From Clostridia bacterium (GTDB lineage: Bacteria; Bacillota; Clostridia; Christensenellales; Aristaeellaceae), in NCBI GenBank assembly GCA_017524615.1, contig JAFXVJ010000050.1, forward strand, positions 25,133 to 89,132: a DNA stretch of 64,000 nucleotides. The letters are read 5' to 3'. This document shows positions 1 through 64,000 of this stretch, piece after piece. Numbering within the stretch: the first letter of the stretch is position 1; the number at the start of each line of letters is the position of its first letter. Made by a program: the position numbers and the translations under genes. The notes beneath the pieces are model-generated. The model made no database searches and was not told where the DNA came from. It was given only the letters and a program-made list of their open reading frames with translations.

Positions 1-2276
1 AAGCGGACCGCATCGTGGGCATTGCCACGGTGGTGATGCTGCTGGCGGCGGTTTGTCTGTGGGGGATCGTGGAGCCCGTCCGGGGGGACGGCAGCCATGC
101 TGTCGGGTATGAAGGGCTGCTGTTCGACCAGAGCCGGGTCCACACCATCGACATTGCCATGGAAAACTGGGATGATTTCATCCAAAACGCCACGGCGGAG
201 GAATACACGGAGTGCAGCATCACCGTGGACGGCGAAAAGTTCAACAACGTCGCCATCCGCGGCAAGGGCAACACCTCCCTGTCCTCGGTAGCCTCCATGA
301 ATTCCACCCGCTATTCCTTTAAGGTGGAGTTCGACCACTTCGTCAAGGGCATGACCTACCACGGTCTGGATAAGCTGAGCCTGAATAATCTGATCCAGGA
401 CGCCACCATGATGAAGGATTATCTGGCCTACACCCTGATGGGCCGGATGGACGTGCCCGCGCCTCTGTGCAGCTACGTGCAGATCAACGTGAACGGAGAG
501 CCCTGGGGGCTGTACCTGGCGGTGGAAGGCGTGGAAGACGGCTTCATGGACCGCAACGGCATGACCAAAGGCGAACTCTACAAACCCGACAGCCTCGGTT
601 TCGGCGGCGGACGCGGCAACGGCCGGGATTTCGATATGGAGAAATTCCGGGAAAAGGACGAATCAACGGAAGGCACGGAAACGCCCGAAGCGGGCGCAAC
701 GTCTGCTCCCGATGATAACAGCGCTTCCTTCGGCGGTTCTTCCGGCGCGCCTGCGGGCGGCAATGCGACCCAGGGGGGAGGCAACCCGTCCGACGGCGTC
801 ACAGCCCAGCAGGGCCAGGCGCCGCAGGGGCAGATGCCCACCGGCGATTTCAGTCCGTCTGACGGCGGCACGGCCCAGCAGGGCCAGGCGCCGCAGGGGC
901 AGATGCCCACCGGCGATTTCAGTCCGTCTGACGGCGGCACGGCCCAGCAGGGCCAGGCGCTGCAGGGGCAGATGCCCGCCGGTGATTTCAGTCCGTCCGA
1001 CGGCGGCAGCGCGCAGACTGCGCCTGACGCTTCGGCACAGCCGGCAGAGGGCGGACAGCAGCCCGGCTTCGGCGACGCCCCTCAGGGCGGTCCCGGCGGC
1101 GGCTTCGGCGGATTCAATTTCGGCATGGGCAACGATGATGTGAAGTTGATTTACTCCGATGATGACCCGGAAAGCTACAGCAATATTTTCAATAACGCCA
1201 AGACCAAAATCAACAAGAAAGACGAAGCCCGCCTGATCGAATCCCTGCGAAAGCTGAACGCAAAAGAGGATTTGGACGCGGTCGTGAATAAGGATGAAGT
1301 GATCCGCTATCTGGCGGTGCACGATTTCCTGCGCAACGACGACAGCTACACCGGCATGATGGTGCACAACTATTACCTGTACGAAGAAAAGGGCAAGCTG
1401 TCCATCATTCCCTGGGACTACAACCTGGGGTTCGGCGGCTTCTCCGCCGGATCGGACGCCACTTCCACCGTCAACAGCCCCATCGATTCGCCTGTCAGCG
1501 GCGGCACCGTGGAAAGCCGTCCCCTGATAGCCTGGATCTTCAGCGACGAAAGCGCCCTGGAAGCCTATCACGAAGCCTATGACCGTTTCATTGCTGAAAA
1601 CATTGAAAGCGGCTGGCTGGCGGAGGAAATCACCCGTGTGCAGGAAATGATCACGCCGTATCTGGAAAAGGACGCCTCCGCTTTCTTCGATATGGAAGCC
1701 TTCGAAAAGGCCGTTTCCACCCTGCAAACCTTCTGTAAGAAGCGCGGCGAAAGCGTCCGCGGCCAGCTGGACGGCTCGATCCCTTCCACCAGCCAGGAAC
1801 AGCGCAGCAGGAGCGCGCTGATCGATGCCAGCGATATTTCCACCGCCGATATGGGCAGCATGAACAGCGGTGCAGGCGGCGGCCAAGGGCCCGGCGGGAT
1901 GCCGGATTTCTCCAATCAGCAGGGAGGCTTTTCGCCGCCTGACGGATTCCCGCAAACGCCTGACCAGGGAGATAACGGTTCTTTCGGCGGCAGTGCGGGC
2001 AGCAGCGGGGAAAGCGCACAGCCGACAGGCACGCCAGCGCCCCAGGAAACGCAGCCCGCAGATTCGTCTGACCGTGCAACTGCCGCACCCGCGGATGCGC
2101 AAGGCGCAGAGGAAGCCGGAGGAAGAACCAACCGTCCCGGCGGTTTCCCGGGCGGTGGTTTCCCTGGCCCGCAGCAGACAGATCAGTCCGGGCAATGGAT
2201 CAGGCTGGCCGTGTGCGCCGTTCTTCTGCTCGGCGCTATATGGCTCGTCCGTCGCGTAGCCGGGCATAACAGCTGA
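1..2276 (+). CDS. cotH: CotH-family spore coat protein kinase-like, 5' partial
   Basis: The frame is already open at the first base and runs through a hydrophobic segment (IVGIATVVMLLAAVCLWG), so the true start is probably just outside the window; a GTG at 15 is possible but has no visible ribosome site. CotH-family features are a N-terminal beta-rich part followed by LSLNNLIQDATMMKDYLAY, then after a low-complexity insert HDFLRNDDSYTGMMVHNYYL and IPWDYNLGFGG, which resemble the family's atypical kinase core. The core is interrupted by a roughly 170-residue Gly/Gln/Pro-rich insert holding three perfect-frame 23-residue repeats. A second low-complexity stretch precedes a C-terminal membrane helix (WIRLAVCAVLLLGAIWLV), so the protein is predicted to be anchored at both ends. 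CotH proteins phosphorylate spore coat proteins in Bacillus; membrane anchoring here suggests a surface role instead. Family assignment is good, substrate unknown. Confidence 0.85.
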   Translation, partial: ADRIVGIATVVMLLAAVCLWGIVEPVRGDGSHAVGYEGLLFDQSRVHTIDIAMENWDDFIQNATAEEYTECSITVDGEKFNNVAIRGKGNTSLSSVASMNSTRYSFKVEFDHFVKGMTYHGLDKLSLNNLIQDATMMKDYLAYTLMGRMDVPAPLCSYVQINVNGEPWGLYLAVEGVEDGFMDRNGMTKGELYKPDSLGFGGGRGNGRDFDMEKFREKDESTEGTETPEAGATSAPDDNSASFGGSSGAPAGGNATQGGGNPSDGVTAQQGQAPQGQMPTGDFSPSDGGTAQQGQAPQGQMPTGDFSPSDGGTAQQGQALQGQMPAGDFSPSDGGSAQTAPDASAQPAEGGQQPGFGDAPQGGPGGGFGGFNFGMGNDDVKLIYSDDDPESYSNIFNNAKTKINKKDEARLIESLRKLNAKEDLDAVVNKDEVIRYLAVHDFLRNDDSYTGMMVHNYYLYEEKGKLSIIPWDYNLGFGGFSAGSDATSTVNSPIDSPVSGGTVESRPLIAWIFSDESALEAYHEAYDRFIAENIESGWLAEEITRVQEMITPYLEKDASAFFDMEAFEKAVSTLQTFCKKRGESVRGQLDGSIPSTSQEQRSRSALIDASDISTADMGSMNSGAGGGQGPGGMPDFSNQQGGFSPPDGFPQTPDQGDNGSFGGSAGSSGESAQPTGTPAPQETQPADSSDRATAAPADAQGAEEAGGRTNRPGGFPGGGFPGPQQTDQSGQWIRLAVCAVLLLGAIWLVRRVAGHNS
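801..1007 (+). repeat. Three tandem 69-bp repeats inside cotH
   Basis: Three consecutive 69-bp units (801-869, 870-938, 939-1007) encode 23-residue repeats beginning TAQQGQAPQGQMPTGDF. The first two are nearly identical and the third differs at a few positions (ALQ for APQ, PAG for PTG). Near identity at the DNA level implies recent expansion or copy-number change by slippage or recombination. The frame is kept because the unit is a multiple of three. Confidence 0.9.
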
Positions 2277-2380
2277 TCCGCACGCTATCTTTGTATAATA
2301 ACAAAGGGACGACGGGAGTGTTCTCTTTCGGAGCCCGAAAGAGAACCAGAAAGGGCGCCATAACGGCTGCGTTGACCTAC

Positions 2381-2511
2381 AGCTTCTGGCCCGGCCGCTG
2401 AAAGCGGCCAACCCGGATGCATTGCATCCGGGGAAAGCCGGGGAACCATCCCCAGGGAAAAGCTCGTTTTTCTCTGAGGATGATCCCCCGGCTTTCATTG
2501 GGCCAGAAGCT
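2381..2511. other. Nested multi-hairpin (cloverleaf-like) palindrome
   Basis: An outer stem (AGCTTCTGGCCC at 2381-2392 with GGGCCAGAAGCT at 2500-2511) encloses two perfect small hairpins (GGCCGCT-GAA-AGCGGCC near 2393-2409 and GGATGC-ATT-GCATCC near 2415-2429) and an inner 11-bp stem (GAAAGCCGGGG at 2433-2443 with CCCCGGCTTTC at 2486-2496). It could be a structured RNA or a repeat-type palindromic element. No coding sequence explains it. Confidence 0.6.
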
Positions 2512-2618
2512 CTCAAGCTTTCTGTAATTCCAGCGTAACACGCGACGATTCCTTGGGTCTATCGATCAAGCGGCTTCGCGAGGAGTGGGTCCAGGGGATC
2601 ATCCCCTGGCGCGGGGTT

Positions 2619-2639
2619 CAGGGGCCGCGTAGGCCCGTG
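2619..2639. repeat. Interspersed GGGGCC palindrome, copy 1
   Basis: CAGGGGCC-GCGTA-GGCCCGTG, one of three copies of a 21-bp palindrome in the window (others at 2731 and 31932). It lies directly after another palindrome, CCAGGGGATCATCCCCTGG at 2591-2609. One base in the right arm breaks perfect symmetry. No gene covers it. Confidence 0.6.
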
Positions 2640-2730
2640 CCTCGTCCTCCTGTTCTTATGTCACTCTTTGCGAATTGTGTTTTAGAACGCGAATAGTATA
2701 AGATCACATTTAATCTCTGCGTCAATGATA

Positions 2731-2751
2731 CAGGGGCCGCGCAGGCCCCTG
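2731..2751. repeat. Interspersed GGGGCC palindrome, copy 2 (terminator-like)
   Basis: CAGGGGCC-GCGCA-GGCCCCTG followed by TTCTGTTTTTTCG on the plus strand, so this copy could act as a rho-independent terminator. The rest of 2752-3059 is AT-rich with no gene that I can support. Confidence 0.6.
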
Positions 2752-3059
2752 TTCTGTTTTTTCGCTTTGTTTTTTTCTGCGCCGGCAAAAAAAGACACGC
2801 CGCGAGGGGTGCGGCGCGCTTCCAAGGATAAAATAAAAAACCAACAGGACGCAAATGGGCCGAGGGGGCAGCCGCATTTACGGCGCTGCTGGACCTTGGA
2901 CACATAGAAAGAAACAAAAATATAATAGCGAAGAATTATGTCAAAATTGTGTCGTGTTTCGGGCAAAATGTATAAATTGCTGGAAAACATGCAAATAATG
3001 CGAGAAAATGCTAAGTAATTATGCATTGAAATGAATGGTAAAAACTGGCGCAAGAATTA

Positions 3060-3086
3060 TTAGCACTCTCACGCAATGAGTGCTAA
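3060..3086. promoter_or_regulatory. CIRCE operator (HrcA binding site)
   Basis: TTAGCACTC, nine bases, then GAGTGCTAA: a perfect match to the CIRCE inverted repeat bound by the heat-shock repressor HrcA. It ends 7 bases upstream of the -35 box of the htpG promoter, so repression of htpG by HrcA is expected. In Bacillus subtilis htpG is not in the CIRCE regulon, so this is a lineage difference. Confidence 0.95.
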
Positions 3087-3093
3087 TTTCCTG

Positions 3094-3122
3094 TTGCATT
3101 TTAACAGAGAATGTGGTATAAT
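3094..3122 (+). promoter_or_regulatory. Sigma-A type promoter of htpG
   Basis: TTGCAT (3094-3099), 17-base spacer, TATAAT (3117-3122), located between the CIRCE element and the htpG ribosome binding site. Confidence 0.8.
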
Positions 3123-3191
3123 GGCAAAGGTTCCGAAGAACCGTATTTTCCGCGGGCGCTGCCCGCGCGATTCCGACAGGAGGCAATCACC

Positions 3192-5048
3192 ATGGAAACC
3201 AAGGGCAATATTTCCATTCACGCGCAAAATATCATGCCGGTCATCAAGCGCTGGCTGTATTCCGATAAGGACATTTTCATCCGCGAAATGGTCAGCAACG
3301 GCTGTGATGCCATCACCAAGTATAAGATGCTCAAGGGCGACACGGACGAGGATCTGCGGGTCACCGTCACCGTGGACAAGGACGCCGGCGAACTGCGCTT
3401 CACCGACAACGGCATCGGCATGACGGGCGAAGAGGTGGAAAAGTACATCAATCAGGTGGCTTTTTCCAGCGCCGAGGAATTCCTGAAGAACTACACGGGG
3501 GACGATAAGGGCGGCATCATCGGCCACTTCGGCCTGGGCTTTTATTCCGCCTTCATGGCCGCGGACAAGGTGACCATCGACACCCTGTCCTATCAGGACG
3601 GCGCGGCTCCCGTGCTGTGGGAGAGCGAGGACGGCATGTCCTTCTCCATGCGGGACGGCGGACGGAAAGACCGGGGCACCACGGTCATCCTGCACATCAT
3701 GGAGGATGAAAAGGAATTCCTGGACGGCTACCGGGTGAGAGAGGTGCTGGAGCGGTACTGCGGCTATATGAGCGTGCCCATTTACCTGGAAGACCTGCAC
3801 CGCGACGAGGAGCCCAAGAACCCCGACGAGCCCACCGGCACGGCGGAAGAGGAAAAGGCCAAGGAAGAAAAACCCATCAACGATCCCCATCCCCTGTGGC
3901 TGAAAAGCCCCAAGGACTGCACGGATGAGGAATACAAGGAGGCCTATCACAAGCTGTTCCACACCTTCGAGGATCCGCTGTTCTGGGTGCACCTGAACGT
4001 TGATTATCCCTTCAACCTGAAGGGCATCCTGTACTTCCCCCGGATCAAAAGGGACTTCGGCGGCCAGGAGGGCGAAATCAAGCTGTTCAACAGGCAGGTA
4101 TTTGTGGCGGACAACATCAAGGAGGTTATTCCCGAATTCCTGATGCTTTTGAAGGGCGTGATCGACTGCCCCGATCTGCCGCTGAACGTATCCCGTTCCT
4201 TCCTGCAGAACGACGGCTACGTGAAAAAGCTGTCCGCCCATATCACCAAGAAGGTGGCGGACAAGCTCAACGGCCTGTTCAACACCGAGCGCAAGCAGTA
4301 TGAAACCTACTGGGACGACATTCATCCCTTTGTGAAATACGGCTGCGTGCGGGACGCCAAGTTCTACGACATGGTGAAGGGCAGCCTGCTGCTCAAAACC
4401 ACCGCCGGGGAATACCTGACCCTGGACGAATACAAGGCCCGCAACGAGGGCAAGGCGGAAAAGAAAATCTACTACACCACCGAACAGAACCGCCAGGCCG
4501 CGGCGGTGGCCCTGTACACCGACAAGGGTATCGACGTGGCGGTGATGGACACCCTGATCGACATGAATTTCATGAGTTTCATGGAATTCGGCGGCGGAAA
4601 CGAGGGATTGCAGTTCGTGCGGGTGGACGCGGACGTATCCGGCCTGACCGAGGAGAGCGACGAAGGCAAGGACATCGACCAGGCGGCCATGGAAAAGCTG
4701 TTCCGGGACGCCCTGGGGGATCAGGAGCTCACCGTGAAGCTGGAAGCCCTGTCCGATCATACCCTGCCCGTCATGCTCACCGAAGAAGAACAGGTGCGCC
4801 GCTACAAGGAGATGAGCGCCCTGTACGGCCAGGATTTCGGCTTCCCCACCAAGTATACCCTGGTGCTCAACCGTCTGTGCCCCACCGTCCGGGCCCTGGC
4901 CGGCATGGAGGAGGGCGACACCGCCGCCCTGCTGTGCAGGCAGCTGTTCGATCTGGCGCGCCTGTCCAGCCGTCCGCTGGAGGCGGAGGATCTGAAGGCC
5001 TTCATCGCCCGGAGCAATGAATTGGTGGCGAAGCTGGCTGAAAAATAA
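3192..5048 (+). CDS. htpG: Molecular chaperone HtpG (Hsp90 family)
   Basis: ATP-dependent dimeric cytosolic chaperone. At 618 residues it matches the usual bacterial Hsp90 length. N-terminal GHKL ATPase motifs are visible: FIREMVSNGCDAI (N-box, with Gly where many have Ala), DNGIGM, and GHFGLGFYSAF for the lid. The middle domain contains FNLKGILYFPR and LPLNVSRSFLQND, followed by the C-terminal dimerisation region. An acidic linker rich in Glu/Lys (around residues 215-250) separates N and middle domains. The start at 3192 is chosen because AGGAGG lies 7 bases upstream; an in-frame ATG at 3111 lies inside the promoter. CIRCE upstream predicts heat induction through HrcA. Confidence 0.97.
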   Translation: METKGNISIHAQNIMPVIKRWLYSDKDIFIREMVSNGCDAITKYKMLKGDTDEDLRVTVTVDKDAGELRFTDNGIGMTGEEVEKYINQVAFSSAEEFLKNYTGDDKGGIIGHFGLGFYSAFMAADKVTIDTLSYQDGAAPVLWESEDGMSFSMRDGGRKDRGTTVILHIMEDEKEFLDGYRVREVLERYCGYMSVPIYLEDLHRDEEPKNPDEPTGTAEEEKAKEEKPINDPHPLWLKSPKDCTDEEYKEAYHKLFHTFEDPLFWVHLNVDYPFNLKGILYFPRIKRDFGGQEGEIKLFNRQVFVADNIKEVIPEFLMLLKGVIDCPDLPLNVSRSFLQNDGYVKKLSAHITKKVADKLNGLFNTERKQYETYWDDIHPFVKYGCVRDAKFYDMVKGSLLLKTTAGEYLTLDEYKARNEGKAEKKIYYTTEQNRQAAAVALYTDKGIDVAVMDTLIDMNFMSFMEFGGGNEGLQFVRVDADVSGLTEESDEGKDIDQAAMEKLFRDALGDQELTVKLEALSDHTLPVMLTEEEQVRRYKEMSALYGQDFGFPTKYTLVLNRLCPTVRALAGMEEGDTAALLCRQLFDLARLSSRPLEAEDLKAFIARSNELVAKLAEK

Positions 5049-5110
5049 TCATTCCATCCCGGGCGGGGGTTATGCGCTCCCGCCCGCTTCCTTCCGGGGA
5101 AAGGAGCCGT

Positions 5111-5686
5111 ATGAAAGCGATCGTAGGGCTGGGCAATCCGGGCGAAAAATATGAGCACAGCCGGCACAACGCGGGCTTTGATGTGATCAGCATCATCGCC
5201 GCGAAACTGAACACGCCTATCAAAAAGCTGAAATTCCAGGCCACCATCGGGGAAACCTTCCTGAATGGGGAAAAGCTGGTGCTTGTGAAGCCCCAGACCT
5301 TCATGAACCTGAGCGGCCTGGCGGTATCGGACGCGCTTGCCTTCTATAAGATGGATCCCCGGGATATGCTGCTGCTGGTGGACGATATCGACCTGCCCTT
5401 CGGCCAGGTGCGCATCCGGCCCAAGGGCGGCGCGGGCACCCACAACGGCCTGCGCAGCATCGTGGAATGCACCGGCAGCGAGGATTTCCCCCGCATCCGG
5501 CTGGGCATGGGCAATCCACCCAAGGAATGGAACCTGGCCGATTGGGTGCTGGGCAAATTCCAGACGGAGGAAGAAAGAAAAACCATGTTTGACGCGTATA
5601 TGCTGGCCGCGGACGCGGCGCTGTGCTGGGCGGAGCACGGGATCGACCAGGCGATGAACCGCTACAACAAACGCCATGCTGAATAA
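5111..5686 (+). CDS. pth: Peptidyl-tRNA hydrolase
   Basis: Cleaves peptidyl-tRNAs released from stalled ribosomes, recycling tRNA. 191 residues, the normal Pth length. The N-terminal [20 protein letters not shown] holds the substrate Asn and the catalytic His in the family pattern, and [10 protein letters not shown] carries the catalytic Asp partner; [11 protein letters not shown] is also conserved. AAAGGAG precedes the ATG at 5111. The last 11 bases overlap the start of mfd, the same pth-mfd order found in Bacillus, indicating translational coupling. Confidence 0.97.
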
Positions 5687-8600
5687 CGTATTGGATTTTT
5701 TGCATGCCTCCCCTGTCTTTCGGGAGGCTTTTGGCGCGCCCGGATCGGGCGTAACGGCGCTGTATGAGATGGCGGAGGGGCAGCGCCCTTTTTTTGCTGC
5801 CCTGCTGGCGCGGGAAACGGGCCGGCCCATCCTGTATATCGCGCCGTCCGACGCCGCGGCCATGCGGGCCGCGGATGACTGCGCCGCCTGGCTCCGGGGC
5901 GGAGCGGCGGTGCTGCCTCCGCCGGATACCCATTTTACCCGGGGCACCGCCAGCCGGGAAAGCGCGTTTCAGCGCCTGTCCGTGCTGCAAAAGGCCCGGC
6001 AGGGGAAGATCCGGGTGCTGTGCGCCGGGGCGGACGCCCTTTTGACGCGCATGCTGCCGCCGGAGGAATACCAGAAATGCGCCGTGGATCTGCGCCCCGG
6101 GGATCACATGGAGCCCGCCGATCTGATCGCCCGTCTGGTGAGCATGGGCTACGAACGGGTGGACATGGTGGAGGGCAAGGGCCAGTGCGCCCTGCGGGGC
6201 GCCATCGTGGACGCTTTTTCTCCGGCGGAGGCGGGGGCCACGCGCATCGAATTCTGGGATGACGAGGTGGATTCCATCCGCGCCTTCGATCCCATCAGTC
6301 AGCGCAGCCTGGAGAAAATGGAGCGGGCGTCTTTCTATCCCGCCGTTGAATGGCTGATGCCGGCGGACTGCGCCGCTCTCATGCGGAAGATGATCCGCGA
6401 GCAGATCAACCGCAGCCCATCCGGCGTGCTGGCCGCCGATCTGCCGCCGCTGCCGGAGGATGAGGAAACGGAGCAACCCGCGGAAGAAAAGGGCAAAAGG
6501 GGAAAAGCCGCCGAAAAGAAGCGGCCGGAGGAGCCGGCGGCCTTTCCCGACGTCGGGCCTGCCCTGCGGGTGTATGATACCGGCGTGGCAAGGCTCTATC
6601 GGGACGCCGATCAATTGGAGGCGGGGCTGCAGCCGCCCACCCTGGCCCTGTGGGCCGGGGCGCTGGAGCGGCCCTGTGCCTGGCTGTGGGAATACCTGAA
6701 CGACCCCATTTTGGTGATCGAAGAGCCGGACAGAGTGAAAAGCCGGTGCGAGGACCGGGCAGCCGGGTTTGCGGAGGATTTCAAGCTTTCGCTGGAGCGG
6801 CAGGAAGCGGTGCCGGAGCAGGGCAGCCTGCTGCGCTCCTGGCAGGAGGCGGCTCAAGCTATGCAAGGCCGCCCGATGTACCTTTTGCAGGATCTGCTGC
6901 GGGGGATGGGGGAGATAAAGCCCACGGCCGTTCATCGGTTCGCCGGGGTCAACGCCCCCAAATACGTGTCCCGGTTCAAGGACCTGGCCGCCGACCTGGC
7001 CGCCTGGAAAAAGGAAGGATACCTGACGCTGCTGATGGCGGGGGGCGACGCCCGCGCCAGAAGGCTGCAGACGGCCCTGAATGAAATGGATACGCCTGTT
7101 CCCACGTGGGAGGAATACCCGTCCCCGGGGGCGGGAGACGCGGTGATTTGGTCTCAAACGCTGTCCCACGGGTTTGTCCTGCCAGAGTGCCGCCTGGCCG
7201 TGATCGCCGACAGCGACCTGTTCGGCGCGGGCTACCGCAAAACCCGCCGCCGGCAGACCAGCGGCGAAAAAATCGAGGCCTTCACGGATCTGAAGGAAGG
7301 GGATTACGTCGTCCACGAGGCCCACGGCATCGGTATTTTCCGGGGCACCGTGCGATTGCAGAGCGAGGGCACCTACCGGGATTACCTGCTGATCCAGTAT
7401 CAGGGCAGCGATAAACTGTACGTGCCCACCGATCAGTTCGACCGGGTGCAGAAATTCATCGGCGGCCAGGATAATCCGCCTCCCCTGAATTCCCTGAACG
7501 GCAGCGATTGGGAAAAAAAGAAAAACAAGGTGAAGGCCGGACTCAAAAAGCTGGCCTTTGACCTGGTGAAGCTGTACGCCGACCGCCAGTCCACCCCCGG
7601 GCACGCTTTCGCGCCGGATACGCCCTGGCAACGGGAATTTGAGGATGCCTTTCCCTACGAACTGACCCCCGATCAGGAGAAAGCGGTGGAGGAGATCCGC
7701 CAGGACATGGAATCCCCCGCCAACATGGATCGCCTGGTATGCGGCGATGTGGGCTACGGAAAAACCGAGGTGGCCCTGCGCGCCGCCATGAAGGCCGTCA
7801 TGGGGGGCAAGCAGGTGGCCATCCTGGCGCCTACCACCATCCTGGCCCAGCAGCATTACTATACCATGCTCAGGCGCTTTGCCGATTTCCCGGTGCATCT
7901 GGATGTCCTGTCCCGGTTCCGCAGCCCCAAGCAGCAGAAGGAGACCCTGCAGCGCCTGGCTGAAGGCAAGGTGGACATTTTGGCGGGCACCCACCGGCTG
8001 CTTTCCAAAGACGTGCATTTCAAGGATCTGGGGCTGCTGATCGTGGATGAGGAGCAGCGCTTCGGCGTGGCGCACAAGGAGACCATCAAAAACCTGAAAA
8101 AGACGGTGGATGTGCTCACGCTGTCCGCCACGCCCATTCCCCGCACCCTGCATATGTCCATGGTGGGAGTGCGGGATATGAGCCTTTTGCAGACCCCGCC
8201 GGAGGAGCGTTATCCCGTGCAGACCTATGTGCTGGATTACAACGACGCCGTCATCCGGGATGCCATCCTGCGGGAAATCGGCCGGGGCGGACAGGTGTAT
8301 TTCCTGTACAATCAGGTGCGGAATATCGACGCCTTTGCCACCCGGCTGCGGGCGCTGGTGCCGGAGGCCCGCATCGCCGTGGCTCACGGGCAGATGAAGG
8401 AAAGCCTGCTGGAGGACGTGATGCTGGACTTCTACGAGGGCAGGTTTGACGTGCTGCTCTGCTCCACCATCATCGAAAACGGGCTGGACGTCCCCACGGC
8501 CAACACCATCATCATTTTTGACGCCGACCGCTTCGGCCTGAGCCAGCTGTATCAGCTCAGGGGCCGCGTGGGCCGCTCCAGCCGGGTGGCCTACGCCTAT

Positions 8601-9307
8601 TTCACCGTGCGGCCCGATAAAATGCTTTCTAAACGGCCCAGCAGCGTCTCAGCGCCATCCGGGAGTTCACCGCGTTCGGCTCCGGCTTCCGCATCGCCAT
8701 GCGGGATCTGGAGATCCGGGGCGCGGGCAATATTTTCGGGCCGGAGCAGTCCGGCCAGGTGGCGGCGGTAGGCTACGATATGTACTGCCGCCTGATCGAG
8801 GAAGCCGTGCGGGAGGCCCGGGGCGCTCAGGGCGAAGGAGTTCCCACCCAGGTGGAGACCCGCGTGGAGCTGAAGGTGAATGCCTATCTGCCCGCCGAAT
8901 ACGTCCGGGGCGAAGCCCAGCGCATGGAGGTGTACAAGCGCATCTCCCTCATCAAGGAGCAGGAAAGCCGCCAGGACGTGATCGAGGAACTGATCGATCG
9001 CTTTGGGGATATTCCCGATCCCGTGATGCACCTGATTGATATTGCCCATCTCAGGGGCGTATGCGGCAGAATGGGCATCAGCCGGGTGAATTATCAGAGC
9101 AACGCCCTCATTTTCCGTCTGCTGCCCGGCGCGTCTCCCGACCCGGAAAAACTGTACGCTGCCCTGGCCCAGACGGACAAGCGCCTGCTTTTGGCTGCTT
9201 CCCGAGAGCCCGCCATTTTGCTGCGGGATCAAAAGCTGCCCCTGGAAGAGCTGCTTCGTGCCGCCGTGCCCGTCATGGAACGGCTGGAAGCGGAATTCAA
9301 CGGCTGA
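5676..9307 (+). pseudogene. mfd: Transcription-repair coupling factor Mfd, frameshifted
   Basis: Mfd removes stalled RNA polymerase and recruits UvrA. The first frame (5676 onward) contains the UvrB-like N-terminal part, the RNA-polymerase-interaction region ([16 protein letters not shown]) and the complete RecG-like helicase: [44 protein letters not shown], and [17 protein letters not shown]. Directly after motif VI, at 8630/8631, one base is missing: TCT AAACGG should read TCT GAA ACG GCC. The old frame then runs into unrelated sequence to 8771, while the correct continuation ([19 protein letters not shown], then the C-terminal domain) is in the next frame to 9307. A truncated product would lack the TRG translocation motif and domain 7. 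Either a real mutation or an assembly error; everything else is intact. Confidence 0.9.
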
Positions 9308-9559
9308 TGGCCGGAGTTTATTCCTGCCAGGGAACATGGGGCTGTCTCAAATTTTGAATCGTTGAACCGGCAAACAGATCCTTCGTCTCCGTTCCGCTTT
9401 TCGCTCCGCGCCGCTCAAGAGGACAGGAAAGGTCGTATCCTTCTCCCTGCCTTTCCGTGAAGAACCAATAAAACGGCACGGGATTCCGCCCGGATTGGCA
9501 GAATCCCGGGCCATTTTCATTCGGGAAAATGAATGTTCATACGAATTCTCATCTAATAC

Positions 9560-9777
9560 TATACTCAAATAAAATCGGCAAGGAAGATAGACGAAGTTAC
9601 AATGTCATCCCGACCGAAGCGGAGCGAGAGCGAAGCAGAGCGGAGGGATCTGGAAACTGGGCAATATGCTGCTGGAAGTAATCTGTTTCTCAAAGATCCC
9701 TCGACTTCGTTCCGCTCTCGCTCCACTCCGCTCGGGATGACAGGAGCGTTTTACTTGCTATTTTTAATTTGAGTATA
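9560..9777. mobile_element. MITE-like element with 49-bp inverted arms
   Basis: Two 49-bp inverted repeats (9603-9651 and 9694-9742) start TGTCATCCCGA and end GGAGGGATCT or close variants, with 42 bases between them. The right arm, read on the minus strand, matches the left arm of the GIY-YIG element at 38666 at 46 of 49 positions by my alignment. Outside them lies a second imperfect inverted pair, TATACTCAAAT at 9560-9570 and ATTTGAGTATA at 9767-9777, each continuing to GCAAG/CTTGC, so one element may be nested in another. There is no coding sequence. The rest of 9308-9900 holds no gene I can support. Confidence 0.75.
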
Positions 9778-9900
9778 CTATAAAGCATTGAATCATCGGG
9801 CGTCTTTTCCGCGCTGGCGCTGCTTCAAACGCCCCCGCCCAGCGCGTGCGCCTGGACGCGGGTTTCGGGCGGCAATCCAAGGATGGAGCCAGCCCCTTTT

Positions 9901-10263
9901 TTATGATTCCTCCGTTTCCGGCTGCTCCATGCCCGCCCGCAGCATCTCAATGGCGCGTTTTTCCATGCGGGAAACGTAACTGCGGCTGATCCCAAGCACC
10001 TCCGCCACCTCATGCTGGGCGTGAACGGCGCCGTCCAGCAGGCCGTAGCGCATTTCGATCACCAGCCGCTCCTTCTTGGGCAGGCCTTTCACCAGCTTTC
10101 GCACCCGCCCCAGGGTCACACGCCGCACGGCCTCATCCTCTACGTGACCCGGTTCCGTGCCCAGGATATCCAGGAAACTCAGCTCGTTGCCTTCCCCATC
10201 CGTGCCGATGGGATCCGACAGGCTCACGTCCCCCTTCCGCTTCCGGGATGCCCGCAGCAGCAT
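9901..10263 (-). CDS. sigK: RNA polymerase sigma-K factor, C-terminal half of split gene
   Basis: Encodes SigK regions 3-4: SLSDPIGTDGEGNELSFLDIL, then LPKKERLVIEMRYGLLDG and the -35-binding helix-turn-helix EVAEVLGISRSYVSRMEKRAIEML. The annotated ATG is an internal Met of the complete protein; the sigK frame continues upstream as AAT GAA ATC CTG (Asn-Glu-Ile-Leu) into the recombination core at 10272-10276. There is no promoter or ribosome site, so this half is silent until the 12.4-kb insert is removed. Sigma-K drives late mother-cell gene expression in sporulation. It corresponds to Bacillus subtilis spoIIIC. Confidence 0.93.
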   Translation of the reverse strand: MLLRASRKRKGDVSLSDPIGTDGEGNELSFLDILGTEPGHVEDEAVRRVTLGRVRKLVKGLPKKERLVIEMRYGLLDGAVHAQHEVAEVLGISRSYVSRMEKRAIEMLRAGMEQPETEES

Positions 10264-10283
10264 CAGGATTTCATTTGCTATCC
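10264..10283 (-). other. skin attachment site next to sigK C-terminal half
   Basis: On the minus strand GGATAGC-AAATG-AAATCCTG: element arm GGATAGC, core AAATG (10272-10276), then sigK codons. The core also supplies the TGA stop of the recombinase (10271-10273), so sigK and recombinase share these bases. Confidence 0.85.
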
Positions 10284-12079
10284 TCGCCCCAAGGCGCCGC
10301 AGGGGTTGTCAGGGCGTCTGACCCCTCGTTTTCGCCGTAAACCACGTCCAGATAGGGCTCCAAATCGCCGTTTTCGTCCTCTTCCGCGGGGTTTTCCATC
10401 CACTTACGCAACCCTTCGGGATATTGGATTTCATCATCTCCCGCCCCGAAGAGGATCACATGGGCGTTTTCCCCATCCCAGATCACCCGGCGGATCACTG
10501 TTTTGAGGGCGGCCCGCTGCTGCTCAATGGACATATCCGCAAGCCCGTCCTTGAACGCCGCCAGCATGTCCCGCAGCAGATCGAATTCGCTGTCCGTCAA
10601 TTCCTGCCGGTTCAGCAGGCTCGCCAGTTCCTGGATTCGTTGATCCAGGGCTTTGCTTTCCCGGTTCAGTTCGTCCAGACGCTTTGCCACCAGTTCTTTG
10701 GTGTCTCCGGCCGCCATCCCCGCCAGCGCGTCCACCAGGCCGCTGATTTTTTTGTCGGTTTCGGCCTTTTCCTGCTGCAAGGCGGCTTTCTGCTTTTCAT
10801 ATTCGACCCTGTCGCCGGTGAAAAAGCCCCGGCTGCGGGACAGCTGGGCCATGAATTCCCCCGCGTTCTCGTCGATGTGCCGGATGCGGTCCACGATCAT
10901 GGCGTCCAGGATGTTGCCGTTCACGTTTTTGTTGTTGCACAGCGCCTTCTGGCTGCGCTCCTTGAGCTTGCAGACGTAGGTATAGACGGGCTTGCCCTCC
11001 GGAGTCAGGCGCTTGGTGAGTTTGGGGTACATCCGGTTGCCGCACTTGCAGAACAGGAAACCGGTCAAAAGCGCCTCGTTGCTCCGGGGGCGGCGGTAAG
11101 CCTTGGATTTGTTCTGCTCCAGCGCCTCCTGCGCCCGCACCCACGTTTTTCCCGGGATCAGCCCGGGATGCTGCCCCACCGCCACGATCCAATCGCTCAC
11201 CGGCAGGAACACCGTGGCCCGGCCCTTTTCCTGGTCGGTGCGGTTGTAGGCCATCACGCCCCGCGCCCCGTCAAAATCCGCTTCCTCCGCGAACACGTCT
11301 GCGCCGTGGGCGGTGAAATACCGGTACATGTCCCCGTCTGCAATGGCGTAAACGGGATTGAGTAAGATTCCCTTGATGGAAAAGCGGGTGTGGTACTTGC
11401 CGTTCTTGCTGACGATGCGCCGCTGCATCAGTTCCGCTTCCGTTTTCGTCAGGGAGTTGGTTTCGCCGAACAGCTGATAGATCAGCTTCACCGTCTCCGC
11501 CTCCTCCGGGATCGGCTTCAGCCGGCAGGCCTTTTTCTTTTTCCCGTCCACGGTGACGGTCTGCACGCTTTCGGAAGCGTAGCCCGTGGGCGTGACGCCC
11601 CCCAGCCACCGGCCCGTCTTCGCCAGTTCCCGCATGTTGTCCCGGATGCGCTCGGCGATGGTTTCCCGCTCCAACTGGGAAAACACCGATGCAATATACA
11701 TCATGGCCCGGCCCATGGGCTGGCTGGTGTCGAACCGCTCCCGGATGGAAACGAAATCCACCTTCAGCCGCCCCAGCTCCTCGATCAGCCCCGCAAAATC
11801 GCTGATGTTGCGGCTGATCCGGTCCAGCCGGTACACGATCACCGCGCTGTGCTTCTTATTCTTCACCGCCTTCATCATTTCCTTGAAGGCCGGCCGGTTC
11901 AGGTTGCCGCCGGAAAACCCCTCGTCCTCATACACCACGGCTTTTTCCGCCGCGTCCTCCCCATCGTTCATCCGAATGTACGCCCGGCACAGCTCGATCT
12001 GGTTCCCGATGCTCTCTCCTTTGCCGGTGAATCTGGATTTCCGGGAATATATGGCGACGGTCTGCTCGTTTCCTTTCAC
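10271..12079 (-). CDS. spoIVCA: Large serine recombinase (SpoIVCA-type skin excisionase)
   Basis: Site-specific recombinase expected to excise the skin element during sporulation. The resolvase domain begins almost at the N-terminus with TVAIYSRKSRFTGKGESIGNQ, the catalytic Ser being in YSRKS; RLDRISRN and SQLERETIAERIRDNM are also resolvase motifs. The Recombinase domain follows (GGVTPTGYAS, NPVYAIADGD), then a zinc beta-ribbon (FLFCKCGNRMYP with downstream Cys) and a C-terminal coiled coil rich in Lys/Glu/Gln. I prefer the GTG at 12079 because GGGGAAG lies 8 bases upstream and the domain starts there; an ATG at 12142 extends it by 21 residues without a ribosome site. The stop overlaps the recombination core. 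The gene lies beside the sigK C-terminal half and is co-oriented with sigK. Confidence 0.92.
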   Translation of the reverse strand: MKGNEQTVAIYSRKSRFTGKGESIGNQIELCRAYIRMNDGEDAAEKAVVYEDEGFSGGNLNRPAFKEMMKAVKNKKHSAVIVYRLDRISRNISDFAGLIEELGRLKVDFVSIRERFDTSQPMGRAMMYIASVFSQLERETIAERIRDNMRELAKTGRWLGGVTPTGYASESVQTVTVDGKKKKACRLKPIPEEAETVKLIYQLFGETNSLTKTEAELMQRRIVSKNGKYHTRFSIKGILLNPVYAIADGDMYRYFTAHGADVFAEEADFDGARGVMAYNRTDQEKGRATVFLPVSDWIVAVGQHPGLIPGKTWVRAQEALEQNKSKAYRRPRSNEALLTGFLFCKCGNRMYPKLTKRLTPEGKPVYTYVCKLKERSQKALCNNKNVNGNILDAMIVDRIRHIDENAGEFMAQLSRSRGFFTGDRVEYEKQKAALQQEKAETDKKISGLVDALAGMAAGDTKELVAKRLDELNRESKALDQRIQELASLLNRQELTDSEFDLLRDMLAAFKDGLADMSIEQQRAALKTVIRRVIWDGENAHVILFGAGDDEIQYPEGLRKWMENPAEEDENGDLEPYLDVVYGENEGSDALTTPAAPWGEDSK

Positions 12080-12155
12080 TTTTCTCACTTCCCCGATTGA
12101 TGCCGTGCGATATACTTTCGACTTTATATTATCGAAGAGCATTTCATTTGATAAC

Positions 12156-12201
12156 TTAAAAACCCGCTTTCATTACTGAAATCTCAGCATTTGAAAGCGG
12201 G
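12156..12201 (-). terminator. Rho-independent terminator, minus strand
   Basis: CCCGCTTTCA (12163-12172) pairs perfectly with TGAAAGCGGG (12192-12201); on the minus strand the stem is followed by TTTTTAAG. It separates the recombinase gene from the upstream minus-strand genes, implying the recombinase has its own promoter between 12080 and 12160. Confidence 0.75.
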
Positions 12202-12275
12202 ATATTGATCAAGGCTTTGCGATTTATTTCACTTGGCTGGTATTGAATGTCCGTAGAACGATGATCATCGGCTTC

Positions 12276-12530
12276 TCACAGGCCCATCTTGGCCATGATC
12301 CCGTCCGCGGTAACGCCGGGATGGGTCACGTACAGCCGGGCGATCTGTTCCGCCCATTCCTTATCGTTGTTTCCCCGCACCGCCTGGACCGGCGCAATCT
12401 CCTCCAGCCGGTCCAGGATCTTCCGGCTGCTCACGTCCCCGCCGTGGAGAATGAAATCGCAGCCCGAAAGCCGGTTCAGCACTTCCGGGCGCAGCAGATC
12501 GTGGGTGTCGGATAAAACTGCGATTTTCAT
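12276..12530 (-). pseudogene. Truncated YfcE-type metallophosphoesterase
   Basis: Begins as a YfcE/MJ0936-family phosphodiesterase: MKIAVLSDTHDLLRP (metal-binding DTH), ILHGGDVSS (GDV) and AVRGNND (GNND). The family is normally about 155-180 residues; this one ends at 84, before the C-terminal histidine motifs needed to complete the metal centre, with an unrelated-looking tail (VTHPGVTADGIMAKMGL). Most likely a deletion remnant in the skin element, not an active enzyme. Confidence 0.7.
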
Positions 12531-12577
12531 TGCTTCGTTTCCCTGCTCTTTTTCTTGGTTATTCTATGCGCGCCTGC

Positions 12578-13777
12578 TCATATCCGATATGCTGTCTGCC
12601 CGCAATGATTCAGCTTCGCCAGCCGCCCCACCGCACCATCCAGCGCGTGGGCCAGCTTCTTCGTCTGCCGCACGCCGCTTTCATACCACACGTTCCTGAC
12701 CATGAGCGCGCCCGCTTTCCGATCTGCGGCGGCTTCGATCCTGCCAACAAATTGATCGCCATAAAGCATGGGCAGCACATAGTATCCATACTTCCGCTTT
12801 TCCGCGGGGGTATAGATTTCCCAGGAATACTGATAACCCCAAACGGCCTCGATCAGCTTCCGATCCCACAGCATGGGATCCAGCGGGGCCAAAAACTCGA
12901 GCCGCGGTTTCCTGTCGATATCGTCGGCGAGAACGGCCTCCATCAGCGGCTGATCCTCGCTCAGCAAATACAAAGGAGATCGAATGCCCTCCGCCAGCAC
13001 GGGCAGGATTTCTCCCGCGTGCAGCAGCGTGTCAAACGCCTGCTCGCGCTCATCGGTATTCATATCAATGCCCAGCCAGGCGTCGGAGCGCCGATCCCAC
13101 AAGAGCCCCACGGCGCCGATGCGCCGCTTCACGCGCCACTGCCGGAAGGAGGCCGCATCCGGGCAGGGATTTGGCGCATTCAGAAGCGCCGGGCTGAAAT
13201 ACCGGTCCGCCAGATCGTAAAATTTCCGGGACCCGCTTTTGTGATGGATCAGCAGCACGCCGTCCGTATACAACTGCTCCAGCACCGAACGGGCCGCCGG
13301 GGACTGGCCGTGCCAGTTGCCGCTCCAGTGCATGGAGGAATGCCAGAAAACCTTTCCTTCGATGGGCAAAGAATCGCTGCTGACAGGGCCGTTTTCCCGG
13401 ATGTAAGCGATGGCCTGCTCTTCCAATTCCGGGATGTCCGGAAAGGACGCGCCGTGGGCTTTGCTCCTTTCCCGATAGCCGGCAAAGTACGGCCAATCCT
13501 CCCGGGGCCAGATGGACAATTCCTTGTCGCTGTAATCCACCAGCAGGCGATCCTGGTACAGAAGATCGGCCAGCATCTGCTTGGAAAAGCCCTTCACCCG
13601 GGACTGCAAGGTCAATTCCGCGTTTTTGCCGCATACGTCCACGGGATCATACTGAATGCAGCCCGCCTGACGGACATACCGGTACGCGCCGTCTTTTCCG
13701 GCAAAGCGATGCTTCCCCAGCAAACCCTGCTTGCTGAGCATGAACCGCCTGGCCTGTTCCTTCGTGATCGTCATCAT
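12578..13777 (-). CDS. AlkX/YcaQ-type winged-helix DNA glycosylase
   Basis: 399 residues, HTH_42 superfamily (winged-helix DNA-binding, YcaQ-like). The N-terminal region carries IQYDPVDVCGKNAELTLQSR; the QYD tripeptide matches the catalytic Gln-X-Asp motif described for AlkX (E. coli YcaQ), and conserved VFWHSSMHW and WDRKLIEAVWGYQYSWEIYTP blocks follow. Such enzymes unhook DNA interstrand crosslinks or remove bulky alkylated bases. It sits inside the skin element, so the mother cell would lose it on excision. An alternative ATG three bases later (13774) is equally possible. Function is inferred from family. Confidence 0.8.
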   Translation of the reverse strand: MMTITKEQARRFMLSKQGLLGKHRFAGKDGAYRYVRQAGCIQYDPVDVCGKNAELTLQSRVKGFSKQMLADLLYQDRLLVDYSDKELSIWPREDWPYFAGYRERSKAHGASFPDIPELEEQAIAYIRENGPVSSDSLPIEGKVFWHSSMHWSGNWHGQSPAARSVLEQLYTDGVLLIHHKSGSRKFYDLADRYFSPALLNAPNPCPDAASFRQWRVKRRIGAVGLLWDRRSDAWLGIDMNTDEREQAFDTLLHAGEILPVLAEGIRSPLYLLSEDQPLMEAVLADDIDRKPRLEFLAPLDPMLWDRKLIEAVWGYQYSWEIYTPAEKRKYGYYVLPMLYGDQFVGRIEAAADRKAGALMVRNVWYESGVRQTKKLAHALDGAVGRLAKLNHCGQTAYRI

Positions 13778-14049
13778 ATTTCCGTGCCCTTCGTTCCTTT
13801 CGCAGCTTTGCCCCGGATCAAGTATATCATATGAAAACCGAAATGAACAGAAGCTTGATCATTGATTATTTATACCAATTATTTCATGATGGATGAAACG
13901 AAAAGCCAACGTCCATCCCCGAAGAATCAAAGGAAAGGAGAAATACGGTAAGGTGCCTTACAAACGCCAGGCAGCAGCCGTCAGCCGAATCGGCAGGCAT
14001 ATCTTTGCTGGCCGGCCACATACATTTCCGTAGGAAGGAGGCGCTGCCT

Positions 14050-14259
14050 ATCCCCAAACCGAACCCCGTCAACATCATCGTTCACTATCCGAAAACCGCG
14101 GAAGGCCGGCGCATCCTGACCCGGCGCATGGCCGGCGTACATGCCGACTGGGTCTGCGATAAGCTGAAAAAAATGAACTGCCCCGCGGATCAGAAAGTGC
14201 AATTATTGAACGCCGTGGTGGATACGGCCAAAAGAAAAACGCGGGATCAGGCCCGGTAA
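14050..14259 (+). CDS. Small skin-borne protein of unknown function with atypical start
   Basis: About 69 residues starting PKPNPVNIIVHYPKTAEG and ending in a Lys/Arg-rich helix. GGAAGGAGG (14033-14041) is an excellent ribosome site, but 8 bases downstream the codon is ATC, not ATG; an upstream in-frame TTG at 14005 has no ribosome site. A tiny ORF (GTG at about 13952, 26 codons, AAAGGAG before it) ends immediately before the ribosome site, so translation could be coupled. It resembles small proteins I associate with clostridial mobile elements, but I cannot name the family. The gene may be dead through start-codon loss. The stop codon lies in the loop of a hairpin (14243-14270). Confidence 0.45.
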   Translation: MPKPNPVNIIVHYPKTAEGRRILTRRMAGVHADWVCDKLKKMNCPADQKVQLLNAVVDTAKRKTRDQAR

Positions 14260-14270
14260 CGCCTGATCCC

Positions 14271-14596
14271 CGCCCGGCGGGCGTCGATGGACGATTGCAG
14301 GTTTTTTCGTATGTTGCTGGTGCTGATAAGCCTATTTGAACAGGCATATTCCGGTCCTCCTTTGTCCGGAATGCGATTGGATGCAGCGCGCTTCATCTGC
14401 GTGCTTTATACCAAAAGAGAGCATAAGGGACAATCTGTATTATTATTATAATTTATGCAAGTATATATAAAGCAATTTTTCATATAAGTACTTTTCTATG
14501 AAATGCTGGCTCCGCCTGCCTTTCAGTCGCAATTCAGCGTGAGCAGAATTACGAGCAAAAGACCAGGAAAAAAACAATCCCCTTCGCGTTCCAATA
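14271..14596. other. Intergenic region without a supported gene
   Basis: Open frames on both strands here lack family features. One minus-strand frame starting at 14347 has GGAGG upstream but overlaps the small ORF antisense. AT-rich from about 14420 to 14510. Confidence 0.5.
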
Positions 14597-14624
14597 TTGA
14601 CAGGACCGGCGGGCGTAATATAAT
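14597..14624 (+). promoter_or_regulatory. Sigma-A type promoter of the lysine-riboswitch operon
   Basis: Consensus TTGACA (14597-14602), 16-base spacer, consensus TATAAT (14619-14624). This is a vegetative promoter inside the skin element, so the downstream operon is expected to be active in growing cells, independent of sporulation sigma factors. Confidence 0.88.
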
Positions 14625-14633
14625 AAAGATGTT

Positions 14634-14822
14634 CGGACAACCCGAACGGAATAGAGGCGCGGCATGCATCAGTACCGCAGGCTGTTCTGCCGGAGTGTAA
14701 GCCCAGGCGAAAGGGCTTGCCGCCGAAACGCGGCCCCCGTGGCGGGAGGGCGCGTTGGGACGACGGAAAAAGATCCCGCGTACTGTCATGCCCGGCCATG
14801 AAGCGCTATTCCCGGTTGTTTC
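14634..14822 (+). ncRNA. Lysine riboswitch (L box)
   Basis: Conserved landmarks appear in the right order: ATAGAGGCGCGG (14651 on), CAGTACC, GCCGCCGAAACG (about 14719-14730), GTTGGGA, ACTGTCAT (about 14782-14789) and the short CATG...CATG hairpin. The closing P1 stem is formed by GACAACC...GGAATAG with CTATTCC...GGTTGT. These match the B. subtilis lysC leader and RF00168-type sequences as I remember them. Such RNAs repress lysine biosynthesis or uptake genes when lysine binds. Confidence 0.85.
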
Positions 14823-14833
14823 TGCAGATTCAA

Positions 14834-14876
14834 GCGGAGAATGACGTAAAGCGATTCTTCGCTTTTCTTTTTTCTT
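14834..14876 (+). terminator. Riboswitch expression-platform terminator
   Basis: GCGGAGAAT (14834-14842) pairs with ATTCTTCGC (14854-14862), one G-T pair, followed by TTTTCTTTTTTCTT. It sits between the lysine aptamer and the first gene, as expected for transcriptional attenuation by lysine. Confidence 0.8.
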
Positions 14877-14901
14877 CCGCATTTCTTCCAGGAGCGCGCA
14901 A

Positions 14902-15579
14902 GTGAGTGTAAAGATTGCCATTCCGATCCCGCCCCAGGACCGGTATCCCAACTATTTTTCGGCGCTGAGTGCCTTGGGGGCGGAAGGGATCAAGGCCTCG
15001 GCGGAGGCTGATCCTTCCGACTTCGACGGCCTGCTGCTCCCCGGCGGGGGCGATATATGCCCGGCCTATTACCGCCAGGAAACGGCCGGGGCCGCGGACA
15101 TGGATCCGGCCCTGGACGCGCTGCAGTTTGCGGTGGTCGACCGGTTTTTCAAGGCGGGGAAAATGATCTTCGGCATCTGCCGGGGGCATCAATTGCTGAA
15201 CGTGTACTTTGGGGGCACCCTGATCCAGGATCTGCAAAACGGGAAAATGCACGACTGGGAGCAGGGCTTCTCCATGGACAAGGTCCACATGACGGAGGCC
15301 CTGCCCGGCTCCTGGATAGCGGGCATTTACGGCCTTCGCTTCCCCACCAACAGCGCCCATCACCAGGCCGTGGACCAGCTGGGCAAGGGCCTGACCGCGG
15401 ACATGTATGCCCCAGACGGGATCATCGAGGCGGCGCATCATGAGAGCGGCCGGGTTTTCAGCGTGCAGTGGCACCCGGAAAGGATGTGCTTTGACCACCG
15501 GCGGGAGGACACCGTGGACGGAAGCAAAGTGATCCGTTGGTTTCTGGACAGGTGCCTGAGCGCAAAATGCCCCGGATGA
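14902..15579 (+). CDS. Class C26 gamma-glutamyl hydrolase (PuuD-like)
   Basis: Glutamine-amidotransferase-like hydrolase, 225 residues. Nucleophile elbow MIFGICRGHQLLNVYFGG with the catalytic Cys, TNSAHHQAVDQLG, and FSVQWHPER providing His and Glu of the triad; LLLPGGGDICPAYY is the oxyanion region. The nearest familiar members cleave gamma-glutamyl amide bonds (gamma-glutamyl-GABA). The GTG start is supported by AGGAG 7 bases upstream. As first gene behind a lysine riboswitch and ahead of an Opp transporter, it may release lysine (or diaminopimelate) from an imported gamma-glutamyl peptide; this substrate is inference. Confidence 0.88.
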   Translation: MSVKIAIPIPPQDRYPNYFSALSALGAEGIKASAEADPSDFDGLLLPGGGDICPAYYRQETAGAADMDPALDALQFAVVDRFFKAGKMIFGICRGHQLLNVYFGGTLIQDLQNGKMHDWEQGFSMDKVHMTEALPGSWIAGIYGLRFPTNSAHHQAVDQLGKGLTADMYAPDGIIEAAHHESGRVFSVQWHPERMCFDHRREDTVDGSKVIRWFLDRCLSAKCPG

Positions 15580-15664
15580 AGCAGCGGGAGGGGCAGGCTC
15601 CCTTTCTTTCTCTTTGAATCCACCATGGCGGGGCCGCCATGGAAAAATAGAAGGAGTGAAACGA

Positions 15665-17608
15665 ATGAAAAGGTTGATCCGCATGATGTCTCTGGCGCTG
15701 GCGCTGTGCCTGGCCCTGACTGGCGCGGCCGTGCCCGCTTTCGCTGAGGACGCTTCCGCGAAGGCCCAGGCGATCCTGGACGGCAAGGAATACGCCACCG
15801 TCTATAAGAGCTATTTCTCCACCTCCTATCCCTCCCTCAATTACTTCTGCACCTCCTATGCCACGGTGCGCGAGTTCGCCACCAACTGCGTGGACAGCCT
15901 GGTGGAGCCGGACATTTACGGCAATTACACCGGCGCCCTGGCGGAGAGCTGGGATGTGAACGACGATTACACCGTGTGGACCTTCCATATCCGCAAGGGT
16001 CAGAAGTGGATCGACCATACCGGCGCCCAGACGGAATACGACCTGACCGCCCAGGACTTCGTGGACGGCATCCGCTACATCGGCGACCCCCAGAACGATG
16101 CCTATTCCCTGCGCGTGATCCGCAACCTGATCACCGGCCTGTATGATTACTACTGGGGCCTGGATGACATTGACTGCGGCGATGACACGGAAACCAACAG
16201 GGACGACCTGGTGGCCCGGTTCGATGAGATCGTGGGCGTGAAGGCCCTGGACGAATACACCGTCCAGTATACCCTGGACAATAGCGCGCCCTATTTCCTC
16301 TCCCTGGTGGAAAGCAGCATGCTGCTCCTGCCCGTGGAATACGATTACGTGGTCGCCCAGGGCGATGACTTCGCCGTGGACAACACCCACATGCTCTACT
16401 GCGGCCCCTATTACGTGTCCGCCTTCGAGCGCGACAAGAAGATCGTGCTCACCAAGAACCCCTATTACTGGGATCTGGACAAAATCACTGTGGACACCAT
16501 CGAATATCAGATGATCCCGGACGGCACCACTTCCCTTGAAATGTTCATCCGGGGCGAACTGGATTACACCTCCGTGGAATCCGAAGCCTTCATGTCCCTC
16601 CAGGGGAGCGAATGGGAAAAGTACCTGATCCCCAACGAGTTCTCCTTCAGCACCAACTATCTGTGGCTGGACTTCCAGGGCGCGAATCCCGAGTTCAACA
16701 CTTTCATCCAGAACGTGAACTTCCGCCGGGCCCTGCGCGCCGCTGTGGACCGGGAATCCCTGGCCTCCCTGCGGGAGCCCATGCAGCCCTCCCGCCTGGT
16801 GCGCAATACCGTGAACGCCGAGGGCGCGATCTTCAATTCCCAGGGCGTTGATTACACCCAGATCCCCCCGCTGGATGAAATCGCCAACGCGGATTACAGC
16901 GCCGATGAAAACGCCGCCCGGGCCTATATGGAGGCCGCTGTGGCAGAACTGTGCGATCCGGACGGCACCATCAAGGGCGTGGAAGCGGGCACGGTGGATT
17001 ATCTGCCCGTGATCAAGACCGATGTGGACGGCAAGCTGCCCGTCACCCTGATTTACGTGGGCACCAACGATGAGAGCGAAATCATCCTGGCCCAGCTGTT
17101 TGAGGCCATGGTGGAGGAAGCCATCGGCACGGATTATATCGACGTGGTGCTGGCCTTTGACACCAGCGACGATTTCTATGGCACCGTGGGCGGCAGCGTG
17201 AAGGGCCCGTTCAACTACGATATCTATTGGGATTCCCTGTCCACCGGCTACGCCGATCCCTCCGGCATTCTGACCCGCATCACCTCCGACGGGGTAGAGA
17301 ACGTGGGCTGCTACAGCGTGCCCGAATTTGACGCGCTGATCGAAAAGGCACTCAACGCCCCCACCTTCGACGAGCGGCTGCAATTCTTCGCCCAGGCGGA
17401 AGCGTACCTGCTGGACAACGCTTTCATGATCCCGGTGATTTCTTCCCTCCGCGGCTATCATATGACCTATGACGTGCCCCATACCGCCCCCAGGGCGCTC
17501 TACGGCAGCGACCGCTACAAGGGCTTGAAGGTGGCCACGACGCCCATCACCCTGGAAGAATACCAGATCCTGGACGCGGCCTGGGAAAGCCAGAGAAACG
17601 CGAAATAA
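15665..17608 (+). CDS. oppA: Oligopeptide ABC transporter substrate-binding protein
   Basis: SBP_bac_5 family, 647 residues. The signal peptide (MKRLIRMMSLALALCLALTG followed by AAVPAFA) fits signal peptidase I cleavage; there is no lipobox Cys, unusual for a Gram-positive binding protein, so it may be released or retained otherwise. Family features: ESWDVNDDYTVWTFHIRKGQKWID, YCGPYYVSAFERDKKIVLTK, and FNYDIYWDSLSTGYADPSG. Start chosen at 15665 because AAGGAG precedes it; an in-frame ATG at 15614 has no ribosome site. Binds peptides outside the membrane and delivers them to OppBC. Confidence 0.93.
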   Translation: MKRLIRMMSLALALCLALTGAAVPAFAEDASAKAQAILDGKEYATVYKSYFSTSYPSLNYFCTSYATVREFATNCVDSLVEPDIYGNYTGALAESWDVNDDYTVWTFHIRKGQKWIDHTGAQTEYDLTAQDFVDGIRYIGDPQNDAYSLRVIRNLITGLYDYYWGLDDIDCGDDTETNRDDLVARFDEIVGVKALDEYTVQYTLDNSAPYFLSLVESSMLLLPVEYDYVVAQGDDFAVDNTHMLYCGPYYVSAFERDKKIVLTKNPYYWDLDKITVDTIEYQMIPDGTTSLEMFIRGELDYTSVESEAFMSLQGSEWEKYLIPNEFSFSTNYLWLDFQGANPEFNTFIQNVNFRRALRAAVDRESLASLREPMQPSRLVRNTVNAEGAIFNSQGVDYTQIPPLDEIANADYSADENAARAYMEAAVAELCDPDGTIKGVEAGTVDYLPVIKTDVDGKLPVTLIYVGTNDESEIILAQLFEAMVEEAIGTDYIDVVLAFDTSDDFYGTVGGSVKGPFNYDIYWDSLSTGYADPSGILTRITSDGVENVGCYSVPEFDALIEKALNAPTFDERLQFFAQAEAYLLDNAFMIPVISSLRGYHMTYDVPHTAPRALYGSDRYKGLKVATTPITLEEYQILDAAWESQRNAK

Positions 17609-17619
17609 CCAAACGGCGC

Positions 17620-17658
17620 AGGCTCCGGCTGTTTCAGCGGCCGGAGCCTTTCTCTTCT
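17620..17658 (+). terminator. Intra-operon hairpin between oppA and oppB
   Basis: AGGCTCCGG (17620-17628) pairs perfectly with CCGGAGCCT (17641-17649), then TTCTCTTCTG. A leaky terminator here would give more binding protein than membrane components, a common arrangement in ABC operons. Confidence 0.65.
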
Positions 17659-17679
17659 GTTTGCCCGGGATAAGCGCCA

Positions 17680-18645
17680 ATGGCGGAAAGGGGCCTGGCA
17701 AGGAACATGGCAAAGTATATTCTGCGGCGCCTGCTGCGCTCCGCGGTCACGCTGATCATCGTGTTCACGGCGGTGTTCATGCTGCTTCGGTTTATGCCGC
17801 TCAACGGTTATTTCCCCCAGGAAATGATCAAGGAAACGGACGAGGCCACGCGGATGGCGTACCTGAGGAATTTAGGGCTGCTGGACCATCCATTCGTGCA
17901 GCTGTGGCGGTTCGTGCGAAGCCTTTTGCACGGGGATCTGGGGCGCAGCATCACGGTATATCCCAAGGTGCCCATCAGCACCCTGATGGCGGAAAAAATC
18001 CCCACCACCGCGTTCCTGGGGTTCTTCAGCATGCTGCTTGGCATCGTGGCGGGCCTTTCCATGGGCATGATGATGGTGCGGCGGAAAAACAAGCTGGGAG
18101 ACAGCCTGGGCAACGGGTATATCCTGCTGGTCCGGGCGGTGCCCAGCCTGATTTATCTGTTTTTCCTCCAGATCTGGGTGTCCCGCTGGCTGAATCTGCC
18201 CCTGGTTTACGACAAGGACATTCCCAAATCCTGGATCCTGCCCATCGTCTGCCTGTCCCTGTCCAGCGTGGCCTGGTACGCCTTGTGGATACGCCGGTTC
18301 ATGGTGGACGAGGAAAACCAGGATTACGTGAAGTTCGCCTTCGTCAAGGGCCTGTCCCGGAAGGCCGTGCTGCGAAAGCATATTTTCCGCAACGCCGTGA
18401 TCCCCATCACGGCTTACCTGCCCGCCGACCTGCTCAACATCGTGGCGGGCTCCCTGATCATTGAAACGCTCTACGCCATTCCCGGCACCGGCGGCCTGCT
18501 CACCACCGCCATTAAACGGCAGGACAACAACCTGGTGCAGGTGCTGGTGCTCATGTACGCCGCGTTGTCCATCCTGGGGGTGTTCCTGGGGGATCTGCTG
18601 CTGGCGTTCGTGGACCCGCGGATCAAGCTGACGGAGGAAAAATGA
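17680..18645 (+). CDS. oppB: Oligopeptide ABC transporter permease OppB
   Basis: Inner-membrane permease with the binding-protein-dependent transport domain. N-terminal TM in MAKYILRRLLRSAVTLIIVF, followed by a long loop and about five further membrane helices. The cytoplasmic EAA-type loop (FVKGLSRKAVLRKHIFRNA) contacts the ATPase; GSLIIETLYAIPGTGGLL is typical of OppB/DppB. The start could be 17680 or an internal ATG at 17707; neither ribosome site is strong. The stop overlaps the start of oppC by 4 bases. Confidence 0.93.
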   Translation: MAERGLARNMAKYILRRLLRSAVTLIIVFTAVFMLLRFMPLNGYFPQEMIKETDEATRMAYLRNLGLLDHPFVQLWRFVRSLLHGDLGRSITVYPKVPISTLMAEKIPTTAFLGFFSMLLGIVAGLSMGMMMVRRKNKLGDSLGNGYILLVRAVPSLIYLFFLQIWVSRWLNLPLVYDKDIPKSWILPIVCLSLSSVAWYALWIRRFMVDEENQDYVKFAFVKGLSRKAVLRKHIFRNAVIPITAYLPADLLNIVAGSLIIETLYAIPGTGGLLTTAIKRQDNNLVQVLVLMYAALSILGVFLGDLLLAFVDPRIKLTEEK

Positions 18646-19589
18646 TGCAGAGCACCATTAAAACCATTGCCCGGGCCCACGACCCGGCCCTGTTTACCCG
18701 GGCGGATTTCGACCAGGCGGAAAGCGAAAGGATCGGCGTGTCCAATTATTCCTACTGGCGCTCCACCCTGCGTACCTTTTTCCGCTCCAAGCTGGTGATC
18801 CTGCTGGTGGCGCTGATGGCGGCCATCCTGCTCATGAGCTTTCTGTATCCCATGATTTCCAGGATCGACCCCACCAAGGTGTCCACCAGGTCCCGCAACT
18901 GGAACCTGCGCCCCTCCTGGGAGCATCCCTTCGGCACGGATACCCTGGGCAGGGACATTTTCGCCCGGGCCTGGTACGGCTGCCGCAATTCCTTCCTGCT
19001 GGCCTTCTGCATCGCCCTGTCGGACGTGGGCATCGGCATGATCGCCGGCGCCGTGTGGGGCTATAACCGGAAGCTGGACCCCTTCATGATCGAATTGTAC
19101 AACATCATGACCAACATCCCCTCCACCGTTTATCTGGTGCTGCTTGCCTATATCATGAACACCAGCTACCTGACCCTGTTCATTTCCATGGCTTCCCGCG
19201 GCTGGATCGTGGAGGCGCGGTTTTTCCGCAACCGCATCCTGTCCATCCGGGACGCGGAATACAACATCGCTTCCCGGTGCCTGGGCACGCCCATGCTCCG
19301 CATCGCCACCAGGAACATCATTCCCCAGATCATCAGCCTGATCATCATGGAAGCGGCCCTGTGCATCCCCTATTCCATCGGCTCCGAGGTATTCCTGGGA
19401 TTCGTGGGGGTGGGCATGCCCGTGGACGCCATTACCCTGGGCAATATGGTCAACCAGGGCCGGGCGTCCTTTACCCTGCATCCCTATCAGATGCTGCTGC
19501 CCACGGCGGTGCTGTGCCTGATCACCGTGGCCTTTTACATCATCGGCAACCGCTTCGCCGACGCGTCCGACCCCAGGAATCATCTGTAA
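18642..19589 (+). CDS. oppC: Oligopeptide ABC transporter permease OppC
   Basis: Second permease, 315 residues. A cytoplasmic N-terminus precedes TM1 (LVILLVALMAAILLMSFLYP). HPFGTDTLGRDIFARAWYGC is the OppC/DppC hallmark, and the coupling loop reads EYNIASRCLGTPMLRIATRN. Starts ATGATG, overlapping the oppB stop (ATGA), so the two permeases are translationally coupled. Confidence 0.94.
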   Translation: MMQSTIKTIARAHDPALFTRADFDQAESERIGVSNYSYWRSTLRTFFRSKLVILLVALMAAILLMSFLYPMISRIDPTKVSTRSRNWNLRPSWEHPFGTDTLGRDIFARAWYGCRNSFLLAFCIALSDVGIGMIAGAVWGYNRKLDPFMIELYNIMTNIPSTVYLVLLAYIMNTSYLTLFISMASRGWIVEARFFRNRILSIRDAEYNIASRCLGTPMLRIATRNIIPQIISLIIMEAALCIPYSIGSEVFLGFVGVGMPVDAITLGNMVNQGRASFTLHPYQMLLPTAVLCLITVAFYIIGNRFADASDPRNHL

Positions 19590-19604
19590 ACGGAGGATGG
19601 AAGA

Positions 19605-21599
19605 ATGAACGAGCATAAAGGCCCTCTGCTTCTGTCCGCCAAGGACGTGGTGATCAAATTCAACCTCCGGGGCCAGGAGCTGACCGCCATCCGCGGGGCG
19701 TCCCTGGACGTGTACCAGGGGGAAACCGTGGCCATCGTGGGAGAATCCGGGTCCGGGAAATCCGTGTTCACCAAGTCCTTCATCGGCATGCTGGACCAGA
19801 ACGGCCGGGTGGAGAGCGGCTCCCTGCTTTTCCACGGGGAGGACATGACGAAATACAGCGCCGAGGCTCAATGGCTGAAGGTGCGGGGCAAAAAAATCGC
19901 CATGGTGTTTCAGGACCCCATGACCAGCCTGAACCCGGTGCGGGTGATCGGTGAGCAGATCGCCGAGGTGATCATGTGGCATTTCCATAAATCCCATGAC
20001 GAGGCGAAAAAAGAAACCGTGGAGCTGCTGCGAAAGGTGGGCATCGAGGACCCGGAGCAGCGCTACCGCCAGTATCCGGGAGAGTTTTCCGGCGGCATGC
20101 GGCAGCGGGCGGTCATCGCCTGCGCCATCGCCTGCCGGCCGGAGATCCTGATCTGCGACGAGCCCACCACCGCCCTGGACGTGACCGTGCAGGCCCAGGT
20201 GCTGAATCTGATCAAGGATCTCCAGCGGGAAATGAAAATGAGCGTGGTCTTTATCACCCACGATCTGGGCGTGGTGGCCAACGTGGCGGACTGGGTGGCG
20301 GTGATGTACGCGGGGAAGATCATCGAGTATGGGGAAGCGGGGGAGATTTTTCACCAGCCGGAGCACCCCTATACCAAAGCCCTCCTTCGCTCCCTGCCCC
20401 AATTGGGGGTGAAGGGCCACGACCTGTACGCCATTCAGGGCACCCCGCCCAGCCTGTTCAAGGAAATCCGGGGCGACGCCTTCGCCCCCCGGAACATGGA
20501 CGCCATGAAAATCGATTTTGAGGAGGAGCCCCCGGCCTTTTCCGTGTCTCCCACCCATTGGGCGAAAACCTGGCTGCTGGCCCCGGAGGCGGAAGCGTAC
20601 CGGCAGGATCTTGCCCGCCGGGACGCGGAAGCGTCCTCCGCCCAGACCCCCTCCGCGCCTTTTGATTACGGGAAGGCGGAGCCCCTTCTGTCTGTGAAGA
20701 ACCTTTCCGTGCATTTTAAGCTGGGCTCTTCCCGGGTCAAGGCGGTGGACGGCGTTTCTTTCGATATTTATAAAGGGGAGACCCTGTCCCTGGTGGGGGA
20801 ATCCGGCTCCGGAAAAACCACCATCGGCAGGGCCGTGATGAGCATTTACAGCGGCAATGTGGAGGGCGGCATCTATTTCAAGGGCCGGAAGATCAATCAG
20901 AAGCTGAGCAAAAAAGACCGGGGAAAGCTGCGCATGGAAATGCAGATGATCTTCCAGGACCCCATGGCCTCCCTCAACGACCGGGCCAAGGTGGATTACA
21001 TCATTTCCGAGGGCCTGTACAATTTCCATTTGTTTGAGAACGAAGGGGACCGCCTGGCCAAGGTGGAAAAAATGCTCCGGGAAGTGGGGCTGACCAGCGA
21101 TTTCATGACCCGCTTCCCCCATGAGTTTTCCGGCGGGCAGCGGCAGCGCATCGGCATCGCCCGCAGCCTGATCATGAATCCCGATTTCGTGGTGGCGGAC
21201 GAGCCGATCTCCGCCCTGGATGTATCCATCCGCGCCCAGGTGATCAATCTGCTCAACCGGCTCAAGCAGGAAAGGGGCCTCACCTATCTGTTCATCGCCC
21301 ACGATCTGTCCGCCGTCCGCTTTATTTCGGACCGGATCGCCGTCATTTACCGGGGGCGGCTGGTGGAATTGGCGGCCTGCGAGGAGCTGTTTTCCCGGCC
21401 CCTTCATCCCTATACCAAGGCCCTCCTTTCCGCCGCGCCCTATCCGGACCCCGACGTGGAAAAAAACAAGGTGATCCATATCTACCGTCCCGAAGCCGGG
21501 GATGCGGCTACCGCCCGGGAATGGATCGAAGCCTTTCCCTTTCATTTCGTGCTGGCCACCCGGGAAGAAGCGGAGGAGTACCGGCGTGAAAACAACTGA
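19605..21599 (+). CDS. oppDF: Fused OppD-OppF ATPase
   Basis: A single 664-residue chain containing two complete ABC ATPase domains. Domain 1 (about 8-300): Walker A GESGSGKS at 46-53, signature FSGGMRQR, Walker B ILICDEPTTALDV, C-terminal HPYTKALLRSLP peptide-transporter extension. Domain 2 (about 350-640): second GESGSGKT near 398, signature FSGGQRQR, Walker B VVADEPISALDV, HPYTKALLSAAP. A linker of about 50 residues joins them. Separate OppD and OppF subunits are the norm, so the fusion fixes a heterodimeric engine. Ribosome site GGAGG lies before the ATG. Confidence 0.95.
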   Translation: MNEHKGPLLLSAKDVVIKFNLRGQELTAIRGASLDVYQGETVAIVGESGSGKSVFTKSFIGMLDQNGRVESGSLLFHGEDMTKYSAEAQWLKVRGKKIAMVFQDPMTSLNPVRVIGEQIAEVIMWHFHKSHDEAKKETVELLRKVGIEDPEQRYRQYPGEFSGGMRQRAVIACAIACRPEILICDEPTTALDVTVQAQVLNLIKDLQREMKMSVVFITHDLGVVANVADWVAVMYAGKIIEYGEAGEIFHQPEHPYTKALLRSLPQLGVKGHDLYAIQGTPPSLFKEIRGDAFAPRNMDAMKIDFEEEPPAFSVSPTHWAKTWLLAPEAEAYRQDLARRDAEASSAQTPSAPFDYGKAEPLLSVKNLSVHFKLGSSRVKAVDGVSFDIYKGETLSLVGESGSGKTTIGRAVMSIYSGNVEGGIYFKGRKINQKLSKKDRGKLRMEMQMIFQDPMASLNDRAKVDYIISEGLYNFHLFENEGDRLAKVEKMLREVGLTSDFMTRFPHEFSGGQRQRIGIARSLIMNPDFVVADEPISALDVSIRAQVINLLNRLKQERGLTYLFIAHDLSAVRFISDRIAVIYRGRLVELAACEELFSRPLHPYTKALLSAAPYPDPDVEKNKVIHIYRPEAGDAATAREWIEAFPFHFVLATREEAEEYRRENN

Positions 21600-22023
21600 T
21601 CTGTGGAAAAACAAAAAATGGCGGCTGCTGATTTTTCACCGGGCCATGGTGCTTTTTTCCCTGGCCCTGGTTTTCAGCGCTCTGGCCGCGGGGCTGTATC
21701 AAAGCCGGGTGTATTTCTCCTTCGGCGCCTGCGCCGCCGGGGCGCTGCTTTGGGCCAAGGCCTGGCTGGATTTTTGCCGCTGGCGGGACGGAAAGCCCCT
21801 GGAACGGACCCGGGAAAAAACGCCCTATATGCTCCGGGCGCGGAAGAAGAAAACCGTTCATAAGCCGGCGTTTCTCATGAACGCCTCGGATTTTGATGAC
21901 GACCTGACCCCCTGGACCGCCCTGGGCGAGGAAACGCTCCCCCGGCGCGCCCAGGAGCTTTCCTCCGTCCTCGCCTGCGTCTTTGCCGGGGCGGCGGCCT
22001 TGCTTGCGTCCCTGATTCCGTGA
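21586..22023 (+). CDS. Small membrane protein at the end of the opp operon
   Basis: 145 residues starting at a GTG (21586) that overlaps the oppDF stop; GCGGAGGAG lies upstream. Two N-terminal membrane helices (AMVLFSLALVFSALAAGLYQ and FSFGACAAGALLWAKAWL), a basic/acidic middle with PYMLRARKKK and DFDDDLTPW, then a C-terminal helix (ACVFAGAAALLASLI). Not recognised. Its position suggests an accessory role in the transporter. Confidence 0.75.
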   Translation: MKTTDLWKNKKWRLLIFHRAMVLFSLALVFSALAAGLYQSRVYFSFGACAAGALLWAKAWLDFCRWRDGKPLERTREKTPYMLRARKKKTVHKPAFLMNASDFDDDLTPWTALGEETLPRRAQELSSVLACVFAGAAALLASLIP

Positions 22024-22039
22024 TTCTTTGCGCACAAAG

Positions 22040-22351
22040 ATATAAAAGCCTTCCACATCTGAACAGCTTTTCCATATAGCCCTGCTTCATCGTCACAGTT
22101 CTTGCCACTTCGATCGAATCATCCCGAACGCGGCAAAAATCCTTGTAAGCTTTGAAATTGATAGAATAATACCCCGTAAACAGGCCGCGTTGATACAGCA
22201 GAATCCCGGAAAGCGGGAACTCTTTTTTTTTTCGGGGATGGCATCGGCAAATTCATTTACGATCATAACTGCCGGAGGCTTCCCATACGCCGTCCCATAC
22301 GGCGTTCATGTCCCGCAGCGTTTCGGGCGCATAACGAATCTTATAGGTCAT
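22040..22351 (-). pseudogene. Decayed ParE/RelE-type toxin
   Basis: Reading the minus strand from an ATG at 22351 gives MTYKIRYAPETLRDMNAVWD, a ParE/RelE superfamily start, then SYD followed by a stop caused by a frameshift. The match resumes in another frame (NEFADAI) and, after a run of A residues, in a third (EFPLSGILLYQRGLFTGYY, then FCRVRDDSIEVAR). At least two frameshifts make it non-functional. No antitoxin was recognised upstream. The B. subtilis skin also carries a toxin-antitoxin pair, so a remnant here is in keeping. Confidence 0.65.
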
Positions 22352-22643
22352 TTTCTTTCATTCTTCTTCTTTTTCCTCCATGGCATATACTATGGATGCA
22401 TCCTTCATGCAACGGTTTTCCGACAAATTCATCGAAAGTTTTAGGGGCTTATTCCAAGCCCTTCCATCGTTTATCTTCGCAGCGGTCACCCGGAAGGAGA
22501 GGATAGAAAGGGGCTTAAGCCTCACGCAAGTTCCCTCTGAGCGGCACATGATATACATTTTGTCGGAATACCGGGCGCAAACGTGCCAGATATTGGAAGA
22601 AAAGCGGCTTTGATCCGCGTATGACGCGCCGGCGATGGGATAG
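22352..22643. other. Non-coding or decayed sequence at the inner right end of skin
   Basis: Frames on both strands look incoherent; the minus-strand read-through of the sigK N-terminal half (to 22522) has no similarity to sigma factors after the core. A degraded antitoxin partner of the ParE remnant could lie here, but I see no recognisable motif. Confidence 0.4.
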
Positions 22644-22974
22644 CATTTTCAATGCACCGGGCGGCATAGGAGGAAAGCTGCGTGCCGCTGTCCGGCTTGA
22701 AGGTGTTCACGGCCTTCACCAGCCCCAGGGATCCTACCGATACCAAATCGTCGGCTGTAAAGCCGGGCACCGTGTATTTCCTCGCGATATGGGACACCAG
22801 GCGCAGGTTGTGCTCGATCAGTTTTCGCCGGGCGCTGTCGTCGCCGGCCTGCATGGCGGCGATGGTTTTTTGTTCCTCCTCCCGGGTGAGCGGACGGGGA
22901 AATGAACCGCGGCCCGACAGCAGCCCGAAGAAAAACAGTGCGTCCTTGAAAAGCCAATACAAAAACGACAGCAT
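22522..22974 (-). CDS. sigK: RNA polymerase sigma-K factor, N-terminal half of split gene
   Basis: Residues 1-110 (22974-22645) are SigK: hydrophobic pro-sequence MLSFLYWLFKDALFFFGLLS, then the region 2 core with IEHNLRLVSHIARKY, DDLVSVGSLGLVKAVNTF and SYAARCIEN. After the core at 22644-22648 the frame enters skin DNA and continues with 40 unrelated residues to 22522. Perfect ribosome site GGAGGTGA 6 bases upstream; CATAGAAT at 23002-22995 resembles a sigma-E -10 box but no clear -35 is visible. Corresponds to B. subtilis spoIVCB. After excision the product is 233 residues. The hydrophobic N-terminus suggests proteolytic activation (SpoIVFB-type), unlike Clostridioides difficile SigK, which lacks it. 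Confidence 0.93.
   Translation of the reverse strand: MLSFLYWLFKDALFFFGLLSGRGSFPRPLTREEEQKTIAAMQAGDDSARRKLIEHNLRLVSHIARKYTVPGFTADDLVSVGSLGLVKAVNTFKPDSGTQLSSYAARCIENAIPSPARHTRIKAAFLPISGTFAPGIPTKCISCAAQRELA
22637..22656 (-). other. skin attachment site next to sigK N-terminal half
   Basis: On the minus strand TGCATTGA-AAATG-CTATCCC: sigK codons, the core AAATG (22648-22644), then the element arm CTATCCC. The arm is the inverse of GGATAGC at the other end, so the excised circle would carry GGATAGC-AAAT-GCTATCC, a near-perfect palindrome. Confidence 0.85.
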
Positions 22975-23066
22975 CTGAAATCACCTCCGGGCCTATTCTA
23001 TGCGCGCCGGCGGGCGTTCCTGTCAGCCTTCAAAACCGCGTCCGGGGAGCAGTTTCCATTTTTTTG

Positions 23067-23095
23067 TTGACAGATCCCGCCGATGGCGCTATTAT
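23067..23095 (+). promoter_or_regulatory. Promoter of the padR-flavoprotein operon
   Basis: TTGACA (23067-23072), 17-base spacer, TATTAT (23090-23095), just upstream of the PadR ribosome site. The AT-rich stretch ATTCCATAAGTAGAAT directly downstream could be an autoregulatory operator. Confidence 0.75.
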
Positions 23096-23132
23096 ATTCC
23101 ATAAGTAGAATATGAGAGGAGGGGAGAGGCAG

Positions 23133-23723
23133 ATGCTGAAGCACGGCATCCTGGGCCTGATCGGGAACGGGGACAAGACCGGCTACGAGATCATGACCGT
23201 GTTCCGGGACTCGCTGAATCACTTCTGGACGGCCCAGACCAGCCAGATTTACCGGGAACTGCAGATCATGGAGCAGACCGGATGGGTCAGCCAGACGCAC
23301 GTCGCGCAAACGGGCAAGCCGGATAAAAACGTGTTTTCCATCACGCCCGCGGGGCGCGAAGAGCTGCTGCGGTGGCTCCGGGACAGCCATTTGCCTGCCG
23401 GTGTCAAAAATCCGTTTTTAATGAAGGTTTTTTTCATGGGCGAATTGCCCGTGGAGGAAAGCATTGCATTTTTTCAGGCGTTCCGGGACGCCTCCGTTTT
23501 CCCCGATGACGGAAAACGGGTGTCCGCCGCGGCGGATCTGTACCGGCAGACGGTGGATCATCCGGAAAAAGCGGTCTACTGGAAGCTGACCATTGAATTT
23601 GGCCGGATGTATGAAAAAATGCAGCGGGCATGGTGCGAATACTGCATTCAGGAATTGGAAGAGATGCGGCGCAGGAAGAGCGGCACAGAGGAGGGGATAA
23701 AACATGAAAGTGATTTTGCATGA
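23133..23723 (+). CDS. PadR-family transcriptional regulator
   Basis: Winged-helix regulator, 196 residues. Typical N-terminus MLKHGILGLIGNGDKTGYEI followed by FWTAQTSQIYRELQIMEQTGWVS and FSITPAGREELLRWL (wing), then a C-terminal dimerisation helix region as in the Vir-type subfamily. Start at 23133 follows GGAGAGG. Its 3' end overlaps the next flavoprotein gene, so it likely controls this operon and itself. Ligand unknown. Confidence 0.88.
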   Translation: MLKHGILGLIGNGDKTGYEIMTVFRDSLNHFWTAQTSQIYRELQIMEQTGWVSQTHVAQTGKPDKNVFSITPAGREELLRWLRDSHLPAGVKNPFLMKVFFMGELPVEESIAFFQAFRDASVFPDDGKRVSAAADLYRQTVDHPEKAVYWKLTIEFGRMYEKMQRAWCEYCIQELEEMRRRKSGTEEGIKHESDFA

Positions 23724-24192
23724 TCTGGACAGCGGGTATGACGGGCTGATCGCGTCCCGGTGCGACCGTGTGATCGCCGCGGACGGGAAATACGCGCCCT
23801 GTCAGGGCTGCTTCGGCTGCTGGACCAAGCATCCGGCGGAATGCTTTATGAAGGACGCGCTGCGGCAGGTCTGCCGCGTCATCGGGCAGGCGGACGAACT
23901 GGTGATCGTGACGAAGAATCTGTACGGCGGGTACAGCGCGGCCGTCAAAAACGTGCTGGATCGCTCCATTGGAACGTCCACCCCGTTCAGCACCTACCGC
24001 GGGAAACAAATGCACCATACCCTGCGCTACGGCAAGCACGGCTTGTGGAAGGTGATCGTTTACGGTGAAATCACCGACACGGAAAAAGAAGCCTTCCGCT
24101 ATCTGGCGGAACGCAACGCCATCAACGACGGGTTTGAAAAATCCCAGGTGCTTTTCATCGGGGATGCTTCGGAATTGGAGGGATTGCTGTGA
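23704..24192 (+). CDS. Flavodoxin-fold NAD(P)H-dependent oxidoreductase-like protein
   Basis: 162 residues of the flavodoxin-like / NADPH-dependent FMN reductase superfamily. CQGCFGCWTKHPAECFMKD resembles the Cys-rich loop of iron-sulfur flavoproteins, and ADELVIVTKNLYGGYSAAVK is the FMN-contact segment. The N-terminus is shorter than usual and lacks the classical GSPR-type phosphate loop. Starts within the end of padR (GAGGAGG upstream) and overlaps the next gene. Confidence 0.75.
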   Translation: MKVILHDLDSGYDGLIASRCDRVIAADGKYAPCQGCFGCWTKHPAECFMKDALRQVCRVIGQADELVIVTKNLYGGYSAAVKNVLDRSIGTSTPFSTYRGKQMHHTLRYGKHGLWKVIVYGEITDTEKEAFRYLAERNAINDGFEKSQVLFIGDASELEGLL

Positions 24193-24935
24193 AAACGGTA
24201 TTCATCAACTGCAGCCCGAAAAAGCGGTTCTGCGCCTCCGCGTATTTCCTTTTCCTGCAGCGGCTGTTCGTGGGCGGGGAAAAGGTGACGGAAAAGCTGC
24301 GCACGCCGGCGGATAATGACCGCATCCTGGGGAAGCTTCAGGGCGCGAACGCCGTGGTGTTCGGCCTGCCGCTGTATGTGGACGGCATCCCCTCCCACGT
24401 GCTCCGCTTCATGGAGCGGATGGAGACGTACTGCAAAGAAAACGGCCTGCGCATGAGTGTCTACGTCATTGCCAACAACGGCTTTATCGAGGGAAAACAA
24501 AACGAGCCGCTGATGCGGACTTTTGAGAATTTCTGCGCGCGTTCCGGGCTTTCCTGGGGCGGCGGGGTCGGGATCGGCGGCGGCGTGATGCTGAATGTGA
24601 CGCGGGTCCTGTTCGTGGTGCAGGTCGGCTTGCTGCTGCTGAACACCGCGCTCAGCGCCGTCCATACGGGCAATTTCTTTCCCGTGGACGCATGGATCAG
24701 CTTTGGAAAAAGCACGGCGATTCTGCTGTACTTCAATCTGGGCGTGCTGTTTTATCTCATCCGCATGGGCCGCTTCATCCGGAAGGGAACGCCCTGCGGC
24801 AAGAAATACACCCGCATCCTGATTCCCTCTTTCATTTTTATCCTCTTCGCGGATATCTTTTTTATCGTGCTTTCCGTGTTTGAAGGCGGCATTTTCCGGG
24901 GATGGCTGGCGAAAAAGAAGGTCGAAGAAAGATAA
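24189..24935 (+). CDS. Flavodoxin-like protein fused to membrane helices
   Basis: 248 residues beginning at GTG 24189. The N-terminal half is flavodoxin-like (VFINCSPKKRFCASAYFLF, ANAVVFGLPLYVDGIPSHVL, YVIANNGFIEGKQ). From about residue 135 there are three membrane helices (LFVVQVGLLLLNTALSAV, AILLYFNLGVLFYLIRM, LIPSFIFILFADIFFIVLSV), ending in a basic tail. The combination suggests a membrane-tethered flavoprotein working with the preceding soluble partner; substrate unknown. Confidence 0.72.
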   Translation: MKTVFINCSPKKRFCASAYFLFLQRLFVGGEKVTEKLRTPADNDRILGKLQGANAVVFGLPLYVDGIPSHVLRFMERMETYCKENGLRMSVYVIANNGFIEGKQNEPLMRTFENFCARSGLSWGGGVGIGGGVMLNVTRVLFVVQVGLLLLNTALSAVHTGNFFPVDAWISFGKSTAILLYFNLGVLFYLIRMGRFIRKGTPCGKKYTRILIPSFIFILFADIFFIVLSVFEGGIFRGWLAKKKVEER

Positions 24936-25120
24936 CGAAGGGATCGCGCGATGCCTGGGATCGGGTTTCCGGCGCGGAACGAAAGGATGGTTTCATTGCA
25001 TCGACGCATCCATGCGCCGGAAAAGCGTCTTTGATCCCCTGCGCCCGCCAGGCTGTCTGGCGGGCAGCTGACTTTTTGGGCCCCGCGCCATTTCTTTTTG
25101 CATGACCGGAAAGCTCTGCC

Positions 25121-25149
25121 TTGAAAGGCCGAGCAGTTTGCGATACAAT
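25121..25149 (+). promoter_or_regulatory. Promoter of addA
   Basis: TTGAAA (25121-25126), 17-base spacer, TACAAT (25144-25149). The rest of 24936-25186 shows no gene. Confidence 0.7.
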
Positions 25150-25186
25150 AGAAGCATACCAAGCGATCATTTTCGGAGGACAGATT

Positions 25187-28100
25187 ATGCAGTGGACGGC
25201 GGGACAGAAGGCGGCCATCGACGCGCGAAACGACAGCGTGCTGGTCAGCGCGGCGGCGGGATCCGGAAAAACAGCGGTGCTGGTCGAGCGGGTGATGTCG
25301 CTGCTTCGGGAGGGCGGCCAGATCGACCGGATGCTGATCGTCACCTTCACCCGCGCGGCGGCGGGCGAAATGCGGGAGCGCATCGGCCGGCGGCTGGAGG
25401 AGGAAGGGGCGGAAAGCGCCCATCTGCGCCGCCAGGCCCTGCGGCTGAACCGGGCGGCCATCTGCACGCTGCATGTGTTTTGCGCCCGGGTGCTCCGGGA
25501 CCACTTTCAGGCGGCGGGGGTGGACCCCATGGCCCGCATCGCCGATGAACAGCGGCTCTCCTCCCTGCGGCAGCGGGCGCTGGACGAGGTGATGGAGGCC
25601 ATGTACGCCGATCCTGACCCGGACGAGCAGGCCCTGATGCTGCAATTGGAGGATGGGCAGATCACGGCGCTGGTCGGGCAGCTGTATGATTTTTTGATGG
25701 CCCAGGCCGATCCCTGGGAGTGGGCGGAACGCATGTGCCGGGAGGAAAGGGCCGGGCTGTCGGCCTGGATGCCCAGCCTGGAGGCGCTGTGCCGGGAACA
25801 ACTGCTGGGCGCTCAGGAGCTACTGCCTGAAATGGCGGCCATTCTGCATCGGAGCGACGGGCCGGACCGCTATATCCCGGCCTTTGACGCGGACAGCGCC
25901 ATGATGGCCCAATTGCTGGCCGAGGCGGAGGCTGGCACCCTGACGGGCGGAAAAACCGCCTTCGCCCGCCTGAGCACAAAAAAGCCCTCCCCCCAGGAAA
26001 ACCCGGAGGCGGCGGAGCAATACAAGCTGCTCAGGGAGGAATGGAAGGAACGGGTCAAGGCGGCCCGGGCCATGCTGCCGGAGGACATGGAGCGGGCCGG
26101 GGCGGACATCCTGCACACCCTGCCGGCCCTGCGGGCGCTGTGCGGGCTGGCTAAAAAACTGGACGAAAGGTATTTTGCCCTCAAACAGGCGCGGAACGAC
26201 CTGGATTACAGCGACCTGGAGCATCTGACGCTGAAGGCCTTGAAGGATCCCGGGGTGCGCAGGGCGGTGGCGGAGCGGTTTGACGCGCTGTTCATTGATG
26301 AATACCAGGATGTGTCCGACATTCAGGAGGCCATTTTGCGCGCCCTGCACGAAGACGCCGGAAACACCCTGTTTATGGTGGGGGATGTGAAGCAGAGCAT
26401 TTACCGGTTCCGCCTGGCCGATCCCACCCTGTTTCTGCAGAAATACCGGGATTATTCCACCGCGGCGGATGCCCGGGAACGGAAAATCCTGCTGCAGCAG
26501 AATTTTCGCTCCGATGAAAATGTGCTGCTGGCGGTAAACCAGGTCTTCCGCCATGCCATGCGGGAAAAGGAAACGGAAATCGAATACAACGAGGCCGCCA
26601 TGCTGCGCCCCGGCGGCGGCCAACCCCTGGGCGCGCCGGTGGAGATCCATTTGATCCGCGGCCCGGAGGAAGAAGGGGAGGAAGGCTCCGGGGAGCTGAG
26701 GCAGGGCTATCGCTGCGAGGCGGCCTTCGTGGCCAAACGGATCAAGGAATTGATGCGCCTGGCCACCGTGCGGGAGGGCGGCGCCGAACGCCCCATGCGC
26801 TACCGGGATATCGCCCTGCTGCTGCGCAACGTGTCGGGACGGGCGCCCTTCATCGCGCGCACCTTGCAGGCCGAGGGCATTCCGGTGTACAGCGATGCCG
26901 ACGCTCAGTTTTTCGATCTGCCGGAGGTGGCGGATCTGATGAACCTGCTGCGGGTGATCGACAATCCCTTCCAGGATATCCCGCTTCTGTCCGCGCTGCG
27001 CTGCCCGTGCTTTGGGTTCACGGAGGAGGAATTGGCGCGGATCCGCCTGGTGGATCGGGCGCCCGGCATGCCCTTCCACGCGGCGTTCCTCGCCGTGATG
27101 GAAAAGGATGGCCCCCTGGCCCGGAAGGCGAAAGCCACCTGGGATCAGCTGGCGGAGTGGCGGTTTCTGTCCCTGAATCTGCCGGTGGATCAATTGGTGT
27201 GGCAGGTGCTGGAGGAAAGTGGGCTGTATATGCGGGCCGGAGCCATGGAGGACGGCGAACTGCGTCAGGCGAACCTGCGCCTGCTGGCCGAGCGCGCCCA
27301 GGGCGACAGCGCCCGGGAGGGGCTGAATGCCTTCCTGCGGGAAACGGGACGGCTGCGAGCCTCCGACGACGGCAAGGCCGCGAAAACCTTGGGAGAAAAT
27401 GAGGATGTGGTGCGCATCCTGACGCTGCATAAATCCAAAGGGCTGGAGTTTCCGGTGGTGTTCCTGCTGGAGGGCGCCCGGAATTTCCGCCTGGGCGGGG
27501 AAGGGCTGCTGCGGCTGCACAGCCGGTATGGTATGGCCCTGCAGTTTATCGACGGGGAACAGCGCGTGACCCGGGACACCTGCGCCTTACGGGCCCTGGA
27601 CGGCATCGGCGTGCGGGAAGGAAGGGCGGAGGAAGCGCGGCTGCTGTACGTGGGCATGACCAGAGCCAGGGAACGGCTGATCCTGGTGGGATCGCCCCGA
27701 AAGCTGCAGGACGCGCTGGACAATTGGCGCAGGCCTGCCACGGCCTTTGCCGCCGGCAGCGCCAAATGCATGCTGGACTGGGTGATGGTCAGCCTGGGCG
27801 GCTTCCGGCAGGGGGAAACCATCGCGGAAAACGGCAGTGTGTGGCATATGTGCTTGGAGCAGGCGGAGGATCTGTCCCTCCAGTCATCCGGGCATACCGT
27901 GCAATTGCCGCCCCTGGCCGACACGCCGCCGGACGGCCGGATTGCCGCCCGGCTCAGCCGGGTGCCGCCGCCCCAGCCGCCGCTGAAGACATCGGTCACC
28001 GCCATTGCCAAAAAGCTGCGCACGGACAGCGACGATTGGGAATCCCCGGCGGACAAGCGCCGCCTGCCGGAGGAGGCGGCCGTGCCCGCCTTCCTGCAGG

Positions 28101-28633
28101 AGGAACACATCACCGCCGCCCAGCGCGGCACCGTCACCCATCGGGTGCTGGGGCTGATGGATTACGCCTTGGTGCGGCAGGGGAAAATCGCCGCGGCGCT
28201 GGACATCCTGGAACAGCGCGGGCTGCTGACGGAGACGGAGCGCCTGTCCGTCCGCGTGGACTGGCTGAAGCGTTTCTTTGCCTCCCCTGTGGGCCGGCGC
28301 GCCCTGGCGGCGGATCAGGTGCACAGGGAATGGGCGTTTAACATGAAATGCCGGGGCCAGGGACTCGTGCAGGGCGTGATCGACCTGTGTTTCGTGGAAA
28401 ACGGGCAATGGGTGCTGGTGGATTATAAAACCGACCGGGCCGACGGGGAGGAACTGCTGCGCCGCTATGCCCTGCAGCTGCAGTGGTACAGCCGGGCCCT
28501 GGAAAGCATCACGGGCCGGCTCGTCGCCGAAACGCTGGTTTTTGGCCTGCGTTCCGGCCAGGCCTATGCTGTGCCCATGGGCGGCAGCGCGGAGGACGCG
28601 GCTGCCCGGGCGGAATCGCCGGACGGCCCGTGA
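25187..28633 (+). CDS. addA: ATP-dependent helicase/nuclease subunit A (AddA)
   Basis: 1148-residue UvrD-type helicase with C-terminal nuclease, the AddA subunit of the AddAB double-strand-break end-resection enzyme. Motifs: VSAAAGSGKTAVLVERV (Walker A), VTFTRAAAGEMRERI, FIDEYQDVSDIQ (II), FMVGDVKQSIYRFR (III), QNFRSDENVL (IV), LTLHKSKGLEFPVVFL (V), LLYVGMTRARERL (VI), and the RecB-family nuclease GVIDLCFVENGQWVLVDYKTD. GGAGG precedes ATG 25187. AddB, usually immediately upstream, is not present in this window. Confidence 0.95.
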   Translation: MQWTAGQKAAIDARNDSVLVSAAAGSGKTAVLVERVMSLLREGGQIDRMLIVTFTRAAAGEMRERIGRRLEEEGAESAHLRRQALRLNRAAICTLHVFCARVLRDHFQAAGVDPMARIADEQRLSSLRQRALDEVMEAMYADPDPDEQALMLQLEDGQITALVGQLYDFLMAQADPWEWAERMCREERAGLSAWMPSLEALCREQLLGAQELLPEMAAILHRSDGPDRYIPAFDADSAMMAQLLAEAEAGTLTGGKTAFARLSTKKPSPQENPEAAEQYKLLREEWKERVKAARAMLPEDMERAGADILHTLPALRALCGLAKKLDERYFALKQARNDLDYSDLEHLTLKALKDPGVRRAVAERFDALFIDEYQDVSDIQEAILRALHEDAGNTLFMVGDVKQSIYRFRLADPTLFLQKYRDYSTAADARERKILLQQNFRSDENVLLAVNQVFRHAMREKETEIEYNEAAMLRPGGGQPLGAPVEIHLIRGPEEEGEEGSGELRQGYRCEAAFVAKRIKELMRLATVREGGAERPMRYRDIALLLRNVSGRAPFIARTLQAEGIPVYSDADAQFFDLPEVADLMNLLRVIDNPFQDIPLLSALRCPCFGFTEEELARIRLVDRAPGMPFHAAFLAVMEKDGPLARKAKATWDQLAEWRFLSLNLPVDQLVWQVLEESGLYMRAGAMEDGELRQANLRLLAERAQGDSAREGLNAFLRETGRLRASDDGKAAKTLGENEDVVRILTLHKSKGLEFPVVFLLEGARNFRLGGEGLLRLHSRYGMALQFIDGEQRVTRDTCALRALDGIGVREGRAEEARLLYVGMTRARERLILVGSPRKLQDALDNWRRPATAFAAGSAKCMLDWVMVSLGGFRQGETIAENGSVWHMCLEQAEDLSLQSSGHTVQLPPLADTPPDGRIAARLSRVPPPQPPLKTSVTAIAKKLRTDSDDWESPADKRRLPEEAAVPAFLQEEHITAAQRGTVTHRVLGLMDYALVRQGKIAAALDILEQRGLLTETERLSVRVDWLKRFFASPVGRRALAADQVHREWAFNMKCRGQGLVQGVIDLCFVENGQWVLVDYKTDRADGEELLRRYALQLQWYSRALESITGRLVAETLVFGLRSGQAYAVPMGGSAEDAAARAESPDGP

Positions 28634-28718
28634 CGGGATCGGGCTTGCTGTCCGATGGGCGCTCAAAGCCTTACGGGAAAAGCGTTTGCAACCTCAAATG
28701 CGGGAAGGAGAAATACAG

Positions 28719-28937
28719 ATGGCGTTCTTCAAAAAGCAGGGGCCAGCCCTGCGGTTCGATCCTCAAACTCAGGAACCGGCAGTGCGCAAAAGCATTTGCA
28801 CCGGGGAAATGACCGTGGGCTTTATTGAAAAAAGCACCGGCAGATTTCTCGACCTGATGCGGGTGGACCGGGCCGGTCTGGAGGATTTCTGCCGCCGGAC
28901 CGGGACGGAGCCGGATCAGATCAAAACGATTTACTGA
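28719..28937 (+). CDS. Small conserved clostridial-type protein, unknown function
   Basis: 72 residues: MAFFKKQGPALRFDPQTQEP, then a CTGEMTVGFIEKSTGRFLDL core. GGAAGGAG lies 8 bases upstream of the ATG. No membrane segment. I do not recognise a named domain; codon use and ribosome site support a real gene, possibly cotranscribed with addA (85 bases after its stop). Confidence 0.75.
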   Translation: MAFFKKQGPALRFDPQTQEPAVRKSICTGEMTVGFIEKSTGRFLDLMRVDRAGLEDFCRRTGTEPDQIKTIY

Positions 28938-29079
28938 TGCCGGCATGGCGATACGGCATGCCGTCCGGGCGTCCGATGCGCGGCCGGGCGGGGTTTCACC
29001 GTGCTTCCGGCGGGCGGCAGAGCCATAAAATTCTTTCCAAAAAACTTGGCAAATTGGGCGATTCTTCCCATCCCGACCC

Positions 29080-29108
29080 TTGCCAACCGCATAAAAATCC
29101 TGTATAAT
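29080..29108 (+). promoter_or_regulatory. Promoter of ppdK
   Basis: TTGCCA (29080-29085), 17-base spacer, TATAAT (29103-29108). Confidence 0.75.
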
Positions 29109-29189
29109 CAGGTAGGGACGCGAATATGGCCTTTTTGGTCTGTATGCTCCCATAAAATGTATTCCAATTCCGAAAGGAGATAGATCCCC

Positions 29190-31832
29190 ATGGGCAAGAA
29201 GTACGTATACCTGTTTACCGAAGGGAATGCTACCATGCGCGAACTGCTGGGCGGCAAGGGCGCTAATCTGGCCGAAATGACCAACATCGGCCTGCCGGTT
29301 CCCCAGGGCTTCACCATTTCTACCGAAGCATGCACCCAGTACTATGAGGACGGCCGGAAGATCAACGATGAAATCATGGCCGAAATCATGGCCAACGTGG
29401 AAAAAATGGAACAGATCAACGGCAAGAAGTTCGGCGATCTGGAAAATCCCCTGCTGGTTTCCGTGCGCTCCGGCGCCCGCGCGTCCATGCCCGGCATGAT
29501 GGACACCATCCTGAACCTGGGCCTCAATGACGACGTGGTGGCCGCCATGATCAAGGGCAACCCTGATCCCAAGTTCGAGCGTTTCGTGTACGACTGCTAT
29601 CGCCGCTTCATCCAGATGTTCTCCGACGTGGTCATGGAAGTGGGCAAGAAGTACTTTGAGGCCCTGATCGACGAAATGAAGGAAAAGAAGGGCGTTACCT
29701 TCGACACCGACCTGACCGCCGCCGACCTCAAGGAGCTGGCCGGGCAATTCAAAGCCGAGTATAAAAAGCAGCTGGGCGAAGAATTCCCCTCCGATCCCAA
29801 GGTGCAGCTGTATGAAGCCATCCGCGCCGTATTCCGTTCCTGGGACAACCCCCGGGCCAATGTGTACCGCATGGATCATGACATCCCCTATTCCTGGGGC
29901 ACGGCCGTGAACGTGATGCCCATGGTGTTCGGCAACCTGAACGAGAATTCCGGCACCGGCGTGGCCTTCACCCGCAATCCCGCCACCGGCGAAAAAGTGC
30001 TGATGGGCGAATTCCTGACCAACGCCCAGGGCGAAGACGTGGTGGCCGGCGTGCGCACCCCCATGCCCATCTCCCAGATGGAAGAAAAATTCCCCGAAGC
30101 GTACAAGCAGTTCGTGGAAGTGTGCCGCATCCTGGAAGACCATTACCGCGACATGCAGGATATGGAATTCACCGTGGAAAACGGCAAGCTGTATATGCTC
30201 CAGTGCCGCAGCGGCAAGCGTACCGCCCAGGCCGCCATCAAGATCGCCTGCGATCTGATCGACGAAAAGATGATCAGCGAAGAAGAAGCGCTGATGCAGA
30301 TCGACGCCAAATCCCTGGATATGCTGCTACATCCCACCTTTGATCAGAAGGCCCTGAAGGCCGCTAAGCCCGTGGGCAAGGGCATCGCCGCTTCCCCCGG
30401 CGCCGCCGCCGGCCACATCGTGTTCACCGCCGAAGACGCCGTGGAGCATGGCAAGAAGGGCGAAAAGGTCGTTCTGGTCCGCCTGGAAACCAGCCCCGAG
30501 GATATCGAAGGCATGAAGTTCGCGCAGGGCATCCTCACCGTCCGCGGCGGCCAGACCAGCCACGCGGCCGTGGTGGCCCGCGGCATGGGCACCTGCTGCG
30601 TATCCGGCTGCGGCGACATCAAGATGGACGAAGCCAACAAGTGCTTCACCCTGGCCGGCAAGACCTATCGCGAGGGCGACGAAATCTCTCTGGACGGCAG
30701 CACCGGCAACATCTACGGCGAACTGATCCCCACCGTGCCCGCCGATCCCAACAGCGGCTACTTCGGCCGCATCATGGAGCTGGCCGACAAGTACAAGACC
30801 ATGGGCGTGCGCACCAATGCCGACACCCCCAAGGACGCCCGTCAGGCCGCTTCCTTCGGCGCGCAGGGCATCGGCTTGTGCCGTACCGAGCATATGTTCT
30901 TCGGCCCCGACCGCATTCCCGCTTTCCGCGAAATGATCTGCGCTGAAACCGTGGAAGAGCGCAAGGCCGCTTTGGACAAGATCGAGCCCATGCAGCAGGC
31001 TGACTTCGAAGGCCTGTTCGAGGCGCTGGGCGGATATCCTGTCACCATCCGCTTCCTGGATCCCCCGCTGCATGAATTCGTGCCCACCGAAGAGGCCGAC
31101 ATCGAAGCCCTCGCCAAGGCGCAGGGCAAGACCGTGGCCTACATCAAGCAGGTCATTTCCGACCTCCACGAATTCAACCCCATGATGGGTCACCGCGGCT
31201 GCCGCCTGACCGTCACCTATCCCGAAATCGCCGTGATGCAGACCAACGCCATCATCAAGGCCGCGCTGGCCGTGCAGGGCCGTCATCCCGACTGGAATGT
31301 GGTGCCCGAGATCATGATCCCCCTGGTAGGCGAATTGAAGGAATACAAGTTCGTCAAGAGCATCGTGGTGGAGACTGCGGACAAGCTGATCAAGGATGCC
31401 GGCAGCGCCCTCAAGTACGAAGTGGGCACCATGATCGAAATCCCGCGCGCCGCCCTGACCGCGGACGAAATCGCCAAGGAAGCGGACTTCTTCTGCTTCG
31501 GCACCAACGACCTGACCCAGATGACCTTCGGCTTCTCCCGGGACGACGCCGGCAAGTTCCTGCCTGCTTACTACAGCAGCAAGATCTATGAGAGCGATCC
31601 CTTCTCCCGTCTGGACACGGTGGGCGTTGGCAAGCTGATGAAGATGGCCGTCACCATGGGCCACGAAGCCAACAGCAAGATCCATTGCGGCATCTGCGGC
31701 GAGCATGGCGGCGATCCGTCCTCCATCGAATTCTGCAACCAGATTGGCCTGAACTACGTCTCCTGCAGCCCCTTCCGGGTGCCCATCGCCCGTTTGGCTG
31801 CTGCCCAGGCTGCCATTAAGGCCAAGAAGTAA
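29190..31832 (+). CDS. ppdK: Pyruvate, phosphate dikinase
   Basis: Interconverts pyruvate + ATP + phosphate and phosphoenolpyruvate + AMP + diphosphate; in anaerobic Clostridia it commonly serves glycolysis with diphosphate. 880 residues, full length. N-terminal nucleotide-binding domain (LLGGKGANLAEMT, VSVRSGARASMPGMMDTILN), central phosphohistidine domain with LTVRGGQTSHAAVVARGMG (catalytic His), and C-terminal PEP-binding TIM barrel ending CGICGEHGGDPSSI (catalytic Cys). GAAAGGAG precedes the ATG. Monocistronic with promoter and terminator visible. Confidence 0.98.
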   Translation: MGKKYVYLFTEGNATMRELLGGKGANLAEMTNIGLPVPQGFTISTEACTQYYEDGRKINDEIMAEIMANVEKMEQINGKKFGDLENPLLVSVRSGARASMPGMMDTILNLGLNDDVVAAMIKGNPDPKFERFVYDCYRRFIQMFSDVVMEVGKKYFEALIDEMKEKKGVTFDTDLTAADLKELAGQFKAEYKKQLGEEFPSDPKVQLYEAIRAVFRSWDNPRANVYRMDHDIPYSWGTAVNVMPMVFGNLNENSGTGVAFTRNPATGEKVLMGEFLTNAQGEDVVAGVRTPMPISQMEEKFPEAYKQFVEVCRILEDHYRDMQDMEFTVENGKLYMLQCRSGKRTAQAAIKIACDLIDEKMISEEEALMQIDAKSLDMLLHPTFDQKALKAAKPVGKGIAASPGAAAGHIVFTAEDAVEHGKKGEKVVLVRLETSPEDIEGMKFAQGILTVRGGQTSHAAVVARGMGTCCVSGCGDIKMDEANKCFTLAGKTYREGDEISLDGSTGNIYGELIPTVPADPNSGYFGRIMELADKYKTMGVRTNADTPKDARQAASFGAQGIGLCRTEHMFFGPDRIPAFREMICAETVEERKAALDKIEPMQQADFEGLFEALGGYPVTIRFLDPPLHEFVPTEEADIEALAKAQGKTVAYIKQVISDLHEFNPMMGHRGCRLTVTYPEIAVMQTNAIIKAALAVQGRHPDWNVVPEIMIPLVGELKEYKFVKSIVVETADKLIKDAGSALKYEVGTMIEIPRAALTADEIAKEADFFCFGTNDLTQMTFGFSRDDAGKFLPAYYSSKIYESDPFSRLDTVGVGKLMKMAVTMGHEANSKIHCGICGEHGGDPSSIEFCNQIGLNYVSCSPFRVPIARLAAAQAAIKAKK

Positions 31833-31854
31833 TCCGTCTTTGAACAGCAAAATG

Positions 31855-31880
31855 CCCCCGACAGCAATGCCGGGGGTTTT
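31855..31880 (+). terminator. Terminator of ppdK
   Basis: CCCCCG (31855-31860), ten-base loop, CGGGGG (31871-31876), then TTTTCGTTTTC. Confidence 0.8.
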
Positions 31881-31931
31881 CGTTTTCTTTTTCGTTTCCT
31901 TGCGCAGGATGGATCCGCTGCCGCGGGGGCT

Positions 31932-31952
31932 CAGGGGCCGCGGAGGCCCCTG
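31932..31952. repeat. Interspersed GGGGCC palindrome, copy 3
   Basis: CAGGGGCC-GCGGA-GGCCCCTG, a perfect-arm copy of the palindrome at 2619 and 2731, located between the convergent ppdK and trpB genes. Confidence 0.6.
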
Positions 31953-31973
31953 AAGCGTTTCCGCATGCTGTCG

Positions 31974-33350
31974 TCAGTCTACCTGGGGCAGACGGGCGCG
32001 GTATTGGGCCAGTTCTTCGTCGGTGGGCACGTAATCGTCCATCTTGCCCTCGTGGAATTTCTCATACGCCACCATGTCGAAATAGCCGGTGCCGGTGAGG
32101 CCGAACACGAGGGTCTTTTCCTCGCCGGTCTCCTTGCACTTCATGGCCTCGTCGATGGCGACGCGGATGGCGTGGCTGCTTTCGGGCGCGGGCAGGATGC
32201 CCTCCACGCGGGCGAACATTTCCGCCGCTTCAAAGACGCGGGTCTGGGGCACGGACACGGCTTCCATCATGCCGTCGTCGTAGAGCTGGCTCAGCACCGG
32301 GCTCATGCCGTGGTAGCGCAGGCCGCCGGCGTGGTTGGGCGCGGGGATGAAATCGCTGCCCAGGGTGTACATCTTCGCCAGGGGGCACACCATGCCGGTG
32401 TCGCAGAAATCGTACGCGTAGACGCCGCGGGTCAGGCTGGGGCAGGAAGCGGGCTCGACCGCGATGATGCGGTAGTTCTTTTCGCCCCGCAGCTTTTCAC
32501 CCATGAAGGGGGAAATCAGGCCGCCCAGGTTGCTGCCGCCGCCGGCGCAGCCGATGATGATGTCGGGCGTCACGCCGTATTTGTCCAGCGCAGCCTTGGT
32601 TTCCAGGCCGATCACGCTCTGATGCAGCAGCACCTGATTCAGCACGCTGCCCAGCACGTAGCGGTAACCGGGATTGCCCACGGCCACCTCCACGGCCTCG
32701 GAAATGGCGCAGCCCAGGGAGCCGGTGGTGCCGGGATGCTCCGCCAGGATTTTGCGGCCCACCTGCGTGGTTTCAGAGGGGGAGGGGGTGACGGAAGCGC
32801 CGTAGGTGCGCATCACTTCACGGCGGAAGGGCTTTTGCTCATAGCTGACCTTTACCATGAACACCTTGCAGTCCAGCCCGAAATAGGAGCAGGCCATGCT
32901 CAGCGCGGTGCCCCACTGGCCGGCGCCGGTTTCCGTGGTGACGCCCTTCAGGCCCTGCTTCTTGGCGTAATAGGCCTGGGCGATGGCGGAATTGAGCTTG
33001 TGGCTGCCGGAGGTGTTGTTGCCCTCAAATTTGTAGTAGATCTTGGCGGGCGTCTGCAGCTTCTCTTCCAGGCAATAGGCGCGCACCAGTGGAGAGGGAC
33101 GGTACATTTTGTAGAAATCCTGAATATCCTGGGGGATGGGAATGAAGCGGTTTTCGTTGTCCAGCTCCTGAGCCACCAATTCCTCGCAGAATACCGCGCC
33201 GAGCTCCTGGGCGGTCATGGGCTGATGGGTGCCGGGGTTCAGCAGGGGAGCGGGCTTGTTTTTCATGTCAGCCCGCACATTGTACCAGGTCGTAGGGATT
33301 TCGTTTTCCTCCAGATAGATTTTGTAGGGGATCTTCTTCTCAATGGCCAT
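31974..33350 (-). CDS. trpB: Tryptophan synthase beta-like protein (TrpB2 type)
   Basis: PLP enzyme forming tryptophan from indole and serine. 458 residues with the longer TrpB2 architecture: N-terminal extension, RPSPLVRAYCLEEKLQTPA, the PLP-lysine segment NNTSGSHKLNSA (Lys in HK), ETGAGQWGTALSMAC, and the phosphate-binding GCAGGGSNLGGL. Start at 33350 follows AAAGGAG. No trpA or other trp gene is nearby, so it may salvage indole. A Trp-specific T-box controls it. Confidence 0.93.
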   Translation of the reverse strand: MAIEKKIPYKIYLEENEIPTTWYNVRADMKNKPAPLLNPGTHQPMTAQELGAVFCEELVAQELDNENRFIPIPQDIQDFYKMYRPSPLVRAYCLEEKLQTPAKIYYKFEGNNTSGSHKLNSAIAQAYYAKKQGLKGVTTETGAGQWGTALSMACSYFGLDCKVFMVKVSYEQKPFRREVMRTYGASVTPSPSETTQVGRKILAEHPGTTGSLGCAISEAVEVAVGNPGYRYVLGSVLNQVLLHQSVIGLETKAALDKYGVTPDIIIGCAGGGSNLGGLISPFMGEKLRGEKNYRIIAVEPASCPSLTRGVYAYDFCDTGMVCPLAKMYTLGSDFIPAPNHAGGLRYHGMSPVLSQLYDDGMMEAVSVPQTRVFEAAEMFARVEGILPAPESSHAIRVAIDEAMKCKETGEEKTLVFGLTGTGYFDMVAYEKFHEGKMDDYVPTDEELAQYRARLPQVD

Positions 33351-33375
33351 CGTATTGGCTCCTTTCTTCGGGACA

Positions 33376-33655
33376 GAAAAAACGATCCTGTCCCAGTGTT
33401 TTTTCGCTGGGACAGGATCGTGAAAATCCTGCGGTGCCACCCGGCTTGGCGCTTTCAGCGCCCGCTTTGCGCATACCTTTTGATATGCAGGCCCTTTTGA
33501 CGGCAGGCCACCCCGTCTCGCATACTGGGGAATCGCTTCCCGTTCCGCTCGCCCTCAGAAGTCCATTCGGCGCCGTGCTTTCTGCCGCCATCCCACCGCC
33601 GGCGGCTCTCTTGAGAAATACGGTCAGCGCTTACTTACCCTTCCTCAACGGTTTA
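33376..33655 (-). ncRNA. T-box leader, tryptophan specifier
   Basis: Minus-strand leader of trpB. The conserved T-box GGGTGGCACCGC (about 33431-33442) is followed by a strong terminator CGATCCTGTCCCAG / CTGGGACAGGATCG (33383-33420) and a T run. In stem I the specifier loop reads GAATGGACTTCTGAG, giving TGG (Trp) as specifier codon, matching the downstream gene. Uncharged tRNA-Trp should stabilise the antiterminator. Confidence 0.9.
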
Positions 33656-33659
33656 GCAT

Positions 33660-33688
33660 ATTCTATCATGGGCTTTTCCGGATGTCAA
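33660..33688 (-). promoter_or_regulatory. Promoter of the T-box trpB transcript
   Basis: Minus strand: TTGACA (33688-33683), 17-base spacer, TAGAAT (33665-33660), directly upstream of the T-box stem I. Confidence 0.85.
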
Positions 33689-33833
33689 TGGCCATTTGCG
33701 CGGAAAAATGTTTTTTCCCTGTATTTGACGAACAGCCGCGGCTGACGACCGAAAGACGGCAAACGGCGCTGCCCGCAGCAGACCGAGGCGCGCATCGGCC
33801 GGTCGGAAAGGCCCTTTCGGATTCCTTTCGCGC

Positions 33834-34841
33834 TTACAGCAGCACGATGCCGTTCTTTTCGCAGATCTCGCGGGTGGCGGCGTCCCAGTAGGAGGACTGC
33901 ACCTCGCCGATGTGAGCCTTGCCCAGCAGCAGCATGCACATGCGGCTCTGGCCGATGCCGCCGCCGATGGTGTAGGGCAATTCACCCTTGAGCAGCGCCC
34001 GGTGGAAGGGAAGCTGCCGGCGTTCCTCCTTCCCGGCCAGCTTCAATTGCCTGTCCAGGGATTCCGGCGACACGCGGATGCCCATGGAGGAAATTTCAAA
34101 AGCGCATCCGAGCAGCTCGTTCCAGAACATGATATCGCCGTTCAGATCCCAATCGTCGTAGTCGGGGGCGCGGCCGTCGTGGGGCTGGCCGGATCTCAGC
34201 TTGCCGCCGATTTGCAGGATGCAGGCGGTTTTGTGCTCCCACAGGAACAGGTTTTCCCGCTCCTTGGGGGTTTTTCCGGGATACAGATCCTCCAATTCTT
34301 GGGTGGTGATGAAGGTAACCTCGCGGCACAGCGCGGTTTTGATTTGGGGGTATTCCCACTTGATCCGATCCAGGGTGATGCAGATGGCGGTGACGATGCG
34401 CTCCATGGCGTCGCGCAGGGTGGCCATGGTGCGGTCCTCCTCGCGGATCACCTTTTCCCAGTCCCACTGATCCACATACACGGAATGCAGGTTATCCAGC
34501 GCTTCATCCCGGCGGATAGCGTTCATGTCGGTATACAGCCCTTCGCCCACGGGAAAATGATACCGGTGCAGGGCAAAGCGCTTCCATTTGGCCAGGGAGT
34601 GCACCACCTGCGCTTCCTCGCCAGTTTCCAGCATATCGAAAGAGACTGGCCTTTCGACGCCGTTCAGGTCGTCGTTCAGGCCGGAAGCCCCATCCACAAA
34701 TAAAGGGGCGGACACGCGCTTGAGGTTCAGCGCGTGGGACAAATTGCTTTGAAAGGTCTTGCGGATCAGATCAATGGCGGCCTGGGTTTCATACAGGGAC
34801 AGCGGGGAAACATATCCCGCCGGGACGATCACATGGCTCAT
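33834..34841 (-). CDS. asnA: Aspartate-ammonia ligase
   Basis: Ammonia-dependent asparagine synthetase related to class II aminoacyl-tRNA synthetases. 335 residues, family length. Signatures: VSFDMLETGEEAQVVHSLAKW, DMNAIRRDE, SVYVDQWDWEK, and the C-terminal LPYTIGGGIGQSRMCMLLL. GGAGG lies upstream of the ATG at 34841. Monocistronic and divergent from mscL. Confidence 0.97.
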   Translation of the reverse strand: MSHVIVPAGYVSPLSLYETQAAIDLIRKTFQSNLSHALNLKRVSAPLFVDGASGLNDDLNGVERPVSFDMLETGEEAQVVHSLAKWKRFALHRYHFPVGEGLYTDMNAIRRDEALDNLHSVYVDQWDWEKVIREEDRTMATLRDAMERIVTAICITLDRIKWEYPQIKTALCREVTFITTQELEDLYPGKTPKERENLFLWEHKTACILQIGGKLRSGQPHDGRAPDYDDWDLNGDIMFWNELLGCAFEISSMGIRVSPESLDRQLKLAGKEERRQLPFHRALLKGELPYTIGGGIGQSRMCMLLLGKAHIGEVQSSYWDAATREICEKNGIVLL

Positions 34842-34865
34842 AGCGGCGCCTCCTTTATTTCAATA

Positions 34866-34894
34866 AGGATAGCAAGGACGGGGGCGTTTGTCAA
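34866..34894 (-). promoter_or_regulatory. Promoter of asnA
   Basis: Minus strand: TTGACA (34894-34889), 17-base spacer, TATCCT (34871-34866). Confidence 0.75.
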
Positions 34895-35029
34895 TCCGGG
34901 CCCTGTTTTTTTCCTGCGTTTCTCCCGGCCGGCGCCGGATGGCGGGGAGAATCCTCCGCGCGGTCCGGGTCAGAACGTATTTCTTCTGCATTCTTCCGGC
35001 AGATTGCGGAATTTTCCTGCCGTCAAGGC

Positions 35030-35059
35030 TTGCGCCTCCGCGGGGAGGCGTGGTATAAT
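35030..35059 (+). promoter_or_regulatory. Promoter of mscL
   Basis: TTGCGC (35030-35035), 18-base spacer containing the palindrome CTCCGCGGGGAG, TATAAT (35054-35059). Confidence 0.7.
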
Positions 35060-35100
35060 ACTGTCAGGTGAAAACCGAAGATAAAGAAAGGGTGACTCAT

Positions 35101-35580
35101 ATGGCTTCCAAGTTTGTCAAGGAATTCAAGGAATTCGCGGTCAAGGGCAACGTAGTCGATATGGCTGTCGGCGTTATCATCGGCGGCGCGTTCGGCAAGA
35201 TCGTCACCTCCGTGGTGAATGACCTGTTCATGCCCATCATCAGCCTGATCACCGGCGGCAAGAATGTGAGCGGCTGGTTCGCCTTGCTGGGGAAGGTGCC
35301 CGAGGGAGAGGCTGTGCCCAAGTCCATCGAAGAGGCTGCGGAACGCGGCATCGCCACTTTCAATTACGGCAATTTCATCCAGACCGTGATCGACTTCATC
35401 CTGGTGGCTCTGTGCCTGTTCCTGGTCATTAAGGCCATGAACAAGCTGAAGAAGAAGGAAGAGCCCGCTCCCGCCAAGGAAGCCCGCAAGTGCCCCTTCT
35501 GCTGCACCGAAATCGCCGACGACGCCACCCGCTGCCCCCACTGCACAAGCGAACTGCCCAAGTACGAACCGAAAAAGTAA
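35101..35580 (+). CDS. mscL: Large-conductance mechanosensitive channel MscL with zinc-ribbon tail
   Basis: Osmotic-shock release channel. 159 residues. The N-terminal amphipathic helix and TM1 read [27 protein letters not shown]2 is [20 protein letters not shown] followed by the basic cluster KLKKKEE. The usual protein ends soon after; here a C-terminal [18 protein letters not shown] segment forms a CxxC-CxxC zinc ribbon. Start at 35101 follows AAAGGGTGA. Stop TAA overlaps the ATG of the next gene. Confidence 0.95.
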
Positions 35581-36209
35581 TGCGGTACCGTCATTTCTTT
35601 TGGGATTTTGACGGAACGCTGTACGACACCTACGGCCGCATCACCCGGGCCACCGTGAACGCGCTTCACGCCCTGGGGGCTGCGGCCGATTTTGACGCGG
35701 TGTATGCCGCGGCCAAGCGTTCCCTGCATGCCAGCTATCTTGCGTTCGCCGCTCCCCTGGGCATCGCCCGGGAGGACTTCCTGGCCCAATATCACGCGTT
35801 CAGCGGGCAGGAAGGCCCGGAATCCATACGTCCCTATCCCGGCGCCGTGGAGGCGCTGCAAAGGGTCGCGGAAGGCGGCGGAAGCAATTATCTGTATACC
35901 CATCGGGGGGACAGCGCGCTCCAATGGATCCGCTACGATGGGATCGAACGGCTGTTTGCCGACCGGGTGACCGCCCTGGACGGCTTTCCCAGCAAGCCCG
36001 CCCCGGACGCGCTGAATCATCTGATCGGCAAGCATGGCCTGGACCGGGCCGACTGCGTAATGATTGGCGACCGGGATATCGACCTGGACGCCGGAAAAAA
36101 CGCCGGCATGGCCTGCGCCTTGTTTGACCCGGATAACTTCTATCCAGATTACGAAGCGGCCTGGCGTTTCCGGGACATGGAGGAATTGGCGTCTGCGCTG
36201 TGCGGATGA
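35580..36209 (+). CDS. HAD-family hydrolase (Gph-like)
   Basis: 209 residues. HAD motif I FFWDFDGTLYDTYG with nucleophile Asp, motif II in YTHRGD, motif III Lys in SKPAPDAL, motif IV VMIGDRDIDLDAGKNAG. The helical cap after motif I is C1 type, as in phosphoglycolate phosphatase. Translationally coupled to mscL (TAATG). Physiological substrate cannot be told. Confidence 0.9.
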   Translation: MRYRHFFWDFDGTLYDTYGRITRATVNALHALGAAADFDAVYAAAKRSLHASYLAFAAPLGIAREDFLAQYHAFSGQEGPESIRPYPGAVEALQRVAEGGGSNYLYTHRGDSALQWIRYDGIERLFADRVTALDGFPSKPAPDALNHLIGKHGLDRADCVMIGDRDIDLDAGKNAGMACALFDPDNFYPDYEAAWRFRDMEELASALCG

Positions 36210-36302
36210 TAAAAATGGGAAAAATGAGGCCGACGCGCTGAGGATCCCCGGAAGGCTCTCATCAAGCCCGAGGTCATCCCCCTTGCTTGGCCGACAGCCC
36301 GT

Positions 36303-36328
36303 ACGCCCGGAATCTCCGGGCGTTTTTT
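36303..36328 (+). terminator. Terminator of the mscL operon
   Basis: ACGCCCGG-AATCT-CCGGGCGT followed by TTTTTT (36323-36328). Confidence 0.88.
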
Positions 36329-36377
36329 CATGCCCAGATTATACAAAAAACTTTTTACATTTATTATGAAGAAACCC

Positions 36378-36406
36378 TTCCAAAATGCCTGCGAATGTGG
36401 TATAAT
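36378..36406 (+). promoter_or_regulatory. Likely promoter of gyrB
   Basis: TATAAT at 36401-36406 with a weak -35 (TTCCAA, 36378-36383) 17 bases upstream, preceding the gyrB ribosome site. Confidence 0.6.
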
Positions 36407-36442
36407 AAATTGATTGCCGATGGGTTGGCGATCTGCGGATAA

Positions 36443-38431
<1,989 letters not shown>

Positions 38432-38665
38432 GGGGCGGAACGAAGCCGGGGGAACAGCTCTTTGACATCGCTCCGTACGGCCTGCGACGGCTTCGCCGCT
38501 TGCCCGCGCCACTTCTTTCGATCTCTTGCCGCACCTCGCGCCATGCGCCTGAAGTCGAATTGCTGACCGCGCGGTTTTTCCCCAGACCGCCATCCGGGAG
38601 AGGCATACGAGGAAAAAGAGGAAGCCACGTAGACGGAAAAAGCGTTTGAGGACGGCCGCCTCCGC

Positions 38666-39113
38666 TGTCATCCCGAGCGAAGCGGAGCGAGAGCGGAACG
38701 GAGTCGAGGGATCTGGCATGGCATTACAGGCCAGTACGGGTTAAAACAATGCGAAACAATGTTTTCTTCGTCTACATCATGACCAGCTATAACGGCAACG
38801 CCATGTATATTGGCATCACAAACGATTTGGCACGCCGCGTTGCAGAGCATAAAAGCGATGCGAAGGAGGGCTTCACAAAACGGTACAGGATTCACAAACT
38901 GGTGTATTATGAGGAATACGACGATGTGTATGCGGCGATTGCCAGAGAAAAGCAACTAAAAAACTGGTCCAGAGCAAAGAAGAACCAGCTGGTCGAAACT
39001 GTGAATCCTGAATGGGAAGAGATTTCCTTAACAGAAATCGGAGGGTAAAGCAGCCTGATCGTTCAGATCCCTCCGCTCCGTTCCGCTGGCGCTTCCCTCC
39101 GGTCGGGATGACA
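38666..39113. mobile_element. GIY-YIG nuclease cassette with 49-bp inverted repeats
   Basis: Left arm 38666-38714 (TGTCATCCCGAGCGAAGCGG... ending GGGATCT) and right arm 39065-39113 (AGATCCC... ending GGGATGACA) are inverted copies with 41 of 49 matching positions by my alignment. They enclose one gene, a GIY-YIG nuclease, in a 448-bp unit inserted between gyrB and the next gene. No clear target duplication is visible. The arms recur in the gene-less element at 9603-9742. The 234 bases before it (38432-38665) hold nothing I can identify. Confidence 0.75.
38749..39048 (+). CDS. GIY-YIG domain endonuclease
   Basis: 99-residue stand-alone GIY-YIG protein. FFVYIMTSYNGNAMYIGITN supplies the two short strands (the GIY/YIG positions read VYI and YIG), then DLARRVAEHK with the conserved Arg, YEEYDDVYAAIAREKQLKNW with the catalytic-type Glu, and a basic end. 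Members of this small family are mostly uncharacterised. Upstream GTTAAAACA gives no strong ribosome site. Flanking inverted repeats suggest it mobilises its own cassette. Confidence 0.85.
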   Translation: MRNNVFFVYIMTSYNGNAMYIGITNDLARRVAEHKSDAKEGFTKRYRIHKLVYYEEYDDVYAAIAREKQLKNWSRAKKNQLVETVNPEWEEISLTEIGG

Positions 39114-39319
39114 CCGTTTGTTGGCTGGCAAAAAGATACTTGCGCGGATCCGCGAATCGATTTTACCGGTAGTTTACCCGCATACAATATCATTTCGTTC
39201 CGCTCCGGGATCAGGCTGTACAGGGGGCACCCGAAACCCGACTGGCAGAAGGGCGCGCCGCAGTTGATGCCTGAAAAACGAAAACAATCAGCGGCAATCC
39301 ATTGAAAAGGAGTTTAACC

Positions 39320-39940
39320 ATGAGACGAATCGTTTGTGCCCTTTTGTGCGTCCTGCTCCTTCTTCCTTCCGCCCTGGCGGACACATCGCCGGTCCGGCTC
39401 ACGGAGGATGATCCTCTGTATACCTCCCTGTATGAACGGAGCATGGAGCTGGCCTGGCTGTTCAACGAAGCCCTGCACAGCGACGGATACGTGGGCCTGT
39501 CCATTCCCTTTGAGGAAGCGGGCGAAACGCTGAAGCTGCTCCGCATGCAGGATTTTACCCAGCCTGTGGACGTGACCATCGTGCGCGCGGACCGATTGAT
39601 TGCGGACGGCACTGCCAATCGCTTGCTGAACATGCTGGACGACGCTGATCTGTCGCCAGCGCTGGCGTATTATGTACGCCTTCGGTTTTATAACGCCTGT
39701 GGAGCGCAGCTGGCGACCATCGATGGGGCGGAAGTCCTGTCGCTTTCCTCGGCGCTGGAGCTCTGCGATGCGTATATTTGCCCGGAGGAGCTGGACGGCC
39801 CCTGCTTCGCGGTCATGCAGTACGGCGGGCTGTACGCCTATTTGGTCACGTTTTTTCCCACGGTAAACGGCACGGTGATCGTCAACGCCCGGTTTATCTC
39901 CTCCCGTGCTGCCGATGAATTGAGCATCCCCATCGAATAG
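39320..39940 (+). CDS. Secreted protein of unknown function
   Basis: 206 residues. The signal peptide MRRIVCALLCVLLLLPSALA fits signal peptidase I cleavage before DTSP. AAAAGGAG is upstream of the ATG. The mature part is acidic with alternating helices and strands (MELAWLFNEALHS, LMNMLDDADLSPAL-type segments, YAYLVTFFPTVNGTVIVNAR). No recognised domain. The upstream sequence CATACAAT at about 39182 resembles a sigma-E -10 box but the -35 is unconvincing. Confidence 0.75.
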   Translation: MRRIVCALLCVLLLLPSALADTSPVRLTEDDPLYTSLYERSMELAWLFNEALHSDGYVGLSIPFEEAGETLKLLRMQDFTQPVDVTIVRADRLIADGTANRLLNMLDDADLSPALAYYVRLRFYNACGAQLATIDGAEVLSLSSALELCDAYICPEELDGPCFAVMQYGGLYAYLVTFFPTVNGTVIVNARFISSRAADELSIPIE

Positions 39941-40071
39941 CGTTCCACGGGCATGCAGCCCGCTTTCCCTGAATTGCTTCTTCCTGAATCGGTTTTCAGA
40001 GGGAGCGCGAGGGGGAGGCTTTTGCCTCAAAGGCTTTCCCCCTGCCAATCCCCAAGAAAGGACGTAATCCC

Positions 40072-42579
<2,508 letters not shown>

Positions 42580-42777
42580 TACGCAGCGGGAGCGCGCCGC
42601 ATTTGCGCGAACCACCATCGGGAGCCCAGCACCGGCCACGTGAAGCGCCGCCCAGCGGATCTGTCTCTGCATGCGCCTTCTCCAGGTGGGGAAGGCGTTT
42701 GTGATAAGCGGAAGGCATCCGTTCAGCCGGGGCAGAATATGACAGCGGAAGAATGAACAAAAGAAAGGGAAAGAGCG

Positions 42778-44022
42778 ATGGATTGGAAGCTGTTTGTGCT
42801 CGTCGTGATGACGCTGGTATTCCTGTATCAGCTGTTTCTGAAGTATCTGCAGTGGCGAAGCGCCGGAAACGAAATCCCGAAAAACGTATCGGATGTGTAT
42901 GACGGGGAAACCTACAAAAAGTGGCGGGCCTATCACGCGGAAAAATGCCGCCTGGGCCTGTTTTCCGCCATCGTGGCGTTCGCGGCGGAAATCTGCCTGA
43001 TGGCGTTCAACGCCTACGCGGCCTTCGCCGGCCTGTTCAGGGATACCCCGTTCATGCAGATGTTCGCTGTGCTGCTGCTCAGCACCCTGGCGGGATTCAT
43101 TACGCTGCCGTTCACCTATTACGATACCATGGGCATCGAGGAAAAGTACGGCTTCAACCGCTCCACGAAAAAAACCTTCTGGATCGATCAGGGGAAGGAA
43201 CTGATCATCGACCTGACGATCATGGTGGTGATCGGCTCGCTGCTGATGTGGATCCATCAGGCGCTGGGCGATTGGATGATCGCCGTGTTCGCCGCCGCCA
43301 TGATGGCGCTGATGCTGGGTATCACCTTCCTGTATCCCGTTTTCAGCAAGATCTTCAATAAATTCACGCCGCTGGAGGAGGGCGAACTGAGGAACAGGCT
43401 GACGGCCCTGTTGGAAAAGCACGGCTACCGCGTCCGGGCCATTCAGGTGATGGACGCTTCCCGCCGCTCCACCAAATCCAACGCTTACTTTACCGGCTTT
43501 GGCAAAATGAAAACCATCGTGCTTTACGACACCCTGGTGAACGCCATGACGCCGGATGAAATCTGCGCGGTGTTTGCCCATGAGATGGGCCATGGGCTGC
43601 ATAAGGACACGCTGAAGAACCAGGGCCTGAACGCGGTTCGGATGCTGATCCTGGCGGCGCTGGCCTGGCTGACGCTGCGGTATACGGAGTTTTTCACGCC
43701 CTTTGGCTTCGGAACGGTCAATTACGGCTTTGCCCTGATTCTGATCATGAGCGTGGAATTGGCGCTGCTGTCGCCGCTGTTCGATTTGCTGGCCGGCTGG
43801 GTATCCCGCCGGGCGGAATACCGGGCGGACGAGCAGGCCGTGCTGGAAGGGTATGGCGGCGCGCTGGTGAGCGCGCTGAAAAAGCTGGCGAAGGAGAACT
43901 TTGCCGATCTGGCGCCCGATCCCCTGCTGGTAAAGCTGGAGTATTCCCATCCCACCCTCAGCCAGCGCATCGAGGCGATCGAAATCAAACGGCGGACGGT
44001 GCGGTTTGTCAACGGGCTGTGA
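42778..44022 (+). CDS. M48-family membrane metalloprotease (Ste24/CAAX-type)
   Basis: 414 residues. Seven or so hydrophobic segments, with the zinc site HEMGH in CAVFAHEMGHGLHKD and the third ligand Glu expected in YRADEQAVLEG. N-terminal NVSDVYDGETYKKWRAYH and GIEEKYGFNRSTKKTFWID are Ste24 hallmarks. Bacterial members likely act in membrane-protein quality control; CAAX processing itself is not expected in bacteria. AAAGGGAAAGAGCG precedes the ATG. Confidence 0.93.
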   Translation: MDWKLFVLVVMTLVFLYQLFLKYLQWRSAGNEIPKNVSDVYDGETYKKWRAYHAEKCRLGLFSAIVAFAAEICLMAFNAYAAFAGLFRDTPFMQMFAVLLLSTLAGFITLPFTYYDTMGIEEKYGFNRSTKKTFWIDQGKELIIDLTIMVVIGSLLMWIHQALGDWMIAVFAAAMMALMLGITFLYPVFSKIFNKFTPLEEGELRNRLTALLEKHGYRVRAIQVMDASRRSTKSNAYFTGFGKMKTIVLYDTLVNAMTPDEICAVFAHEMGHGLHKDTLKNQGLNAVRMLILAALAWLTLRYTEFFTPFGFGTVNYGFALILIMSVELALLSPLFDLLAGWVSRRAEYRADEQAVLEGYGGALVSALKKLAKENFADLAPDPLLVKLEYSHPTLSQRIEAIEIKRRTVRFVNGL

Positions 44023-44076
44023 ACCTCGGGACACTCGGAAAAACCGGAACAAGAAACGTTTTCTCAAGGAGTCAGT

Positions 44077-45711
44077 ATGACCAATAAGCAAAAAAGCCTG
44101 GTGGGCGGCGTATCCATCCTGGGGGTGGCGGGGATCATCTGCAAGGTGGTGGGGGTATTGTACCGCATCCCGCTGGCCCATCTGATCGGACCGGCGGGGA
44201 TGGGGATATACCACAAGGTCTATCCCGCCTATAATCTCCTGCTCACCGTTTCCTCGGCAGGCCTGCCTGTGGCCATTTCCCGCATGGTAGCCCACTATGT
44301 GACCCTGCAGGACCCCCGGAACGCCCGGCGCATATTCAAAATCGCTATGCAGATGCTGCTGGTTCTGGGACTGCTGACCATGGTGCTGATGCTGGTGTTT
44401 TCCGGCCGCCTGGCCCTCTGGCAGGGAACGATGGATACCCGCGCCGGCTATATGGCCATCGCGCCCAGCCTGTTTTTCGTGTGCGTCATGAGCGCTTACC
44501 GGGGCTTTCTGCAGGGCCAGCGCAACATGGTGCCCACGGCGATATCTCAATTGACGGAACAGATCGGCAGGGTATTTATCGCCCTTCCCCTGGCGTATGT
44601 GGGCATGCGCCACAGCGTTGCCCTGGGGGCGGCGGGGGCGCTGCTTGGCTCCACCATTGCGGAGGGAGCCGCCCTGCTCTATATGCTCTTCCAGCATCGG
44701 CGGGCGGATCGGACGCTGACCGACACGATTCCCCAGCGTCCGGACTGCCAGCTGCTGTCCGACAGGATCATCGGGCAGCGGCTGGTCCGGGTGGCCATTC
44801 CCATCACCCTGGGCGCCTGCATTGTGCCCCTGGCCGGTTTCATCGACAGCATCATGCTGACCCAGCTCATGGAAAGCGCCGGCATGGCCGCAGAGGACGC
44901 CCTGATCTGCTATGGCGCGTATGCCGGCCCGGTACTGACGCTGATCAACGTGCCCACCGCGGTCGCCATGGCCATGAGCACAAATCTGGTGCCGGATATC
45001 GCCTCGGGCATGGCCCGGGGGGAGAGGGAATACGTACAGCGGGAAACGGGCATCGGGCTGCGCATGGCGGCGGTGATCGGCTTTCCCTGCTCGGTGGGCA
45101 TGAGCCTGCTGGCCCAGCCCATCCTGTATCTTTGCTATCGGGGGAGCTACACCGCGGCGCAACTGGACGTGGCTGCGGAACTGCTGCAGATTTCTTCATT
45201 GACCATCATCCTCTTTACCGTCGTGCAGGCCACCAGCGGCATTCTGCAGGGCGCTGGCAGGCAGCGCATCCCCATGTATACCCTGGTGTTGGGCGTGGGG
45301 CTGAAAATCGCCCTGAACTATACGCTGGTCCGCATTCCGGGCGTGAATATTCACGGCGCGCCGTGGGCGTCGCTGCTCTGCTACACCGCCAGCATGATCC
45401 CCAACCTGTATTTTGTCAGCAAGTACACCGGCTACCGCTTCCAATTCGGGGATGTCGTGGTGAAGCCCCTGCTGGCGGCCGGGCTGATGGGCGGCATCGT
45501 GAATCTGCTGTGGAATGGGGTTTTTGGGAATCCCGGGGCGCTGAACGGGTTCAGGCTGACCGCCGGCATTTTGCTGTGCGTGGCGGTGGGGGCGGCTGTG
45601 TATGTATGGGCGGCTTTTGCCCTGGGCGCGATCGACTGGGAGGATCTGCCCGGTTCGCTGGGAAGAATACGGCAGAGGCTGTCTGCAAAGCGTGGGAGGA
45701 AAAACGGATGA
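44077..45711 (+). CDS. spoVB: Stage V sporulation protein B / MurJ-like lipid flippase
   Basis: 544 residues of the MVF/polysaccharide-transporter superfamily with about 14 membrane helices. The N-terminus SILGVAGIICKVVGVLYRIPLAHLIG, followed by GMGIYHKVYPAYNLLLTVSSAGLP, is typical of SpoVB/YabM. SpoVB is needed for spore cortex synthesis. In B. subtilis the same order (yabM-yabN-yabO) follows mfd; here the block lies 35 kb away. The stop overlaps the next start (ATGA). Confidence 0.9.
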   Translation: MTNKQKSLVGGVSILGVAGIICKVVGVLYRIPLAHLIGPAGMGIYHKVYPAYNLLLTVSSAGLPVAISRMVAHYVTLQDPRNARRIFKIAMQMLLVLGLLTMVLMLVFSGRLALWQGTMDTRAGYMAIAPSLFFVCVMSAYRGFLQGQRNMVPTAISQLTEQIGRVFIALPLAYVGMRHSVALGAAGALLGSTIAEGAALLYMLFQHRRADRTLTDTIPQRPDCQLLSDRIIGQRLVRVAIPITLGACIVPLAGFIDSIMLTQLMESAGMAAEDALICYGAYAGPVLTLINVPTAVAMAMSTNLVPDIASGMARGEREYVQRETGIGLRMAAVIGFPCSVGMSLLAQPILYLCYRGSYTAAQLDVAAELLQISSLTIILFTVVQATSGILQGAGRQRIPMYTLVLGVGLKIALNYTLVRIPGVNIHGAPWASLLCYTASMIPNLYFVSKYTGYRFQFGDVVVKPLLAAGLMGGIVNLLWNGVFGNPGALNGFRLTAGILLCVAVGAAVYVWAAFALGAIDWEDLPGSLGRIRQRLSAKRGRKNG

Positions 45712-47141
45712 ATGCCATCACGGTGATTTCCCTTGGCCCGGGTCCGCGGGAATACCTGACGCTGGGGGCGGTGGAAACGCTGAAAAAAGCGGAAAAGGTG
45801 ATCCTGCGCACCCGGATTTCCTGCGACGCGGCGGATTATTTGACGGAAATAGGGGTAACCTATGAAACGTTGGATGATCTGCACGAAACCTGTGAGGATT
45901 TCGAAGAACTGAAGACCCGGGCGGCGGAACGGCTGCTGCGGGCGGCGGCGGAGCAGCCCGTTTGCTATGCCGTTTTCGACGCTTCCGCCGATGAAACGGT
46001 GGCCGCTCTGCGGACAAAGGCGGAGGTCACGGTGGTGCCCGGGGTGCCCCTGTCCGCGCCGCTGCTGGCCGCCGCGCCGCGGCAGGAGCGGATCGAGATC
46101 CAGACCGCCAGCGGCCTGGAGGTGACGGCCATCCAGAACCCGCTGCTGATCCTGGAATGCGATTCCAGGATGCTGGTGGGGGAGTGCAAGCTGCAATTGC
46201 TGCAGTGGTACGATCCCGATCAGCCGGTGTGGTTTTTCCCGCCGGCGGAGGGCGGCGCGCGGCGGTATGAGATCCTCCGCCTGTGCGATCTGGACCGCCA
46301 GCCCCGATACGACCACACCTGCGCGGCGCTGCTGCCGCCGGTGAAGCTGACGGAACGGAAACGCTTCGATTTTTACGATCTGGTGCGGGTGATGGCCATC
46401 CTGCGGGGAGAAAACGGCTGCCCCTGGGACAGGGAACAGACCCACGAATCCCTGCGCAAATACTTGATCGAGGAGGCGTACGAGACCGCCGCCGCCATTG
46501 AGGAGGGCGACTGGGACCATGTGGCCGACGAATTGGGCGACGTGCTGCTGCAGGTGGTGTTCCAGGCCAACATCGCCCAGCAATACGGTACCTTTGAGCT
46601 TTCGGACATCACCACGGATATCTGCCGGAAGATGATTGCCCGGCACCGGCACATTTTCGGCGGCGATCATTGCGACACCGCGGAGGATGTGCTGCGCAAC
46701 TGGGAAAAGGTCAAGAAGGAGGAACGGGGCTTCACCACCCAGTCGGAGGCCCTGCGGGACGTGTCTCAGGGGCTGCCGCCCATGGTGCGGGCAGCCAAGG
46801 TGCAGAAAAAGGCGGCGGATGTGGGCTTTGAATGGCCGGATGCCCGGGACGCCCTGAGAAAGGTGCACGAAGAAGCGGATGAGGTGGCGGCTGAATTGCC
46901 GGGTGACAGCCGGGAAAACCTGGAAATGGAGGTGGGCGATCTGCTGTTCGCGTGCGTGCACGCGGCCCGGCTGGCCGGGGTGGACCCGGAAGGCGCCCTC
47001 CACCGGGCCACGGAGAAGTTCATCTCCCGCTTCTGCGCCATGGAAAATGCGATTTTGCAGGCTGGAAAATGTTTTCAGGGCTTGACATTATCCGAAATGG
47101 ATGTATACTGGAAAGGAAGCAAACAAGGCCCTCGGGAATGA
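45708..47141 (+). CDS. mazG: YabN-type tetrapyrrole methylase / MazG NTP pyrophosphohydrolase fusion
   Basis: 477 residues. N-terminal tetrapyrrole-methylase-like domain begins ITVISLGPGPREYLTLGAVETLKKA; its SAM loop looks degenerate. From about residue 225 is a full MazG: NGCPWDREQTHESLRKYLIEEAYE, ADELGDVLLQVVFQANIA, then a second MazG repeat EEADEVAAEL...EMEVGDLLFACVHAARL. MazG hydrolyses abnormal NTPs. GGGAGGAAAA precedes ATG 45708. The hup promoter lies within its 3' end. Confidence 0.94.
   Translation: MNAITVISLGPGPREYLTLGAVETLKKAEKVILRTRISCDAADYLTEIGVTYETLDDLHETCEDFEELKTRAAERLLRAAAEQPVCYAVFDASADETVAALRTKAEVTVVPGVPLSAPLLAAAPRQERIEIQTASGLEVTAIQNPLLILECDSRMLVGECKLQLLQWYDPDQPVWFFPPAEGGARRYEILRLCDLDRQPRYDHTCAALLPPVKLTERKRFDFYDLVRVMAILRGENGCPWDREQTHESLRKYLIEEAYETAAAIEEGDWDHVADELGDVLLQVVFQANIAQQYGTFELSDITTDICRKMIARHRHIFGGDHCDTAEDVLRNWEKVKKEERGFTTQSEALRDVSQGLPPMVRAAKVQKKAADVGFEWPDARDALRKVHEEADEVAAELPGDSRENLEMEVGDLLFACVHAARLAGVDPEGALHRATEKFISRFCAMENAILQAGKCFQGLTLSEMDVYWKGSKQGPRE
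47082..47109 (+). promoter_or_regulatory. Promoter of hup
   Basis: TTGACA (47082-47087), 16-base spacer, TATACT (47104-47109), inside the end of mazG. Confidence 0.8.
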
Positions 47142-47184
47142 TTCCCGGGGCTTGTACCACACAAAATGATGGAGGTTATTTTCA

Positions 47185-47457
47185 ATGAACAAGTCTGAAT
47201 TGATCGTCGCGCTGGCCCAGAAGGCTGAACTGTCCAAGAAGGACGCCGAAAAGGCGCTGAGCGCTTTTGTGGATGTGGTCACCGATGCCCTGAAGGCCGG
47301 CGATAAAGTGCAGCTGGTCGGCTTTGGCACCTTTGAAAGCAAGGCGCGCCCCGCCCGCATCGCCCGCAATCCCCGCACCGGCGAAGAAATCAAGATCGAA
47401 GCCACCAAGGCTGCTTCCTTCAAGGTCGGCAAAGCCCTCAAGGACGCCATCAAGTAA
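47185..47457 (+). CDS. hup: DNA-binding protein HU
   Basis: 90-residue nucleoid protein: MNKSELIVALAQKAELSKKD, GFGTFESKARPARIARNPRTGE (DNA-gripping arm) and the basic end AASFKVGKALKDAIK. GGAGG lies upstream. Own promoter and terminator. Confidence 0.98.
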   Translation: MNKSELIVALAQKAELSKKDAEKALSAFVDVVTDALKAGDKVQLVGFGTFESKARPARIARNPRTGEEIKIEATKAASFKVGKALKDAIK

Positions 47458-47472
47458 TTGCGCTCAGCTTCA

Positions 47473-47502
47473 GCCGTGCCGTGTGGCGCGGCTTTCTTTT
47501 TT
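47473..47502 (+). terminator. Terminator of hup
   Basis: GCCGTGCC-GTGT-GGCGCGGC followed by TTTCTTTTTT. Confidence 0.8.
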
Positions 47503-47526
47503 CGGATCGTCAGGGAGGATACCGTT

Positions 47527-47802
47527 TTGCGTTTGGATAAGTATTTGAAGGTGTCCCGCATCATCAAGCGGCGCACCGTGGCCAAGGAGGCCTGCGACGG
47601 CGGCCGGGTGACCATCAATGGGAAGGTGGCCAAGGCCGGGGCCGAGGTGAAGGAAGGGGACATTATGGAGATCCGCTTCGGCAATCGCCTGGGCCGGTAT
47701 GAAATCACCTCCATCCAGGAGGTCGTGCGCAAGGAAAACGCGGCGGAAATGTATCGGGTGCTGGAGGAAAGCCCCGAAATCGCCGCGGAAAGGGGCGAAT
47801 AA
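47527..47802 (+). CDS. rqcP: S4-domain RNA-binding protein RqcP (YabO)
   Basis: 91 residues from a TTG start (47527) with AGGGAGGA 7 bases upstream: MRLDKYLKVSRIIKRRTVAK is the S4 fold. RqcP binds stalled 50S-tRNA complexes and supports poly-Ala tailing with RqcH. Longer in-frame starts upstream overlap the hup terminator and are unlikely. Gene order yabN-(hup)-yabO matches Firmicutes. Confidence 0.92.
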   Translation: MRLDKYLKVSRIIKRRTVAKEACDGGRVTINGKVAKAGAEVKEGDIMEIRFGNRLGRYEITSIQEVVRKENAAEMYRVLEESPEIAAERGE

Positions 47803-47806
47803 TAAA

Positions 47807-47827
47807 AGGCTGACTGTGCGTCAGCCT
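47807..47827. terminator. Hairpin between convergent rqcP and thiT
   Basis: AGGCTGA-CTGTGCG-TCAGCCT; on the minus strand followed by TTTATTATT, so it mainly terminates thiT. Confidence 0.75.
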
Positions 47828-47846
47828 CATTCGCCGCGGGAAAGGA

Positions 47847-48557
47847 TCATTTCGCTTTCAGAACCTTCATCACCGGTTTGGCAATCAACAGCGCCAGCAG
47901 CAGGCAGATGATGGTGTCGGGGATCAGATACGCGCCGTTGTACAGCATAGAATACAGCAGAGAAGAATCATATACGGTGGAGCCGATTTTCAGGACCTTT
48001 CCCCGGGCCAGGGTGTCCGCCGCCCACATCAGCCCCGCCAGGATGGCGCATGTGGCCCGTCCCAGCGCCGCCACGGGAATGCCGATGTACAGCCATTTAT
48101 CGCTCTTGTTGTGGGCAATGCCGGCCAGCCCCAGCGCGGCGAAGGCCAGCAGGTAATCCAGAATGAACTGCCAGGTATTCAGCCACCAGCCGCCCTGCAA
48201 ATATTGAAGCAGGCCATACACCAATCCGGCGGCCATGCCGGGGCCGACGCCGAAGGCGGCGGAAAACACCATCAGCGGCAGCATGCTGCCGGGGGTAACG
48301 GAGCCGCCGGTGGGCATCCGGTACAGCCTGAAGCAGCTGAGCACGAAGGACAGGGCAATGGACAGCGCCGCGTAGGCGACCGTCTTGGCCGTCCACTTTT
48401 TCGATGATTTGGCAATGTCCAGAAGAATGATCGCCAATACTACGATCACGCCAATGGCAATAAAGGTGGTGCCTTTCATTTCACCGAATTTTTCCACCAG
48501 TTCTTCACTCCAGGCGGACTTGTCCTCCGCCAGGGCGGTTCTGAGAAACAAAGACAT
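47847..48557 (-). CDS. thiT: Thiamine ECF transporter S component ThiT
   Basis: 236 residues, membrane-embedded thiamine-binding subunit of an ECF transporter. Six helices; characteristic FRLYRMPTGGSVTPGSMLPL, GLVYGLLQYLQGGWWLNTWQFILDYLLAF (Trp-rich thiamine pocket). An extra N-terminal helix precedes the family core. GGAGGG precedes ATG 48557. Control by a TPP riboswitch confirms the substrate. Confidence 0.95.
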   Translation of the reverse strand: MSLFLRTALAEDKSAWSEELVEKFGEMKGTTFIAIGVIVVLAIILLDIAKSSKKWTAKTVAYAALSIALSFVLSCFRLYRMPTGGSVTPGSMLPLMVFSAAFGVGPGMAAGLVYGLLQYLQGGWWLNTWQFILDYLLAFAALGLAGIAHNKSDKWLYIGIPVAALGRATCAILAGLMWAADTLARGKVLKIGSTVYDSSLLYSMLYNGAYLIPDTIICLLLALLIAKPVMKVLKAK

Positions 48558-48598
48558 GGATTTTTCCCTCCGTTTTTCATTTGTTACATCCGTCAAAC

Positions 48599-48625
48599 AA
48601 AAACCCACAGGCTTGCGCCCGTGGG
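48599..48625 (-). terminator. TPP riboswitch expression-platform terminator
   Basis: Minus strand CCCACGGG-CGCAAG-CCTGTGGG followed by TTTTTG; lies between aptamer and thiT. Confidence 0.85.
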
Positions 48626-48655
48626 AAACGGTGTGAACGCCGGCTGTATGCCCGC

Positions 48656-48735
48656 GTGCCGCTTCCCTTCGGTAGGATGATCTACACAGGTTCCAAGGGT
48701 TCCTCTCAGCCGCTTTTCGCGGCGCCCCCAGCGGA
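48656..48735 (-). ncRNA. TPP riboswitch (THI element)
   Basis: Minus strand: CTGGGGGCGCC...GCGGCTGAGAGG, then ACCCTTGGAACCTG and GTAGATCATCCTACCGAAGG, matching the conserved CUGAGA and ACCYUUGAACCUGAU landmarks (one change, TTGG for TTTG). Represses thiT when thiamine pyrophosphate is high. Confidence 0.93.
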
Positions 48736-48747
48736 TGCACGAATCAT

Positions 48748-48775
48748 ATTATAGCATACATGAGATTTATGTCAA
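48748..48775 (-). promoter_or_regulatory. Promoter of thiT
   Basis: Minus strand: TTGACA (48775-48770), 16-base spacer, TATAAT (48753-48748). The -35 box overlaps the ribosome site of the divergent yfbR. Confidence 0.85.
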
Positions 48776-48788
48776 GGAGAATACAGTC

Positions 48789-49373
48789 ATGGAACATCAT
48801 TTTTTCGCCTACATCAACCGCATGAAGCTGATCCAGCGGTGGGGACTGATGCGCAACACCATGCCGGAAAACGATATGGAGCACGCCCTGCAGACCGCCA
48901 TGATCGCCCATGCCATCGCCGTGATGGGCAACGTGCGCTATCACCGCCAGTACAACGCGGAGTATATCATGGCCCTGGCCATGTATCATGATGCCAGCGA
49001 GGTGATCACCGGCGATCTGCCCACCCCCATCAAGCACCATAACCCCGCCATCAAAACGGAATACAACAAGCTGGAGGACATCGCCGCCCAAAAGCTGATT
49101 TCCATGCTGCCCCCCGATCTGCGGGCGTATTATACGCCCCTCATTTCTCACGACGAATCCACCGATGAATGGAAGATCGTCAAAGCCGCGGACCGGATCT
49201 GCGCCTACATCAAGTGCCTGGAGGAACGAAAATCCGGCAACCAGGAATTTGAATCCGCCCGGAAATCGGTAAAAAAATGGCTGGATCAGGTGGAATTGGA
49301 TGAGGTGCAGGATTTCATCAGCCAGTGCGTGCCCGGCTTCGCCATGACCCTGGACGAGATTTCGGAGGAATGA
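48789..49373 (+). CDS. yfbR: 5'-deoxynucleotidase YfbR
   Basis: 194-residue HD-domain phosphohydrolase that dephosphorylates deoxyribonucleoside 5'-monophosphates. [30 protein letters not shown] supplies the first metal His, MYHDASEV the HD pair, and [15 protein letters not shown] the late Asp. AAGGAG precedes ATG 48789. Next to dut, so both act in dNTP pool control. Confidence 0.95.
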
Positions 49374-49419
49374 AAGGATTCCCTCATTCGGAAAGCCGGA
49401 TCGCGGCGGCACGAAGGAC

Positions 49420-49977
49420 ATGGTGGAGGAAAGCCTGGCGCCTCTGTCCTGCCCCATCCTGCGGCTGAACGCGGAAAGAACGCCGGAAGAGAACGTCCGG
49501 GCAATCAAAAACGCTTATGAAAGGCTGATCGCAATGCAGGAGCGGCAACCTCTGGTCATTCAGGTGCGCTATCACGCCGACATCCCACCCCTGGAAAAGC
49601 TGCCTCAGGGGGATTGGATCGACCTGCGGGCGGCGGAAGAGGTGGATATGCGGGCGGGGGAGTACCGGCTGATTTCCCTGGGCGTGTCCATGAAGCTGCC
49701 GGAGGGCTACGAGGCCCATGTGGCGCCGCGGTCCTCCACGTTCAAAAGGTGGGGCATCCTGATGACCAACTCCGTGGGCGTGATCGACGAAAGCTACTGC
49801 GGGGACAGGGACCTGTGGTATTTTTCCGCCGTGGCCCTGCGGGATACCCATATTGAGAAGGGCGACCGCATCTGCCAGTTTCGGATCGTGAAAAAAATGG
49901 CGGATGTTTCGATCGAACCGGTGGCGTTCCTGTCCGCGCCGGACCGGGGCGGCATCGGCTCCACGGGGGCGAGATGA
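49420..49977 (+). CDS. dut: dUTP diphosphatase
   Basis: Hydrolyses dUTP to dUMP. Motifs in order: [10 protein letters not shown] (1), [14 protein letters not shown] (2), [13 protein letters not shown] (3), [11 protein letters not shown] (4) and a C-terminal GGIGSTGAR (5, the mobile arm). The trimeric enzyme domain starts near residue 44; the first 38 residues are an extension, so ATG 49534 is an alternative start. Its stop overlaps the next frame (ATGA). Confidence 0.93.
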
Positions 49978-50768
49978 TGGATTTTGCGCTGCTGCCCCCG
50001 GGCATCCGATCCGAAATCGAGGGACTGCCCTATACCGTCAGCGAAACGGGCATGTCCGGCGCGCAGGTGTTCATCTTCCCGGAAACGGTGCTGAAAACCG
50101 GAAAGATCAGCCCCCTGACCAACAACATGGTGCAAATCATGCGCTGACTGGAGGGCAGGCTGCCCGCCCCGCGCGTGATCCGTTTTGAACAGGATAGGGG
50201 GATGGAATACCTGCTCATGACCCGCATCCCGGGCAAAATGGCCTGCGATCCGGAATACCTGAACCGGCCCGGCCTGCTGCTCACGCTGCTTTCAGAAGCC
50301 ATTCACATGCTGTGGCAGGTGGATCTGATGGATTGCCCCGTGAGCCGCTCCCTGGAGGAGGAACTGGCCCACGCCCGGTACAGCCTGGAGAACGGGCTGG
50401 TGGACTTTTCCCGCTGCGAGCCGGAAACCTTCGGCTCCGGCGGATTTGCAAGCCCGGAAGCGCTGCTTTCCTGGCTGGAAAGCAACAAGCCGCCTCTGGA
50501 GCCCGCTTTTTCGCACGGGGACTGCTGCCTGCCCAACATTCTTTTCGACGGGAACCGCGTCAGCGGCTTCATCGACCTGGGGGACGCCGGCAAGGCCGAC
50601 AGATGGCGGGATCTGTCGCTGTGCTACCGCAGCCTGAAGCATAATACCGATGGCTTCTTTGGCCGCGTCATTCCCGGCTTTCGCCCGGAAGCGCTGTTCG
50701 ACGCCTTGGGCATCCGGCCGGACTGGGACAGGCTGCGCTACTATATCCTGCTGGATGAGTTTTTCTGA
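49974..50768 (+). pseudogene. Aminoglycoside phosphotransferase-like kinase with in-frame TGA
   Basis: Frame opens at ATG 49974, overlapping dut, reads FALLPPGIRSEIEGLPYTVS and ...NNMVQIMR, then TGA at 50145-50147, then LEGRLPAPRVIRFEQD and an APH core: SHGDCCLPNILFDG (Brenner motif HGDxxxxN) and VSGFIDLGDAGKADRWRD (metal Asp), ending EFF. In APH(3')-like proteins a Trp is expected at the stop (WLxGRLPxP), so TGG to TGA is the likely event. The downstream part could be expressed alone from an ATG near 50175. Resistance cannot be inferred. Confidence 0.85.
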
Positions 50769-50772
50769 TTCC

Positions 50773-50801
50773 TTGCGCATCGGATGCTTATCGGTTATAA
50801 T
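50773..50801 (+). promoter_or_regulatory. Promoter of deoD
   Basis: TTGCGC (50773-50778), 17-base spacer, TATAAT (50796-50801). Confidence 0.75.
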
Positions 50802-50848
50802 ACATGCAGCAGACGCACGTGAAACAACAGACAGAAGGAGGATTCGCC

Positions 50849-51553
50849 ATGCCTACCCTGCATATCAGCGCTCAAAAGGGGGATTTCGCCCCCACCGTAC
50901 TCATGCCCGGCGATCCGCTGCGGGCCAAATTCATCGCGGACACCTATCTGAACAACGCCGTGCTGGTCAACAACGTACGCGGCATTCAGGGCTATACCGG
51001 CGAATACAAGGGAAAGAAAGTATCCGTCATGGCCAGCGGCATGGGCATGCCTTCCATCGGCATTTATTCCTGGGAGCTGTTCACCCAGTACGATGTGGAA
51101 AACATCATCCGTGTCGGCTCCGGCGGGATGATCTCGCCCAAGCTGCGCCTGCGCAGCGTGGTGGCGGGCATGAGCACCTACAGCAATTCCAATTTTGGGG
51201 CGCAGTTCGGCTTCAAGGGCAATCTGGGCCCGTGCTGCTCTTTTGATCTGCTGGAAAAGGCGGTGGCTGCCGCCCGGAGAATGGGCGTGGAAATGCCCGT
51301 GGGCCCCGTATATTCCACCGATACCTTCTATGATCAGAGCGACGTGAAGCCCGCGCAGATCCTCAAGGATATGGGCGTGCTGTGCGTGGAAATGGAAGCC
51401 TACGCCCTGTACCTCAATGCCGCCCGCGCGGGCAAGAACGCCCTGGCGCTGCTGACCATTTCCGATAACGTCTTTACCGGTGAATGCCTGACTCCCCAGG
51501 AGGTGCGCGAAACCTTCACCCAGATGATGGAAATCGCGCTGGAAATCGCGTGA
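50849..51553 (+). CDS. deoD: Purine nucleoside phosphorylase DeoD-type
   Basis: 234 residues. PTLHISAQKGDFAPTVLMPGDPLRAKFIAD, VNNVRGIQGYTGEYKGK, VGSGGMISP and the base-contact VEMEAYALY followed by LTISDNVFTGE (catalytic Asp) identify the hexameric DeoD type. AAGGAGG precedes ATG 50849. Stop overlaps the next GTG. Confidence 0.97.
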   Translation: MPTLHISAQKGDFAPTVLMPGDPLRAKFIADTYLNNAVLVNNVRGIQGYTGEYKGKKVSVMASGMGMPSIGIYSWELFTQYDVENIIRVGSGGMISPKLRLRSVVAGMSTYSNSNFGAQFGFKGNLGPCCSFDLLEKAVAAARRMGVEMPVGPVYSTDTFYDQSDVKPAQILKDMGVLCVEMEAYALYLNAARAGKNALALLTISDNVFTGECLTPQEVRETFTQMMEIALEIA

Positions 51554-51981
51554 GGCTGCTGGTCAGCGCCTGTCTGCTGGGAGCGTGCTGCCGGTACGAC
51601 GGGCAAAGCAGGCAGAATGAAGCGGTCCTGCGGCTGTCGGACGAGCACGAAATCGTGCCCGTATGCCCGGAGCAGCTGGGCGGGCTGCCTACGCCCCGTC
51701 CTCCGGCGGAGATCCGGGGGGAGCGCGTGATCAACTGCAGGGGGACGGATGTGACCGCCTCCTATCAAAAAGGCGCAGCGGAAACGCTGCGTCTGTATGA
51801 TTTGCTGCATTGCTCCGGCGCGGTGCTCAAGGCCCGAAGCCCCTCCTGCGGGAAGGGATGGATCTATAACGGTTCCTTTGCCGGCGAACTGACCCCGGGA
51901 AACGGCGTCACCGCCGCCCTGCTTCTGTCGCGCGGCATTCCCGTGTGGACGGAGGAGGATGTGGAAAACGGGCTCCCGTGA
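51550..51981 (+). CDS. DUF523 family protein
   Basis: 143 residues from GTG 51550 overlapping the deoD stop. Family pattern: VSACLLGACCRYDGQSR, VPVCPEQLGGLPTPRPPAEI and KARSPSCGKGWIYNG. Conserved Cys residues (CLLG, CPE, SCG) suggest metal or redox chemistry, but function is unknown. Coupled to deoD. Confidence 0.9.
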   Translation: MRLLVSACLLGACCRYDGQSRQNEAVLRLSDEHEIVPVCPEQLGGLPTPRPPAEIRGERVINCRGTDVTASYQKGAAETLRLYDLLHCSGAVLKARSPSCGKGWIYNGSFAGELTPGNGVTAALLLSRGIPVWTEEDVENGLP

Positions 51982-52057
51982 GCCTGCTATGGACAGGAAC
52001 GGCCATGCGCCGGGAAGGGCGTCCCTGACAGTTCCCGTTTCTGAACGGATGCAGGCG

Positions 52058-52876
52058 TCACCTGATTTTGTGGCCGCAGTAAGGGCAGTAGGACCGGTGC
52101 GCGTCATCGCCCTCCGCTCCCTTGCTGGAAATGGCGGATGAAAAGCCCGCGGCAATGATGCCGGTGGGGATGGCGATGATGCCGATGCCCACAAGACTGA
52201 TGATCGCGGCGAAAAAGCGGCCCACCGCCGTGATGGGGTACACGTCGCCGTAGCCCACCGTGGTCAGGGTGCAGATGGCCCACCACAGGGAGGCCACCAC
52301 GTTGGGGAATTGTTCGGGCTGCACAGGGTTTTCCACGGTGTACATGATGATGGCGGAAAAGAGCATCACGAAAAAGCACAGGGCCATGGAAATGATCAGC
52401 CGGGAGGCGGACTGCCGGATCACGGCGACCACCGTTTGCAGCGCGTCCACGTACCGGCCCAGCTTGAACACCCGGAACAGACGGAACATGCGGAACAGGC
52501 GCACCATGCGCAGATAGCGCAGATCCGCGGATATGAAGGGCAAATAAAAGGGCAGGATGGCCAGCAGATCCATCAGCGCCATGAAGGAAAAGATATATTT
52601 CAGCCGGGGGTGCTTTTCCTGCGGATAGAGCAGGTCCGCCGTCCAGATGCGCAGCAGGTATTCCACTGTAAACACAGCCACCGTGACGATTTCAAACACG
52701 CGGAATACCGTGCCGTATTTTTCCGACAGGGAATCGAAGGACTCCAGCACGATGGCGGCGATGCTGCCTAAAATCAAGGCCATGATAATCAGATCGAAAA
52801 CGCGGCTGGCCCGGTTGTCCCCGTCATCCTTGGTGATAATGTCGTAGATTTTGGCTTTCCATTGCTTGGTGTTCAT
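52058..52876 (-). CDS. Voltage-gated potassium channel with C-terminal zinc ribbon
   Basis: 272-residue six-TM ion_trans channel. S4 carries regularly spaced arginines (LRYLRMVRLFRMFRLFRVFK); pore helix and selectivity filter SLWWAICTLTTVGYGDVYP; S6 GIGIIAIPTGIIAAGF. The C-terminus SYCPYCGHKIR gives a CxxC zinc knuckle half. Start at ATG 52876 (CAGGGA upstream); ATG 52936 is less likely. Predicted K+-selective. Confidence 0.93.
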   Translation of the reverse strand: MNTKQWKAKIYDIITKDDGDNRASRVFDLIIMALILGSIAAIVLESFDSLSEKYGTVFRVFEIVTVAVFTVEYLLRIWTADLLYPQEKHPRLKYIFSFMALMDLLAILPFYLPFISADLRYLRMVRLFRMFRLFRVFKLGRYVDALQTVVAVIRQSASRLIISMALCFFVMLFSAIIMYTVENPVQPEQFPNVVASLWWAICTLTTVGYGDVYPITAVGRFFAAIISLVGIGIIAIPTGIIAAGFSSAISSKGAEGDDAHRSYCPYCGHKIR

Positions 52877-52901
52877 GCGCAGTCCCTGCCTTGTATGGGT
52901 T

Positions 52902-53435
52902 TCAATTGAACGATGCTTCTGGGTGCGGGCCTTCATTCCCGGTCAGCGCCTGCCTGCACACGAAGTGAGCCGGGAAAAACCGGCCCATTTCCAGGGCTGT
53001 GACCCGGGCGCGAAACGGCGCAAACAGGGGAGAGAGGATGCTCCTGGCCTGCCTCACTTCGTCCTCCTGCCCGCAAAACAGCGTGGCATGGGGCGACCAG
53101 GGAAAGCGATGGGGGTAATCGTGATTGAAAACCGCGCGGAGAGCGGCCAGCGGCGCGGAATCATCCGGCCGGGCAAACAGCACCCGGTCATTGAAGTCCC
53201 CAAGCGCCGTCAGATCGACGGGAAACGCGCCGTGAGCCGCCGCCGTTTTCCGGATCAGCGCGATCAATTCCGCCTCCCGGCTCGGGGGATAGCTGCCCAG
53301 GGATATGTGAAAGGGAATGCCCATGGTTTGAGTGCCCCTGAGACCGGCGGCCAAAATGCGGCTTTGCCAGTTTGTCATGATCCGCTGGGCGTCATCATCC
53401 AGCACGGCCATGACGGTGAGAAACTGATCGCCCAT
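52902..53435 (-). CDS. 2H phosphoesterase superfamily (2'-5' RNA ligase-like) protein
   Basis: 177 residues with the two HxS/T motifs of the superfamily: PFHISLGSYPPSREAEL and SPHATLFCGQEDE. AAAAGGAGA precedes ATG 53435. These enzymes act on 2',3'-cyclic or 2'-5' phosphodiesters of RNA; the exact substrate is unknown. Confidence 0.85.
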   Translation of the reverse strand: MGDQFLTVMAVLDDDAQRIMTNWQSRILAAGLRGTQTMGIPFHISLGSYPPSREAELIALIRKTAAAHGAFPVDLTALGDFNDRVLFARPDDSAPLAALRAVFNHDYPHRFPWSPHATLFCGQEDEVRQARSILSPLFAPFRARVTALEMGRFFPAHFVCRQALTGNEGPHPEASFN

Positions 53436-53465
53436 TTCGTCTCCTTTTCTGTCGGAAAGACGCGC

Positions 53466-53496
53466 GGGGCGGGGAAGCCGCGGCGTTCCCCGCCCC
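53466..53496 (-). terminator. GC-rich hairpin after psuG
   Basis: GGGGCGGGGAA pairs with TTCCCCGCCCC; no strong T run, so termination is uncertain. Confidence 0.5.
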
Positions 53497-53503
53497 ATGC
53501 GCT

Positions 53504-54415
<912 letters not shown>

Positions 54416-54441
54416 CAGATTTGCTTCCTTTCTGACGGCGG

Positions 54442-55755
54442 TCAATCCGCCTTTTTGATTTGCGCCAGGAAATGGTTGGAGTAGGCTTCCTCGCCCGTGA
54501 CTTCCCGGATCACCCGGATGCCCTCGGGCAGGGTGATTTTCTGGTGCTCATCCCGCAATTCCACTTCCATCAGCGCCTGATCCGTCCATTCGGGGTAAAT
54601 GTCGATTTCGTAGTACAGCCCGTTTTCGCTCAGGCACCAGCGCTGCTTGCGGATGGGGCGGTAAGCCGGATCGGCCTGGGTGAGCAGGGACAGGTATTCA
54701 TCCTGGGTCAGCCGTTCCTCCACCTCCACCCGTTTGTTGCCGCCGACGTGGCGCTTGCGGGTTTTGAAGTAGATATAATGCCCGTCGACGCCCCGCTGAC
54801 GGATGCGCACCTCCTCGTCGTCCCCCTCGCAGATCAGGTAGGTCTGCACGATGTCCACCCGGCGGCAATGAGGCAGTTTCTCCAGCGCCTTCAGGTCGGG
54901 AAGCGCGATCAGGAATTTGCGTTCGATCTCCAGGGGATTGGGCTCTCCCAGGAAGGAAAGGATCTCGGCGATGAGCCGCCGCATTTTTTCATCAAAATCG
55001 CTGGAGTTGTCGATGAGCCTTAGATGCGGATGCCCTGTCCAGGCGGCGATGATCCTGTCATCCAGGGCGATGGCCTGTTCCGGCGTTTCGGTGCGGGCGG
55101 CGTTGTTACTCAGGGTGTAGAATGCCTCGGCGCCCTTGGCCGCCGTCACCAGGTGAAACACGGCGTCGTACTGATCCCGCAGGGTCACTTCATCGGTGTT
55201 CAGCTGCCGGAGCACATAGCGGAATTCGGCGTCGGTCATGTACGCGCGGTTGTCCAGCGCGGCCCGGTCGCATACGATCAACACCTTATCAGCCTTCATG
55301 GTGGCGGCGATTTCGGCGAAGGCCCGCTCCTTGTCCAGCTGCAATTGTATCAGACGCCACTGAAAATCCCGGTTGCTGGCCGACAGCCAGGGCGCCGCGC
55401 CGCCGGAAATCAGCTGGGTGGCCGTTTCATCCACAAACAGCACCATATAGCCCATGCGGCTGAAAGCGTTTTGAATCCAGCTCATGGCCGTGGTTTTTCC
55501 CGCGCAGGGGCCCCCCGTGATCACGATCCTTGTGATTTTCTGGGGCAGCTCATCGGACGCCAGCAGCGCGTCCGCCGTGACGCCAAGGGCTTCCGACAGC
55601 TTTCGGATGGCGTCCAGCCCGGGCTGCGTCTGGCCATTTTCCCATTTGGAGATGGCCTTGTTGGTCACGCCCAGCTTTTCTCCCAATTGCGCCTGGGACA
55701 GCCCTGCCTCCGTCCGCAGGCGACAGAGACGGTTTCCAAATGCATAATCTGCCAC
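54442..55755 (-). CDS. HTH regulator / P-loop ATPase / CYTH triphosphatase fusion
   Basis: 437 residues with three domains. Residues 1-60: XRE-type helix-turn-helix (LRTEAGLSQAQLGEKLGVTN). About 75-270: AAA_28/NadR-like P-loop (VITGGPCAGKTTAMSWI; VLIVCDRAALDNRAYM; resembles nucleotide or nucleoside kinases). From 275: CYTH/triphosphate tunnel domain opening LEIERKFLIALP (ExExK) and containing VRIRQRG, EIDIYPEW and MEVEL. GTG start at 55755 follows GGGAGGTG; upstream in-frame ATG 55917 is not supported. Suggests a regulator that senses or processes a nucleotide or polyphosphate. Function unknown. Confidence 0.88.
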   Translation of the reverse strand: MADYAFGNRLCRLRTEAGLSQAQLGEKLGVTNKAISKWENGQTQPGLDAIRKLSEALGVTADALLASDELPQKITRIVITGGPCAGKTTAMSWIQNAFSRMGYMVLFVDETATQLISGGAAPWLSASNRDFQWRLIQLQLDKERAFAEIAATMKADKVLIVCDRAALDNRAYMTDAEFRYVLRQLNTDEVTLRDQYDAVFHLVTAAKGAEAFYTLSNNAARTETPEQAIALDDRIIAAWTGHPHLRLIDNSSDFDEKMRRLIAEILSFLGEPNPLEIERKFLIALPDLKALEKLPHCRRVDIVQTYLICEGDDEEVRIRQRGVDGHYIYFKTRKRHVGGNKRVEVEERLTQDEYLSLLTQADPAYRPIRKQRWCLSENGLYYEIDIYPEWTDQALMEVELRDEHQKITLPEGIRVIREVTGEEAYSNHFLAQIKKAD

Positions 55756-55964
55756 AGCGACACCTCCCGGGGATATGATACACCATCCTCTGCCAAATGG
55801 CAAGAACCTTAAGTCGCCAAATTGGAGATTTTTAGGCGCGACAGACCGGACCGTATGATGAGTATCAGAGAAGCGTAAGGCGCATGGGCCCTTTTGCGGA
55901 CGCCAACTGGAACGCATGTTTCGGGATCCACCCGCGGCCAGGAGAAAGTGTTACAATTCAAAGG

Positions 55965-55994
55965 TTGTCAGGAAGGGGAAAAAGCGCGTATAAT
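55965..55994 (+). promoter_or_regulatory. Promoter of the lipoprotein gene
   Basis: TTGTCA (55965-55970), 18-base spacer, TATAAT (55989-55994). Confidence 0.75.
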
Positions 55995-56018
55995 AGCGGC
56001 AGAAAGGGGATGAAAGCG

Positions 56019-56930
56019 ATGAAGCGTTTCTTTGTTTTGCTGCTGGCGGCTATGCTGTTGACGGGGTGCGTGTCCGCCGCGGCGGATGTGGATGATTGGG
56101 CGCTGTATGAAAGCGAAATGGGATATACGATGCTCTATCCCGATTTCCTGCTGGAAGTGCGCTGCGTTCCTTCTGCGGAAACGGGATTGGACGCGGAACT
56201 GTTTGTGCCGCTGGAAGAGGATGGCGCGGCAAGCATGCGGTGCCGCCAGGCGGATGATCCGGACGATTCCGACTGGGAGGACCGGGGATACCGACCGATG
56301 GAAATGGATGAGCCTGACTTTGAGATGTACGTGCCCATGGAAATGCGGACAGCGCTGTATCTGTCTCCGGATGGAGAGGAAATGGTGGAAGAAATCCGGC
56401 TGGAGTCCCCGGTGAGCATGGAGGCGTTCCCGGCCGGGTTTGAGTACGTGTTTGACATTCGTTTCCCCGCGGAGGATCAGGAGGACTGGCGCGGCATCTT
56501 CGAGTGCATGCTGGAAACGCTGGAATTCCAGCCCCAGCCCGCGGAGGCTGGTTCCTTCCGGCTGGACTTTTTCTCGGGCGGGGCGGCAGGCATGCGCTTC
56601 ACGCCGGTGGTGGTGGATGAGGACGCGGAGCCCCTTGTGCTGACGCCCCGGGCGAATGTGACCGGCTTTGTGCTGGAAAAACTGGACTGGGATGACGATA
56701 CCTTTTCCGTCGCCGGCGCGGAACCGCTGTATGCGGCAAACATCCTGACCCCCGCAGACCACCTGGAAATTTTCTGCTGGTTCTCCGATGTGCTTCCCGA
56801 CCTGCGTGTGCGCTGCCTGAATGAAAGCGGCGAAGCGGAATGCTGGTATTTGTTCCAAAGCGGCATGGACGGCAGCCTGCTGCTGCTCAGCGAAGAGGAA
56901 GCGCTGCCCGATCCGGACGCATGGGACTGA
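56019..56930 (+). CDS. Lipoprotein of unknown function
   Basis: 303 residues. Signal MKRFFVLLLAAMLLTGCVSA has an LTGC lipobox, so it should be lipid-anchored on the outer face of the membrane. The mature protein is very acidic with a YESEMGYTMLYPDFLLEVR start. Start 56019 fits AAAGGGG at 9-base spacing; ATG 56010 directly abuts it. No known domain. Confidence 0.8.
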   Translation: MKRFFVLLLAAMLLTGCVSAAADVDDWALYESEMGYTMLYPDFLLEVRCVPSAETGLDAELFVPLEEDGAASMRCRQADDPDDSDWEDRGYRPMEMDEPDFEMYVPMEMRTALYLSPDGEEMVEEIRLESPVSMEAFPAGFEYVFDIRFPAEDQEDWRGIFECMLETLEFQPQPAEAGSFRLDFFSGGAAGMRFTPVVVDEDAEPLVLTPRANVTGFVLEKLDWDDDTFSVAGAEPLYAANILTPADHLEIFCWFSDVLPDLRVRCLNESGEAECWYLFQSGMDGSLLLLSEEEALPDPDAWD

Positions 56931-56940
56931 TCCGGACAAT

Positions 56941-56966
56941 AAAAAACGCCGGACCCGGCATCCGGC
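56941..56966 (-). terminator. Terminator of the mnmM operon
   Basis: Minus strand GCCGGA-TGCCGGG-TCCGGC followed by GTTTTTTATT, downstream of mnmM. Confidence 0.8.
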
Positions 56967-56995
56967 AGACGCATCCGGTTTTCTGTTGGACAGCA

Positions 56996-57607
56996 TCAGG
57001 GCGCGGCGCTTCGCTGCTTTTGAATCACGAAGCATTCCGGCGCGCCGGGGCCGGCGTTGAGGAAGGCCTGATGCAGCACGTTGAAGCTTTGGGGCGGCAG
57101 GGCGGACAGCATGTCTTTCAGGGCATGCCGTTCCCGGTCGCCCTCCGCGTGACCGGGATAGGCGCAGATCACCAGCACGCCCAGGGGCCGGAGCAGCGCC
57201 AGGGCGGTTTCCACTGCCTGGCGGGTGGTGCCCCAACGGGTGGTGACGCTGTGATCCCCGCCGGGCAGCCAGCCCAGGTTGAACACGGCCGCGTCCACCG
57301 GCCCGGCCACCCGCTCCGCCATGCGCTCATGGCCCAGGCAATACAGGGCCGCCCGCTCCATCACGCCTGCTTCCAGCAGGCGTTTTTGGGTGTTTTCCAC
57401 GGCGCGGGCCTGCACATCAAAGGCGTAAACACGGCCCGTCGGCCCCACCAGCCGGCACAGGAACAGGGTGTCGTGACCGTTGCCCATGGTGGCGTCGATG
57501 ACCGTGGCGCCGGGCCGCACCGCCCGGCGCAGCACATCGGCGGCCAGATAACGGGCCGATCTCAGTTCATAGGGCGCGGCCTGATTCTCCATGAAATCTT
57601 CCGTCAT
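56996..57607 (-). CDS. mnmM: tRNA 5-aminomethyl-2-thiouridine methyltransferase-like (MnmM/YtqB)
   Basis: 203-residue Rossmann methyltransferase of the rRNA_methylase/YtqB family. SAM site VIDATMGNGHDTLFLCRLVG; NLGWLPGGDHSVTT is the family-specific catalytic region. YtqB of B. subtilis completes the mnm5s2U34 wobble modification. Start 57607 overlaps the rluB stop (ATGA). ATG 57592 is an alternative. Confidence 0.85.
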   Translation of the reverse strand: MTEDFMENQAAPYELRSARYLAADVLRRAVRPGATVIDATMGNGHDTLFLCRLVGPTGRVYAFDVQARAVENTQKRLLEAGVMERAALYCLGHERMAERVAGPVDAAVFNLGWLPGGDHSVTTRWGTTRQAVETALALLRPLGVLVICAYPGHAEGDRERHALKDMLSALPPQSFNVLHQAFLNAGPGAPECFVIQKQRSAAP

Positions 57608-58311
57608 TGGTACGCCATCAGCTTTCTGATTTCCTCCGCCGTCAGTTCCCGCCACTGGCCCCGGGGCAGGGGGCCCAATTCCAGGGGGCCGAATTTGACC
57701 CGCCGCAATTGCAGCACTTTGTGCCCCGCTTCCTCGAACATACGGCGCACCTGACGGTTGCGGCCTTCATGGATGGTCACCAGCACCACGGTGGCGAAGG
57801 TTTCCTCCTTGATGATCCGCACTTTGGCCGGGGCGGTTTTGTGATCGTCCAGCAGCACGCCCTGGCGCAGCAGCCGCACCGTATCCAGAGACACCTTGCC
57901 CGTCACCCGCACCAGATAGGTTTTGTCCACCTGGTGGGAAGGATGCAGCAGGCGCTCGGTCAGCGTCCCGTCGTTGGTCAGCAGCAGCAGCCCCTCGCTG
58001 TCGTAGTCCAGCCGCCCTACGGGGTACAGCCGCACGGGATAATCCCGGAAATGATCCAAAACGCAGGGGCGGCCCTCCGGGTCGCTGACGGTGGTCACTT
58101 CCCCGGCGGGCTTGTGATAGAGCACATATTTCTTTTCTGTCTCGGGGCGGATCCGTTGGCCGTTGACCAGCACCTGGTCGCCTTCCTCCACCTGTGTGCC
58201 CATTTCGGTCACGGTGACGCCGTTGACGGTCACCTGGCCTGCGGCAATCATTTCCTCCGCTTTCCTTCGGCTGGCCACACCGCATTCCGCCATGTATTTT
58301 TGTAAACGCAT
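57604..58311 (-). CDS. rluB: 23S rRNA pseudouridine synthase RluB-type
   Basis: 235 residues. S4 domain MRLQKYMAECGVASRRKAEE, then the RsuA-family catalytic PVGRLDYDSEGLLLLTND with nucleophile Asp and HEGRNRQVRRMFE. Upstream of mnmM and co-transcribed. GGAGGAAG precedes the ATG. Confidence 0.95.
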   Translation of the reverse strand: MRLQKYMAECGVASRRKAEEMIAAGQVTVNGVTVTEMGTQVEEGDQVLVNGQRIRPETEKKYVLYHKPAGEVTTVSDPEGRPCVLDHFRDYPVRLYPVGRLDYDSEGLLLLTNDGTLTERLLHPSHQVDKTYLVRVTGKVSLDTVRLLRQGVLLDDHKTAPAKVRIIKEETFATVVLVTIHEGRNRQVRRMFEEAGHKVLQLRRVKFGPLELGPLPRGQWRELTAEEIRKLMAYQ

Positions 58312-58416
58312 ACTGCTTCCTCCGTATAGAAAAATCGCTATGCCCGGCGCCAGGCGGCGATCCAGGTCGCCAGCCCCGCCCCGGCCCAGAGATACAGCGC
58401 CCAGGATACGGCGTCC

Positions 58417-59532
58417 TCAGGGGGCGGGAACGCCGATGGGCCAGGCGGCAAGGATCCGTCGGAGATGGGAGCGAAAGGTGCTTTCCGGCACGTCGTCCGC
58501 GGTCACCAGCGGCACGGTGACGAGCACTTGCCCACCGTCTGTCAGGGATGCGGTGCCCACCTGCCGGCCCTGTTCGATGGCCGCCGGCAGGGAGGCGGGC
58601 AGGTCGATGATGAGATCCGGCCAGGCATCCAGCCGCACCGGCGCGGCCACGTCCGCGGATGCCACGACCCGCACGCTGGCCGCGTCGCCGTCTGTGACGG
58701 GAATGTCCCGCACGGTTTCGCCCTGATTCAGGACCGTCACCATCTGCCACTCCGCAAAGCCCTGATCCAGCAGGGAAGAAGCCTGATTGAACCAGTCGGG
58801 ACAATTCAGCACCACGCCGATGAGGGTGAGCCCCTCCCGTTCCGCCGCGAATACCAGGCACCGGCCCGCGGCCTTGGTGTAGCCCGTTTTGATGCCCAGC
58901 GCCCCGGGATAGGCAGACAGCAGCTTGTTTTTGTTGGTCAGCACCCGATCATAATCGTGGCCGGCCCAGGGCAGGGACACCCGCTGGGTGGACACGATTT
59001 GCCGGAACTGCGGGTTTCGCATGGCGGTCTGCGCGATCCGGGCCAGATCCCACGCCGTGGTGTGATGGCCCACCGCCGGCAGCCCGTGGGGCGTAACGAA
59101 CACGGTGTTTTCGCAGCCGATTTCCTGCGCGCGCGCCGTCATCATCCGGCAGAATTCCTCCACTGTGCCGCCGATGTGCTCCGCCACAGCCACAGCGGCG
59201 TCGTTGCCGCTGGCCAGCATCAGGCCGTACAGCATTTGCTCCAGCGTCAGCGTTTCGCCCGGGGACAGGTATATGCTGGTGCCGGGGACCCCGTAAGCGT
59301 TGGGTCCGGCGGTCACCGGGTCGTCCGAGTCCCCGTTTTCCAGCGCGATCAGCGCCGTCATGATCTTGGTGGTGGAGGCCATGGGCAGCGGCTCATGGGC
59401 GTTCTGCTCATAGAGTACCCGCCCGGTCTTTGCTTCGATCAGGATGGCGGAGCGGGCCGCCGTTTCCGCCGCCGCGACACCATTATACAGGAGAATGGCC
59501 GCAAAGAAAAGCCCCGCTGCGATTCTTTTCAT
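58417..59532 (-). CDS. dacF: D-alanyl-D-alanine carboxypeptidase (DacF-like)
   Basis: 371 residues. Signal peptide MKRIAAGLFFAAILLYNGVA; penicillin-binding motifs MASTTKIM (SxxK), ASGNDAAVA (SxN), IKTGYTKAAG (KTG); C-terminal PBP5-type beta domain then amphipathic FRSHLRRILAAW. The stop occurs at CCC TGA; skipping one base continues as EDAVSWALYLWAGAGLATWI, a membrane helix ending in basic residues, so the C-terminal anchor is out of frame. Coupled to ytfJ by overlap. Trims peptidoglycan, probably spore cortex. Confidence 0.93.
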   Translation of the reverse strand: MKRIAAGLFFAAILLYNGVAAAETAARSAILIEAKTGRVLYEQNAHEPLPMASTTKIMTALIALENGDSDDPVTAGPNAYGVPGTSIYLSPGETLTLEQMLYGLMLASGNDAAVAVAEHIGGTVEEFCRMMTARAQEIGCENTVFVTPHGLPAVGHHTTAWDLARIAQTAMRNPQFRQIVSTQRVSLPWAGHDYDRVLTNKNKLLSAYPGALGIKTGYTKAAGRCLVFAAEREGLTLIGVVLNCPDWFNQASSLLDQGFAEWQMVTVLNQGETVRDIPVTDGDAASVRVVASADVAAPVRLDAWPDLIIDLPASLPAAIEQGRQVGTASLTDGGQVLVTVPLVTADDVPESTFRSHLRRILAAWPIGVPAP

Positions 59533-59930
59533 GCCGTGGGCCCATCCTGCTGCGCCGGATCCTTGCGGGAGGAGAGGAGCGCCTTGATTTCCTCCATCAG
59601 CTGCGGAGCGCTGCCGATGGCCCGCTCCCAGGCGGTGATGTGCTGGGCGGGCAGCACCTTGACGCCTTCGCTGTTTACCACCAAAAAGCTCACCGGCTGC
59701 ACCGACACGCCCGCGCCGCTGCCCCCGGCAAAGGGGATATCGGCGGTGGGCGTCTGGGGCGGGTCATATTCTCCGCCGCCCGATACAAAGCCGAAACTGA
59801 CCTTGGATACGGGGATCACCGTGGCGCCGCTGCCGGTGGGGATGGGTTCGCCGATGACGGTATTCACATCCACCATGTCTTTGATGTTTTCCAGGGTGGT
59901 CTGCATCAGGTGCCCGATGGGATGTTCCAT
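59529..59930 (-). CDS. ytfJ: GerW/YtfJ family sporulation protein
   Basis: 133 residues: LENIKDMVDVNTVIGEPI, VSKVSFGFVSGGGEY and GGSGAGVSVQPVSFLVV are the family signature. YtfJ is a sigma-F-dependent forespore protein affecting germination in Bacillus. AGGAGG precedes ATG 59930. Overlaps ytfI upstream and dacF downstream. Confidence 0.94.
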   Translation of the reverse strand: MEHPIGHLMQTTLENIKDMVDVNTVIGEPIPTGSGATVIPVSKVSFGFVSGGGEYDPPQTPTADIPFAGGSGAGVSVQPVSFLVVNSEGVKVLPAQHITAWERAIGSAPQLMEEIKALLSSRKDPAQQDGPTA

Positions 59931-60478
59931 GCTTGTTCCTCCTTCCGGCCTGACCAAAGACAGCTCAGCCATCCCAGCAGGCCTGCCGCCATTAGCGTGC
60001 CCAATCGGGTTTCAACTATGCACCGGGCATGCAGCGCGCTTTTTCCGCCAAAGGCCGGCCGGCACCGGATGCGCGCCCTTGGCAGCAGAGGCGCGGCGGC
60101 CCGCACCACACCGGTGAGTAGCGCCGCCCGGGCCGCGTCGCCGCCGATCTGCAGGGTGACGGTCAGCTGCCGCACCCGGATGCTTTTTTGCAGCAGGCGG
60201 CGGGTGGGGCGGGCCAGCAGGATGGCCCGCAGCCGTTTCATTCGCGGGGTCCTCCTGCCGCGCTTTCTTTGCCGCCGCAGCAGCCATTCCGTCAGGGCTG
60301 CCGCAGGATCCCCCCTGCCAGCGGCATCCGGCCGCCATTCCGCCCGTCCGCCAATCCGCAGCCCCCAGATCAGCAGGCCCCAGGCGGCCCGGGGCAGGGA
60401 GGGCTGCAGCGATAGATCCGCGCCCAGCCGCAGGGGTGTGATGCTCAGGCAATACAGCGCCGCCAGGATCCATGCCAT
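59906..60478 (-). CDS. ytfI: DUF2953 protein (YtfI-like)
   Basis: 190 residues. N-terminal hydrophobic segment (MAWILAALYCLSITPL), Arg-rich middle, a VTLQIGGDAARAALLTGVVRA block typical of DUF2953, and C-terminal helix TLMAAGLLGWLSCLW. The ytfI-ytfJ pair is conserved in spore-formers. Function unknown. Confidence 0.85.
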   Translation of the reverse strand: MAWILAALYCLSITPLRLGADLSLQPSLPRAAWGLLIWGLRIGGRAEWRPDAAGRGDPAAALTEWLLRRQRKRGRRTPRMKRLRAILLARPTRRLLQKSIRVRQLTVTLQIGGDAARAALLTGVVRAAAPLLPRARIRCRPAFGGKSALHARCIVETRLGTLMAAGLLGWLSCLWSGRKEEQAWNIPSGT

Positions 60479-60595
60479 CAGCCCATTCCTTCTTTCCCTG
60501 TCAGGATGCGCAGGAAAAGGATGGATTTATTCTGATGACGCGCGGTTCCCCGACGTTTTTCTTTCGCGCTGCCCGCCGCTCCCCTCCACGGCAGC

Positions 60596-60626
60596 AAAAA
60601 AGACGCCGGCGCGGACCGTCGGCGTC
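60596..60626 (-). terminator. Terminator after the 38-residue membrane protein gene
   Basis: Minus strand GACGCCG...CGGCGTC stem followed by TTTTTTG (60601-60596). Confidence 0.82.
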
Positions 60627-60648
60627 ATATCGCACGGGGGATTTCCGG

Positions 60649-60765
60649 TCAGCCGAAAACGCCCAGGGCGGCCATCAGCGTGGAGGCGATGAGCACGACG
60701 GCCAGCACGATGCAGAGCACGCGCACCATGAGCTTGTTCCGGTCCTGTTGCTTTTTGTTTGACAT
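60649..60765 (-). CDS. 38-residue membrane protein (Prli42-like)
   Basis: MSNKKQQDRNKLMVRVLCIV followed by a hydrophobic stretch and ending ALGVFG. AAGGAGA lies 8 bases upstream and a clean terminator follows. The basic N-terminus with one membrane helix resembles Prli42, the stressosome-associated miniprotein of Firmicutes; similarity is by eye only. Confidence 0.75.
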   Translation of the reverse strand: MSNKKQQDRNKLMVRVLCIVLAVVLIASTLMAALGVFG

Positions 60766-60780
60766 CTTCGTTCTCTCCTT

Positions 60781-61029
60781 TTATGCTTGCTGAGCCTGAT
60801 AGGCTTCGATGGCGCGGGACAATTGATCCGGGCAGGAGGTGCCGCCCCGGCAGGGAATGCCCCGCAGCAGGTCCTTTACCTCATCGGCGTTCCGGCCGAT
60901 CACCATTTTGGCCAAGCCCTGGGTGTTGCCGCGGCAGCCGTTGTGGATCTGGCAGGCGGTGATCACGCCATCCTGGATTTCCAGGTCGATTTGCGTGGAG
61001 CAGGTGCCCTTGGTACGGTACTGAAACAT
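60781..61029 (-). CDS. TSCPD domain protein (TIGR03905-type)
   Basis: 82 residues: FQYRTKGTCSTQIDLEIQDG, IHNGCRGNTQGLAKMV and IPCRGGTSCPDQLSRAI, with the TSCPD motif near the C-terminus. Conserved Cys pattern suggests metal binding. Related domains occur in vitamin B12-dependent ribonucleotide reductases; stand-alone function unknown. GAAAGGAAG lies upstream. Confidence 0.88.
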   Translation of the reverse strand: MFQYRTKGTCSTQIDLEIQDGVITACQIHNGCRGNTQGLAKMVIGRNADEVKDLLRGIPCRGGTSCPDQLSRAIEAYQAQQA

Positions 61030-61073
61030 TTGCTTGATCCTTCCTTTCTTTTCGTTGCCGCTCTGCCGCGCGG

Positions 61074-61640
61074 TCAGGGCCGCGGGTCATCCCGCAGGAT
61101 GGCGCAGAGCTTTACATCCACAAATTTTCCTTTGTTCCACAGCCGCTGGCGCAATGTGCCCTCGTAGCGCATGCCAATGTGCTCCATCACCCTGCCGGAG
61201 GCGGGGTTGTCGCATTCGTACTGGGCCTCGATCCGGTTGAGATGCAGGGTGTCGAAGCCATAGGCCACCACGGCGCGGAGGGCTTCGGTCATTACGCCGC
61301 GGTTCCAATAGTCACGGCTCAGGCTGTAGCCCACCTCGGCGCTTTTGTATTCGGCATGGATCCACATAAAGCCTACGGTGCCGATCATGCGGCCGGACGC
61401 CTTCCATTCGATGGCGAAGGAGCCGGGAAACCCCTTGCGGTACTGCCGGATGGCGGCGCGCAGGAAGCGCCGGGTATCCCGGATGGTCCGGTGGGCCTCC
61501 CACAGCACGTGGCGGCTCACCTCCGGATCCCGGGCGTAGGAAAACATATCCCGGTCGTCCCGCATCCGCAGGGGGCGCAGGATCAGCCGGTCCGTTTCGA
61601 TCGTGGGGGAGTCGAACAACATTCCCTGGAACAATTGCAT
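61074..61640 (-). CDS. GNAT acetyltransferase (RimJ/RimL-like)
   Basis: 188 residues: TDRLILRPLRMRDDRDMF start, MIGTVGFMWIHAEYKSAEVG, SRDYWNRGVMTEALRAVV (acetyl-CoA loop) and NRIEAQYECDNPASGRVMEHIGM. Typical of ribosomal-protein N-acetyltransferase relatives. Target unknown. Confidence 0.92.
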   Translation of the reverse strand: MQLFQGMLFDSPTIETDRLILRPLRMRDDRDMFSYARDPEVSRHVLWEAHRTIRDTRRFLRAAIRQYRKGFPGSFAIEWKASGRMIGTVGFMWIHAEYKSAEVGYSLSRDYWNRGVMTEALRAVVAYGFDTLHLNRIEAQYECDNPASGRVMEHIGMRYEGTLRQRLWNKGKFVDVKLCAILRDDPRP

Positions 61641-61667
61641 ACGCGCATCTCTTTTCCGCGCTGTTTT

Positions 61668-61808
61668 TCAGATGGCGGTTTTCCCGGGCAGAATCAGCCG
61701 ATCGCCGCCCAGATTCAGGCCCATGACCAGCATCGCCACGCCCAGCAGCAGCAGGACGATCAGCGCCGCCATGACCACATAGTATCCCACATGCTTCTCT
61801 TTCTTCAT
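61668..61808 (-). CDS. 46-residue single-span membrane protein
   Basis: MKKEKHVGYYVVMAALIVLL, then a hydrophobic helix and a polar tail GGDRLILPGK. AAGGAG lies 6 bases before the ATG. Located between GNAT and NUDIX genes on the same strand. Not recognised. Confidence 0.65.
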   Translation of the reverse strand: MKKEKHVGYYVVMAALIVLLLLGVAMLVMGLNLGGDRLILPGKTAI

Positions 61809-61829
61809 AGGCGCTCCTTGCTGTGCGGA

Positions 61830-62456
61830 TTATTTTCCGCTTTGGGAAGAAGGCTGGGCTTTCATTCGTTGTATGGATGCAGCGGACCCCAGCGCGGCCT
61901 GATCCCGGGCTTCCAGCGCCCGCTGGGCCATAAGCAGGCCGATGACCGTTTTGGAATCGTGGAATTCGCCGGTCATGCACAGGTTCACTGCTTCGCTGAG
62001 CGGCATTTTTGTCAGCCGCAGGAATTCATCCGCATCGGGATGGGCGGGATGCTGGCTCAGCCCCGTGGCCAGATAAATGGCGATCCGTTCCGTGCAGAAC
62101 CCGGGGGTGGTGTCGATTTGATTGAGCAGCTGCCAGTTTTCCGCCTGCAGCCCCGTTTCTTCCTCCAGTTCCCGCTGAGCGGCGTGAAAGGGGTCCTCGG
62201 TGGGGGAGTCCAGCTTGCCGGCGGGAATCTCCCAGGTGAAGCGGTTGACGGCCACCCGATGCTGACGCACCAGGGTGACATTGCCCTCCGCGTCCACCGG
62301 CACAATGGCTGCGGCGCCGTTATGACGCACGATTTCCCGAAGCGCTGTGGCCCCGTTGGGCAGGGACACCTGCCACTTTTCCACCCGGATGATTTTCCCG
62401 GGATATATTTCCTCGCTGCTCAGGAGGGTTTCCCGCAATTCATCGTCCATTCGCAT
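61830..62456 (-). CDS. nudF: NUDIX hydrolase, ADP-ribose pyrophosphatase type
   Basis: 208 residues. TWEIPAGKLDSPTEDPFHAAQRELEEETGL contains the Nudix box, with one extra residue between the Gly and first Glu (described here only by its parts: IPAGK, ED, RELEEETG). EIVRHNGAAAIVPVD and TPGFCTERIAIYLATGL are ADPRase features. C-terminal 30 residues are a Ser/Gln-rich extension. Start 62456 has GGAGG at 7 bases; ATG 62462 is too close to it. Confidence 0.92.
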   Translation of the reverse strand: MRMDDELRETLLSSEEIYPGKIIRVEKWQVSLPNGATALREIVRHNGAAAIVPVDAEGNVTLVRQHRVAVNRFTWEIPAGKLDSPTEDPFHAAQRELEEETGLQAENWQLLNQIDTTPGFCTERIAIYLATGLSQHPAHPDADEFLRLTKMPLSEAVNLCMTGEFHDSKTVIGLLMAQRALEARDQAALGSAASIQRMKAQPSSQSGK

Positions 62457-62572
62457 GGCCATTCCTCCGTCGTGATAAAATGAACCTTCATTCTATTCCA
62501 CATCCGGGGGCCCAAATCCTGCTGAATTTGCAGGAATATCTGGAAAACAGGCGGAATTGTCGGGCCAGATCA

Positions 62573-62601
62573 TTGACATTGTCAAAAAACTGTAATACAA
62601 T
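62573..62601 (+). promoter_or_regulatory. Promoter of the repeat surface protein gene
   Basis: TTGACA (62573-62578), 17-base spacer, TACAAT (62596-62601). The -35 is part of the palindrome TTGACATTGTCAA, a possible operator. Confidence 0.78.
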
Positions 62602-62650
62602 TGAAATAAACCGTATTCTTCCGATGGATTCCGAAGGAGGCATCGTTTGT

Positions 62651-64000
62651 ATGAAAGGTATTGGTATCCTCTCCCGCCGCGGCATGGCGCTGCTGATCGC
62701 CCTGTTCCTGCTGCTGCTGCCCCTGGCCGGTCTGGCCGCCGCGCTGCCGCCGCAGGATCTGACGATCACGGTGCAATGGGAAGGCTGGCAGGGCACGCAG
62801 ATCAGCGATCCGGCCGTGGCCATTCCCTACGACGGTTTTGCCAACCGTTATTGGCTGACGCTGCCGCCGGATGCGCCGCTGGAGGGGCTGACACTGCAGA
62901 TTCAGGATATGACCGGCAACTATGCTTTCTTTGAGCCGGGCAGTGATACGGCGCTGCAGTTCGTGAAGGATGCGGGGGACAACCTGTTTTTTATTGAGCC
63001 GATCCAGATCATGGCTTTCAACGCCAATGGGGATATGACCGGCCTGTATTTCCTGTATATTTCTTTCCAGGAGCTGCCGGCGGATCCCTATGCCCCCACG
63101 CCCACCGAGGAACCCCTCCCCACCGAGATCCCGGCGCAGCCCGCCACGGTGACCATCCATTATGTGGATGAAAACTGGACGCCTATCGCCGAAGATACCT
63201 ATCAAACGGTGAACCCCGGCTACAATACGGTGTATCCCGATGCGCCCATCAACTCCGGGGATTACACGCTGTTCGGCGCCACCAGCGCGGAAGTGTATGT
63301 GGATGCCAACGGGGCCAATCCCGCTGAAGTCACGTTCACGTATATGCGCGTGGCCCGGCCCGCCACGGTGACCGTTCATTATGTGAATGAATACTATCAG
63401 CCAATCGCTCCGGATACTTACCAGACCTTGAACCCGGGCTACAATACGGTATACCCCGATGTGACCTTCAGCCCTGAAGAATACGAAATGACGGGTGCCG
63501 CCTCCTATGATGTGTATGTGGACGCCAATGGGGCGAATCCCGCCGAAATCACCTTTACGTACCGTCATCCCGTGATGCCCGCGACGGTGGTCATTCACTA
63601 TGTGGATGATCTGGGCACGGCCATTGCGGAGGACACCGTCCAGACCGTCAATCCGGGCAATAATACGGTGTATCCCGCTGTATACATCAACCCCGACGAT
63701 TATCAGCTGACCGGTTCCGGCTCCTATGATGTGTATGTGGACGCCAACGGGGCGAATCCCGCGGAAGTCACTTTCACATATCAGCGGGCAGCCCGGCCCG
63801 CCACGGTGACGGTCCACTATGTGGATGATAACTATGCGCCAATCGCCGCGGACACCTATCAGACGGTGAATCCCGGTGAAAATACCGTGTATCCCGACGC
63901 AGCGGTGAACGGCGAGGACTGGGAACTCATCAGCGACAGCGCGGTGAACGTGACGGTGGACGCCAATGGGGCGAACCCGCCGGAAATCACCTTCATCTAC
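62651..64000 (+). CDS. Secreted repeat protein (MucBP-like), 3' partial
   Basis: Starts at ATG 62651 with AAGGAGG 10 bases upstream and stays open to the window end. Signal peptide around MALLIALFLLLLPLAGLAAA; a unique domain to about residue 150; a Pro/Thr-rich linker (TPTEEPLPTEIP); then 73-residue (219-bp) repeats starting at 63140, 63359, 63578 and 63797. Each begins PATVTxHYVD and ends VDANGANPAEVTFTY. The pattern resembles MucBP-type adhesion repeats. Any wall anchor lies beyond the window. Confidence 0.88.
   Translation, partial: MKGIGILSRRGMALLIALFLLLLPLAGLAAALPPQDLTITVQWEGWQGTQISDPAVAIPYDGFANRYWLTLPPDAPLEGLTLQIQDMTGNYAFFEPGSDTALQFVKDAGDNLFFIEPIQIMAFNANGDMTGLYFLYISFQELPADPYAPTPTEEPLPTEIPAQPATVTIHYVDENWTPIAEDTYQTVNPGYNTVYPDAPINSGDYTLFGATSAEVYVDANGANPAEVTFTYMRVARPATVTVHYVNEYYQPIAPDTYQTLNPGYNTVYPDVTFSPEEYEMTGAASYDVYVDANGANPAEITFTYRHPVMPATVVIHYVDDLGTAIAEDTVQTVNPGNNTVYPAVYINPDDYQLTGSGSYDVYVDANGANPAEVTFTYQRAARPATVTVHYVDDNYAPIAADTYQTVNPGENTVYPDAAVNGEDWELISDSAVNVTVDANGANPPEITFIY

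What the first reader, a model, noticed from the sequence alone, without database searches (positions are those of the whole stretch)
9901..22974. sigK is split by a 12,372-bp skin element
Two co-oriented half genes share a 5-bp core; joining them gives an in-frame 233-residue sigma-K through CIENEIL, the same point used in B. subtilis. A serine recombinase ends inside one core. The organism is therefore predicted to regulate late sporulation by programmed DNA excision.
Basis: partly seen in the sequence, partly recalled or inferred. Interest (0 to 1): 0.85.

Follow-up and report, generated by a model that had tools for sequence, protein, structure and literature searches.

The report
sigK gene split by excisable element
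A gene needed late in spore formation is cut in two by a 12-kb element that carries its own cutting enzyme and a small partner protein that looks switched on only during sporulation; the same kind of element sits in this gene in many gut bacteria.

Summary
Two co-oriented sigK halves lie 12,372 bp apart at an AAATG core; joined they read as a 233-aa SigK. No second intact sigK was found in this 81.6%-complete genome. The recombinase occurs in 4 of 29 genus genomes, the same four in which both sigK halves were found, with shared junctions. On a sigK tree they are not one clade (AU p 1.3e-6): a recurrently gained or lost mobile element. New here: (i) in 71 of the 80 best recombinase relatives (of 413 found) a SigK-like half gene lies within 200 bases of the recombinase end; (ii) a ~70-aa protein with no family match above cut-off shares 9 of its 10 genomes with the close recombinase among 308. 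In the window it lies behind a sigma-E-like promoter and seems to start at ATC. I propose it is the recombination directionality factor, as CD1234 is in C. difficile. Here the element also holds a 7-kb block with an oligopeptide-transport operon that relatives carry outside sigK. Excision itself is inferred, not observed.

The parts
22648..22974 (-). sigK 5' half (hydrophobic N terminus to CIE); the ORF runs on inside the element to a stop at 22522
   Evidence: (TIGR02846 132 bits)
22992..23002 (-). CATAGAATAGG, sigma-E/sigma-K-like -10 element of sigK, 28 nt before the start
   Evidence: CATA at 25-31 nt in 18 of 22 sigK upstream rows (two of the other four rows look wrongly anchored)
22638..22654 (-). 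attL: CATTGAAAATGCTATCC; AA exchange dinucleotide inferred at 22647-22646
10266..10282 (-). attR: GATAGCAAATGAAATCC; AA exchange dinucleotide inferred at 10275-10274
9901..10275 (-). sigK 3' half, in frame from the AAT codon at the core to the stop
   Evidence: (NF004471 124 bits)
10271..12088 (-). large serine recombinase; probable GTG start at 12088 (longest ORF to 12142); stop codon overlaps attR
   Evidence: Resolvase 4.8e-36, Recombinase 7.1e-15, zinc ribbon 3.2e-10; integrase phrog_95 379 bits
13998..14026 (+). sigma-E-like promoter of the small gene: ATA, 17 nt, CATACATT
14050..14259 (+). candidate recombination directionality factor, 69 aa, start codon apparently ATC, ribosome site GGAGG at 14037-14041
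12276..12530 (-). YfcE-like phosphodiesterase of only 84 aa, apparently shortened inside compared with a 218-aa relative in G009
12578..13777 (-). AlkZ-like DNA glycosylase
   Evidence: 3e-50
14902..22023 (+). block shared with loci outside sigK: peptidase C26, OppA, OppB, OppC, fused OppDF and a 173-aa ORF
   Evidence: collinear in G013 and G026
22358..22645 (-). 95-codon frame that would continue the recombinase in the excised circle; HTH part not present here beyond a short remnant

Best explanation
The window holds a skin-type integrative element in sigK. Shown by sequence: two sigK halves with conserved att junctions, a large serine recombinase ending in attR, and a ~70-aa companion found almost only with this recombinase. 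Inferred: the recombinase joins attL and attR at an AA dinucleotide, releasing a 12,372-bp circle and restoring sigK. The companion acts as the recombination directionality factor (RDF), made in the mother cell from a sigma-E-like promoter (in many relatives with a SpoIIID-like box) and started at a weak ATC codon, so excision waits for sporulation and the spore chromosome keeps the element. The element is mobile in origin; relatives in G009 and G015 carry a MobA/MobL relaxase. In this genome no match to that relaxase was found in the element, and the element holds an oligopeptide-transport block of the kind found elsewhere in congeners.
For: The recombinase (E 1e-20 or better) is in 4 of 29 genus genomes, the same four that have both sigK halves, and in none of the 19 with a near-full-length sigK. 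Junctions are shared; sizes 12,372, 7,897 and 25,585 bp in the three with both ends on one contig. Pairwise sigK dN/dS is 0.13-0.28 in 8 pairs with at least one split copy and 0.17-0.32 in 3 intact pairs. In 71 of 80 recombinase loci a SigK-like half gene lies within 200 bases of the recombinase end. The small protein is in 10 of 308 family genomes, the close recombinase (61% or more) in 10, both in 9 (Fisher p 1.6e-15, genomes not independent); it is in all 15 loci in which a co-oriented N half and the recombinase were both within reach. ATA-N15-18-CATANNNT stands upstream of it in 15 of 32 copies against a base-shuffle mean of 0.14 (max 2, 500 shuffles) and 2 of 160 nearby windows. Recombinase promoters in G009 and G015 look sigma-A-like by eye, TTTACA-N17-TATTAT. 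This is the C. difficile logic: constitutive CD1231, sigma-E/SpoIIID-controlled 72-aa RDF CD1234 (PMC5025042, abstract and passages). mfd lies tail to tail with the C half here and with intact sigK in G017.
Against: No reads or cultures were examined. Pairwise dN/dS covers time before the insertion, so it cannot show constraint since then. The small protein has no Pfam match above cut-off and none in NCBIfam or PHROGs; its profile found no convincing solved chain. Its role rests on co-occurrence and promoter; the 32 copies are related, the shuffle kept base content only, and the loose SpoIIID-like count (21 of 32) has no control. The window copy lacks a clear SpoIIID-like box and the region before its recombinase is less promoter-like. 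G202 has recombinase and C half but no small protein, and also an intact sigK; G277 has the small protein without the recombinase. L151 has an inverted N half beside the recombinase and no small-protein match. Loci in Gemmiger and Faecalibacterium (recalled as non-spore-formers) suggest such elements do not need sporulation. The structure prediction did not finish.
Confidence: 0.8

Rival explanations
1. A mobile element has simply inactivated sigK; it no longer excises and the lineage has lost late sporulation.
For: The element is gained or lost repeatedly; here no relaxase match was found, one gene is shortened and the region before the recombinase is less promoter-like; related elements occur in Gemmiger and Faecalibacterium. 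A recent insertion would leave open halves without function.
Against: Both sigK halves are open, with pairwise dN/dS like intact pairs (which includes time before insertion); the recombinase is open over its length and 73-81% identical to the other three; Spo0A is present.
Confidence: 0.13
2. Assembly chimera or mis-binned contig.
For: It is a draft of 59 contigs; G202 and G203 give near-identical matches on different contigs, perhaps cross-contamination.
Against: The same junction sequences in four genomes and the mfd-sigK neighbourhood kept.
Confidence: 0.02
3. The small protein is not the RDF but a mobilisation or regulatory protein; the RDF is another gene (for instance the HTH protein) or none is needed.
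For: In G009 and G015 the small gene lies beside the relaxase; the HTH protein sits just inside attL in several elements.
Against: The small protein is in 15 of 15 loci with the co-oriented N half and recombinase, 14 of them without a match to the G015 relaxase; the HTH protein matches only 6 of 80 loci and is a short remnant in the window.
Confidence: 0.2

Closest known systems
skinCd of Clostridioides difficile (CD1231 recombinase, CD1234 RDF)
   Same: sigK interrupted; recombinase directly upstream of the 3' half; sigma-A-like recombinase promoter (seen in two congeners) and a ~70-aa companion with a sigma-E-like promoter (PMC5025042, abstract and passages)
   Different: SigK here has a hydrophobic N terminus like a pro-sequence (by eye; C. 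difficile SigK has none); the small protein is basic in 26 of 32 copies (window pI 10.3) while CD1234 has pI 5.5; homology to CD1234 not tested; insertion point not compared
skinBs of Bacillus subtilis (SpoIVCA)
   Same: sigK interrupted, short core, serine recombinase in the element (passages)
   Different: 48-kb phage-like element with the recombinase beside the 5' half in the opposite direction (PMC10745906, passages); here beside the 3' half, co-directional, and no phage genes among the proteins scanned
Island IV of Bacillus cereus biovar anthracis
   Same: non-phage element in sigK with its own recombinase
   Different: 22 kb, recombinase beside the 5' half in the opposite direction (PMC10745906, abstract and passages)
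Integrative mobilisable elements with MobA/MobL relaxases
   Same: congener elements in G009 and G015 carry MobA/MobL
   Different: no match to that relaxase in the window; target is sigK

Membership tests
skin (sigK-intervening) element | interrupts sigK so that precise joining restores the frame | tested here: met
skin (sigK-intervening) element | encodes its own serine recombinase next to an att site | tested here: met
skin (sigK-intervening) element | no other intact sigK in the genome | tested here: met
   genome 81.6% complete, so a missed copy is possible
skin (sigK-intervening) element | excised in the mother cell during sporulation | not testable with these tools
   needs sporulating cells or reads; promoter evidence only
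large serine recombinase | resolvase, recombinase and zinc-ribbon domains | tested here: met
   TP901-1 integrase, YokA (SprA, name recalled) and phiC31 integrase chains matched
recombination directionality factor | small protein required for attL x attR recombination | not testable with these tools
   size and co-occurrence fit; activity needs an assay
recombination directionality factor | sequence similarity to an RDF in a solved structure (not a strict criterion) | tested here: not met
   profile A2 gave no convincing chain; RDFs are said to share no significant similarity (PMC5025042)
prophage | phage structural or replication genes in the element | tested here: not met
   eight proteins wholly inside the element scanned with Pfam and NCBIfam and two more short ORFs with Pfam gave none; not every ORF was scanned
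integrative mobilisable element | relaxase in the element | tested here: not met
   MobA/MobL in G009 and G015, no match to it in the window; other relaxase families not searched

The most novel reading that the evidence does not exclude
The recombination event rewires the recombinase itself. In the chromosome the recombinase ends at a stop codon donated by sigK; in the excised circle its frame would run on, open, through attP into an extension that in the other three genus elements is 201-206 codons long and holds a helix-turn-helix protein. Integrated and circular forms would then make two different proteins, a short one for excision and an HTH-fused one for the circle. In the window the HTH part is gone, leaving 95 codons.
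Probability: 0.15. Interest if true: 0.8.

Novelty: new variant of a known kind. Interest (0 to 1): 0.7.

Why it matters
A 2016 paper calls skin elements an exception in clostridia (PMC5025042, passage). The loci found here suggest that one recombinase family repeatedly enters sigK across records named Lachnospiraceae, Oscillospiraceae, Christensenellaceae and even Erysipelotrichaceae, with a dedicated small protein wired to what looks like the mother-cell programme. That would make sporulation-linked excision a general way for mobile elements to live in a developmental gene, and it supplies att sites, recombinases and RDF candidates to test. It also warns that a sigK split in draft genomes of gut bacteria may be wrongly scored as lost.

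Tried and rejected
Attachment-site search: the inferred 18-base attP hit three viral contigs; none shows a related recombinase and at least two look like terminators by eye, so chance. Recombinase searches of phages and plasmids at E 1e-60 gave only matches below 50% identity (1 and 6 records). The small protein had no match in plasmids, nor a relative of it from L205 in phages. The small-protein profile had no convincing solved structure; Mediator hits at E 0.14 and above were dismissed. The five-base core as exchange site was narrowed to AA. A prophage reading was dropped for lack of phage genes among the proteins scanned. The codon-position test of the circle frame was only mildly in favour: differences at positions 1, 2, 3 were 220, 203, 331 for codons 32-60 and 198, 267, 314 for codons 9-31. 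Against that idea: 7 of 15 distinct attL sites have a circle extension of 50 codons or fewer. In G018 the C half starts exactly at the core at a contig end, which could mean mixed forms in the sample, but one case proves nothing.
Full report
Observation. On the minus strand the window has the 5' part of sigK at 22974-22648 and the 3' part at 10275-9901, 12,372 bp apart at an AAATG core. Joined they give 233 aa. NCBIfam places both halves best in SigK. In its own genome (2.55 Mb, 59 contigs, 81.6% complete) the two halves are the best matches; the next, 43% identical, looks like the sigma-E paralogue (the paralogue name is my reading).

The genus. Of 29 genomes, 19 have a near-full-length sigK at 70-85% identity, four have two separate halves (G000, G009, G011, G015; in G011 on two contigs), G018 has one half, G025 and G019 have short parts, and G007, G008 and G012 have only the paralogues. 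The recombinase occurs in G000, G009, G011 and G015 alone. Both junctions are identical over 17 and 30 bases in the four. The elements share their ends and the recombinase at DNA level, while most of the interior differs. A tree of sigK itself (21 rows) needs at least 4 changes between split and intact, and a single split clade is rejected (p 1.3e-6); G009 (split) is sister to G024 (intact) with full support. Pairwise dN/dS is 0.13-0.28 in 8 pairs with a split copy and 0.17-0.32 in 3 intact pairs; this includes time before insertion. In G017 the intact sigK lies tail to tail with mfd, as the C half does here. So the element comes and goes while sigK stays open, which fits a gene that can be restored.

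Beyond the genus. In 308 genomes of the family the recombinase matches 14 at E 1e-80 or better; ten at 61% identity or more and four at 34-43%. Of the six close ones in other genera (four in g41, two in g47), five have a sigK C half beside the recombinase. A scan of named genomes found 413 relatives and kept the best 80. In 71 of 80 a SigK-like half gene lies within 200 bases of the recombinase end (one of these, L151, is an inverted N half). With an att-motif criterion, 71 of 80 again have an in-frame C half (not the identical set). Five targets were scanned and all five had SigK as best family, at 82-142 bits; the other targets were judged by tblastn only. By record name, 23 of 80 are Lachnospiraceae, 17 Oscillospiraceae and 2 Erysipelotrichaceae. 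Of 72 attR-like sites tallied, 49 read GATAGCAAATGA and 14 GATAGCAAACGA; with GATAATGC at attL in L120, L133, L140 and L163 this leaves AA as the shared dinucleotide, flanked in the inferred attP by 8-base arms, GGATAGCA-AA-TGCTATCC. This fits a large serine recombinase (general knowledge of the family).

A candidate directionality factor. A ~70-aa protein is encoded in the four genus genomes with the element and in none of the other 25. In the family its profile hits 10 of 308 genomes; nine of these also hold the close recombinase (10 of 308), and none of the four distant-recombinase genomes has it. The exceptions are G202 (recombinase only) and G277 (small protein only). It matches in 31 of the 80 loci, and in all 15 in which both a co-oriented N half and the recombinase were within reach. 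Thirty-two copies align, with P14, A32 and K49 invariant. No family in the libraries matched it above a cut-off (only the window copy and one or two others were scanned). Upstream there is ATA-N15-18-CATANNNT in 15 of 32 copies (base shuffles 0.14 on average, 2 at most; 2 of 160 nearby windows), and SpoIIID-like ACA boxes in 21 of 32 by a loose pattern without a control. The window copy has ATA-N17-CATACATT but no clear box. The start column is ATC or ATT in 21 of 32, ATG in 9, GTG in 1, TTG in 1 (in three shortened rows the column was extrapolated, and in many rows an in-frame GTG overlaps the ribosome site). In the window no in-frame ATG, GTG or TTG lies between the promoter and the ATC at 14050, eight bases after GGAGG. 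A weak ATC start would keep expression low; this is inference.

Mechanism. In C. difficile the recombinase CD1231 is constitutive, the 72-aa CD1234 is made under sigma-E and SpoIIID, and both are needed for excision (PMC5025042, abstract and passages). The window shows a like layout by sequence: recombinase before the 3' half, sigma-A-like promoters before the recombinase in the congeners G009 and G015 (by eye), small partner under a sigma-E-like promoter. sigK itself has a CATAGAATA element. I therefore infer mother-cell excision, with the element kept in the spore line. Spo0A is present and a SpoIIID-like protein scores just under its cut-off.

Cargo. The element interior from 14902 to about 22023 is collinear with loci in G013 (85% over 6.2 kb) and G026 (83%) on contigs other than those with their sigK. 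OppA is found in 5 of 29 genus genomes at E 1e-100 or better, the window's included. Thus an oligopeptide-transport block entered the element, or the reverse; direction is not shown. No match to the G015 relaxase was found here.

Circle frame. The recombinase stop is the TGA of AAATGA. In the circle it would read AAA TGC and stay open for 95 codons here and 201-206 in G009, G011 and G015, where the extension holds an HTH protein (HTH_3 by Pfam in G015, homologous in the other two). Of 15 distinct attL sites, 8 have 93 or more open codons and 7 have 50 or fewer. The long ones are homologous; indels within about the first 55 codons are multiples of three, after which the window and L133 leave the common frame; third positions vary most, but weakly. 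This is the boldest reading and is unproven.

Literature. Searches listed known sigK elements of Bacillus, Clostridium and Alicyclobacillus but no paper that I could recognise as describing this family; the lists were capped and subscription journals are mostly missing. The large recombinase survey PMC10083194 (listing only) may contain such recombinases.

Noticed in passing
window 14902-22023: Oligopeptide-transport block inside the element, collinear with loci outside sigK in G013 and G026.
   Followed up: partly
window 12276-12530: YfcE-like phosphodiesterase of 84 aa, apparently shortened; a 218-aa relative lies upstream of the sigK N half in G009.
   Followed up: no
L205 6956-11982: Viral-collection contig with a 44% recombinase and a sigK N half in opposite orientation ending at the same CIENA junction, plus a distant small-protein relative.
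   Followed up: partly
L065 (G018) contig end: Contig begins exactly at the AAATG core of the sigK C half; may reflect mixed excised and integrated DNA.
   Followed up: no
L031 and L054 (G028): Two different near-full-length sigK genes in one genome.
   Followed up: no
L122, L142, L177, L180, L182: sigK-like half genes with this recombinase in Gemmiger and Faecalibacterium, recalled as non-spore-formers.
   Followed up: no
window 22300-22360: Fragment resembling the start of a RelE/ParE-type toxin beside the left end, judged by eye.
   Followed up: no
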